A stretch of DNA of 41,146 nt from positions 1 through 41,146 of the forward strand of contig JACQZP010000022.1 in assembly GCA_016213825.1 (NCBI GenBank), written 5' to 3'. The notes below the pieces were generated by a model, which saw nothing but the letters and a program-made list of their open reading frames with translations, searched no databases and was not told the origin of the DNA. The translations under genes were made by a program, and so were the position numbers. This document shows, in pieces, positions 1-41,146 of the stretch; position 1 is the stretch's first letter, and each line of letters begins with the position of its first letter. The stretch is from Acetobacterium woodii. GTDB lineage: Bacteria > Bacillota > Clostridia > Eubacteriales > Eubacteriaceae.

Positions 1-4
1 AACC

Positions 5-27
5 AAGGATAATTACAAATTATCCTT
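5..27. terminator. Short inverted repeat, possible terminator of a gene outside the window
   Basis: Perfect 10-bp arms (AAGGATAATT and AATTATCCTT) enclose a 3-nt loop. The U-tract on either side is poor, so a terminator for an upstream plus-strand gene is only a guess. Confidence 0.3.
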
Positions 28-552
28 CATTTAATAATTTATTAATTTAAATTATAGCATAATGATTCATCAATTGCACTCTTAACAACTAAACGAAGCC
101 ATTATATTCTATTTTATTTAATATTTAAGCAACGAATGACGTCTGTTTATATTATTCATTTCGATTGTAAATGACATGTTCAAAATTTTCAAACAAAAAA
201 ATCATCTTATGATTGATTTATATTCTATTATTAGTCATAATCTTCACCATTCACTCGTAATTATTTTCAATACACACGTTTCCAGAAAGAATTACTTAAT
301 TATTAGTAAAATGGCTCTGTAATCATATTTTAAAACATCCAGAGTCATCAATTTATAAATTCCTTTCTTGCTTTTAATCATTCACTCCTATAAGATAATT
401 ATAGATTTTTTAAAAACATCTGCCCCATTTCCTATGTTTTAACATTAAACACACATCAATTAAACCGCCTTCCGAATCTAATACTGCCGCTCTCCTTCAG
501 TTCTTCACGCCCCAGTTCTTTGGTGAATCGATAGGTTGCTGCATTTTTTCGC

Positions 553-583
553 AAAAAGGAAAAGCCACGTTATACGTGACTTT
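553..583 (-). terminator. Rho-independent terminator after the BspA-like gene
   Basis: Read on the minus strand, AAAGTCACGT-ATA-ACGTGGCTTT forms a 10-bp stem with one G-U pair. It is followed by TCC and a T-run. It lies about 105 bp beyond the stop codon of the minus-strand surface-protein gene. Confidence 0.6.
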
Positions 584-688
584 GACTAAATCCTTATTTA
601 CCGCTGTTTCGGTGTTAATGTATCTGGTTCTTCTACTTTTATCCTATCTACTGTTTTGTTCGAATTTATCCTATTACTTATACCATTA

Positions 689-2713
689 CTAAATTTGTTT
701 TATAAATGGCCGTTCGGTTGAACTAGGTGCCGTCGCACCTTTGGGAACTACAATGATCTTAATGGCTTCTAAGCGATATCCCAAGCCTTCGGTTCCAGCA
801 CTTTCACCATTCTTCGCCCACCCCAACCAACCATAGTTCTGGGCGTGAACCTGATAATAAATATCATATTTATCAGCATCGCCTCCGGTGAGGTTTATTT
901 GAATGGCTTCCAATCGTAATGATTCTCCTGATGTTCCACTCATTTCTCCGTTATTTTTAAAACCTTGCCATCCAATATTTTGGACCTGGGTTTGGTACTC
1001 AACGCCCAAGTTTGTTGGATCGCTTGTTTTTATTGTAATACCTTCTAATCGGAGGCCCATTCCGTCGGTTCCACTCATTTCGTCATTACTTTTAACTCCC
1101 TGCCATCCAATATTCTGAACTTGCGTTTGATAACTGCAATAGACATTTTTAACAAAGGGCTGTTCGGTTGTCCCCGGGGCTTCTGAATCTTTAGCTACTA
1201 CCACAATGTTTATCGCTTCCAGTCGATAGCCAAATCCTTCGGTTCCAGCACTTTCGCCATTCTTCGCCCAGCCAAGCCAACCGTAGTTTTGAGCATGCAC
1301 CTGGTAATAGATATCACATTTATCAGCATCAGATCCGGTTAGTTTTATTTGAATGGCTTCCAATCGCAGGCCTTTTCCAGATGTCCCACTCGGATCACCA
1401 TCACTTTTAAAACCCTGCCATCCGATATTCTCTATTTGGGTTTGATAGTCAACTCCAACATCATAACCGAGATTATCAACTTTAATTTCAATCCCTTCGA
1501 GACGCAGTCCCTGAGCAGATGTACCACTTATCTCGCCTTCATTTTTCCAGCCCTGCCATCCCACATTTTGAACATGCGTCTGGTAGGTGCAATTTATTAG
1601 ACTCGATTTAATAAAAGGAATTCCTTGTGTGTTTGCATAGGCTTCTGCATAGGTGCCTTTAACCCCATAAATTGATACAATGTCGGAATAATCAAATGCA
1701 TTGTCATTTATACTCGTTACACTTGGAGAAATCATCACTTTAGAGAGCATATTGCAGTTAGAAAAAACATTTTCGCCGATTGAAGTGACTTTATTTGGTA
1801 TCGCAATACTTGTTAGCGATTCACATCCTGCAAAAGCACCATTACCGATAGTTATAACACTAGTTGGTATGCTAATGCTTGTTAAGCTCCGACAAAATGA
1901 AAAAAAGCCATCACCGATTGTTGTCATCCCACTCGGTAGAGTAACCTTTTCTAATGAGTCGCATTCTGTAAAAAGAGCATCACCAATCGTTTCAACACTG
2001 CTTGGTATATCCATTTGTATTAAGGAATTACAATTGGAAAAAGCAGCCCTCCCAATCGTTTTTACACTGTTTGGTATATTCACACTGGTTAACTTCCAGC
2101 AATCACTAAAAGCACTCGAACCAATAATAATCAGATTATCTGGCAAGGTGACACTTTTTAAAGCAATACACCCACGAAAAGCAAGCTCACCAATTTCGGC
2201 TAAACTATCTGGAAGAGTAATATCTATCAATTTTGAACATCCAAAAAAGGCAGAGTTACCAATGGTTTCAACAGTGTTTGGTAAAATAATATTTGTAAGT
2301 CCATTGCACAGAAAGAACGCATTGTCGCCAATCTTCAATACTTTCTTTCCGCCTAAAGTCATTGGAACAACAAGTTCACCACTACCCGTATATTTTGTAA
2401 TAATCACCCCATCGTTGTAGTCCGCATACTCAAATCCGTTTTCTGTTGCACTTGTTTGAACGGTTGGAGCTGCTTCACTAATCCGATCAGTTCCAGTTTG
2501 AATTTTCTGTTGATCAACATTATATTCTATCGAATTTTCTGACTCTAAACTACTCAACTCAGCAACTTCACTTTGAGCCGCCTGGTTCTCCTGGTTAATC
2601 ATTTCCTCATTCTTTGTGCTTAAATCCTCTGCCAGCACACTAACAGGCATCATAGTTGTTAATATCAACACGACAATGAGAATACTCCATGATTTTTTTA
2701 ATCCCTTTTTCAT
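689..2713 (-). CDS. Secreted BspA-type leucine-rich-repeat protein with six ChW repeats
   Basis: Predicted exported cell-surface protein of 674 residues. Residues 1-28 form a signal peptide (KK, hydrophobic core, AxA-like end SVLAE). A Ser/Thr/Glu-rich linker follows. From about residue 95 to 370 there are tandem BspA/LRR_5 units of about 23 residues (pattern sIgxxAFxxCxxLtsixIPxsV). From about 376 onward there are six ChW (clostridial hydrophobic with conserved Trp) units with the core GWQGWKNxGExSGTxGxGLRLEaI. The six are arranged as two similar triplets (about 376-507 and 526-660), each ending in an almost identical QNYGWLGWAKNGESAGTEG unit. LRR_5 domains are usually linked to adhesion and ChW repeats to polysaccharide or surface binding; the ligand here is unknown. 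The gene is single, with a weak ribosome-binding site and a terminator at 553-583. Confidence 0.85.
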   Translation of the reverse strand: MKKGLKKSWSILIVVLILTTMMPVSVLAEDLSTKNEEMINQENQAAQSEVAELSSLESENSIEYNVDQQKIQTGTDRISEAAPTVQTSATENGFEYADYNDGVIITKYTGSGELVVPMTLGGKKVLKIGDNAFFLCNGLTNIILPNTVETIGNSAFFGCSKLIDITLPDSLAEIGELAFRGCIALKSVTLPDNLIIIGSSAFSDCWKLTSVNIPNSVKTIGRAAFSNCNSLIQMDIPSSVETIGDALFTECDSLEKVTLPSGMTTIGDGFFSFCRSLTSISIPTSVITIGNGAFAGCESLTSIAIPNKVTSIGENVFSNCNMLSKVMISPSVTSINDNAFDYSDIVSIYGVKGTYAEAYANTQGIPFIKSSLINCTYQTHVQNVGWQGWKNEGEISGTSAQGLRLEGIEIKVDNLGYDVGVDYQTQIENIGWQGFKSDGDPSGTSGKGLRLEAIQIKLTGSDADKCDIYYQVHAQNYGWLGWAKNGESAGTEGFGYRLEAINIVVVAKDSEAPGTTEQPFVKNVYCSYQTQVQNIGWQGVKSNDEMSGTDGMGLRLEGITIKTSDPTNLGVEYQTQVQNIGWQGFKNNGEMSGTSGESLRLEAIQINLTGGDADKYDIYYQVHAQNYGWLGWAKNGESAGTEGLGYRLEAIKIIVVPKGATAPSSTERPFIKQI

Positions 2714-2871
2714 TCATTACTCACTTTCACATTTTTTTGTCCTTGGCTTAATGTTTTGACACTGCATTTTTTCAAATGCCCAATTAATTAAATTCCCCTC
2801 GCTAGACTATTTATCTTCATCGTCAACATTCTTTTTTATTTTTTTCACTTCTATCAAATTCGTTTATATAT

Positions 2872-2902
2872 TAAAAAACCTGTTACTTAACGTAACAGGT
2901 TC
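2872..2902 (-). terminator. Rho-independent terminator of the tRNA-Ser genes
   Basis: On the minus strand AACCTGTTAC and GTAACAGGTT pair around a short loop and run into TTTTTT. It is placed just after the tRNA-Ser(GCU) 3' end, as expected for the end of a tRNA transcript coming from higher coordinates. Confidence 0.8.
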
Positions 2903-2935
2903 TATCTAACATCAATGTTGATGCGTAGTTCATGG

Positions 2936-3027
2936 TGGCGGAGAAGGTGGGATTTGAACCCACGCACCGCGTTAACGGCCTATACCCTTAGCAGGGGCAC
3001 CTCTTATAGCCACTTGAGTACTTCTCC
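2936..3027 (-). tRNA. tRNA-Ser (anticodon GCU)
   Basis: The minus strand folds into a class II tRNA of 92 nt with an encoded CCA. The acceptor stem is GGAGAAG/CTTCTCC with discriminator G. The anticodon loop CTGCTAA gives GCU, reading AGC/AGU codons. A long variable arm is present and the T arm contains GGTTCAAATCC. It sits 45 bp downstream of a second tRNA-Ser and shares its terminator. Confidence 0.95.
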
Positions 3028-3072
3028 AAAGGTAATAATGCATAATTGTTTATTCAATTCTCTGGCATTTGA

Positions 3073-3161
3073 TGGCCGAGAGGGTGGGATTCGAACCCAC
3101 GTGGGCTTGCACCCTAACGGTTTTCAAGACCGCCCCGTTATGACCACTTCGGTACCTCTCG
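3073..3161 (-). tRNA. tRNA-Ser (anticodon UGA)
   Basis: The minus strand folds into an 89-nt class II tRNA with encoded CCA. The acceptor stem is CGAGAGG/CCTCTCG. The anticodon loop CTTGAAA gives UGA. A long variable arm is present and the T loop contains GGTTCGAATCC. It lies 85 bp downstream of the aminotransferase gene on the same strand and pairs with the tRNA-Ser(GCU) gene in one transcript. Confidence 0.95.
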
Positions 3162-3246
3162 TAATTCAAAATGCAAGACTAATATTACCAGTGAAAACGC
3201 ATATTGTCAAGTGCTTTGTAAAACTTTTTTAATTATTTTTAATTAT

Positions 3247-4308
3247 TTATATTTTTTCAATCCAGTTAAGTGGATCTTCCAGATTGCCGGTTTGGACACC
3301 ATACAATGTATCATAGATTCTTTGCGAGTATTCGCCTATTTTACCGTCGTTAAATGTCATTTCCGCATCTTTCCACCCTAATGTGCCAATGGGCGAAATA
3401 ACAGCTGCTGTGCCGGTCGCAAAGGCTTCTTTTATTTTACCCTGTTGATGGGCTTCGTAAAGTTCGTCGATGGTAATGCGACGCTCTTCAACTGTTTCAC
3501 CCCAATGCTTTAATAAATCGATGACACTTTTTCGGGTGATACCATTTAAAATAGTGCCTTCCAGTGATGGGGTAACAAAAACACCATCGATTAAAAAGAA
3601 TACATTGCTGGTTCCCACTTCTTCGATGTATTGTCTTTTTTCACCGTCCAGCCATAAAATCTGTTCAAAGCCCATTTCATGAACCTTTTCCTGAGCCGCC
3701 AGGCCACCGGCATAATTTCCTCCGCACTTCGCTTCACCGGTGCCGCCACGAACCGTCCGGGCAAACTCCGATTCCACGTAAATCCGACTGGGAACCATTC
3801 CACCTTTATAGTACGAACCGACCGGAGACATGATAATCATAAATTTATATCGTTTGGAGACCCGAACGCCAATAAACGGATCGGTGGCAAAAACAAAGGG
3901 ACGGATATAAAGCGAGGTCCCTGGAGACTTAGGAATCCATGTTTCATCCATCTTAACTAACACTTTCAGTGCTTCCAGTAAAAAGTCTTCATCGATTTGG
4001 GGAATACACATCCGGGCATTGGAGCGGTTCATCCGTTTGAAATTTTCATCCGGTCTGAATAACTGCACCTCGCCTGTGGGCGTTTTATAGGCTTTTAAGC
4101 CTTCAAAAACTTCTTGGGCATAGTGGAGAACCATTGCTGACGGCATGATCTCTATGGGGCCATATGGCTTAATAACGGCATCATGCCAGCCGACTCCTTC
4201 GGTATAGTCCATTTCAAACATATAGTCTGTGAATTCTACACCGAAGATCAGCGAATCTTCTTCCGGTTTTTCCTTGGGGTTTACTGTTTTAACAATTTTA
4301 ATTTCCAT
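3247..4308 (-). CDS. ilvE: Branched-chain amino acid aminotransferase
   Basis: PLP-dependent class IV aminotransferase that interconverts Leu/Ile/Val and their 2-oxoacids using glutamate/2-oxoglutarate. It is 353 residues long, the size of the long BCAT group. It shows typical blocks: an MLHYAQEVFEGLKAY-like segment (here MVLHYAQEVFEGLKAY), RPDENFKRMNRSNARM, YIRPFVF, GGNYAGGLAAQ containing the region before the PLP-lysine-type segment, EEVGTSNVFF and ATGTAAVISPIG. The start is taken at the ATG at 4308, preceded by GGAGGAAG; a longer frame upstream has no such site. The gene has its own promoter with a palindrome between the -35 and -10 boxes. The two tRNA-Ser genes follow. Role in synthesis versus fermentation of branched amino acids cannot be decided from sequence. 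Confidence 0.93.
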   Translation of the reverse strand: MEIKIVKTVNPKEKPEEDSLIFGVEFTDYMFEMDYTEGVGWHDAVIKPYGPIEIMPSAMVLHYAQEVFEGLKAYKTPTGEVQLFRPDENFKRMNRSNARMCIPQIDEDFLLEALKVLVKMDETWIPKSPGTSLYIRPFVFATDPFIGVRVSKRYKFMIIMSPVGSYYKGGMVPSRIYVESEFARTVRGGTGEAKCGGNYAGGLAAQEKVHEMGFEQILWLDGEKRQYIEEVGTSNVFFLIDGVFVTPSLEGTILNGITRKSVIDLLKHWGETVEERRITIDELYEAHQQGKIKEAFATGTAAVISPIGTLGWKDAEMTFNDGKIGEYSQRIYDTLYGVQTGNLEDPLNWIEKI

Positions 4309-4360
4309 GTCTTCCTCCGATATCCATAGCAAAACAAGCACTATTTCATTTCATGAGATT

Positions 4361-4390
4361 AGTATAACAAGCTTTGTATACAAAGTACAA
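4361..4390 (-). promoter_or_regulatory. Promoter of the aminotransferase gene with embedded palindromic operator
   Basis: On the minus strand TTGTAC (4390-4385) and TATACT (4366-4361) are 18 bp apart, a good sigma-A arrangement about 55 bp before the ilvE start. The spacer contains the perfect 14-bp palindrome CTTTGTATACAAAG at 4372-4385, so a repressor bound there would block RNA polymerase. A further inverted repeat, AACAATGT-N11-ACATTGTT, lies just upstream at 4405-4431. The regulator is unknown. Confidence 0.55.
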
Positions 4391-4472
4391 GTGTATTTTT
4401 TGAGAACAATGTTTTTTCGAAATACATTGTTTATCCCGGTTTTTTTGCAAACGAAAGACAAATCCGCCAACT

Positions 4473-4500
4473 AAAATAGACGATGGTTTTACCCATCGTC
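4473..4500 (-). terminator. Terminator after the G5/3D protein gene
   Basis: GACGATGG and CCATCGTC form a perfect 8-bp stem around 6 nt, followed on the minus strand by TATTTTAG. It starts about 10 bp past the stop codon of the minus-strand gene at 4511. Confidence 0.65.
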
Positions 4501-4510
4501 CAACAAATCT

Positions 4511-5587
4511 TTATTCTACAAAGTATATTTCAATATTTTGTCTGCCCCAAGTCTGACAGGCTTCTTCACTATCCATATAAATATCGATAATACCATAACC
4601 CACAGCACCACCCCGGTCTTCTACGGTATAGACACCGCCAAGTGCAGGGATATAAACCTGCGTTCCAAAAGGGATGCCCCCCCATGCGGCAATGGTTCGA
4701 CCTGACTGTGGTGTAGTTCCGGAAGCTGTGCCGCTGCCTGTTGCTGTGTAAGCAGTCGCACTGACCACCATACTACCTTTAAAACCACTTTCCTGATTAA
4801 CGGATGTGCTACCGTCACCAGTGGCACTTTTCTCAACATTGACATTCCCGGTAACGGATGAAACCTGTACGGCTTCCGGCATAGTGATGGTCGTAGACGG
4901 ACCGACTTCGATAATTTCTTCCACTGCCGGCATAATGACATCACTGGTGATGACTTCGCGTTTAACCTCGATGCCATTTTCATAACGAACCCGTTCTTTC
5001 ATATTGGCTTTGCCATTTTGTCCAACCTGAACAACATTTCTGGTTCCGGCTGGCAGTCCAGGATTCTCAGCAATGGTCGCCTTCATCGGTACATCTTTGA
5101 TACCGGTTGTTTCCACATAGCTGACTCGGGTTACCTTGATGTTTCCGGTTTTAGTTGTCAGTGGGGTATTTAATCCCGGCTCAACCTTATCATCCTCATC
5201 TGGTTTGACACCATTTTCTTCGAGCACATCACCGACGGTTGCACCGCCGGAAAGATAAGCAATCGTTTTTCCATCAACCAGGATATTTCCTGAAATCTTC
5301 TTTTCGATTTGAACATCAATGACATCCTTGAACAAGGTATTTAATGGGGCGCTATATTTATATTCGTCACTTACGGGAAGATCGTTCGCGATCAGAACTT
5401 CTTCCAGGGATTCGAGCAGTTTTCCTTTGGCAGTGTATACCTTGCCTTCGAGGTTAACCTGAACCTCTTTTTCAACGGTAAAAGCACTGGAAACACCCAC
5501 TACGAGGAGCAGAATTAATGCAATAATTCCGATCTTAACGCCGGGATATTTCTTGAGAAAACCAGCTGTTTCTCTGTCTCTATTCAT
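4511..5587 (-). CDS. YabE-like G5 and 3D domain cell-wall protein
   Basis: Predicted membrane-anchored exported protein of 358 residues, likely a cell-wall remodelling enzyme of the YabE/Rpf-like group. Residues about 17-36 form a transmembrane or uncleaved signal segment. Two DUF348 (ubiquitin-like) units follow (VQVNLEGKVYTAKGKLLESLEEVL... and VLVDGKTIAYLSGGATVGDVLEENG-like). A G5 domain lies around 150-225 (KVTRVSYVETT...GRVRYENGIEVKREV-like). The C-terminal 3D domain occupies about 275-358 (VSATAYTATGSG, IPFGTQVYIPALGG, VEDRGGA, IDIYMDS), with the Asp residues that name the fold. The family is known for lytic transglycosylase-like activity tied to growth or spore resuscitation. A promoter lies at 5648-5676 and a terminator at 4473-4500, so it is monocistronic. 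Confidence 0.88.
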   Translation of the reverse strand: MNRDRETAGFLKKYPGVKIGIIALILLLVVGVSSAFTVEKEVQVNLEGKVYTAKGKLLESLEEVLIANDLPVSDEYKYSAPLNTLFKDVIDVQIEKKISGNILVDGKTIAYLSGGATVGDVLEENGVKPDEDDKVEPGLNTPLTTKTGNIKVTRVSYVETTGIKDVPMKATIAENPGLPAGTRNVVQVGQNGKANMKERVRYENGIEVKREVITSDVIMPAVEEIIEVGPSTTITMPEAVQVSSVTGNVNVEKSATGDGSTSVNQESGFKGSMVVSATAYTATGSGTASGTTPQSGRTIAAWGGIPFGTQVYIPALGGVYTVEDRGGAVGYGIIDIYMDSEEACQTWGRQNIEIYFVE

Positions 5588-5647
5588 AAATAATACCTTT
5601 CATTTTGTCTAAATTGCATAAATAAAAGTTACACGTTTGTTACAGCA

Positions 5648-5676
5648 AGTTTACCATCCTACCCATTTTATGTCAA
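5648..5676 (-). promoter_or_regulatory. Sigma-A promoter of the G5/3D protein gene
   Basis: On the minus strand TTGACA (5676-5671) is followed after exactly 17 bp by TAAACT (5653-5648). This is about 60 bp before the start codon at 5587. Confidence 0.65.
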
Positions 5677-5887
5677 GTTTTTTGTGGCTTTTGAGGGTCC
5701 AAATGGTGACGCCGTCCCAATTCCAAACTGTGTTTTCGCCCATTCTAATGCCATAATGGGGGTTGGGGTAAATTCTTGTTCTCGCTTTTTTTTGTGCTTT
5801 TAGCCCCAATAAGCTAGTTTTTAGGAAACTGTTCTATACTACATCTTGTGTTTTAAAATGTATGAATTTTAAACGAACGGAGACCTT
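5677..5887. other. Intergenic region before mutY
   Basis: Divergent gap between the G5/3D gene and mutY. No RNA gene or conserved structure is evident. A TATACT at 5835-5840 could be the -10 box for mutY but has no good -35 partner. GGAG sits directly before the mutY ATG. Confidence 0.4.
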
Positions 5888-7000
5888 ATGCTTGATACAA
5901 AAAATAATGATCAAATAATTAAAATATTGCAGCAAGATCTGACCAAATGGTTTATAAAATCAAAACGCGATCTGCCCTTTCGCCGAACTAAAGATCCCTA
6001 TTTTATCTGGATTTCGGAGATTATGGCGCAGCAAACCCAAATTGATACATTAATACCCTATTATAACCGATTTATTGAAAACTTCCCCAATGTTTTTTCG
6101 TTGGCGGCGGCGCCTGAGGATGCGGTCATCAAAGCCTGGGAAGGTCTGGGTTATTATTCCCGAGCCCGAAATCTTCATCAGGCAGCCAAAACAATTGTCT
6201 CCGACTATGAAGGGATTATTCCCCACACCTTTGCCGAGCTGATCAAACTCCCGGGCATCGGGCCCTATACCGGGGGTGCTATTGCCAGTATCGCTTTTAA
6301 TGAGCGGGTCAGCGCCGTGGATGGCAATGTCCTCCGGGTGATCAGCCGTTATTGCAACAGCTTTGATGACATTGGCGACGCCAAAACAAAAAAAAGAATG
6401 ACCCAGTGGATCGAGACGATCCTGCCAGCGGCCAGCGGTGATTTTAATGAAGGACTGATGGAACTGGGTGCCATGATCTGCACTCCCCAAGGCCCCCAAT
6501 GCCTGATCTGTCCGATTCGCAGCGGATGCCAGAGTTATGCTGCCGGAACCACTGAGCAAATCCCGGTGAAAAAGAAAAAACAGAAACAGCTTACCAAACA
6601 AATGGAAGTGGGGATCGTCAAACAAAACGGCGAACTATTTTTTGTGCGGCGACCCAAATCCGGTTTATTATCCGGCATGTGGTCTTTTCCCATCGCTGAA
6701 ACCGCTGAGGGAAACGGCAGTGATATTAAAAAAAAGCTCGGAGAAACCATCTCCGAGCTTGGTGAACCTGTTTTTATAGGAACCAGCCGCCATGTTTTCT
6801 CCCATATTATCTGGGAGATGTCCGTTTACGCTTTTACTCTGGACGGCCTGGTTTGCGAAACGGATGCCAACACTTATCTTCCCGATAATAATGGACAAAG
6901 TACTTCAGCTAATCAAACTACTTTTAAGGCTTTGTCTCAGGTTGATGACCTGGCTTTGCCAATTGCCTTTTCCAAACTCCTATCGCTGATCAACGACTAG
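5888..7000 (+). CDS. mutY: A/G-specific adenine DNA glycosylase
   Basis: Base-excision repair enzyme that removes adenine mispaired with 8-oxoguanine. It is 370 residues long, within the family range. The N-terminal HhH-GPD domain has the catalytic Glu44 (WISEIMAQQTQ), the helix-hairpin-helix LPGIGPYTGGAI and the catalytic Asp145 in VDGNVLR. The [4Fe-4S] loop follows the exact MutY spacing C198-x6-C205-x2-C208-x5-C214. Residues from about 235 form the Nudix-like domain that recognises 8-oxoG (FFVRRPKSGLLSGMWSFP, HVFSHIIWEM). The start at 5888 follows GGAG. It is convergent with the next gene; its stop codon lies in a long hairpin. Confidence 0.95.
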   Translation: MLDTKNNDQIIKILQQDLTKWFIKSKRDLPFRRTKDPYFIWISEIMAQQTQIDTLIPYYNRFIENFPNVFSLAAAPEDAVIKAWEGLGYYSRARNLHQAAKTIVSDYEGIIPHTFAELIKLPGIGPYTGGAIASIAFNERVSAVDGNVLRVISRYCNSFDDIGDAKTKKRMTQWIETILPAASGDFNEGLMELGAMICTPQGPQCLICPIRSGCQSYAAGTTEQIPVKKKKQKQLTKQMEVGIVKQNGELFFVRRPKSGLLSGMWSFPIAETAEGNGSDIKKKLGETISELGEPVFIGTSRHVFSHIIWEMSVYAFTLDGLVCETDANTYLPDNNGQSTSANQTTFKALSQVDDLALPIAFSKLLSLIND

Positions 7001-7048
7001 GTGATTGCAAAACTGATTGGAAACTCACCGTAGTTCTGCAATTACCTA
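6998..7048. repeat. Long imperfect hairpin at the mutY stop codon
   Basis: Arms 6998-7014 and 7032-7048 are inverted copies matching at 15 of 17 positions. The left arm begins with the TAG stop codon of mutY. No T-run follows on the plus strand, so it is not a classic intrinsic terminator. It separates convergent genes and may stop or stabilise both transcripts. Confidence 0.55.
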
Positions 7049-7076
7049 CTTAGTAATATATAGAAGATTTTTATGC

Positions 7077-8510
7077 TTATTGATGGCGGATTACCTGGAA
7101 GCGTTGCAGAATAACATCGGTATCGCTTTCCAGAATGCCGGCTTTTCGCTTGGCAATGGCAATTTGTTCTTCCGGGGTATTGACCCCTTCCAGATCCGGC
7201 AAGAGCAGACCTCGGTGTAAATCCTTTTCCACAATAACCCCATATTTTTTCGCATCCAATTCTTCCACACCGCTGACTTGTTCCGGTACGCCCAGCACAT
7301 CGACCTTGATTTCCAGATCCATCAGTTCATGTTCTTCCACTGGCATAAACCGGGGATCATAGGTTGCCGCTTCGATGGCATTTCTGATAATTTCCTGGGC
7401 GATGTTTTCGGTTACCGGGCCGGTGGTGCCAATACAGCCTCTCAATTCGCCATGTTTGTGAAGGGATACAAATACCCCGGCCTGGTTGTTTTCCAGTTCG
7501 CCAAGGACATCCTCTTCCATTTCAAGCTGTTCCTTGTAGTGGTCAAAGTTCAGTTTCCGCCCGCGCTGAACCCAGGTATTGATGGTTGCTCGCGCCAATG
7601 CGACAAAGGGACTTTCGTTTGAACGCCTTTCTTTATAGGAAAGCATTTTATCTTCTTCATAGCGATCCAACAGACTGGGCATTTTTTTGTCCAGCACATC
7701 GATGAACGCCGACATGTATCCCACGCCAAAAGGTCCTTCATAGGAAAACACCGTCGCTTCAGTTTCGTAACCATCAGTGGTGCCCAATCCCATAATTATG
7801 GGTCTCAGACCACATTGACCAGCCGGTTCATAGACCTGGTGGGGAATGGTCAAAATCGAATAATAATTTTTATCTTTGATGCCATTGACAATGTTTTCAT
7901 CAAAAAGTGGTCCCATCGGATTAAATGCATAGGGACCTTCATCTTTCAGGCAATGGGAAAGATCTGCCGAAACTAAAATCATGGCATCTTTTCCCCGGGC
8001 TTCAACAGCTTCGCGAATTACCTTTCCCATTTTGTAAAGTTCAATCAGACTTAACTCGCCAATGGTAATGTGGACAATCTTATAGGCCCGATAGTATTTT
8101 TCGATGAAATAGAGCGGCACCAATACCCCATGATCAAGGTTCAGGTCAATTTTATATTCTTTGGCAATTTCTTTATTTAAAAAAATGGTATGACATTGAT
8201 TTTTTCCAAAACCAATATTCAGTTCATCCAATAACCCCATATCGCAGTCTTTTTCCATGGCAACGCCCGGATGACCGAAGTTTCTCAAATCGCCCTTCAG
8301 GTGATTTTCATAAATCACTGCCACCCCATCTCGAAACACGTTGCCATGGGGGGTAATGCAGACAATCACTTCCGGCTTGATCTCAGCAACTTTCAGAGCC
8401 AGATCACGCAAGCCGCGAACCGTTTTTTCAGCTTCATTTTCTCTGCCTTCCCCAACCTCTGGTATTAAAACCGGTGGATGGCAGGCAATTCCTACACCTT
8501 TTAAATACAT
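7077..8510 (-). CDS. Memo-like/AMMECR1 fusion protein (AmmeMemoRadiSam system)
   Basis: Protein of 477 residues joining two families. Residues 1 to about 270 are a Memo/LigB-like (class III extradiol dioxygenase fold) domain (GIACHPPVLIPEVG, ITPHGNVFRDG, LNLDHGVLVPLYFI, LVSADLSHCLKDEGPYAF). Residues about 290-477 are an AMMECR1 domain with the hallmark LRGCIG (GELRGCIGTTGPV) and EAATYDPRF. In many bacteria these two are encoded beside a radical-SAM protein as the AmmeMemoRadiSam set; no radical-SAM gene is seen in this window. The biochemical function is unsettled. The start has GGAAG upstream. It is 22 bp downstream of enolase on the same strand and may be co-transcribed with it. Confidence 0.88.
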   Translation of the reverse strand: MYLKGVGIACHPPVLIPEVGEGRENEAEKTVRGLRDLALKVAEIKPEVIVCITPHGNVFRDGVAVIYENHLKGDLRNFGHPGVAMEKDCDMGLLDELNIGFGKNQCHTIFLNKEIAKEYKIDLNLDHGVLVPLYFIEKYYRAYKIVHITIGELSLIELYKMGKVIREAVEARGKDAMILVSADLSHCLKDEGPYAFNPMGPLFDENIVNGIKDKNYYSILTIPHQVYEPAGQCGLRPIIMGLGTTDGYETEATVFSYEGPFGVGYMSAFIDVLDKKMPSLLDRYEEDKMLSYKERRSNESPFVALARATINTWVQRGRKLNFDHYKEQLEMEEDVLGELENNQAGVFVSLHKHGELRGCIGTTGPVTENIAQEIIRNAIEAATYDPRFMPVEEHELMDLEIKVDVLGVPEQVSGVEELDAKKYGVIVEKDLHRGLLLPDLEGVNTPEEQIAIAKRKAGILESDTDVILQRFQVIRHQ

Positions 8511-8532
8511 CGTTTCACTTCCTTATTATCTA

Positions 8533-9864
<1,332 letters not shown>

Positions 9865-9895
9865 CTAATTCAATCTAATAAACTCTTTAAATGCG

Positions 9896-9929
9896 AAAAA
9901 GCCCTGAAAAAGAAAATCTCTTTCAGGGC
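9896..9929 (-). terminator. Rho-independent terminator after the DUF6440-like gene
   Basis: GCCCTGAAA and TTTCAGGGC form a perfect 9-bp stem, followed on the minus strand by TTTTT. It lies just past the stop codon at 9941 and separates this small gene from enolase. Confidence 0.85.
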
Positions 9930-9940
9930 ATAACTCTATT

Positions 9941-10135
9941 TTAATTTTCAGGAGCAATTAAGGGTTCGCCTTCCTCATCAATGAGCACAGTGAGTCCGCC
10001 GCCAAATTGGTCAAAATGGTATAAATAGTTGATTCCAGTTTCAGTATCTTCAATAATTTTACACCCGGACGTCTCTCCGGTAGGTTCATTGAGTACTATT
10101 TTAAATCGGTTTTTCTTTTGTTTTTTTGTTTTCAT
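9941..10135 (-). CDS. Small DUF6440-like protein
   Basis: A 64-residue soluble protein. A Lys-rich start is followed by RFKIVLNEPTGETSGCKIIEDTETGINYLYHFDQFGGGLTVLID (quoted only in part here by motif: RFKIV, ETGINYLY, GGGLTVLID), which resembles the short DUF6440 proteins common in Firmicutes. The function is unknown. GGAGAAAAGG precedes the ATG and a strong terminator follows, so it is a genuine single-gene transcript. Confidence 0.75.
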   Translation of the reverse strand: MKTKKQKKNRFKIVLNEPTGETSGCKIIEDTETGINYLYHFDQFGGGLTVLIDEEGEPLIAPEN

Positions 10136-10268
10136 TTCTATCCTTTTCTCCTCTTAAATCAAGTAGGCCGATTTCATTATAACCAATCCCGACTGAAAAA
10201 TCAATTTTTCAATGTAAAAATTTTGAGTAACTAAAGTTTACCACTTTGATATTTTAACTATACGAATT

Positions 10269-11498
10269 CTAGCTGAAGCGGCGATCAATGATGCGAACGC
10301 TTTTTTTCTCGGACCGCGGCAAAAAACCCATTGGGTTTGCAATGGGAATAACACTCAAACCCACCCGGGATTTAAACTGGCGTTTCACCTCGGCTTCGAT
10401 TCCCTGTTTGTCAACCCCATCATGGATTTCAAAGGCCAGGAACACGCAGTCTTTGCCCTCTTGATGATCCACCGTGGCCAGGTATTCGCTGCTGACTCCA
10501 TCGACAGTTTTTAACAGCTCATCAATCTGGCCGGGATAAATATTAACCCCTTTTACCTTGACCATATCGTCCGTCCGGCCGATGATCCGGTCATGTTTGG
10601 GGTGCGGCGAACCGCAAGGGCAAGGGCCGGGAATAAAACGGGTAATATCATGGGTACGATAGCGCAGTAGCGGTGCCCCTTCTTTACGGAAGGTGGTGAT
10701 CACCAGTTCGCCATACTCGCCCATGGGCACCGGTTTGAGGGTTTCCTGATCGAGAATTTCAAAATAAAGATAGTCTGACCAGTAATGCAGGCCGTCGTGC
10801 TCACTGCAGTCAATGGAAATGCCGGGACCGTAAATTTCAGTCAGCCCGTAGATATCAAAAAGCTCAATGCCCAGTTCTTCGGCAATGCGGCTGCGCATTT
10901 TATCGCCCCAGCGTTCCGAACCGATGATCCCTCTTTGCAAATGAAGCTGCTCACCCAGGTTCTGGTTGGCAACCTCTTCAGCTAACAGCAGCGCATAGGA
11001 AGATGTGGAGGCCAGTACCGTTGATTTTAAATCCACCATCATCTGCAATTGCTTTTGGGTGTTACCCGGACCCATGGGAATGGCCATGGCGCCCATTTTT
11101 TCGGCACCGGCCTGAAATCCGATGCCGGCAGTCCAGAGCCCGTATCCCGGGGTAATCTGAATCCGATCCTCATTGGTCATGCCGGCATAAAGATAGCAGC
11201 GGCTGAACATCGTCGCCCAGTCCTCTACATCTTTGGCGGTATAGGGAATAATCACCGGCTGACCGGTGGTTCCGGATGAGGAGTGAATCCGCACGACCTC
11301 ACTGTCAGGAACGGCCTGTAAGCCCAGCGGGTAGGCGTTTCGCAAATCGCTTTTATCCGTAAATGGCAGCTTTTCAAAATCTGCCATGGTTTTCACATCT
11401 GCCGCCACAACCCCGGCTTCTTTAAATCGTTTCTGGTAAAAAGGACTTTTTTCTTCTAATCGTTTGACTAAATCCTGTAGATTCTTTAATGCTTCCAT
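10269..11498 (-). CDS. paaK: Phenylacetate-CoA ligase family enzyme
   Basis: AMP-forming acyl/aryl-CoA ligase of 409 residues, the size of the PaaK family. Motifs are HSSSGTTGQPVIIPYT (ATP-binding P-loop), FDIYGLTEIYGPG (A5-like), RYRTHDI, GRTDDMVKVKG and the C-terminal domain with the YPGQIDE and FLPRSEKK segments. The start is the ATG at 11498 behind GAGGAAAG. The longer open frame upstream runs into the T-box leader and is not coding. In anaerobes such enzymes activate aryl acetates formed from aromatic amino acids, or release them in the energy-conserving direction; the exact substrate is not shown here. The T-box makes expression depend on an uncharged tRNA, supporting a link to amino acid metabolism. 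Confidence 0.9.
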   Translation of the reverse strand: MEALKNLQDLVKRLEEKSPFYQKRFKEAGVVAADVKTMADFEKLPFTDKSDLRNAYPLGLQAVPDSEVVRIHSSSGTTGQPVIIPYTAKDVEDWATMFSRCYLYAGMTNEDRIQITPGYGLWTAGIGFQAGAEKMGAMAIPMGPGNTQKQLQMMVDLKSTVLASTSSYALLLAEEVANQNLGEQLHLQRGIIGSERWGDKMRSRIAEELGIELFDIYGLTEIYGPGISIDCSEHDGLHYWSDYLYFEILDQETLKPVPMGEYGELVITTFRKEGAPLLRYRTHDITRFIPGPCPCGSPHPKHDRIIGRTDDMVKVKGVNIYPGQIDELLKTVDGVSSEYLATVDHQEGKDCVFLAFEIHDGVDKQGIEAEVKRQFKSRVGLSVIPIANPMGFLPRSEKKSVRIIDRRFS

Positions 11499-11516
11499 TG
11501 ACTTTCCTCTTTCTCT

Positions 11517-11810
11517 ATAAAAAAAGACCCATCCCTTCATTGTATTGCTACAATAAAAGGATGAGTCATCATAACCCACGGTACCACCTTTATTCGCCAG
11601 TCATATTTCTGATCGGCGCACTTTAACAAACAAATGCTATCACATTTGCCATCAAATAACGCTGATGAAACGTCGTGAAATACTCAGGCTCAGCCCTTTC
11701 CTCACACCCTCGGGTGCCCATTTACCAATCCGCTTCTTATCAGGCTTCCACCGCCCCCGACTCGCTTTAAATGCGCTAATGGTTTTACTCCACCTTCACA
11801 GGTTTGCTTT
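11517..11810 (-). promoter_or_regulatory. T-box riboswitch leader
   Basis: The minus strand carries the T-box core AAGGTGGTACCGTGG (11590-11576), which pairs with the tRNA acceptor end. An intrinsic terminator follows directly (about 11567-11519: GACTCATCC... paired with GGGATGGGTC, then seven Ts). In stem I the helix GGTG/CACC closes a specifier loop with GAGTAAA on one side and AAATGGG on the other. The loop could present UGG (Trp) or AUG (Met); UGG fits a phenylacetate/indole-type enzyme better, but this is inference. Uncharged tRNA would favour antitermination and paaK expression. Confidence 0.9.
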
Positions 11811-11816
11811 TTTATG

Positions 11817-11845
11817 AGTATAGCTTTTATTTTTAGTCTTGTCAA
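11817..11845 (-). promoter_or_regulatory. Sigma-A promoter of the T-box/paaK transcript
   Basis: On the minus strand TTGACA (11845-11840), 17 bp, then TATACT (11822-11817). Transcription would start near 11810, at the 5' end of the T-box leader. Confidence 0.8.
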
Positions 11846-11850
11846 GACCA

Positions 11851-14007
11851 TCATTTAATCACACCATTTTCAAGGCAAACCGCTAGATTCATCTTCTTTT
11901 CGCCGGCTGTTTCAAAATGAATGCTGGCAATGGCACCCGTTCGCTCAATAATGGTACCTTCCCCAAAACGCTGATGAAAAATGGTCGTTCCTTCTTGATA
12001 ACTGGTCAGATCCACATTTAATTCATCGGGTCGACCGGTATGATAGTCCTGCCATTTAACACTCTGGTTACCAAAGCTCTCTTTGCTTCGCGGTTTTGCT
12101 GCTGTTTTGCCGGGCTTTGACTGCTTCTTTGGCAGGCCATCGATCAGATAGGTAATAAAAGGCGAGGGTTTGATATCCTTCTCCCGATGTTTGACACAAA
12201 TAAAAATAAGTTCTTTTTTGGCGCGGGTGGCGCCCACATAAAAAAGTCGGACTTCCTCAGCGTAGGCCTTTTCATCCTCGGGATCATTGGACACATTGGG
12301 AATCTGGCCTTGGGTGGCATCGATAATAAATACCTTTTCAAATTCCAGTCCTTTGCTGGAATGAAGGGTGGATAGAGTTACCCGGGGGATTTTATTTTTT
12401 CTGGTTTGAGGTTCTCTGAGTTTTTCCTCCAGCACCTCCAATTTTTCAAAAAATTCCGGAAAATTGGGAACCCGCCCCCCCAGAATCCGCAACACCGATA
12501 GTTTTTGTTCAATGTTTTCTTCAGATTGGCCGGAACTGATTCTGAAATTTAAATAAGAACGATATCCCAGATCATCCAGAATCATCGGAATGCCTTTTTG
12601 AGGACCAGCGCTTTTTAATCGCTTGAAACCAGCTTTCAACTCTTTGAGCTTTTTGATCTGCCAGGCTCGTTCGCCGCTGATTTTAATTAAAGCATCAAAG
12701 ACATTTTCACCGGTTTTGACCTGCCTGGTCATTTGGTTAATGGTTTCCCGGGAAATGGCCGCATCCATCTTATAGTAAACCTGGGTAAACACATTCATGT
12801 TTCCAGGATCACAGGCAAACTGATAAAAGAGCTGAATATCTTTAATCAGGAAATGGGTGAAAAACTGAGGGCTGTGTTCCTTGATATGGTAGGCTATATT
12901 TTCCCCATCCAGCAGATCCACCAGCGGGATGGCTGACTCATTGTTACGATATAACACCGCAATTTCCTTCCCTTCCCGCTTGATGGCTTCAATGATCAGC
13001 TGGTATTGGGCTTCACTGGATTTGACCCATTCTCTGGTGATGGGTACTCCGGAGCCATTTGGGGTTGACATTTCTTTCTTATACCGTTCATGGTTGAGCT
13101 TAATAAAAGCATTGGCCTTTTCCACAATCTCTTTGGTGCTTCGATAGTTGGTTTCCATTAAAAGAACCTCTCCCTGGGGCCAGGTCTCTTTAAAGGCCAG
13201 CAAGGATTCCGGGAATGCCCCCCGAAAACCGTAAATACTCTGATCCTCATCGCCAACCATAAAAAGATTTCCAGTTTTCCCAGTTAACAGTTCAATAATC
13301 TTGAATTGAATCTTGGAGGTATCCTGCGCTTCGTCTAAATGGATATATTTATATTTGTCCTGAAAAAACGTCAGCATTTGCGGATATTTTTTCAATAGTC
13401 CCCAGGCATATTTTAAAATATCGTCAAAATCCATGAGCTGTTGCTTCAGTTTATGGGTTTCGTAGGCTTCGTATATTTTCGGAAAATCAACTTCCATGGT
13501 CGGCAGCAATTTTATTTCATCATCGGTCAACATCATGTTCTTACAAAAACCGATCCGTTGACAGATTTCACCTAGTTCAATCTCGCCGGGATGTTCCTTA
13601 AACAGGTGCAGATAAAGTTCTCTAATCACCGGTGTGGTATTAGCCAGCACCGTATGGGCCCGGCGACGGTAGCTCCGTTCATAGTGACGGATCACCGCCA
13701 GGGAAAAGCTGTGAATTGTGCTGAAGTGGAGGGCTTCGGCCTCGCTTTCTCCAAACATTTTCTGATAGCGTTGTTTAAGATCTCTGGCACCCATGCGACT
13801 AAAGGTCAGCGTCAGGATCTCGCCCGGATCGATCTTCTCCACCCTTAGCATATAGGCAATCCGGCAAATAATCACGGTCGTTTTTCCACTTCCCGGCACT
13901 GCCAGCAGTAAACTCTGCCCTTTAATTTGAACCAGCGCTTTTTCCTGTTGCTCATTTAGTTTTATTTGATAGGATTCTTTGAAATTTTCATAAGTTTTCA
14001 TAACCAC
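11851..14007 (-). CDS. UvrD/PcrA-like ATP-dependent DNA helicase
   Basis: SF1A 3'-5' DNA helicase of 718 residues, probably for DNA repair or replication restart. Visible motifs are Q-motif LNEQQEKAL, Walker A AVPGSGKTT (about 36-44), TFSRMGARDLKQRY (Ia), YKYIHLDEAQDTS (II), LFMVGDEDQSIYGFRGA (III), METNYRS (IV), VTLSTLHSSKGLEFEKVF (V) and EEVRLFYVGATRAKKEL (VI). The C-terminal segment (IFHQRFGEGTIIERTG...IHFETAGEKK) resembles the PcrA C-terminal domain that contacts RNA polymerase. The start may be GTG 14007 or ATG 14001; no strong ribosome-binding site decides. The stop is only a few bases from the promoter of the T-box transcript. Confidence 0.92.
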   Translation of the reverse strand: MVMKTYENFKESYQIKLNEQQEKALVQIKGQSLLLAVPGSGKTTVIICRIAYMLRVEKIDPGEILTLTFSRMGARDLKQRYQKMFGESEAEALHFSTIHSFSLAVIRHYERSYRRRAHTVLANTTPVIRELYLHLFKEHPGEIELGEICQRIGFCKNMMLTDDEIKLLPTMEVDFPKIYEAYETHKLKQQLMDFDDILKYAWGLLKKYPQMLTFFQDKYKYIHLDEAQDTSKIQFKIIELLTGKTGNLFMVGDEDQSIYGFRGAFPESLLAFKETWPQGEVLLMETNYRSTKEIVEKANAFIKLNHERYKKEMSTPNGSGVPITREWVKSSEAQYQLIIEAIKREGKEIAVLYRNNESAIPLVDLLDGENIAYHIKEHSPQFFTHFLIKDIQLFYQFACDPGNMNVFTQVYYKMDAAISRETINQMTRQVKTGENVFDALIKISGERAWQIKKLKELKAGFKRLKSAGPQKGIPMILDDLGYRSYLNFRISSGQSEENIEQKLSVLRILGGRVPNFPEFFEKLEVLEEKLREPQTRKNKIPRVTLSTLHSSKGLEFEKVFIIDATQGQIPNVSNDPEDEKAYAEEVRLFYVGATRAKKELIFICVKHREKDIKPSPFITYLIDGLPKKQSKPGKTAAKPRSKESFGNQSVKWQDYHTGRPDELNVDLTSYQEGTTIFHQRFGEGTIIERTGAIASIHFETAGEKKMNLAVCLENGVIK

Positions 14008-14090
14008 TATTATATCTGAAAACTTTTTTTTAATCCAGTTTATGCTATACTATATAAAAATTCTTATTGAAAATAACGAAGGAGATCGTC

Positions 14091-14405
14091 ATGGCAAAAG
14101 CAACGATAATGAGTGGAGTTTGCGGTTTTAAAACAGAAGTCACCGCTGAAAAATCCGACCGTAGTAAGGTAGTCCTCGAAATTCAATCAGACTGTCCGGC
14201 TTTCAAAGATCTAAACACATCGCTTATCGAGGTCGATGGTATGGATTGTATTATGAGCAAGGTTGGCGAAGGGCCCATTTATGAAGCCTGTCGCATTGAT
14301 TGTAAACATAGTGCTTGTCCTGTTCCGATGGGTATAATAAAAGTTGTCGAAGTTGCTGCCGGTTTGGCCTTGCCTAGGGACGTCACTGTAACATTGACGA
14401 AATAA
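14091..14405 (+). CDS. Small Cys-rich protein, DUF6951-like
   Basis: A 104-residue soluble protein of unknown function. The start at 14091 follows AAGGAGAT; an in-frame upstream ATG has no such site. Six or more Cys occur in short motifs (SGVCGFKTEV, SDCPAF, MDCIMSK, YEACRIDCKHSACPVP), suggesting metal or Fe-S binding or redox chemistry. It resembles the small DUF6951 family found in anaerobic Firmicutes; this assignment is from memory of the pattern. It is divergent from the helicase gene, with TATACT at about 14046-14051 as a possible -10 box. Confidence 0.75.
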   Translation: MAKATIMSGVCGFKTEVTAEKSDRSKVVLEIQSDCPAFKDLNTSLIEVDGMDCIMSKVGEGPIYEACRIDCKHSACPVPMGIIKVVEVAAGLALPRDVTVTLTK

Positions 14406-14556
14406 GCACACTATTAGAAAATTTCTATTCACTTTTTTTCATAACGCACTCCATTTGTTCTTTGTCAAGTTTTTATCTTGATTATAAAAGCTCATTAAGT
14501 TATAATAAAGATATCTACAAGTCTATTAAATTTTGAACAGAGGAAGGAGTACCGTT

Positions 14557-14859
14557 ATGAGTTTTGAAGATGGCATGAAGGGTTTTACTTTTGGAATCAT
14601 CGCACTTATTTGTTGGGCTGTCGGTTTTATTTTAGGATTATTACAAGTTGGAGGAGCTTTCTCTTCAATATTGGGTCTGGCTGTTTTAGTCTTTGCGATC
14701 CTGGCTTTTGTCTTTGGCAGAAAAGAGTATGCTGCTGATCCTTCAAACAAAAAAGCAAAAACCGGAAAAACAATTGGTCTTGTTGTTATTATTCTAGAAA
14801 TCGTATTTTTGGTTCTTACCGTCGTCTTAGTTGGTGTTTTAGCCGCAATGTTCATCTAA
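14557..14859 (+). CDS. Small integral membrane protein (DUF4190-like)
   Basis: A 100-residue protein with three hydrophobic segments: about 10-30 (FGIIALICWAVGFILGLLQ), 33-52 (ILGLAVLVFAILAFVFG) and 70-99. A short polar loop (RKEYAADPSNKKAKTGK) separates the second and third. The start is the ATG at 14557 behind GGAAGGAG. The layout is like DUF4190-type small membrane proteins; the function is unknown. A strong hairpin terminator follows. Confidence 0.75.
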   Translation: MSFEDGMKGFTFGIIALICWAVGFILGLLQVGGAFSSILGLAVLVFAILAFVFGRKEYAADPSNKKAKTGKTIGLVVIILEIVFLVLTVVLVGVLAAMFI

Positions 14860-14892
14860 TTTATCCCGTTCTCATACTTAAAAACTACCGTT

Positions 14893-14931
14893 AAAAAGCA
14901 CCATTCAGCTAAATATGAATGGTGCTTTTTT
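14893..14931. terminator. Bidirectional Rho-independent terminator
   Basis: GCACCATTCA (14898-14907) pairs with TGAATGGTGC (14916-14925). A-run before and T-run after give U-tracts in both directions. It serves the plus-strand small membrane protein gene and the minus-strand permease pair. Confidence 0.9.
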
Positions 14932-14962
14932 GAATAAATAGATTTTCCATGTCGCTTTTCTG

Positions 14963-15514
14963 CTAACTCATTTTTCTTGCCAGTTCATAAATCTCCCGTT
15001 CATCATCATCCGTTAATATCTTTTCCATGGCAAAGGCAATAATCAACACCCCAAAGATATCCATCACAAAACGAATCAGGGTGAATTTGATTCCCATAGC
15101 CGATACTTCAAATAATAATAATGGGATCTTCATCGAAGCCCAGGCGCCAACAATAATCCAGACATTGGCCAAGCGGCTGCCCTTGTTAAGAAATACCCCC
15201 GCCACCGGAAAAGCCCCATAGAGCGGACCGGCGGCAGCTGATCCGAGAAAAAAGCCCAGCAGAATACCGACAATACCAGAGTCTTTCCCCATGTATTTTA
15301 CCATCGTTTCTTTTTTTACCCACACATCCAGCAAGCCAATTAGAATAAAGATGGGTGGTAGCACCCCTAACATACCAAGAATATTCTCCAGCGCTGCTCC
15401 ATAAATCTTTATTCCCAGAGCCGGTTTAACCGCTAAAATAACCAGGGTCACAACGATCATAACCAGTAAAAAACGGTACTGTTTCAAGATTTCCATGCTT
15501 TTCTTATTTATCAT
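14963..15514 (-). CDS. Permease, second half (DUF318/YraQ-type)
   Basis: A 183-residue integral membrane protein. The start is ATG 15514, which overlaps the stop codon of the upstream gene (ATGA), so the longer open frame is not used. Hydrophobic segments cover FLLVMIVVTLVILAVKPAL, LGVLPPIFILIGLLDVWV, the glycine-rich GIVGILLGFFLGSAAAGPLYGAFPVAGVFL, VWIIVGAWASMKIPLLLFEV and RFVMDIFGVLIIAFAME. The GSAAAGPLYGAFP motif is typical of the second half of the DUF318 (PF03773) permeases such as ArsP-like proteins. It probably pairs with the preceding half as a heterodimer. The substrate is unknown. Confidence 0.8.
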   Translation of the reverse strand: MINKKSMEILKQYRFLLVMIVVTLVILAVKPALGIKIYGAALENILGMLGVLPPIFILIGLLDVWVKKETMVKYMGKDSGIVGILLGFFLGSAAAGPLYGAFPVAGVFLNKGSRLANVWIIVGAWASMKIPLLLFEVSAMGIKFTLIRFVMDIFGVLIIAFAMEKILTDDDEREIYELARKMS

Positions 15515-15990
15515 AACAAGACCCCCATCACCATCGCAACCAGAATTGAAAAAACAAAGCCCATCCCATTTCTTAAAAACGTTGCTTTTTTGCCAAAATA
15601 AAGGAACTCCATCGGCATGGTTACAATCCCAACCATCATCAAAGTCGATACAAAAGCCCCAATCTGCATGTATCCGGCCCCATTTTCCAGTAACGCTGCC
15701 GCCAGAGGAAATGCAACAAAGCCGGGAATTAGAGTAATCGAGCCGATAATCGAGGCAATCAGCACTCCAACCCAACCCGAATCTGCTCCAATCAATTGAG
15801 AAATTTGCTGGGCTGACAGAATGCTCAGCAGAACCCCAATCAAAAGAATAATTGCCAGAAATTGGGGCATTATATTAGCGAAGGCTTTCCAGGCCTTTTT
15901 TAATGCCAGAATGGTATTTTCCCTGCTTTTCACAAAGGAAAAAATTAATCCGATGGCTGCCAATCCATAAAACACAAGTGTCATTATCAT
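15511..15990 (-). CDS. Permease, first half (DUF318/YraQ-type)
   Basis: A 159-residue membrane protein with about four to five hydrophobic segments (LVFYGLAAIGLIFSFV, FLAIILLIGVLLSIL, GVLIASIIGSITLIPGFVAFPLAAALL, IGAFVSTLMMVGIVTMPMEFL, GMGFVFSILVAMVMGVLL). The motif GSITLIPGFVAFPLAAALL matches the SAxxGxxxxxxFP-like repeat seen in the other half. Start at 15990 behind GAGGGAAAAG. It overlaps the next gene by 4 nt, implying translational coupling and a two-subunit transporter. Confidence 0.78.
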   Translation of the reverse strand: MIMTLVFYGLAAIGLIFSFVKSRENTILALKKAWKAFANIMPQFLAIILLIGVLLSILSAQQISQLIGADSGWVGVLIASIIGSITLIPGFVAFPLAAALLENGAGYMQIGAFVSTLMMVGIVTMPMEFLYFGKKATFLRNGMGFVFSILVAMVMGVLL

Positions 15991-16127
15991 CTCTTTTCCC
16001 TCATTTCCTTTTGTCTTTTTGGAAACCCAAGATTTTACTTTTTGATTATCCCAAAACCCTGACTGATCTTTCTGCGAAAGCGTTTGCTCTTTCTGCCATA
16101 TTTTTAAATCAGTTCGGCATCATTGAA

Positions 16128-16898
16128 TTATTTTGACGCAATGAAAAAAATCCGTTTGAATTCAAATAAAATTTTGCCGTTTTTCTGAACATTATACCCT
16201 TTTTTGATTTCATTCAGTACTTTTTTATAAAATCCATCCCGGTCGGCTTCCTCAAATCGATCTGCATAAGGTCTTAGTCCAGTACTCATACAGAATTTTA
16301 AAATTTCTTCATGATTATTCATAATGTGTAAATAATTTGTTTGCCATAGTTCAATCTTTGAAAAATAATTCACCAATTCATCATAATAAAAGCCTGGTGA
16401 ATAAGATCTGAATAAATCTTTTTCGATCCCCTTGAAAATATCTTCATTATATGTCTTGACCGCTTCGCCAATACATCCAGCAATTGTCATCGCCGAGAAA
16501 TAAGGGATTTGAACCGCCAGTATGCCATCTGGCTCAAGCATTTCACTTAAATTTCCGATCACACCTGCCTGATTTTCAAGCCATTGCAAAGCGGCATTTG
16601 AAAAAACCAAATCAAATTTCCCCAGATCATTCATCGGTTTGCTGCAGTCTCGTTCCAGCCAGTTTACATCTGTAACAGTTGTTCTTGCTTGTTTTAACAT
16701 CGCTGGCGACGAATCCGCTCCCACAATTTCAGCTTCTTTAAAGCGATTTCGCAATGGCATGGTACTCATTCCCGATCCACAGCCAACATCGATGATCCGT
16801 TTAAATGAATCGCCTTCGATTCGATTGACCAGATCGATTGAAGGTTGTATCCGTTCTTTTTCAAATTGACGATACAGTTTTACATTCCAGTCTTCCAT
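16128..16898 (-). CDS. Class I SAM-dependent methyltransferase (trans-aconitate methyltransferase-like)
   Basis: A 256-residue cytosolic methyltransferase. Motif I IIDVGCGSGMSTMPL binds S-adenosylmethionine, the acidic residue of motif II lies in EIVGADSSPAML, and the motif DLVFSNAALQWLEN is the one seen in trans-aconitate 2-methyltransferases (Tam). The C-terminal half is more variable, so the substrate is uncertain. It is divergent from the LysR-type gene at 17022, which could control it. Confidence 0.82.
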   Translation of the reverse strand: MEDWNVKLYRQFEKERIQPSIDLVNRIEGDSFKRIIDVGCGSGMSTMPLRNRFKEAEIVGADSSPAMLKQARTTVTDVNWLERDCSKPMNDLGKFDLVFSNAALQWLENQAGVIGNLSEMLEPDGILAVQIPYFSAMTIAGCIGEAVKTYNEDIFKGIEKDLFRSYSPGFYYDELVNYFSKIELWQTNYLHIMNNHEEILKFCMSTGLRPYADRFEEADRDGFYKKVLNEIKKGYNVQKNGKILFEFKRIFFIASK

Positions 16899-17021
16899 GA
16901 TCTTTGCCCTCCCATGAATTTTCTTTTCGAATTGATTGTTATATTATATCGGATATTGTATAATTTGTGAAATGAATGTTATTGATCACATTCATTCGAA
17001 ATTATGATTACAGGAGTCCCA

Positions 17022-17882
17022 ATGGATACGCAACACTTAAAAACCTTTATTCAGTTATCATCCACCAAAAATTTTACCCAAACTGCCAAACAGCTTTTTG
17101 TTGCCCAATCTACCGTCACCAACCGCATCAACGAACTGGAAAAAACCCTTGGCAAACAACTGTTCGCGCGTGATAAAAAACAGGTTGCCTTAACCGCCGA
17201 AGGTCAGTTGTTTTTAAGTTATGCCCAGCGATTGCTGGAACTGGAAGAAACAGCCATTGAGCAAATTAATTCACCTGATTTTAATCGTAAGCTGATTCGC
17301 TTCGGGACCACTAATTCTATCTATGAGAATTACTTATACCCCATTATTCGTTCGGTGCTATCGAATGACTTAAATACCGCTTCAAAAATAATTATCAATC
17401 ATTCCTTTGAGATTCTTACCTTTCTTCAGGATGGTCTGATTGATATTGCTTTTACTTATATCCCTTTTAATAAAAGCGGCTATCTCTGCACCCCCTTTAA
17501 AGAGGATGAATTGATTCTGGTAACCAGTAAGAATAATAGCGATTTTATCAATGGCATTGTTCAAAAGGACTTAATCGCACTCGATTACTTATTCTGTAAT
17601 TTCGCCCTTCAGAAAGTCGGGCTTTTCATTCGGGAATTATTTCCACCTCATCATCAATTTAAATTCGAAATTGATAACAGCAGCAAGTTAATTCCGTTCT
17701 TACTGGATGGGATTGGCTACAGTTTCCTGCCCAAAAGTCTGATTTCCCAGTATCTTGATGATCATTCGCTGATTTCCATCCCACTATTGGACTTTAATAC
17801 CCCCACTATCAAAAGTTACTATACTTATAAATGTGATGATTCTTTTGTTTTGACTAAAATCATCCCTTTGATTAAAGAATAA
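17022..17882 (+). CDS. LysR-family transcriptional regulator
   Basis: DNA-binding regulator of 286 residues. The N-terminal winged helix-turn-helix spans about 1-60 (LKTFIQLSSTKNFTQTAKQLFVAQSTVTNRINELEKTLGKQLFARDKKQVALTAEG, recognised by its FTQTAKQL, AQSTVTNRI and GKQLFAR motifs). The periplasmic-binding-like effector domain covers about 88-286. The start is the ATG at 17022 behind CAGGAG. It is divergent from the methyltransferase gene, the usual arrangement for a LysR regulator and its target; the effector is unknown. Confidence 0.9.
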   Translation: MDTQHLKTFIQLSSTKNFTQTAKQLFVAQSTVTNRINELEKTLGKQLFARDKKQVALTAEGQLFLSYAQRLLELEETAIEQINSPDFNRKLIRFGTTNSIYENYLYPIIRSVLSNDLNTASKIIINHSFEILTFLQDGLIDIAFTYIPFNKSGYLCTPFKEDELILVTSKNNSDFINGIVQKDLIALDYLFCNFALQKVGLFIRELFPPHHQFKFEIDNSSKLIPFLLDGIGYSFLPKSLISQYLDDHSLISIPLLDFNTPTIKSYYTYKCDDSFVLTKIIPLIKE

Positions 17883-17926
17883 GTTGTTGCAGGATGATTG
17901 ATTATCAAAGTCGTAAACCACCGTAT

Positions 17927-17976
17927 AAAAAACACCCGATCGAAAAGACTTCATCGTCGTCTTTTTAATCGGGTGT
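17927..17976. terminator. Terminator between the LysR gene and the alcohol dehydrogenase gene
   Basis: ACACCCGAT (17932-17940) and ATCGGGTGT (17968-17976) form a perfect 9-bp outer stem with an inner hairpin-like GACTTCATCGTCGTC. The A-run at 17926-17931 gives a U-tract on the minus strand, so it mainly ends the convergent alcohol dehydrogenase transcript. Confidence 0.75.
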
Positions 17977-18008
17977 AATTATTCAGTTATAAATTTGTTG
18001 AAATCGCT

Positions 18009-19148
18009 TTAAATACCGTAATAAGCCTGATCCATAACCCCTTTGAGCTTCTCTCTGGTCACTGCTACCGGGTTAGTGGTGGTGCAGATATCGGCCATCG
18101 CTTTGTCCAGCATTTCTTCCCGGGCTTTGAGGTAATCTTCTTCGGAAACACCAAATACTTTTAGTGATACCGGAATGTTCAGGGAAGAACTCAGGGAAAC
18201 AACACTGTTATACAGGGTATCCGTCGCATTTCCGGAGACGTTTAAAATCCCGGAACCGCTTAAAAGTCTTGCGTACTGATGTTGTACCTTTTCATCTTGA
18301 CCGTTAAACTTAATCACGTAAGGCAAGACAATGGCATTGGCCAGACCATGCGGTAAATGGAACATCGCGCCAAAGGCGTGGGCAATACTGTGGGTAATTC
18401 CTAACCCAGCGCTGTTAAAGGCAATCCCGGCCATACAGGAGGCAATCTGCATACTGCCCTTTGCTTCGAGATCAGATGCATTTACATAGCTGGGATATAA
18501 GCTTCTAAACACCAGTTCCACCGCTTTATTAGCATAGCAACGGGCAAAGGGATTGTTCTGGGTGGAAATAAAGGCCTCAATGGCGTGGGTCATCACGTCC
18601 ATTCCGGTGGCTGCGGTCGCTCCGGCTGGTACACTTTCAATCAGCTTAGGATCTAAAATTGCCTCATCCGGCATCATCAAGATATCCGTTAAGGGAATTT
18701 TAGTATTCTTCTGTTTATCGGTAATAACGGCGTATTCGGTCACTTCGGAGCCGGTTCCAGCCGTTGTTGGAATCGCAATAAACAGCGGTTTATGAACATA
18801 GCGATCTTCGAAAAAGATCCGTTTGAAATTAACACAGTAGAAAATGATTGCTTTAGCGGCATCAATAACCGAACCGCCGCCGATGGCAATCAGGGCATCT
18901 GGCTTATTCATAATAATATGCATCAGCCCTTTTTCCACAATTTCGGTGGATGGGTCGGATTCGATATCGGCAAATATATGATAAGTGACGCCTTTTGCAT
19001 CCAGTTCATCAGTTAATTTTTTTAACAATCCAAACTTGACCATACCCTGGTCAGTGGCAATACAGACATTCTTAAAATTATGTTTCTCAATTTGTTTCAG
19101 GGAACCTTCCCCATAATAAATTGCTGGCTTCACTTGAAAAAATCGCAT
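18009..19148 (-). CDS. Iron-containing (group III) alcohol dehydrogenase
   Basis: NAD(P)H-dependent alcohol/aldehyde oxidoreductase of 379 residues, normal for the family. The N-terminal nucleotide domain has the GGGSVIDAAKA motif. Catalytic-domain motifs are IPTTAGTGSEVTEYAVI, PAGATAATGMDVMTHAIEAFIS and THSIAHAFGAMFHLPHGLANAIVLP, which carry the Asp and three His metal ligands. The start follows GAGGAAA. An extended -10 box (TGCTATAAT, plus-strand 19219-19224 for the hexamer) lies upstream. A second paralogue is at 24971. Confidence 0.93.
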   Translation of the reverse strand: MRFFQVKPAIYYGEGSLKQIEKHNFKNVCIATDQGMVKFGLLKKLTDELDAKGVTYHIFADIESDPSTEIVEKGLMHIIMNKPDALIAIGGGSVIDAAKAIIFYCVNFKRIFFEDRYVHKPLFIAIPTTAGTGSEVTEYAVITDKQKNTKIPLTDILMMPDEAILDPKLIESVPAGATAATGMDVMTHAIEAFISTQNNPFARCYANKAVELVFRSLYPSYVNASDLEAKGSMQIASCMAGIAFNSAGLGITHSIAHAFGAMFHLPHGLANAIVLPYVIKFNGQDEKVQHQYARLLSGSGILNVSGNATDTLYNSVVSLSSSLNIPVSLKVFGVSEEDYLKAREEMLDKAMADICTTTNPVAVTREKLKGVMDQAYYGI

Positions 19149-19306
19149 GGGTTTTTCCTCACATTCTTAATCTTATTCTCTATCCGTCAACACGGACTGG
19201 TGCTGATAATCATTTTTCATTATAGCAAGAATAATTATTGAAATATAGAGCATCCCTAATTTTTATTCCATGATGACCATTAAGTATCATAATTTTACAT
19301 CAATCT

Positions 19307-19357
19307 AAAAAAGTCTATTTAATGCCAAACTCTGTTTGGTATTAAATAGACTTTTTT
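19307..19357. terminator. Terminator of the SRP RNA gene (bidirectional)
   Basis: AGTCTATTTAATGCCAAAC (19312-19330) pairs with the inverted copy at 19334-19352 with one mismatch. It is flanked by A6 on one side and T6 on the other, giving a 19-bp stem and U-tracts on both strands. It directly follows the SRP RNA 3' end. Confidence 0.9.
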
Positions 19358-19627
19358 GTCGTGCACCCCACTTCGACAACCAGTTTCCAAGCGTTACATA
19401 GGTAGGCAACTCAAATCAGATAATCCTCCGGCACATAGAAGATCTTACTTACCGCTGCTTCATTCCTGACCTGACGGGGTTCATAAGGTTCTATTGCGAA
19501 GGGTCCAACTCTCAACGTCACTTTACCTCTGGCTGACCTCAAACCCTGGTGCCTCGGTGGGGAATTCAACCCTGCTACAGCGGATTGCAGGTTACAAAGC
19601 ACCGCTAACTCTCCGTCTAGCACGACC
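19358..19627 (-). ncRNA. ffs: Signal recognition particle RNA, large bacterial type
   Basis: A minus-strand transcript of about 270 nt, the size of Bacillus scRNA rather than the short 4.5S form. Domain IV contains GTCAGGTCAGGAATGAAGCA, matching the conserved Ffh-binding loop with the asymmetric internal loop (GTCAGG...GAAGCAGCGGTAAG). The 5' end GGTCGTGC pairs with the 3' end GTGCACGAC to close the Alu-type terminal helix. The promoter lies at 19633-19661 and the terminator at 19307-19357. A short frame across it is not coding. Confidence 0.95.
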
Positions 19628-19632
19628 TAGTT

Positions 19633-19661
19633 ATTATAGCCTATTAATTTATAATTGACAA
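19633..19661 (-). promoter_or_regulatory. Sigma-A promoter of the SRP RNA
   Basis: On the minus strand TTGTCA (19661-19656), 17 bp, TATAAT (19638-19633). Initiation would fall at about 19627, the first base of the RNA. It is one of the best promoters in the window, as expected for a highly expressed stable RNA. Confidence 0.9.
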
Positions 19662-19687
19662 GAAAAAATAATTTCTTTAAGAAAGAT

Positions 19688-20686
19688 TCAGGACGCCACG
19701 CTTAGATAATTGCCAATCCGTTCTTTAACGTTTTCCTGAAGGTTCCGATAGAAAAATTGATAATCATACAAATGATAAACGCCATCCTGGAAAATACTGA
19801 GGACCGGCGGAAAATCGGCTACCGTTACATCAGTTACTCGCAGGGTTCCCCGGATTGGATCCAGATAGGCTCCGGTCAAGTTTGGCACTTCTTTTACAAT
19901 CCCTCCAGCGTAGTCGGTAAAGACAGCTCCCAGATTTTCACTGGCAGTAGCCGGGGTACTATCGGTTTTCCAATTTAACGGGTTGATCCCAATGGTTTTA
20001 TCCGGAACGATTAATGAGGTTTGTACCCCCACCGCTTCCGAATTAAAGGAAACGATCACGCCGGTATCACCGGAATTCTGGGCCATTTTTAAAAATGGAT
20101 ACTTACTCAGCTCTTCAGGAGTTACCCGCCAACCAATTAAATAGGCGGCCACCAGCTGATCACTTAAAGCTTTATCCCCAAATTTTTCCTCCATCAGACG
20201 CAGCAGCATTTCTGAACCCTGGCTGAAACCGGCCAGAATAAACGGCCGTCCTTGATTGTAATCTTTCAGATAGACATCAAAAGCTTTTGAAACATCTTCA
20301 TAAGCCAGATCAAAATATTGATCTGATTCCGATGCATCCATCGTATAAGCGTTCAGACCTGCCTGACGGTAATAGGGTGCAAAAAAATTTGTTTGGCTAT
20401 CATAGAGACCCTTTTCCATATTGGTCGCTCCTAAAAACTGGGCCTTTGTTTCTTCACTATTTATGTCCATAGAATGTGAATCATCGGTGCCCAGATAAAC
20501 TGTAGGCGCAATAAAAAACACATCGCAATTTTGAGTGACCGCATCGCCCACCGGCCGGTATGCCCAATTCTCTTGTTTTGTGTAATCCACCCCAACTGAC
20601 TGAGCGCATCCGCCCAGCAACATGGAAATGAGCATAAAAAGGGACAAGATTGCAATGGCTATCGGACTGTTGTTTCTTTTATTCAT
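19688..20686 (-). CDS. Lipoprotein with DUF3089 alpha/beta-hydrolase-like domain
   Basis: A 332-residue exported lipoprotein. The signal peptide ends in the lipobox LLGGC with Cys27 as the lipidation site. The mature part begins with YTKQENWAYRP and contains the DUF3089 pattern CDVFFIAPTVYLG, DVSKAFDVYL, GRPFILAGFSQGSEMLLRLM, AAYLIGW. GFSQG (Ser about residue 153) is a nucleophile elbow, so a surface esterase/hydrolase is likely; the substrate is unknown. It is divergent from the 2-oxoacid oxidoreductase operon. Confidence 0.85.
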   Translation of the reverse strand: MNKRNNSPIAIAILSLFMLISMLLGGCAQSVGVDYTKQENWAYRPVGDAVTQNCDVFFIAPTVYLGTDDSHSMDINSEETKAQFLGATNMEKGLYDSQTNFFAPYYRQAGLNAYTMDASESDQYFDLAYEDVSKAFDVYLKDYNQGRPFILAGFSQGSEMLLRLMEEKFGDKALSDQLVAAYLIGWRVTPEELSKYPFLKMAQNSGDTGVIVSFNSEAVGVQTSLIVPDKTIGINPLNWKTDSTPATASENLGAVFTDYAGGIVKEVPNLTGAYLDPIRGTLRVTDVTVADFPPVLSIFQDGVYHLYDYQFFYRNLQENVKERIGNYLSVAS

Positions 20687-20900
20687 AATTTTCCCCTTTA
20701 TTTTTTTATTTCGAATCGTTCAACTTAAGCTAATTCTAACTTCTTTTGATCGACAAATCAAAAGATTATTCATAATATTTTGTATTTTAAATAAAATAAA
20801 CAAGAAAATCAGAATCATTCTTTTAGAATCCTGATAATTGGGTAAATATTAATAAAGCCACGTTTATCGTTGGCTATCTTATTTGATTGGAGGGTTCTGT

Positions 20901-22577
20901 GTGTATAACATACTTTTAGGCGGAGCCGCCGGCGATGGCATTGAAACAATGTCCGCTCTTTTAGAAAAAATGCTGAAACAATCGGGTTGTCATCTCTTTA
21001 CAATTCGTGATTTTATGTCTCGGGTGCGAGGTGGCCATAATTTTACCCAGATACGATTTGGGAATACCCTGCTTCACGCGCATCGGGATTCTCTTGATGG
21101 CATTTTTGCCATCGATGAAACAACCTATCGGGAACACCAATCACAGCTTTCTGATGATGGTTTTATCCTATGCGACGAATCCCTGTCAATTGATGATCAT
21201 CGTGCGCTTAAACTGCCGCTAAAAGCCGTTGCTAAAGAACTTGGCAATCCCAAGGTCATCAGCAGCGTGGCTATTGGCGCGCTGCTTAAGATCTTTGATT
21301 TTTCGTTGGAGTATGCTGCTGATACGCTTAAAAACAATTTGCGTGCTGATCTGGTCGAGATCAACTTAAGTGCCCTGCACCGCGGTTTTGACTTAACGAA
21401 ACCTCGTTTTGGCCTAAAGTCCGCGTTAACCTCCGATTATCTCTTGCTATCCGGAAATACTGCCATTGGACTAGGAGCTTTAGCTGCCGGGATAAAATTT
21501 TATTCAGCCTATCCGATGTCGCCCTCAACCACACTGCTGGACTTTTTCAGCACCCATGGCGATAAAATGAACGTTGCTGCTGAACAGGCCGAAGACGAAA
21601 TTGCTGCCATCAACATGGCTATTGGTGCTTCTTATGCCGGTGTCCCGGCCATGACTGGCACTTCCGGCGGCGGTTTTTCACTGATGGTGGAAGCCCTTGG
21701 ATTTACCGGCATTGCCGAAATCCCACTGGTGGTTGTCGATGTTCAGCGGCCCGGCCCAGCAACTGGTTTTCCTACCCGAACGGAGCAAAGTGATTTAAAA
21801 TTTGTTATTTCCGCTTCGCAGGGCGAATTCCCCCGAATGGTCATTGCGGTCAAAGATCATACCGACTGTTTCTACCAAACCGCCCGAAGCTTTGCCCTGG
21901 CAAATAAATATCAAATTCCGGTGATTCTTTTAAGCGACCAGTACCTGGCTGATTCAACCACCACCATTCCCATTCTCGATGCCAGTAAAATTATTTCTGC
22001 GCCAACCACAGCAGCTGGCGATTTAGATGAAAATGATCGCTACCGTCGCTATGCCCTTACCAAAAGCGGTATTTCTCCGCTGGCGATTCCGGGCAAAACC
22101 GAGGCTCTGGTGCGGATTGACAGTGATGAACATGATGAATATGGACAAATTACCGAATCCGCCGACATCCGCAACAAGATGGTGGAAAAACGGATGGCCA
22201 AGCTGGAGTTGTTAAAAGAAGAACTCATTGAACCTGAATTTTGGGGGGCTCATCAGTGCCAATCTTTATTGGTTGGTTTTGGTTCCACCAGTGGCGCCAT
22301 AAAAGAGGCTGTGGATCTCCTTAATGCCAAAGAAAACCATTATGGTGCGCTTATTTTCGGGGATATCTATCCTTTGCCAACCAAAAGACTTAAACATTTT
22401 GCCTCTCAGGTTGTGGAAATAATCAACATTGAACAAAACGCCACCGGTCAGCTGGCTTCACTGATCCGGGAGGAAGCGCTGCTCTGCTGTAACCACAGCA
22501 TTCTCAAATACGATGGCCGGCAATTATCAGTGGACGATATCTTAACTGGCATCAAAAATCTGAAGGGAGGTTTCTAG
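20901..22577 (+). CDS. 2-oxoacid:acceptor oxidoreductase, fused gamma-alpha subunit
   Basis: Large subunit of an enzyme that oxidatively decarboxylates a 2-oxoacid to the acyl-CoA and passes electrons to ferredoxin. It is 558 residues from the GTG at 20901, chosen because TTGGAGGG sits 7 bp upstream. Residues 1 to about 185 are the gamma domain (ILLGGAAGDGIETMSALL, RVRGGHNFTQIRFG). From about 188 comes the alpha domain (GNTAIGLGALAAGIKFYSAYPMSPSTTLLDF, AEQAEDEIAAINMAIGASYAG, TGTSGGGFSLMVEALGFTG). A C-terminal domain follows (about 445-555). The fusion resembles KorA/VorB-type enzymes with 2-oxoglutarate or branched 2-oxoacids as possible substrates; specificity cannot be read here. The beta subunit follows after 1 bp. 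Confidence 0.9.
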   Translation: MYNILLGGAAGDGIETMSALLEKMLKQSGCHLFTIRDFMSRVRGGHNFTQIRFGNTLLHAHRDSLDGIFAIDETTYREHQSQLSDDGFILCDESLSIDDHRALKLPLKAVAKELGNPKVISSVAIGALLKIFDFSLEYAADTLKNNLRADLVEINLSALHRGFDLTKPRFGLKSALTSDYLLLSGNTAIGLGALAAGIKFYSAYPMSPSTTLLDFFSTHGDKMNVAAEQAEDEIAAINMAIGASYAGVPAMTGTSGGGFSLMVEALGFTGIAEIPLVVVDVQRPGPATGFPTRTEQSDLKFVISASQGEFPRMVIAVKDHTDCFYQTARSFALANKYQIPVILLSDQYLADSTTTIPILDASKIISAPTTAAGDLDENDRYRRYALTKSGISPLAIPGKTEALVRIDSDEHDEYGQITESADIRNKMVEKRMAKLELLKEELIEPEFWGAHQCQSLLVGFGSTSGAIKEAVDLLNAKENHYGALIFGDIYPLPTKRLKHFASQVVEIINIEQNATGQLASLIREEALLCCNHSILKYDGRQLSVDDILTGIKNLKGGF

Positions 22578-22578
22578 T

Positions 22579-23430
22579 ATGAAAAAAACAGCATTCACCA
22601 CCTCTGAAACAGCCTGGTGTCCGGGCTGTGGCAATTATTCCATTCTTGAAACGCTCACTGGCGTTTTAAACCAGATGGAAACCCCACCGCATCAGGTTGT
22701 GCTGGTGGGCGGGATTGGTCAAGCTGCCAAAGCCAATCAGTACATCTCTGCCAACGGCTTCAGCGGACTGCATGGCCGTTCACTGCCGGCGGCAGTGGCC
22801 ATTAAAATTGCCAATGACGACCTGACCGTCATCGTCAATACTGGTGATGGCGACTCTTACGGAGAGGGCGGCAATCACTTTCTCCATAACATCCGGCGAA
22901 ATGTCGATATCACCCATTTTGTCCATGACAACCAGATTTATGGTCTAACCAAGGGCCAACCCTCACCGACCTCGGATCCCTGTGATCTCTCGCATAAAAT
23001 AAACGCCTGCAATATGGGAGCCACCTTTAATCCCTTGCTGATTGCCATTGCTGTCGGCGCCACTTTTGTGGCCCGTTCATTTTCCGGCGACAAGGAACAC
23101 CTGGCCGAAATCATGCAAGCCGCCATTAAACATCCTGGCTATGCCCTGGTGGATATCCTTCAGCCCTGTGTGAGTTTTAATAAGAAGAATACCTTCGCCT
23201 ATTATAAACAACGGGTTAAACCACTGGATCCGACCTATGATGCCACTAATAAACTGGCTGCCATGGAAAAAGCTATGGAATTTGGAGATACCATCCCCAT
23301 TGGCATTCTGTATCAGGAACAGGCGCTCACCTACAAAGAAAAACGTCCGGAATTGTTTGATGCCGTTCCTCTGATTGACAAACTGGTTAATCTTGAAGAT
23401 GTTCAGGCATTAATCCATCGTTATATTTAA
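22579..23430 (+). CDS. 2-oxoacid:acceptor oxidoreductase, beta subunit (TPP-binding)
   Basis: A 283-residue catalytic partner that binds thiamine diphosphate and one Fe-S cluster. Motifs are WCPGCGNYSILE near the N terminus, GGIGQAAKANQYI, the TPP/Mg motif GDGDSYGEGGNHFLH, and NQIYGLTKGQPSPTSD. C-terminal DILQPCVSFNKKNT is typical of Kor/Vor beta subunits. The start has AAGGGAGG within the end of the preceding gene, one base apart, so the two are translationally linked. No separate delta (ferredoxin) subunit is encoded beside it. Confidence 0.93.
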   Translation: MKKTAFTTSETAWCPGCGNYSILETLTGVLNQMETPPHQVVLVGGIGQAAKANQYISANGFSGLHGRSLPAAVAIKIANDDLTVIVNTGDGDSYGEGGNHFLHNIRRNVDITHFVHDNQIYGLTKGQPSPTSDPCDLSHKINACNMGATFNPLLIAIAVGATFVARSFSGDKEHLAEIMQAAIKHPGYALVDILQPCVSFNKKNTFAYYKQRVKPLDPTYDATNKLAAMEKAMEFGDTIPIGILYQEQALTYKEKRPELFDAVPLIDKLVNLEDVQALIHRYI

Positions 23431-23459
23431 GATCCCCACTCAGGAAAGGAGGACCATTC

Positions 23460-23894
23460 ATGGATCCCAAGCTATTTTTTCAGTGTGATAATTGTAATAG
23501 TGTGCTGCTGGAATTAAATGGTACCCTCGCCCAATATTGCAGCCATTCCCAGGATCTGCTTCAGCCTAATATGACTGAAGCATCCAAAGAAAAACATATT
23601 CCAGTTCTTACGTTTAATGGGAATAAGCTCCATGTAAAAGTCGGCAGCCTTCCCCATCCGATGACAACCGATCATTCCATTCTCTGGATTTTTGTCCAAA
23701 CCCGAAACGGCGGTCAATATGTTCAACTAACTCCGGAAAATTCACCAGAAGCCCAATTCAATGTCGAGCAATTAGAGGTCACCCGAGTTTATGCATATTG
23801 TGATATCCACGGACTTTGGGTAGTCGATAACGCTGAATTAGACTATGAAGAAATTGTCTGTTCCCCCGAATTCCCTCAGGGCTGTATTGAATAA
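23460..23894 (+). CDS. Desulfoferrodoxin (superoxide reductase) with altered centre I
   Basis: A 144-residue protein that would reduce superoxide to peroxide without releasing oxygen. The SOR domain keeps all five ligands of the active iron: His46 (EKHIPV), His66 and His72 (PHPMTTDH), Cys114 and His117 (CDIHGLW), plus the Glu-Lys pair before His46. The N-terminal desulforedoxin domain has Cys9-x2-Cys12 but only one Cys (Tyr26-Cys27) where the family has a Cys-Cys pair, so the rubredoxin-like FeS4 site is probably changed or lost. It starts 29 bp after the oxidoreductase beta gene behind GGAGG, possibly in the same operon, protecting oxygen-sensitive enzymes. Confidence 0.88.
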   Translation: MDPKLFFQCDNCNSVLLELNGTLAQYCSHSQDLLQPNMTEASKEKHIPVLTFNGNKLHVKVGSLPHPMTTDHSILWIFVQTRNGGQYVQLTPENSPEAQFNVEQLEVTRVYAYCDIHGLWVVDNAELDYEEIVCSPEFPQGCIE

Positions 23895-23965
23895 AACCTT
23901 AATCATTTGTTATCGTGAAACCTCCTTAGCTTCCGATCCCTGATATATTATCGGTGTTCTATCTT

Positions 23966-24017
23966 TTGCATGTTTCAGATTCAATTAAAGAAATCAATTG
24001 GAATCTGGAGCATGCAA
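23966..24017. repeat. Long imperfect palindrome between operons
   Basis: TTGCATG...CAGATTC.AATT (23966 onward) is mirrored by AATT.GAATCTG...CATGCAA ending at 24017, about 21 pairs with three T-G/T-A positions and one bulged base. No T-run follows on either strand. It lies between the desulfoferrodoxin stop and the Sel1 gene. It could be a transcript-end stabiliser, a processing site or an operator. Confidence 0.5.
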
Positions 24018-24127
24018 TGATAAAACCATATCAAAAAAGCTTTATAACAACTTAAAATTCAGGCTTTTTATTTCTTTGTTTTCCGTTGTGTTATAATAGA
24101 CAAAACATTTAAATAAAAGGATGATTC

Positions 24128-24910
24128 ATGAACAACAATAAACTAGACTTATTATGCTTCCTCGCCAAAAACGGTGATCAGAATGCCATGCTGGAATTGG
24201 CTGATTATTATTATTTTAAAACCAACAAACAGGCCTTATCCCCAGAAGTTTTTCAAATGGTTAAGGACTATTATTTATTATTGGCTGAAAAGGGCAACGA
24301 TCACGCCATGGCCACCCTTGGCTGTCTATACTACGAAGGGATCAATCTTGCCCAGGATTTTAAACAAGCTAAACATTGGTTTGAAAAAGCCGCTGCCCAG
24401 AACAATGCCCTGGCCATTAATTATCTGGGTTATTGCCATTATTACGGCCGAGATATCCCCCAGGATTTTGAGAAGGCTTATTCTTTTTTTGCCAGAGCTG
24501 CCCAAATGGGTCATCACAATGGCATGTATAAGCTTGGCGACATGTATTACAATGGCCACTTTGTGGAAAAAGATCCTGCCATTGCTTTTTTTTGGTTCAA
24601 TCAGGCGGAACAGGCTGTTGAAACTGAAAGCCCGGAATATCCCAACATTGCATATCGCATTGGCCACTGTTTCCTGCTTGGGGATGGCATTCCCAAAGAT
24701 TTATTATTGGCGCTGGCCTGGCTTCACAAAGCAGAATTGGGTTGTTATCTGTTAATCCAAAACGGTGACGCCTATGCCGGACTTACCTTGATTCGGGTTC
24801 AGTCAGATCTTAAGCTGCTACGCCACCAATTGGATCAGCAAAACAATTACCAACACGCCGATCTCGGCAATCACAATCCCCTTAATAGCCCTGAATCATT
24901 GTTGCCATAA
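24128..24910 (+). CDS. Sel1-like repeat (TPR-type) protein
   Basis: A 260-residue cytosolic protein made of Sel1-like repeats of about 36 residues (AMATLGCLYYEGINLAQDFKQAKHWFEKAAAQ, ALAINYLGYCHYYGRDIPQDFEKAYSFFARAAQMG, GMYKLGDMYYNGHFVEKDPAIAFFWFNQAE, AYRIGHCFLLGDGIPKDLLLALAWLHKAE; each identified by its LGxxYYxG and A-xx-W/F-F-xxAA pattern). Such proteins act as scaffolds for other proteins; the partner is unknown. AAAAGGATGATTC precedes the ATG. No signal peptide is visible. Confidence 0.85.
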   Translation: MNNNKLDLLCFLAKNGDQNAMLELADYYYFKTNKQALSPEVFQMVKDYYLLLAEKGNDHAMATLGCLYYEGINLAQDFKQAKHWFEKAAAQNNALAINYLGYCHYYGRDIPQDFEKAYSFFARAAQMGHHNGMYKLGDMYYNGHFVEKDPAIAFFWFNQAEQAVETESPEYPNIAYRIGHCFLLGDGIPKDLLLALAWLHKAELGCYLLIQNGDAYAGLTLIRVQSDLKLLRHQLDQQNNYQHADLGNHNPLNSPESLLP

Positions 24911-24970
24911 TCATACCTGATTTTCAAAAAATCTAATCCAAATGCTACCAGTAACGAAAATGGAGGTTAC

Positions 24971-26209
24971 ATGATGCAAAAAGTACTCAACACTATTCAA
25001 AATGTTCCTTACCGTAGTTCCCAGTTAGTGATGAAGCAAGTCGCCCAGGTCCTCAAACTCCCGGTTCCTCCGGTTCTGAAAGGTCCCGGAATGGTCCGGC
25101 GTTTTCCTGAAATCATCAAGCTTTCCGGCGTGACCAAAATATTGGTGGTTACCGACAAACCTTTATATGCGCTGGGTTTATTGGATTCTTTTTTATGTGC
25201 GCTGGAAACAAACGGTATTGATGCCGTTGTTTTTGACAAGGTTCAGCCCAACCCGACCTTTGAAAATGTGGAAGACGGTTTGGCGATGTACTACAGCACC
25301 AACTGCAACGGCGTCGTGGCCTTCGGCGGCGGATCTCCCCTCGACTGTGCCAAAGTTATTGCGGCCAAGGTCACCAACCGAAAAAGCATTGAAAAAATGC
25401 GAGGGCTTTATAAACTGACCCGCAAGCTGCCGCCCTTTTTTGCCATCCCCACCACCTCCGGAACCGGTTCAGAAGCAACGATTTGCGCAGTGATCACCGA
25501 CGTTAAAAATCATGAAAAATTTTCCATTAACGATCCCAAACTGGTTCCCATGGCAACGGTTCTGGACCCTGAGCTTACAGCCGGTCTCCCACCATCGTTG
25601 ACTGCCACCACCGGAATGGATGCTCTTACCCACGCGGTGGAAGCTTATATCGGACACTACGATACCGCCTTTGTTAAGGAAAAGGCTTTAAACGCTACCG
25701 AAATTATTATCAATAATCTGGAAGACTGCTATCATAACGGTCAGGATCTTGACCTGCGGCTAAAAATGGCTCAAGCTTCCTTTGATGGGGGTCTGGCCTT
25801 TACCCGCGCCTATGTGGGCTATGTTCATGCTTTCGCCCATGCCATGGGTGGCTTTTACGGGGTTCCCCACGGATTGGCCAATGCCATTATCCTTCCCACT
25901 ATTTTAGACTTTTCTCGGAAAGCCGCTGAAAAAAAATTGGCTGAATTGGCTTTTTATTCTGGTTTAGGCGAAGCCATGTATGATGATGAAACCCTGGCTG
26001 GTCTCTTTATCGAAAAAATAAAATCCATGAATGCCGGTATGGGCATTCCCACCACCATCTATGCCTTAAAAGCTTATGATATTCCGGAACTGGCCAAACG
26101 GATTCTTAAAGAGGCAAACCCCACTTATCCCGTTCCCCGGATCATGCATTATCAGGAATGTTGCGATCTTCTGCAACAGCTTTGTCCTGAAACATCTTTC
26201 AGCGACTAA
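24971..26209 (+). CDS. Iron-containing alcohol dehydrogenase (second paralogue)
   Basis: A 412-residue NAD(P)H-dependent dehydrogenase for alcohols/aldehydes. It is longer than the first paralogue by an N-terminal segment of about 35 residues. Motifs are VAFGGGSPLDCAKVIA, AIPTTSGTGSEATICAVI, PPSLTATTGMDALTHAVEAYIG and VHAFAHAMGGFYGVPHGLANAIILP with the metal-binding Asp/His set. It starts at ATGATG behind TGGAGG. Its stop overlaps the start of the MoaD-like gene (TAATG). With the AOR and ferredoxin genes behind it, it probably reduces aldehydes made by AOR to alcohols, or the reverse. Confidence 0.93.
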   Translation: MMQKVLNTIQNVPYRSSQLVMKQVAQVLKLPVPPVLKGPGMVRRFPEIIKLSGVTKILVVTDKPLYALGLLDSFLCALETNGIDAVVFDKVQPNPTFENVEDGLAMYYSTNCNGVVAFGGGSPLDCAKVIAAKVTNRKSIEKMRGLYKLTRKLPPFFAIPTTSGTGSEATICAVITDVKNHEKFSINDPKLVPMATVLDPELTAGLPPSLTATTGMDALTHAVEAYIGHYDTAFVKEKALNATEIIINNLEDCYHNGQDLDLRLKMAQASFDGGLAFTRAYVGYVHAFAHAMGGFYGVPHGLANAIILPTILDFSRKAAEKKLAELAFYSGLGEAMYDDETLAGLFIEKIKSMNAGMGIPTTIYALKAYDIPELAKRILKEANPTYPVPRIMHYQECCDLLQQLCPETSFSD

Positions 26210-26442
26210 TGAAGGTCCAGATCTATCCACCGCCTTTTGCCAACCTGAATGCACTGGATGAGGATGGTATGCTGATACTGGAACCAGGGGCACGACTTTC
26301 TAGCGTTTACCGCCGGCTGAAAATCCCTCTGGTGTTACAACCACTGGTGATCTGCCACGTGAATTACCAACGTGTTAAATTGAATACCCAGCTAAAAGAC
26401 GGAGATGTGATTAGTTTTATTCTCCCGTTGGCTGGAGGATGA
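26209..26442 (+). CDS. MoaD/ThiS-like sulfur carrier protein
   Basis: A 77-residue ubiquitin-like beta-grasp protein ending in PLAGG. The terminal Gly-Gly is the site of adenylation and thiocarboxylation in MoaD and ThiS. GARLSSVYRRLKIP and LKDGDVISFILPLAGG match the family. It lies between an alcohol dehydrogenase and the AOR gene, overlapping the former by one base and ending 3 bp before the latter. This suggests a dedicated sulfur donor for the tungstopterin (or molybdopterin) of AOR. No activating ThiF/MoeB-like gene is in the window. Confidence 0.88.
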   Translation: MKVQIYPPPFANLNALDEDGMLILEPGARLSSVYRRLKIPLVLQPLVICHVNYQRVKLNTQLKDGDVISFILPLAGG

Positions 26443-26445
26443 GAG

Positions 26446-28455
26446 GTGAATTTTTTGAGAGGCTATTGCGGAAAAATATTGATGGTGAATCTTTCGGATT
26501 CCACCTTTGAAGAAATCGAAATACCCGATACTATTTATGAACATTTTCTATCCGGGGTCGGTTTAGGTGCCTATATTTTATACAAATACGTTCCCAAAGG
26601 TGCCGATCCATTGGGGCCGGATAATATCCTTGGTTTTGTCAGCGGTCTGCTTACCGGTACCGGCAGCTTTATGACCGGCCGGTGGATGGCCGTCTGCAAG
26701 TCCCCCCTCACCGGCGGCTTTGGCGATGCCAATTGCGGCGGCACCTTTTCCCCGGCCATCAAGCAATGTGGTTATGATGGTATCTTTTTTAAGGGGCAGG
26801 CCCAAACACCAGTCATGCTCTTTATCGATAATAAGGGTCCGCAGCTCTTGGACGCCACGGCACTTTGGGGGCTGGATACGGTGGCAACCGAAGCCGCCAT
26901 CAATCAGATGATCACTGCTAAAAAGAAACTTGCCATTGCTACCATCGGTCCGGCTGGCGAACATCAATCGCTGATTGCCGGAATTTCTAACGATGGCGGC
27001 CGAATGGCGGCCCGATCTGGCGTGGGTACAGTAATGGGTTCTAAAAAACTCAAAGCTGTTGTGCTGGCTGGTTCAAAAATGATTCACTGCGAAAATCCGG
27101 AAACCATTAGAACCATCAGCCGGGACTATGCCAAAAAAGTCAAGTCCTCTAATCTGCCGCCCATGGTCACCGGGGCGATCCTGCCCTTAATGGGTAAATC
27201 GATGATTGCCACTGATAAGGCCATTCCCATTGACGGGATGCTGTCGACGGCAATTATGAAAAAATGGGGTACCGGGTTTACCAATACCATGGGTATGACC
27301 ATGGGTGATACGCCAGTAAAAAATTGGAAGGGTTCGGTAGTTGATTTTCCCTATCTCAAGTATCGTCATATGAATCCCGATCTGATCCAAAAACACGAAA
27401 CCCAAAAATATCACTGTTATTCCTGCGTGATCGGATGCGGCGGCTTGTGCGATATCAAGAATGTCACCAACGGCCGTTTTCCTCATACCCACAAACCAGA
27501 GTACGAAACCGTGGCTGCCTTTGGTTCCCTGCTGCTTAATAAAGACCGGGATTCGATCTTTCTAATCAACGAACTCCTCAACCGCGGGGGGATGGACAGT
27601 ATTTCAGCCGGAAATACCATCGCCTTTGCCATGGAATGTTATGAAAAAGGCTGGTTAAATCAAGAAGTCACCAGCGGCCTGGATCTCACCTGGGGCAATG
27701 CCGAAGCTATTATGACCCTGGTTGAACAGATGATTGCCGGAACGGGCTTTGGGGCGATTTTACAGAACGGCGTCAAAAAAGCCAGCGAAATTCTAGGCAT
27801 CGAATCCGCTCCACTGGCCATCCATGCCGGCGGTCAGGAACCCGGTATGCATGATCCGCGACTGGATCCGATCCTTGGTATCCATTATTCCTGTGACCCC
27901 ACCCCGGGTCGCCACACCATCGGTGCCGGTAGTTATTATGCCTACATGCGGATTTGGGAAGACGTGACCTGGGCACCCAAGGTAAAGCTTGGTGAGGATA
28001 AAAGTGAAGAATATGAGGCCACCAATCAGGTTGGTTTAAAATCAATGGTTAATGCCTGTATCAAGCAGATTTTAGACGGTTCCGGCGGCTGTTTCTTTGC
28101 CATGGTCAGTGGGCTCAACCATTTCAAAATCTTTGACTATCTCAACGCCGCTACCGGCTGGCAGAAAACGCCCAATGAATACATGACTATTGGTCTGCGG
28201 ATGCAAACCCTACGCCAGGCTTTTAATGTCCGGGAAGGGATCAATCCCCGGAATTTTAAAATGAACGAACGTCTCAGTGGCCATCCACCCCTAAAAGAAG
28301 GTCCGCTCAAAGGAAAAAGCTTTGATATGGATGAGATGATGGGTGTCCATTATCAATTTATGGGCTGGGATAAAAAAACCGGCATTCCCACTAAAACGGC
28401 TCTTGAGGATCTGGGCTTTTGTGATTTGGAAATGGAGGACGTGACCCATGACTAA
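26446..28455 (+). CDS. aor: Aldehyde:ferredoxin oxidoreductase (tungsten enzyme)
   Basis: A 669-residue tungstopterin enzyme that interconverts aldehydes and carboxylates with ferredoxin. The N-terminal domain reads GYCGKILMVNLSDS, GLGAYILYKYVP and MTGRWMAVCKSPLTGGFGDANCGGTF. The Fe4S4 cluster ligands are Cys324-x2-Cys327-x3-Cys331, with Cys538 as the likely fourth. GPAGEHQSLIAGISNDGGRMAARSG and HDPRLDPILGIHYSCDPTPGRHT are cofactor-contact regions typical of the family. The start is GTG at 26446 behind GGAGGATGAGAG. The ferredoxin gene overlaps its last 8 bases. In acetogens such enzymes use low-potential ferredoxin to reduce acids to aldehydes; substrate is not visible here. Confidence 0.94.
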   Translation: MNFLRGYCGKILMVNLSDSTFEEIEIPDTIYEHFLSGVGLGAYILYKYVPKGADPLGPDNILGFVSGLLTGTGSFMTGRWMAVCKSPLTGGFGDANCGGTFSPAIKQCGYDGIFFKGQAQTPVMLFIDNKGPQLLDATALWGLDTVATEAAINQMITAKKKLAIATIGPAGEHQSLIAGISNDGGRMAARSGVGTVMGSKKLKAVVLAGSKMIHCENPETIRTISRDYAKKVKSSNLPPMVTGAILPLMGKSMIATDKAIPIDGMLSTAIMKKWGTGFTNTMGMTMGDTPVKNWKGSVVDFPYLKYRHMNPDLIQKHETQKYHCYSCVIGCGGLCDIKNVTNGRFPHTHKPEYETVAAFGSLLLNKDRDSIFLINELLNRGGMDSISAGNTIAFAMECYEKGWLNQEVTSGLDLTWGNAEAIMTLVEQMIAGTGFGAILQNGVKKASEILGIESAPLAIHAGGQEPGMHDPRLDPILGIHYSCDPTPGRHTIGAGSYYAYMRIWEDVTWAPKVKLGEDKSEEYEATNQVGLKSMVNACIKQILDGSGGCFFAMVSGLNHFKIFDYLNAATGWQKTPNEYMTIGLRMQTLRQAFNVREGINPRNFKMNERLSGHPPLKEGPLKGKSFDMDEMMGVHYQFMGWDKKTGIPTKTALEDLGFCDLEMEDVTHD

Positions 28456-28660
28456 CTCAAAGAAACCAGTTATTGATTATGCCAACTGTATGGCCTGTGG
28501 CATCTGTTCTGGAGATTGCCCGCTGAGCTGTATCGTCCTACGAAAAACCGATATTGACAGCTACCATAAAGCCTACCCGGTGCTGGATGACTACTACCTC
28601 TGTAATGGCTGTACCCGTTGTGCGAAAGCCTGTCCAATGGAAGCGATTAAGATGATGTGA
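28448..28660 (+). CDS. 2[4Fe-4S] ferredoxin
   Basis: A 70-residue electron carrier with two cluster motifs, CMACGICSGDCPLSC (about 14-28) and CNGCTRCAKACP (about 54-65). The linker between them is longer than in clostridial 55-residue ferredoxins. It overlaps the AOR gene by 8 nt (start ATGACT inside GTGACCCATGAC), so it is translated with it. It is the probable electron partner or small subunit of AOR. Confidence 0.92.
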   Translation: MTNSKKPVIDYANCMACGICSGDCPLSCIVLRKTDIDSYHKAYPVLDDYYLCNGCTRCAKACPMEAIKMM

Positions 28661-28678
28661 GCACGAAATTAAACAGTT

Positions 28679-28763
28679 TACCCATATGAAATTATTGAGA
28701 TAGCAGTCTTTCCAAAAGTTATCCTTGACTGAAATCATTTATAATTCACGTATGGGTATTTTT
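28679..28763 (+). terminator. Terminator-like long-range hairpin after the AOR operon
   Basis: TACCCATA (28679-28686) pairs with TATGGGTA (28751-28758), which is followed by TTTTTG. Just inside, AAATTAT and ATAATT extend the stem after a small internal loop. The enclosed loop is about 45 nt, so folding is less certain than for short hairpins. Confidence 0.4.
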
Positions 28764-28793
28764 GTATTAAAAAATTTTCTTTTATTTTTTACA

Positions 28794-28815
28794 TTTAGGT
28801 TATATTTATCCTAAA
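28794..28815. promoter_or_regulatory. Candidate autoregulatory operator of the antitoxin gene
   Basis: Inverted repeat TTTAGG-N10-CCTAAA lies about 30 bp before the antitoxin start. It sits between a TTTACA-like -35 box (28788-28793) and a TAAAAT -10 candidate. Phd/YefM antitoxins commonly bind such palindromes in their own promoter. Confidence 0.45.
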
Positions 28816-28846
28816 ATAGGGTATGATAGAAAAAAAGGAGGTGTTT

Positions 28847-29095
28847 ATGATGCAGATTGACACCAAAAATCTAGTTTCGATTTCTGAAGCTAACCAGAAC
28901 TTTTCCAAAGTTGCTCGTCTTGTCGACGAAAATGGCGCTGCCATTATCCTGAAAAACAACACGCCTCGGTATGTCTTAATTGAATTTAGTCAGTTTCAGA
29001 AAGAAGAAATCAGCAGCGATGAAGATGCGAATACTATAGCTAAGAGAATATTATCCAAACATAAGGTGGCCTTTGAGGAATTAGTAAAATCTTAA
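28847..29095 (+). CDS. Orphan Phd/YefM-family antitoxin
   Basis: An 82-83 residue protein; two adjacent ATGs (28847, 28850) follow AAAAGGAGG. The N-terminal Phd fold is clear (LVSISEANQNFSKVARLVDENGAAIILKNNTPRYVLI; key pattern SxxEANQNFSKVxRxVdExG...IlkNnxPryVli), followed by an acidic and Lys-rich C-terminal tail that would neutralise a toxin. No toxin gene (RelE, Doc or PIN type) follows: the next 257 bp lack an open frame with a ribosome-binding site. It may act as a stand-alone regulator, or pair with a toxin elsewhere. It sits immediately before the CRISPR locus. Confidence 0.85.
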   Translation: MMQIDTKNLVSISEANQNFSKVARLVDENGAAIILKNNTPRYVLIEFSQFQKEEISSDEDANTIAKRILSKHKVAFEELVKS

Positions 29096-29102
29096 ATTAT
29101 CA

Positions 29103-29131
29103 TATACAATTTTAATAAATTCGGGTATAAT
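29103..29131 (+). promoter_or_regulatory. Promoter of the crRNA-like guide
   Basis: TATACA (29103-29108), 17 bp, TATAAT (29126-29131). The predicted start near 29138 coincides with the beginning of the first degenerate repeat, so the transcript would begin at the guide itself. Confidence 0.65.
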
Positions 29132-29136
29132 CAATT

Positions 29137-29239
29137 TTCGAACCACAACAGATTTTTTGTATTTAAATTGTGTTATTAAAATGTATCTCATTCAATAACT
29201 CTGCCGAACCATAACATATGATGTTAAACCTTTTTAAAT
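29137..29239 (+). ncRNA. Stand-alone crRNA-like guide (CreR-type) with two degenerate CRISPR repeats
   Basis: The first degenerate repeat at 29137-29168 keeps GAACCA.AACA and ends GTATTTAAAT against GTTTTTAAAT in the array, but its hairpin region is altered and 2 nt longer. A single 34-nt spacer follows (29169-29202), within the 34-38 nt of the array. The second repeat at 29203-29239 has one change near its start, keeps the AACAT-ATG-ATGTT hairpin and carries a 7-nt insertion before TTTAAAT. Spacer positions 1-5, 7-10 and 13-18 match 29275-29292, next to and overlapping the cas promoter. Processing by Cas6 would give a handle ATTTAAAT, one base from the array handle. This layout is that of CreA/CreR RNAs. 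Confidence 0.8.
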
Positions 29240-29274
29240 ATGTTGAGTTTGGGTAGATACTCAATTACTAATCA

Positions 29275-29308
29275 TGTGTAATTATTATGTATATATTTTC
29301 TTATTGAC
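29275..29308 (+). promoter_or_regulatory. Partial-match target of the guide, overlapping the cas -35 box
   Basis: The site lies on the plus strand with TCA immediately 5' (29272-29274), the PAM position for type I systems; TCA is a functional PAM in clostridial I-B systems with related repeats. It matches the guide at 15 of the first 18 positions (mismatches at 6, 11 and 12; every sixth base is unpaired in type I complexes) but only 5 of the last 16. Such a target can be bound but should not trigger Cas3. The last 5 bases of the site cover the -35 hexamer. Confidence 0.75.
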
Positions 29309-29332
29309 AATTTGCATATTTGGGAGTAGTAT
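29304..29332 (+). promoter_or_regulatory. Promoter of the cas operon
   Basis: TTGACA (29304-29309), 17 bp, TAGTAT (29327-29332). Start near 29339 would leave a leader of about 14 nt before cas6 at 29353. The candidate array promoter in the leader uses the same TAGTAT hexamer. Confidence 0.75.
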
Positions 29333-29352
29333 TATTACAAAGGAGGCGCAAA

Positions 29353-30045
29353 ATGAAAATATTATCCTACGAAGTAAAAATTTATGTGTTAAAAGATATT
29401 CCTAACACCCTATTGATGCAGAAACAGTGCGAGCTTATCGATACCTGTTTTGTAAACGATGCCAAGTGGTCAGTATGGCATAAAACAAATCAGTTTAAAA
29501 ACTATTCATTTGCTGGCTGCATTCCCGTGGAGGCAAATAAAATCTATCGTGAAGGTAACGTCTATTCTTTCACTCTCCGAACCTTCAATGAAGAACTCGG
29601 ACAGTTATTTATGTCGACACTACAAAACGCTTATACCCCATTTTTAAAGGTTCTAACCATTAAATCAAAAATATTACCTCAAGTTCAACTCGCAAAAATC
29701 TATACCCTTACTCCCTGTGTACTTAAGACCGATAACGGTTATTGGCGCACCGTTATGAATCTTGATACATTTGAAAGAAGATTGCGTGAAAACCTGATTA
29801 AGAAGTACAATCTTATTACCAATACTAAAATTGACGAAGACTTTACCTTTTTTTCTCATATCAAATTCGATAACCATAAACCGATCGCCGTCCCCTATAA
29901 AAATGTCAACCTTTTAGGAGACAAGGTAACCCTCATGGTTGAACCCAACCCATCTGCCCAAAAGCTTGCCTACGCGGCCTTGGGCTGCGGATTATTAGAA
30001 GCAGGCTCTCGTGGTTTTGGTTTCTGTGGTTATAAATTCGCCTAG
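29353..30045 (+). CDS. cas6: CRISPR-associated endoribonuclease Cas6
   Basis: Processes precursor crRNA within repeats and leaves the 8-nt 5' handle. It is 230 residues from the ATG at 29353 behind AAAGGAGG; the longer frame from 29320 would cross the promoter. Family features are the ferredoxin-like fold with FAGCIPVEANKIYREGNVYSFTLRTFN in the N-terminal half and the glycine-rich C-terminal loop LLEAGSRGFGFCGYKFA. First gene of the cas operon; cas8b starts 11 bp later. Its likely RNA substrates include both the array transcript and the guide upstream. Confidence 0.92.
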   Translation: MKILSYEVKIYVLKDIPNTLLMQKQCELIDTCFVNDAKWSVWHKTNQFKNYSFAGCIPVEANKIYREGNVYSFTLRTFNEELGQLFMSTLQNAYTPFLKVLTIKSKILPQVQLAKIYTLTPCVLKTDNGYWRTVMNLDTFERRLRENLIKKYNLITNTKIDEDFTFFSHIKFDNHKPIAVPYKNVNLLGDKVTLMVEPNPSAQKLAYAALGCGLLEAGSRGFGFCGYKFA

Positions 30046-30056
30046 GAGGTGATAAT

Positions 30057-31820
30057 ATGCTAAAAGATTGCATTGATATTTTTGAGCGAAAATATTCTTC
30101 GGCTGGCGATGCTTTGATTACTGACAATTATACACTCGATCCCGGCACCTATATCCTGGTTGATTTGGACGGTCAAATCATTGATCAAAAAGATGTGATC
30201 AAAAATAACTTTGATCGCATTGGGTTTGATGACTTTATTGAGTGCGATTATCTATCCAAATTATTGGATATGAACAAGCCAATCGATGGGAAAAAAGTAA
30301 TTCACAGCAATAACTATCTGAGTTTCTGGATAAAAAAAGACAACTTGCTGCCGAATAATAATGGCAATACCAAACTTAGTCTAGACATTATTAATAACTA
30401 CTACAGTATTTTGGAAAATCCAAGACTCAAGTATACAAAAAAAAGCCTTGAACTGTATGACGACCTTGAGACATCAATTGGCGCTCCCAACCTTGAAATA
30501 CTCGAATTTTGTAAAACGTGGATCACCGAGCATATTTTTTCATTCATTAACGATCCTAAAATCAAATTTGATAAAACTTATTTAAAAATCTTTTTTCTGG
30601 CTGACCTGAGTCTGTATCACCAGGAAAGTCAACGCTACTTTCTGCCTAATATCTATAACACTACCGATTACAACATGTTAATTAATGATCAGATCTTTGG
30701 GCTGCCCAACAACAACATGGGAATGAACGCTAAAAAACCATATCTTGAGAACAAAACCCGTATCAAAAGCAAGGTTCCTTATCTCCTTTCCACTGACGAC
30801 GTTTATATTCAAAAAAAGTTCTTCGACTACTTGTATAATTATGCCAACCAGGGAAAAACAAATGTCTATTTCAGCACTGACAGCAATGATCCAGATCCCA
30901 TCTATCCTTATGAAAGCAGCCAGGCTCACACTAAAAATTTGAATGGCTATTTTCTAAGAATTCAAAAAGGTAAAGAGCTGGAAATACGGGATTATGACTT
31001 AATCACCGGCTATTCACCGGATCTTGATCACTTTGTCATTCAGCAGGTTATTCCTATTCCCAAGGACGCCCATTCCGATCTGACCTACGGTAATAATCTT
31101 AATTTAGAAAGTGTTCAGCATGTTATCAATACGACTTTTTTTAGAAAATTTTTAACCACAAATTATTTTACAGACGCTGGCGATATCAGGCTGAATGATT
31201 TCAGAGTCAAAGAAGAACTCTTACGATGTCGAAACGGTTTTTTCACCTGGGTTTATAAGGGGGATGCCCGGACGATTAAAAACCTCTTTCCCCAAAGCTC
31301 CCTTGAACTGATTAAAAACTCGATTGGTAACGGTCATTTTATTAAAGCCGTTGAACAATTTAATGTGCGCGACGGATTTATCACTTATTTTAAAGGAGGA
31401 ACAAGCATGGCAGATCAGTTAATTCCAATTAGAAAGAGATTACGCGAAAAACTAAACAGCACTGACGATCATTCCATTGAAAACGATCTGGAATATTTCT
31501 ATGCCGTTGGTCAGATTACTAATTATTATTTATCCCGAAGCAAATCGAGCAAAAAGCCGGTTTACTCAACCGTTAATCCGGTTGTCAATTGCAAATCAAA
31601 TGAGAAATTAAAAGATCTCCTGACACGACTCTTTCTCAAATACAATTACGATATTCAAGCTAACCGTCGTTTCGGCAATCTCCAGAGTATGATTTTTGCC
31701 TATGTACCTGATGGTCCCATGGATTCAACGACCTTAATTGCCGGTTATTTAAGCCCAAATCTACTTTATGAATCAAACAAAGAAACCAAAACACAGGAGG
31801 AAACTACAAATGTTGAATAA
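30057..31820 (+). CDS. cas8b: Type I-B Cascade large subunit Cas8b (Csh1-like)
   Basis: Large subunit of the I-B effector complex that reads the PAM and recruits Cas3; 587 residues. It starts with LKDCIDIFERKYSSAGDALITDNYTLDPGTYILVDLDG, of which the YILVDLDG segment and the DNLLPNNNGN region are typical of Csh1/TM1802-type proteins. The last 137 residues are mostly helical and have their own internal start signal (see the Cas11b entry). AGGAGGTGATA precedes the ATG. Its 3' end overlaps cas7 by 11 nt. Confidence 0.9.
   Translation: MLKDCIDIFERKYSSAGDALITDNYTLDPGTYILVDLDGQIIDQKDVIKNNFDRIGFDDFIECDYLSKLLDMNKPIDGKKVIHSNNYLSFWIKKDNLLPNNNGNTKLSLDIINNYYSILENPRLKYTKKSLELYDDLETSIGAPNLEILEFCKTWITEHIFSFINDPKIKFDKTYLKIFFLADLSLYHQESQRYFLPNIYNTTDYNMLINDQIFGLPNNNMGMNAKKPYLENKTRIKSKVPYLLSTDDVYIQKKFFDYLYNYANQGKTNVYFSTDSNDPDPIYPYESSQAHTKNLNGYFLRIQKGKELEIRDYDLITGYSPDLDHFVIQQVIPIPKDAHSDLTYGNNLNLESVQHVINTTFFRKFLTTNYFTDAGDIRLNDFRVKEELLRCRNGFFTWVYKGDARTIKNLFPQSSLELIKNSIGNGHFIKAVEQFNVRDGFITYFKGGTSMADQLIPIRKRLREKLNSTDDHSIENDLEYFYAVGQITNYYLSRSKSSKKPVYSTVNPVVNCKSNEKLKDLLTRLFLKYNYDIQANRRFGNLQSMIFAYVPDGPMDSTTLIAGYLSPNLLYESNKETKTQEETTNVE
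31407..31820 (+). CDS. cas11b: Internally translated small subunit Cas11b
   Basis: Inside cas8b and in the same frame, AAAGGAGG at 31392-31399 stands 7 bp before an ATG at 31407 (residue 451 of Cas8b). Translation from it gives a 137-residue protein beginning MADQLIPIRKRLREKL, helix-rich as expected for Cas11. Type I-B, I-C and I-D systems are known to make their small subunit from the 3' end of cas8 in this way, and no separate cas11 gene is present. The strength of this internal site matches the starts of the flanking cas genes. Confidence 0.85.
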   Translation: MADQLIPIRKRLREKLNSTDDHSIENDLEYFYAVGQITNYYLSRSKSSKKPVYSTVNPVVNCKSNEKLKDLLTRLFLKYNYDIQANRRFGNLQSMIFAYVPDGPMDSTTLIAGYLSPNLLYESNKETKTQEETTNVE

Positions 31821-32757
31821 GCGAATTTACGGTGTTCTTGGAATTAAATCAGTAATGGCAAATTGGAATGCCGATTTTACTGGGTTTCCTAAATCCATCT
31901 CTACTGGCGAAGTTTTCGGAAGTGACAAAGCGCTAAAATACCCAATCAAACGGATGTGGGAAGATCAGGGCGAAAAAGTCATCTATCTCAAGTCTTTTAA
32001 AACTGACCAGGATAAAAAGAAAGGGGAACCAGATGCCGTAAAAGTCCGTCCCAAGTCTTTGAAAGAACGCTACGAAGAAGTTTTTAATGTTCCAAACTTA
32101 AAAGATGAACGGGATAATCTTACTGTTTTAAAAAATTTATTTGCCGCCATCGATATAAAAAACTTTGGTGCTACCTTTGCTGAAGAGGGAAATAACCTTT
32201 CGATTACTGGTGCTGTTCAAATTACTCAAGGTTTTAATAAATACGACGGTCATAATGTTGAAGAACAGCAGATTCTTTCGCCCTTTAGAGACAGTACTAA
32301 AGACGAGGCTGACCAATCCACTTTGGGAACAAAAATCGTCAGCAATGAAGCCCATTATTTTTATGGTTTTGCGATTAATCCCAGTGTTTATAAAAACTTC
32401 ATTGAAATGGGTGTTACTGATGGTTATACTCAGGAAGATTATGATAAATTCAAAACTGCTGCATCCGTAGCTGCCACCTCTTATAATACCAACGCCAAGG
32501 TTGGCTGTGAAAACGAATTTGCGCTTTTTATTGAAACGGAACCCGAACTTTATTTGCCCGACCTAGCCCAATATATTACTTTTGAAAAAAATCCAGACGG
32601 TAAAGATATCATTCACCTGGGAATGACTGATTTAATTAACAATCTTGAAAGCCGCGTTCTTTCGGTGGAAATTCATTATAATCCCTATACGACCATCCTT
32701 GAAGGAGAATTAAATAAAGCCAAACTCTTTAATATCTTTACAAAAGCTGAGGTATAA
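31810..32757 (+). CDS. cas7: Type I-B Cascade backbone subunit Cas7 (Csh2)
   Basis: A 315-residue RNA-binding subunit that polymerises along the crRNA spacer. The start is the ATG at 31810 behind AGGAGG inside the end of cas8b. Csh2 hallmarks are RIYGVLGIKSVMANWNADFTG, STGEVFGSDKALKYPIKRMW and the central ITGAVQITQGFNKYDG region, with a C-terminal acidic segment. cas5 follows after 2 bp. Confidence 0.94.
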   Translation: MLNKRIYGVLGIKSVMANWNADFTGFPKSISTGEVFGSDKALKYPIKRMWEDQGEKVIYLKSFKTDQDKKKGEPDAVKVRPKSLKERYEEVFNVPNLKDERDNLTVLKNLFAAIDIKNFGATFAEEGNNLSITGAVQITQGFNKYDGHNVEEQQILSPFRDSTKDEADQSTLGTKIVSNEAHYFYGFAINPSVYKNFIEMGVTDGYTQEDYDKFKTAASVAATSYNTNAKVGCENEFALFIETEPELYLPDLAQYITFEKNPDGKDIIHLGMTDLINNLESRVLSVEIHYNPYTTILEGELNKAKLFNIFTKAEV

Positions 32758-32759
32758 AT

Positions 32760-33515
32760 ATGGAGACACTCACCTTTAAGCTTAGCGGCGAAACCGGGTT
32801 TTTCAAACAACCGGATGTCAATACCTATCAATATTACACCTACGGGCATATTCATAAGGTTGCATTATTAGGAATATTCGGTGCCATCTTAGGATTAGAC
32901 GGCTATAACCAACAACAAAAATCAGATATTTATCCTCAATTCTATGACCAATTGCAACATTTAAAAGTTGCCATTCGGCCTTTAAACGAAGAGGGGTATA
33001 TTCCCAAAAAGGTACAGGTTTTTAACAACTCTGTTGGTTATGCATCCAAAGAAGAGGGTGGCAATCTGATCGTCAAGGAGCAATGGTTGGAAAAGCCGGC
33101 CTGGCAAATTTATTTGTTGTGTGAGAACTTGGAAGCCGACTTATTACTTCAAAATTTGAAAAAGCGACTCCTTGAAAAACGTTTTGTCTATCTCCCCTAT
33201 CTTGGGAAAAACGATCACTATGCCAATATTGAAGAAATCGCAGTTTATCCACTCGAGATACGATCACCAGATTCACCGATTCGCATCCACAGCCTTTTTC
33301 CCAAATTATCTGGAACACTGGTTCCTCAAGATGATTTATTTTCTGATGATATGGAAGAACTCGATTTTAAATATGAAGAACGGCTGCCACTGACTATCGA
33401 TTCCTGTTCCAATCAGTATCAGACCATCCCATTTATTTACACCAATATTCCGGTAAAATTTTCAGATACGACAACTCTATACCAGGCTAACAAAACGAAT
33501 CTTATCTTTTTTTAG
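32760..33515 (+). CDS. cas5: Type I-B Cascade subunit Cas5
   Basis: A 251-residue subunit that caps the 5' handle of the crRNA. The N-terminal part METLTFKLSGETGFFKQPDVN and YGHIHKVALLGIFGAILGLDGY is the RAMP/Cas5 N-domain of the Hmari/I-B type. The start lies two bases after the cas7 stop, with a weak upstream Shine-Dalgarno, consistent with translational coupling. cas3 follows after 9 bp. Confidence 0.92.
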   Translation: METLTFKLSGETGFFKQPDVNTYQYYTYGHIHKVALLGIFGAILGLDGYNQQQKSDIYPQFYDQLQHLKVAIRPLNEEGYIPKKVQVFNNSVGYASKEEGGNLIVKEQWLEKPAWQIYLLCENLEADLLLQNLKKRLLEKRFVYLPYLGKNDHYANIEEIAVYPLEIRSPDSPIRIHSLFPKLSGTLVPQDDLFSDDMEELDFKYEERLPLTIDSCSNQYQTIPFIYTNIPVKFSDTTTLYQANKTNLIFF

Positions 33516-33524
33516 GAGATTGCC

Positions 33525-36173
33525 ATGTATTTTGATCAAATTCCACGCTTTAATTTCACAGAGAATTTTAATACTGCTGCTCCCTTCCATGCCCATCTTA
33601 GCAAAGATGTGCATGGAAATGTTATCTCAGAGTTATTGGAAGAGCATATGAACCTTACCATGAGCTATTTCGACAAGCTTTTTGAGGAAAAGAATTTAGA
33701 CCCGATTTTTCATCATTTCGAAGACCGATTGGTTGGCGATTTATCCGATCCAGCCAAAAACTTATGGAAGGAGCTTTTTTATAATACTATTTATACACAT
33801 GACCTTGGTAAAACCAATCCAAATTTTCAATGCCAGAAAATGGATAACCAAGCCCATCAGGCTACCCTCTCAAAAAACACAAATCATTCTTACTTTTCAG
33901 CACTTATTTACGCAAATCACTATCTCAACAAAATCTTTTTGTTTAAAGGCGCAGAACAACAACTTCTATTTTTTACCCTAGTCTTTAATTCGTATATCAT
34001 TAGCAAGCATCATGGTTATCTCAGCAGTTTCTCAAAATTTCTAGAAGAAATCAGTCAAGATTTAGCCAATGAAAAACCCCATGATTGTATTTTGTATCTG
34101 GAATCATTTGGTAGCATCATAAACAAACCGGGGATTATTGAGCAATCTTACTATAAGGTACTAACCGATCTAAAAAGAAATGAACTGTGGAAGTCCATTC
34201 CCTGGATCATCTATGGTCGATTTTTATTTGGTCTCCTAGTTTCCTGTGATTTTTATGCTACCTCTGATTTTATGAACGGGCCCGTTCAAAATTTTGGCAC
34301 GATCAAGGATATTAACAACTATCGCATGGCATTTAATCAATCACCCATTACTCAAAACATCCACAAACATCAGTTAAGTAAGAATAGTACTACTGGCAGT
34401 CCATTTGAAAAAGATGATATTAACACCTTGCGTAGCGAACTTTTCTTAGAAGCTGAAGAAAATCTATTGAAAAACCCCAATGAATCACTTTTCTTTTTTG
34501 AAGCGCCTACCGGAAGCGGTAAAACCAATACCTCTATCAATCTTGCCCTAAAACTATTGGAATCAGATTCGAGGCTCAATAAAATCACCTATGTTTTTCC
34601 TTTTAATACGCTGGTCGAGCAAACCAAAAGCAGTTTAATAAGTGCTTTTAATGCTGACCCATCCATTGCTGATGATATCACGGTGGTTAATGGTATTACT
34701 TCTATTAAATCATTGTCAACTTCTGGCGACGATTATCCAGATGGCGAGTTGTATACATCCGCAGAAAAACGACGTACCGATGTAGAAAAACGCTGCACTG
34801 ATTATGAACAATCCCTTTTAGCACGACAATTTTTGCACTATCCGATAGTTCTGACCACCCATGTCAATTTTTTTAACACGCTTTTTGGCACCGACCGGGA
34901 ATCAGTTTTTCCCCTTGCCCATCTTGCTAACAGTATTATTATCGTGGATGAAATCCAAAGTTATCCGAACCATCTTTGGAAAGAGATTATTCTATTTCTT
35001 CAGGATTACGCCCAGCTTTTAAACATGCGCATCATCATCATGTCTGCCACCCTACCAGATTTGGGACAACTTAGTTTGAAGGATGCTCGCCCAGTACCAA
35101 GACTAATTAAAGACCCGCAACGCTACTACCAGCATCCGCTTTTTAAAGACCGCGTAAGTTTAGATTTTTCATTGTTAAAATATGATCGGGAATCTCTTCT
35201 TGATAAGCTTTTAGATAAAATAATTGAAACCAGCATTGCCCTCGAAAACAATCCCGATTTTGTTGGTTTTGAGAACAAAATTCTGGTTGAATTTATTAAA
35301 AAATCGACGGCGCTTGATTTTTTTACGCGATTAAATGAAAACCTCATCGCACAAGGAATCAACCGCAAAGTTTTATGTATGACCGGCGACGATAATAAAG
35401 CGGAAAGAAAGCGCATTATTGAAAAAGTACGAACCGGAAAAAATCTGATTCTGGTTGCTACTCAGGTGATCGAAGCCGGCGTCGACATCGATATGGATAT
35501 GGGCTTTAAAGACATTTCGCTTTTTGATGCAGAAGAACAGTTCCTTGGCCGCATCAATCGCTCCTGTAAGAAGAAAGGTGCCAAGGTTTTCTTTTTCAAC
35601 TATGATCCTGCTGATCTTTTATACCACAACGATTTCAGAAAACAGGAACACCTCACGATCCAGGATCAAACCATGTGGAACCTGCTTGAAAGCAAGAATT
35701 TTACTGCATTTTATGATATCATTCTCAAAGAAATCAATGCGTCCAAACAGGCTTACAATGAGTCAAATATTGAAAATTTCGCCCGGGAAATCTTATGGAA
35801 TTTTGATTATTTTGGACTCCAAAAACATATGAAGCTCATTGATGACGAACGCCAGGAAATTTCCCTGTTCATCTGCGGTGATCCTGTCGAAATTGATGGG
35901 GTTCTCATTGATAGTGGTGTCCTCTGGAATGACTATCTTGATTTATTGAAAGACAATTCCATGGGCTATGCCGAAAAACGGGTGCGTTTATCAAATTTTT
36001 CAGAAAAAATGGATTATTTTATTTATCAAATTCCCATGCCAAAATATTCTTTTGATTATCAAGGTCAGATCGGTGATCTTTATCGATGTGAACGTGATGA
36101 AACGTTTTTCCCAAATGGCAAGTTTGATCGAAATGCATTTCGCGATTATCATGAAAACAATCTTTTTTTGTAA
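33525..36173 (+). CDS. cas3: Cas3 nuclease-helicase
   Basis: An 882-residue effector that degrades target DNA after Cascade binding. N-terminal HD nuclease motif HDLGK at about 92-96, with further His residues (FHHFED, SKHHGYL). SF2 helicase: Walker A APTGSGKT (327-334), DEIQ box (475-478), SAT-like MSATLP, and the C-terminal motifs ATQVIEAGVDID and EEQFLGRINRSCKK (motifs V and VI). Single polypeptide HD-helicase as usual in I-B. A strong GGAG precedes the ATG. All catalytic motifs look intact. Confidence 0.95.
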   Translation: MYFDQIPRFNFTENFNTAAPFHAHLSKDVHGNVISELLEEHMNLTMSYFDKLFEEKNLDPIFHHFEDRLVGDLSDPAKNLWKELFYNTIYTHDLGKTNPNFQCQKMDNQAHQATLSKNTNHSYFSALIYANHYLNKIFLFKGAEQQLLFFTLVFNSYIISKHHGYLSSFSKFLEEISQDLANEKPHDCILYLESFGSIINKPGIIEQSYYKVLTDLKRNELWKSIPWIIYGRFLFGLLVSCDFYATSDFMNGPVQNFGTIKDINNYRMAFNQSPITQNIHKHQLSKNSTTGSPFEKDDINTLRSELFLEAEENLLKNPNESLFFFEAPTGSGKTNTSINLALKLLESDSRLNKITYVFPFNTLVEQTKSSLISAFNADPSIADDITVVNGITSIKSLSTSGDDYPDGELYTSAEKRRTDVEKRCTDYEQSLLARQFLHYPIVLTTHVNFFNTLFGTDRESVFPLAHLANSIIIVDEIQSYPNHLWKEIILFLQDYAQLLNMRIIIMSATLPDLGQLSLKDARPVPRLIKDPQRYYQHPLFKDRVSLDFSLLKYDRESLLDKLLDKIIETSIALENNPDFVGFENKILVEFIKKSTALDFFTRLNENLIAQGINRKVLCMTGDDNKAERKRIIEKVRTGKNLILVATQVIEAGVDIDMDMGFKDISLFDAEEQFLGRINRSCKKKGAKVFFFNYDPADLLYHNDFRKQEHLTIQDQTMWNLLESKNFTAFYDIILKEINASKQAYNESNIENFAREILWNFDYFGLQKHMKLIDDERQEISLFICGDPVEIDGVLIDSGVLWNDYLDLLKDNSMGYAEKRVRLSNFSEKMDYFIYQIPMPKYSFDYQGQIGDLYRCERDETFFPNGKFDRNAFRDYHENNLFL

Positions 36174-36185
36174 AGGAGTAAGCTT

Positions 36186-36680
36186 ATGGGAGTAACCGGT
36201 ACCCTGGTGAATTATTACATTCATTGCAAGCGTCAATGTTGGCTTCATGGTAATCGGATCAATCTGGAAGACAACAGCGAGGATGTTAAAATTGGAAAGG
36301 CGCTGCATGAGGTTAAAGCAGCTGAAAGTGCCGAAACGGAAATTTCTGTTGAAAACATTAAAATTGATAAGATTACCAGAGATTACCTGGTCGAGATCAA
36401 AAAATCCGATGCTGACTATGAAGCCGTTAAGTGGCAAGTTCTGTTCTATCTCAGTGTTTTGAAGAAAAAAGGAATTGAGCGCCAAGGAAAAATCGAATTT
36501 ATTGAAAAAAATAAAAGTGATCGAAAAATATATTATCTAGACCTGGATGATGAAAACATTCAAAAGCTGTCAGACATCGAAACGGAAATTATTGAATTGT
36601 TGAACCAGCCGACACCACCATCTGTTGCCATTAATCGGAAATGCACCAAATGTGCTTATTACACTTATTGCTGTATCTAA
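36186..36680 (+). CDS. cas4: Adaptation protein Cas4
   Basis: A 164-residue RecB-type exonuclease that trims prespacers and fixes PAM orientation. The four cluster Cys residues are near the N terminus (HCKRQCWL) and at the C terminus (CTKCAYYTYCC). RecB motifs are KIGKALHE, VEIKKSD and the QVLFYLSVLKKKGI (QxxxY) motif. The start follows AAAGGAG. It lies between cas3 and cas1 like other I-B loci. Confidence 0.93.
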   Translation: MGVTGTLVNYYIHCKRQCWLHGNRINLEDNSEDVKIGKALHEVKAAESAETEISVENIKIDKITRDYLVEIKKSDADYEAVKWQVLFYLSVLKKKGIERQGKIEFIEKNKSDRKIYYLDLDDENIQKLSDIETEIIELLNQPTPPSVAINRKCTKCAYYTYCCI

Positions 36681-36692
36681 AGGAGGTTTTTT

Positions 36693-37691
36693 ATGGGACA
36701 TACCCGCTATCTGACATCGATGGGTGAGTTAACCAGAAAGGATAATTCACTCTGTTTTCGTGTGAATGGACGAAATACTTATATTCCCATTGAAGGGATC
36801 CGCGAACTTTATTGTCTATCTGAAGTAAGTATCAATACAAAGCTTCTTGATTTCCTCTCAAAAAACAATGTCATTATCCATTTTTTCAACTATCATGAAG
36901 GCTATAGTGGCACCTTTTACCCTAAAGAAACTTTGGTCAGCGGCCGCTTGCTGGTTGCTCAAGTAAACGCTTCAATAAATAAGCGTCTCGATATTGCCAA
37001 GGCAATTGTTCAGGGCATCGCAGATAATATTGATGAACTTCTCTACCATTATTATAAACATGAAAAGAAAGAGGTAAAACCAACCATTGACTGGATTCGA
37101 AGGGATTTACCATTAAATCTAGCTCATGCCCACAATATAAAACAAATTTTGCAAATTGAAGGGGAATTGTGGCAGCGTTTTTATTCATGTTTTAAATTTT
37201 TCTTACCTGAAGATTTTATGATGAATAAACGTGTCAAGCGCCCTCCTGACAATCCAATCAACGCACTGATTTCTTTTGGCAACAGCTTGCTTTATTCCAA
37301 GACTATATCCGTAATTTATCAAACCCATTTGGATCAGCGCATCAGTTTTCTTCATGAACCATCAGAAGGGCGATTTTCTCTGAGTCTTGATTTATGTGAA
37401 GTTTTTAAACCCGCGATCGTTTTTAAGACCATCTTTGATCTTGTGAATAATCGTCGCCTTCAAGTTGATAAACATTTTGAAAAAAAATTAAATTACTGTA
37501 TTCTTAATGAAGAAGGACGCAAAGTATTTATCGGAGCTTTCGAAGAACGTCTTGAAAGTGTTTTTCAGCATCCCAAACTGAAGCGGAAGGTAAGCTATCG
37601 AACCGCCATCAAATTAGACTGTTACAAACTAATTAAGGAAATCCTTGAAGACCAAACTTTTACGCCATTCAATAGTAAGGAGAAACAATAA
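36693..37691 (+). CDS. cas1: CRISPR integrase Cas1
   Basis: A 332-residue metal-dependent integrase that inserts new spacers with Cas2. Recognisable blocks are YIPIEGIRELYCLSEVSINTKLLDFLSKNNVIIHFF, PDNPINALISFGNSLLY and FLHEPSEGRFSLSLDLCEVFKP, which hold the catalytic Glu, His and Asp/Glu. AAAGGAGG precedes the ATG. cas2 starts 3 bp after the stop codon. Intact, so the locus may still acquire spacers. Confidence 0.96.
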   Translation: MGHTRYLTSMGELTRKDNSLCFRVNGRNTYIPIEGIRELYCLSEVSINTKLLDFLSKNNVIIHFFNYHEGYSGTFYPKETLVSGRLLVAQVNASINKRLDIAKAIVQGIADNIDELLYHYYKHEKKEVKPTIDWIRRDLPLNLAHAHNIKQILQIEGELWQRFYSCFKFFLPEDFMMNKRVKRPPDNPINALISFGNSLLYSKTISVIYQTHLDQRISFLHEPSEGRFSLSLDLCEVFKPAIVFKTIFDLVNNRRLQVDKHFEKKLNYCILNEEGRKVFIGAFEERLESVFQHPKLKRKVSYRTAIKLDCYKLIKEILEDQTFTPFNSKEKQ

Positions 37692-37694
37692 CTC

Positions 37695-37979
37695 ATGGGA
37701 AAGTCACTTAATTATAACTATGCCTTTGTTTTCTACGATATTAACGAAAAACGCGTGACCAAAGTTTTCAAGATTTGCAAAAAATATTTAGTTCATTACC
37801 AAAAATCTGTTTTCCGTGGTGCGATTACACCATCTAAACTTATCCAGCTTCGTCAGGAATTAAAAAATATTATTGTTGGCGAAGAAGATTTTGTGTGTAT
37901 AATTAAATTGATTAATGGTGATGTTTTCGAAGAAGAAACTTTGGGCAATTTCCAATCTGCCGAAAATCTTTTTCTTTGA
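37695..37979 (+). CDS. cas2: Adaptation protein Cas2
   Basis: A 94-residue partner of Cas1 with a ferredoxin-like fold (YAFVFYDINEKRVTKVFKICKKYL, KSVFRGAITPSKLIQLRQEL). The Asp in YDI corresponds to the conserved metal-site residue. AAGGAG lies upstream, in the end of cas1. It is the last gene of the operon; the leader and array begin directly after it. Confidence 0.95.
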   Translation: MGKSLNYNYAFVFYDINEKRVTKVFKICKKYLVHYQKSVFRGAITPSKLIQLRQELKNIIVGEEDFVCIIKLINGDVFEEETLGNFQSAENLFL

Positions 37980-38138
37980 TTTACCAGGCGGATTTCCTTT
38001 TTTCGTTCAAAACCACCATTTTAATGGGATTTTGCGTATTTGAACTAAAATTCGAAAGTAGCTGGTAAAATTTACTCAAACGCTCTGATAACTTAGTATT
38101 ATAGATTATTCAATTATTTTTTTGACTATTTTACTATG
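37980..38138 (+). promoter_or_regulatory. CRISPR leader
   Basis: An AT-rich 159-bp region between cas2 and the first repeat, without a gene. A candidate array promoter is TTTACT (38071-38076), 17 bp, TAGTAT (38094-38099), giving a start about 33 nt before repeat 1. TTTACCAG at its beginning is mirrored by CTGGTAAA at 38062-38069. New spacers should enter at this end, because the first repeats here are next to the cas genes and run in the same direction. Confidence 0.75.
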
Positions 38139-39929
38139 GCTGAACCATAACATATGATGTTTTTAAATTTTACATGGTCTTATGGCTGACATGGCATCTT
38201 GTGAGCTGAACCATAACATATGATGTTTTTAAATAAGAAAAAACGAAACTAACTAAGTGAATGGTGGGAAGCTGAACCATAACATATGATGTTTTTAAAT
38301 ATATCTAAATACTGTTAATGGTTTTGAAATTTATCGCTGAACCATAACATATGATGTTTTTAAATTCGAAACGGCATGCAGTTTATTCCGGAATACGTTT
38401 CGCGCTGAACCATAACATATGATGTTTTTAAATGGAATAATTTCATAATAAGGATCCTCAATTATTTTTGCTGAACCATAACATATGATGTTTTTAAATT
38501 TTGATATAGTGACGCCATTCATATTGACGTTGACAGCTGAACCATAACATATGATGTTTTTAAATCCGCCAGACATCCAGTTCATCCAGCCTTTATTTTG
38601 CGCTGAACCATAACATATGATGTTTTTAAATTTAACTAATTTGAATACGGTTGTCATGCAGCCTTTAGCTGAACCATAACATATGATGTTTTTAAATGCC
38701 CGGTATGCTGCAATACGATCAACTTCATCAGCGCTGAACCATAACATATGATGTTTTTAAATTCAAAGAGGCCATGAAAGCTTATACAAATAAATTGAGC
38801 TGAACCATAACATATGATGTTTTTAAATATAAAAAAAGATTATCAATCATTTAATCGAGAATAGCTGAACCATAACATATGATGTTTTTAAATCAACAAC
38901 GGAAATTACATAAACAAATTGTTGCCAGTGCTGAACCATAACATATGATGTTTTTAAATACGATGAATTTGAATTAAGCGCGAGCAGAGCTGCCCGCTGA
39001 ACCATAACATATGATGTTTTTAAATATAATAATCTTTCAGGATTAACTACATCTGCAATGTGCTGAACCATAACATATGATGTTTTTAAATGGGTCAGAC
39101 AAATACATTTGGAAAGATCGACTTGGGCTGAACCATAACATATGATGTTTTTAAATATTAACCCACTTGCCGTAATTGAAAATCCTGTGGGTGCTGAACC
39201 ATAACATATGATGTTTTTAAATGCGATTAACAAACCAATGGGAAATTCTTTCAACGAGCTGAACCATAACATATGATGTTTTTAAATCTAATAAAAGTCG
39301 ATCCAACAGATCTTCTCACTTGAGCTGAACCATAACATATGATGTTTTTAAATAGGACAACTAGCCGCTCAAATACAACCAATGCTCGGCTGAACCATAA
39401 CATATGATGTTTTTAAATAAGTTCTCGAAAAGGAGATATTGGCGAAACATTAACTGCTGAACCATAACATATGATGTTTTTAAATGGATGAAACAACCAG
39501 GGGCGTTTTAACAAACATCTTGCTGAACCATAACATATGATGTTTTTAAATCCGTCGGCAATATGACAATGAGTTATGGGGTTGGCGGCTGAACCATAAC
39601 ATATGATGTTTTTAAATTCAACATTTTCTGATGCGACCAATGATTGAGGCAAGCTGAACCATAACATATGATGTTTTTAAATAGATTGGGATTTTGTTAG
39701 AACTGTAGCTAAAAACTCGCTGAACCATAACATATGATGTTTTTAAATAGGGCTTTGTTTTTAAAATCGGGACGGGGAGAAAGCTGAACCATAACATATG
39801 ATGTTTTTAAATGTTTAACAGCGATGCTTTGACAATTTTCGGTTACAACGCTGAACCATAACATATGATGTTTTTAAATTGGCCTTGGGAAAACAGAAGA
39901 AGAATTACTGCAAGCTGAACCATAACATA
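38139..39929 (+). CRISPR. Type I-B CRISPR array, 27 intact repeats plus one truncated by an IS
   Basis: The repeat is 30 nt (starts GCTGAACCATAACA, ends GTTTTTAAAT, with the short hairpin AACAT-ATG-ATGTT). All 27 full copies look identical, at 38139 to 39879. The 27 spacers are 34-38 nt, mostly 35-36, and all differ. The repeat resembles the clostridial I-B group with ATTTAAAT-like 3' ends; the last 8 nt TTTTAAAT form the predicted crRNA handle. The 28th repeat (39914-39929) is cut after 16 nt by the IS element. Minus-strand frames across the array are repeat artefacts. Confidence 0.98.
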
Positions 39930-40007
39930 TGGATAGGCTACAATTAATTGGACAATAAAATTGTGGGCAGGTAAAATAAGAACACTAAACAAAGGAGACC
40001 TGCCAAG

Positions 40008-40292
40008 ATGACTAAAAGACCACGCCGTACTTTTACCGATGAATTCAAGAACCAGATGGTCCAATTGTACCTCAATGGAAAACCGAGAACAGAAATCGTA
40101 AGAGAATATGACTTAACCGCTTCATCACTGGATAAATGGATTAAACAACATCAAACTTCAGGCTCATTTAACGAGAAAGATAACCGCAGCGAAGAAGAAA
40201 CAGAACTGATTCGACTTCGCAGGGAAAATCAGCGACTTCTGATGGAAAATGACATCCTAAAGCAAGCCGCGCTGATAATGGGACGAAAGTAG
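40008..40292 (+). CDS. IS3-family transposase OrfA
   Basis: A 94-residue DNA-binding part of the transposase. Helix-turn-helix KRPRRTFTDEFKNQMVQLYLNGKPRTEIVREYDLTASSLDKWIKQ is the HTH_Tnp_1 type (core FTDEFK...LTASSLDKWIKQ), followed by a leucine-zipper-like LIRLRRENQRLLMENDILKQAALI. AAAGGAGA precedes the ATG. It ends 42 nt before the first ATG of orfB, but the orfB frame is open back through its 3' end. Confidence 0.93.
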   Translation: MTKRPRRTFTDEFKNQMVQLYLNGKPRTEIVREYDLTASSLDKWIKQHQTSGSFNEKDNRSEEETELIRLRRENQRLLMENDILKQAALIMGRK

Positions 40293-40333
40293 AAGTCATC
40301 AAAGCAAATCAAGACAGATACTCGATATCAGCA

Positions 40334-41128
40334 ATGTGTGACGTCCTGGGAATTCCAAAGAGTACCTTTTATCACACTTCCAAGAAAACAGCTGAACCCG
40401 ATCCAATTATCAACGACGTGATTGAAATTTTCAAATCCAGCCGAAGGAATTACGGAACCCGTAAAATAAAATATGAACTTAAAGACCGCGGCATTATCGC
40501 TTCCCGTCGACGGATTGGCCGTATTATGAAAGAAAACGGATTAGTTTCAAATTACGCCGTTGCTCAATATAAGGTGTACAAACAGCCTGTCAATGACGAT
40601 TCTTTTCCAAACGAAGTCAATCAGCAATTCGATGGTCGAAATCATTTGGAAGTTATTGTCAGCGATTTGACTTATGTTCGAGTTGGGGGAAAATGGAATT
40701 ATGTTTGTCTCATCATTGATCTTCACAATCGAGAAATCATTGGATACAGTGCCGGTGCAAATAAGACTGCATTGCTTGTCTATCAGGCTTTTGCCAGAAT
40801 CAAATATCGACTGGATTTAATCACTATTTTTCATACTGATCGTGGCAGTGAGTTTAAAAACAATGCCATTGATGGCGTGATGGAAACCTTTAATATCAGA
40901 AGATCGCTCAGTAAAAAAGGTTGCCCTTATGATAATGCGGTTGCCGAAAGTACTTTCAAGGTTTTCAAAACGGAATTCGCTAATCAGCAAGTATTTCCAT
41001 CCCTGGATTATCTGAAATTGATGTTGTCCGATTATGTCAATTGGTACAACAACGTAAGAATTCATTCGTCATTGAGTTACTTGACACCAGTGGCATATCG
41101 AAAATCAGCCCACAAAAAAGTGGTCTAA
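40334..41128 (+). CDS. IS3-family transposase OrfB (DDE integrase)
   Basis: A 264-residue catalytic part counted from the ATG at 40334. Its frame is open upstream to about 40260 (KVEVIKANQDRYSISAM...), so in practice it is probably made as an OrfAB fusion by -1 frameshifting near the end of orfA. Motifs are HTH_21 RRNYGTRKIKYELKDRG and the rve/DDE core: Asp in SDLTYV, Asp in FHTDRGSEF and Glu in NAVAESTFKVFKTEF, followed by the YNNVRIHSSLSYLTPVAYR C terminus. All catalytic residues are intact. Confidence 0.94.
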   Translation: MCDVLGIPKSTFYHTSKKTAEPDPIINDVIEIFKSSRRNYGTRKIKYELKDRGIIASRRRIGRIMKENGLVSNYAVAQYKVYKQPVNDDSFPNEVNQQFDGRNHLEVIVSDLTYVRVGGKWNYVCLIIDLHNREIIGYSAGANKTALLVYQAFARIKYRLDLITIFHTDRGSEFKNNAIDGVMETFNIRRSLSKKGCPYDNAVAESTFKVFKTEFANQQVFPSLDYLKLMLSDYVNWYNNVRIHSSLSYLTPVAYRKSAHKKVV

Positions 41129-41146
41129 AAAAGTGTTGACGATCCA

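What the first reader, a model, noticed from the sequence alone, without database searches (positions are those of the whole stretch)
29137..29332. Stand-alone crRNA-like guide with a partial match to its own cas promoter: candidate CreR-type autoregulation
Seen: two degenerate copies of the array repeat enclose one 34-nt spacer in the gap before cas6, with a promoter (TATACA-17-TATAAT) that starts at the first copy. The spacer is identical to the DNA at 29275 for positions 1-5, 7-10 and 13-18; mismatches at 6, 11 and 12, then poor similarity. That site has TCA on its 5' side and ends within the -35 box of the cas promoter. The similarity begins exactly at the spacer border, so it is not simply a duplicated repeat unit. 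Known: CreA and CreR crRNA-like RNAs use partial complementarity to guide type I Cascade as a repressor, and CreR RNAs target cas promoters; type I complexes do not pair every sixth base. Inferred: Cascade loaded with this RNA represses cas transcription, giving feedback that is relieved when crRNAs or anti-CRISPRs occupy Cascade.
Basis: partly seen in the sequence, partly recalled or inferred. Interest (0 to 1): 0.93.

Follow-up and report, generated by a model that had tools for sequence, protein, structure and literature searches.

The report
CRISPR guide that represses its own operon
Just upstream of its CRISPR genes this acetogenic bacterium carries a one-spacer guide RNA gene whose guide matches the CRISPR genes' own promoter, a match that a related species keeps although the letters change, so it is very probably a feedback switch of the already described CreR type.

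Summary
Upstream of cas6 of a type I-B operon lie two degenerate repeats around a 34-nt guide; guide positions 1-5, 7-10 and 13-18 equal the DNA at 29275, behind TCA and upstream of the cas -35 box. It is not chance: 32 of 20,000 shuffles of the 112-nt gap gave 15/18 or better anywhere, 1 of 20,000 with TCA, and the site is the only exact match in the 3.94-Mb genome besides the guide. The decisive test is comparative. Acetobacterium bakii has the same architecture with a different guide and a correspondingly different target: both changed together at positions 4, 5, 13 and 14. Of 62 testable cas6 loci, 25 have such a self-match with TCA (mean 0.33 in shuffles); 37 do not. In the 25, mismatches fall at positions 6 and 12 (26 of 50) against 9 of 350 at the other positions of 1-16, the pairing pattern of Cascade. 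CreR is published for type I systems (review), so this is a new member of a known kind. Transcription, processing and repression remain untested.

The parts
28841..29095 (+). small ORF, Phd/YefM-type antitoxin-like protein; neighbour, not part of the element
   Evidence: Pfam PF02604, E 1.1e-07, above the gathering score; no NCBIfam match
29103..29131 (+). promoter-like site of the guide RNA, TATACA-17-TATAAT
   Evidence: scan; the same two hexamers and spacing in A. bakii L009 9711-9739
29139..29168 (+). PsiR1, degenerate repeat with weak ACAGA/TTTGT hairpin and 5' handle ATTTAAAT (29161-29168)
   Evidence: read; fold; A. bakii has ACAGA/TCTGT (G-C in place of G-U) at the same place
29169..29202 (+). 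34-nt guide (spacer-like)
29203..29239 (+). PsiR2, degenerate repeat with 20 consecutive letters of the array repeat
29272..29274 (+). TCA, protospacer-adjacent motif of the target
   Evidence: TCA also in A. bakii and, without being required, in 14 of 15 strong guide-target pairs (twin locus counted), the other being TCG
29275..29308 (+). target of the guide; well-paired part 29275-29292 (15 of 18), scattered matches after that
29304..29332 (+). cas operon promoter-like site, TTGACA-17-TAGTAT
   Evidence: TTGACA-17-TATGCT in A. bakii L009 9950-9978
29353..30045 (+). cas6
   Evidence: NCBIfam TIGR01877 above cut-off; PADLOC Cas6b E 9.5e-88
30057..37979 (+). rest of the I-B operon: cas8b, cas7, cas5b, cas3, cas4, cas1, cas2
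38139..39931 (+). CRISPR array, 27 exact repeats GCTGAACCATAACATATGATGTTTTTAAAT plus a last copy of its first 18 bases (39914-39931), same orientation as the guide unit

Best explanation
This is a CreR-type element: a one-spacer mini-CRISPR upstream of cas6 that makes a crRNA-like RNA. Likely steps: transcription from 29103-29131 (sequence shown, activity inferred); cutting by Cas6 in PsiR1 and PsiR2 to leave ATTTAAAT plus the guide (inferred); loading into the I-B Cascade encoded downstream (inferred); binding at the TCA-flanked site 29275 by a partial R-loop of up to about 18 positions with positions 6 and 12 flipped out (sequence match, PAM and mismatch pattern shown; binding inferred); occlusion of the cas -35 box, lowering expression of cas6-8b-7-5-3-4-1-2 (inferred). 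The short pairing is expected to be too little to licence Cas3, so the site is held and not cut (inferred). When array crRNAs compete for Cascade, or an anti-CRISPR removes it, repression is relieved (taken over from published CreR work as told in the review PMC12737573).
For: Match, PAM and position. Unique in the genome. Covariation with A. bakii. Guides chosen by repeat architecture alone: 15 of 23 candidates in 52 loci (the twin L013 counted) had a strong self-target, 14 with TCA and 1 with TCG although no PAM was asked for. Second scan with all 18 positions scored alike: 25 of 62 eligible loci at 14/18 or more with TCA (required) against a mean of 0.33 and a maximum of 2 in 100 shuffled rounds. 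Mismatches at 6 and 12 in 26 of 50 cells against 9 of 350 at the other positions of 1-16, Fisher p about 1e-19; with near-duplicates L069 and L095 removed 25 of 46 against 9 of 322. Swapped guides reach 14/18 in 6 of 600 comparisons and their own score in 1 of 600, between two loci with identical first 18 letters. Literature: in T. maritima I-B a mismatch at 6 had no effect on binding (passages of PMC13199841); in an I-F CreA positions 6, 11 and 18 are naturally unpaired and 2-5, 7-9 and 13-17 are required (passages of PMC10097628), and all the required ones pair here; TCA is a working I-B PAM in C. autoethanogenum (passages of PMC10328091).
Against: No RNA or expression data. 37 of 62 eligible loci show no such match, among them the same-genus G013 (L015), although it has an array of about 85 repeats, and two family members (L016, L017). 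Position 11 is a mismatch outside the sixth-base rule. The terminator scan found none behind PsiR2. In A. woodii, of the same genus, the passages of PMC10328091 report CCA and GCC as working PAMs and a double C as probably essential; the PAM of this strain's own system is unknown, as its array spacers gave no phage match good enough to show it.
Confidence: 0.9

Rival explanations
1. A decayed one-spacer array, once defensive, whose likeness to the cas promoter is accidental.
For: Both repeats are degenerate; the gap is AT-rich, which raises chance matches; 37 of 62 eligible loci lack a matching unit.
Against: 1 of 20,000 shuffles with PAM; co-change with the target in A. bakii; 25 of 62 loci against a mean of 0.33; no convincing phage match of the guide (8 records, best E 1).
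Confidence: 0.03
2. The two similar stretches are a duplicated operator for a DNA-binding protein, not a guide and its target.
For: Both are AT-rich direct repeats 106 bases apart upstream of an operon.
Against: The likeness starts exactly at the repeat border and behind TCA, the letters differ from locus to locus while staying matched inside each locus, and mismatches within positions 1-16 concentrate at 6 and 12, which no protein operator predicts.
Confidence: 0.04
3. A CreA-like antitoxin guide that silences a toxin (CreTA or CrePA) and only happens to sit next to the cas promoter.
For: Same anatomy as creA; an antitoxin-like ORF lies just upstream.
Against: The target promoter leads into cas6: the -10 box ends at 29332 and cas6 starts at 29353, leaving no room for a toxin RNA or ORF; the antitoxin-like ORF lies upstream of guide and target and is not seen in the 450 bases before A. 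bakii cas6.
Confidence: 0.03

Closest known systems
CreR, cas-regulating crRNA-like RNAs (Liu et al. 2023, Cell Host Microbe 31:1481; paper not held; seen as a reference and described in the review PMC12737573, passages)
   Same: Stand-alone crRNA-like unit beside cas genes, guide with partial match to the cas promoter, type I, no toxin
   Different: Nothing essential found; here only sequence evidence. That the original work covers I-B is recalled, and whether Acetobacterium is in its list could not be checked
CreA of CreTA modules (Li et al. 2021, reference only; PMC9458426 and PMC10097628, passages; PMC8501985, abstract start in search listings, a term search found none of six terms)
   Same: Two degenerate repeats around a short guide that pairs partly with a PAM-flanked promoter site; the I-F CreA is also unpaired at 6 and 11
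   Different: CreA represses a toxin gene; here the promoter leads into cas6
Predicted mini-arrays of Shmakov et al. 2023 (NAR 51:8150; not held; seen as a reference in PMC10651486; content recalled)
   Same: Stand-alone repeats with spacers partly complementary to cas promoters
   Different: I could not check whether these loci are in their list
Long-form tracrRNA autoregulation of Cas9 (Workman et al. 2021; reference seen, content recalled)
   Same: Effector guided to its own promoter by a short match
   Different: Type II, natural single guide, not a mini-array

Membership tests
CreR | stand-alone crRNA-like unit with repeat-like flanks in a cas locus | tested here: met
   29139-29239 upstream of cas6
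CreR | limited complementarity to the cas promoter of the same locus, with PAM | tested here: met
   15/18 behind TCA; co-changed in A. bakii
CreR | not coupled to a toxin gene under the same target | tested here: met
   -10 box ends 29332, cas6 ATG at 29353, nothing between but the ribosome-binding site
CreR | effector genes and Cas6 of a matching subtype in the locus | tested here: met
   cas6, cas8b, cas7, cas5b, cas3 open and recognised
CreR | RNA is made and processed by Cas6 | not testable with these tools
   hairpins and handle present; no RNA data
CreR | Cascade-dependent repression of cas, relieved by crRNAs or anti-CRISPRs | not testable with these tools
   needs experiment
CreA of CreTA/CrePA | guide targets the promoter of a toxin | tested here: not met
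   target promoter leads into cas6

The most novel reading that the evidence does not exclude
Clostridial I-B systems carry a widespread, fast-changing family of CreR guides that co-evolve with the cas (or small-regulator plus cas) promoter, and the 25 natural guide-target pairs are a record of what Cascade reads: TCA, positions 1-17 except 6 and 12, and no selection beyond about 21. Selection may also hold the pairing short so that Cascade sits without calling Cas3. The window's element is one of them.
Probability: 0.6. Interest if true: 0.5.

Novelty: new member of a known kind. Interest (0 to 1): 0.42.

Why it matters
It turns a visual guess into a case with independent evolutionary support, in a genus of acetogens whose endogenous I-B system is being developed as an editing tool in A. 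woodii (PMC10328091, passages). A natural repressor of cas could keep Cascade levels low, and removing it would be a simple way to raise them. The co-varying pairs also give a natural data set on partial R-loops.

Tried and rejected
Guide as a defensive spacer: search of 50,697 phage records gave 8 weak hits, best E 1, none covering 80%. Array spacers against phages to learn the PAM: 11 records, best E 0.04, not usable. Phage-borne copy of handle plus guide pattern in viral contigs: 0. Rfam: 0 matches at gathering score for 28600-29400. Idea that mismatches at 6 and 12 are positively favoured: rejected, as 26 of 50 are mismatched there against 228 of 322 at positions 22-34, so fewer and not more (p 0.013). 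Second handle-like start inside the guide (guide start 29183) has no target (8/15). CreTA reading: no room for a toxin.

Rows not used: the survey held 70 loci; the twin L013 was left out of the counts (69 left, 62 eligible). L014 is the same DNA as L009; L019 (gene at contig start), L021 (weak) and L039-L050 (12 further cas6 matches) never entered. Ten loci that did enter have less than 1000 bases upstream (L032, L037, L061, L069, L079, L082, L086, L088, L094, L098), which works against finding a guide. For L063 the rule chose a TCA site; the TCG site found looks better (mismatches only at 6, 12 and 18 in the first 22).

Literature: the papers that define CreR and the mini-array survey are not held, so I cannot say whether these loci are already listed there. 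Eight paper searches were run. One search asked for Acetobacterium together with CreR: 0 papers. That library lacks most subscription papers.

A mend made on checking: a draft said that the same-genus locus G013 has no array; the stretch first taken did not reach that place, and on a further stretch shows about 85 repeats. It still has no guide unit before cas6.

Full report
Setting. The window is contig C11 of a 3.94-Mb genome of the same genus as Acetobacterium bakii: genome G008 is listed as same genus and its stretch L014 lies inside L009, the named A. bakii DSM 8239 contig. cas6, cas8b, cas7, cas5b, cas3, cas4, cas1 and cas2 run from 29353 to 37979 on the + strand, type I-B by NCBIfam and PADLOC models, followed by an array of 27 exact repeats with 26 spacers of 34-38 nt between them and a last partial copy at 39914-39931.

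The observation. The gap between the antitoxin-like ORF (ends 29095) and cas6 (29353) holds PsiR1 (29139-29168), a 34-nt guide (29169-29202) and PsiR2 (29203-29239). The guide matches 29275-29292 at 15 of 18 positions, mismatched at 6, 11 and 12, with TCA at 29272-29274; the full protospacer runs into the cas -35 box at 29304. The bases before the target are not repeat-like, so it is not a copied repeat unit.

Chance. Of 20,000 dinucleotide shuffles of the 112-nt stretch after PsiR2, 32 reached 15/18 anywhere and 1 did so behind TCA. In the whole genome the gapped 15-base pattern occurs exactly only at the guide and at the target; with up to 2 mismatches 10 places are found (these two included), against 6 for the control pattern read backwards. 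None of 26 array spacers exceeds 13/18 against the gap.

Covariation in the genus. A. bakii (cas6 73% identical) has the same order: TATACA-17-TATAAT, PsiR1, guide, PsiR2, then TCA plus target, then TTGACA-17-TATGCT and cas6. Guide and target both differ from the window's at 4, 5, 13 and 14 and stay matched within each species; own scores are 15/18 and 14/18, crossed scores 11/18 and 9/18. A. bakii is unpaired at 6, 10, 12 and 18. Behind PsiR2 its sequence shows, by eye, a long inverted repeat followed by T; the terminator scan did not list it. A near twin of the window (G010, cas6 92%) has the same guide and the same first 18 target letters and so adds nothing, although its array repeat has changed.

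Survey. Guides were first picked by repeat architecture only in 52 cas6 loci (twin included): 23 candidates in 20 loci. Fifteen had a target at 13-15 of 15 scored positions; 14 carry TCA and one TCG, without a PAM being asked for. Eight had none (8-11 of 15). Of the 15, 13 were reached by 0 of 300 shuffles; L022 gave 0.003 and L028 0.067. The score of that call left out positions 6 and 12, so a second scan of 69 loci (twin dropped) used all 18 positions alike, with TCA required: 62 loci were eligible, 25 reached 14/18, and 100 shuffled rounds gave a mean of 0.33 and a maximum of 2. The 25 come from 16 numbered genera in three families plus one MAG locus (genus and family numbers). Because this score treats positions alike, the pattern of mismatches is not built in: position 6, 13 of 25; position 12, 13 of 25; the other fourteen positions of 1-16, 9 of 350; positions 22-34, 228 of 322, near the 0.66 expected from composition. 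Guides tried on the other loci reached 14/18 in 6 of 600 comparisons and their own score in 1, between two loci whose first 18 guide letters are identical.

Reading. Indifference at every sixth base is what Cascade shows: in T. maritima I-B a mismatch at 6 had no effect while 1-5 and 7 left little or no binding (PMC13199841, passages). In a tested I-F CreA, 6, 11 and 18 are unpaired and 2-5, 7-9 and 13-17 are needed (PMC10097628, passages); in the window all the needed positions pair. TCA is a working PAM of the C. autoethanogenum I-B system and TCG is reported for C. tyrobutyricum; against this, the double C of CCA/GCC is reported as probably essential in A. woodii (PMC10328091, passages). 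So the element is best read as a guide that sends Cascade to the cas promoter.

Where the target sits. In 12 of the 25 pairs, the window and A. bakii among them, a promoter-like site of 10 of 12 or better begins within 50 bases of the target start; no shuffle control was run for this. In 7 (L026, L028, L030, L074, L080, L093, L095) a ribosome-binding-site-like motif of cas6 or of a small ORF before it begins within 27 bases of the target start. In L028, L030 and L080 that ORF looks, by eye, like a small helix-turn-helix protein (no family search was run).

Limits. Not all loci have it: 37 of 62 eligible do not, including same-genus G013, which does have an array of about 85 repeats. No RNA, binding or expression data exist here. 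Feedback and its relief are carried over from the published CreR work as told in the review PMC12737573 (passages); the primary paper was not available.

Verdict. Observation confirmed, interpretation supported, new member of a known kind.

Noticed in passing
28841-29095: A Phd/YefM-type antitoxin-like ORF; the ORFs of 80 aa or more listed around it show no small partner. It is also upstream of the guide in the twin genome G010 but not in the 450 bases before A. bakii cas6.
   Followed up: partly
L028, L030, L080 (upstream of cas6): The self-target lies at the start of a small helix-turn-helix-like ORF (by eye) that precedes cas6, so the guide would repress a regulator together with the cas genes.
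   Followed up: partly
L103 (G010): The twin locus has 65 array repeats with AACCGTAAC where the window has AACCATAAC, while its guide unit keeps AACCATAAC in PsiR2: array repeat and guide unit evolve apart.
   Followed up: no
L015 and L106 (G013): A same-genus I-B locus with about 85 array repeats but no guide unit found before cas6: the element can be absent where an array is present.
   Followed up: partly
40008-41128: IS3-like transposase ORF pair directly behind the array; only the first ORF was scanned and matches an IS3 family model below its cut-off.
   Followed up: no
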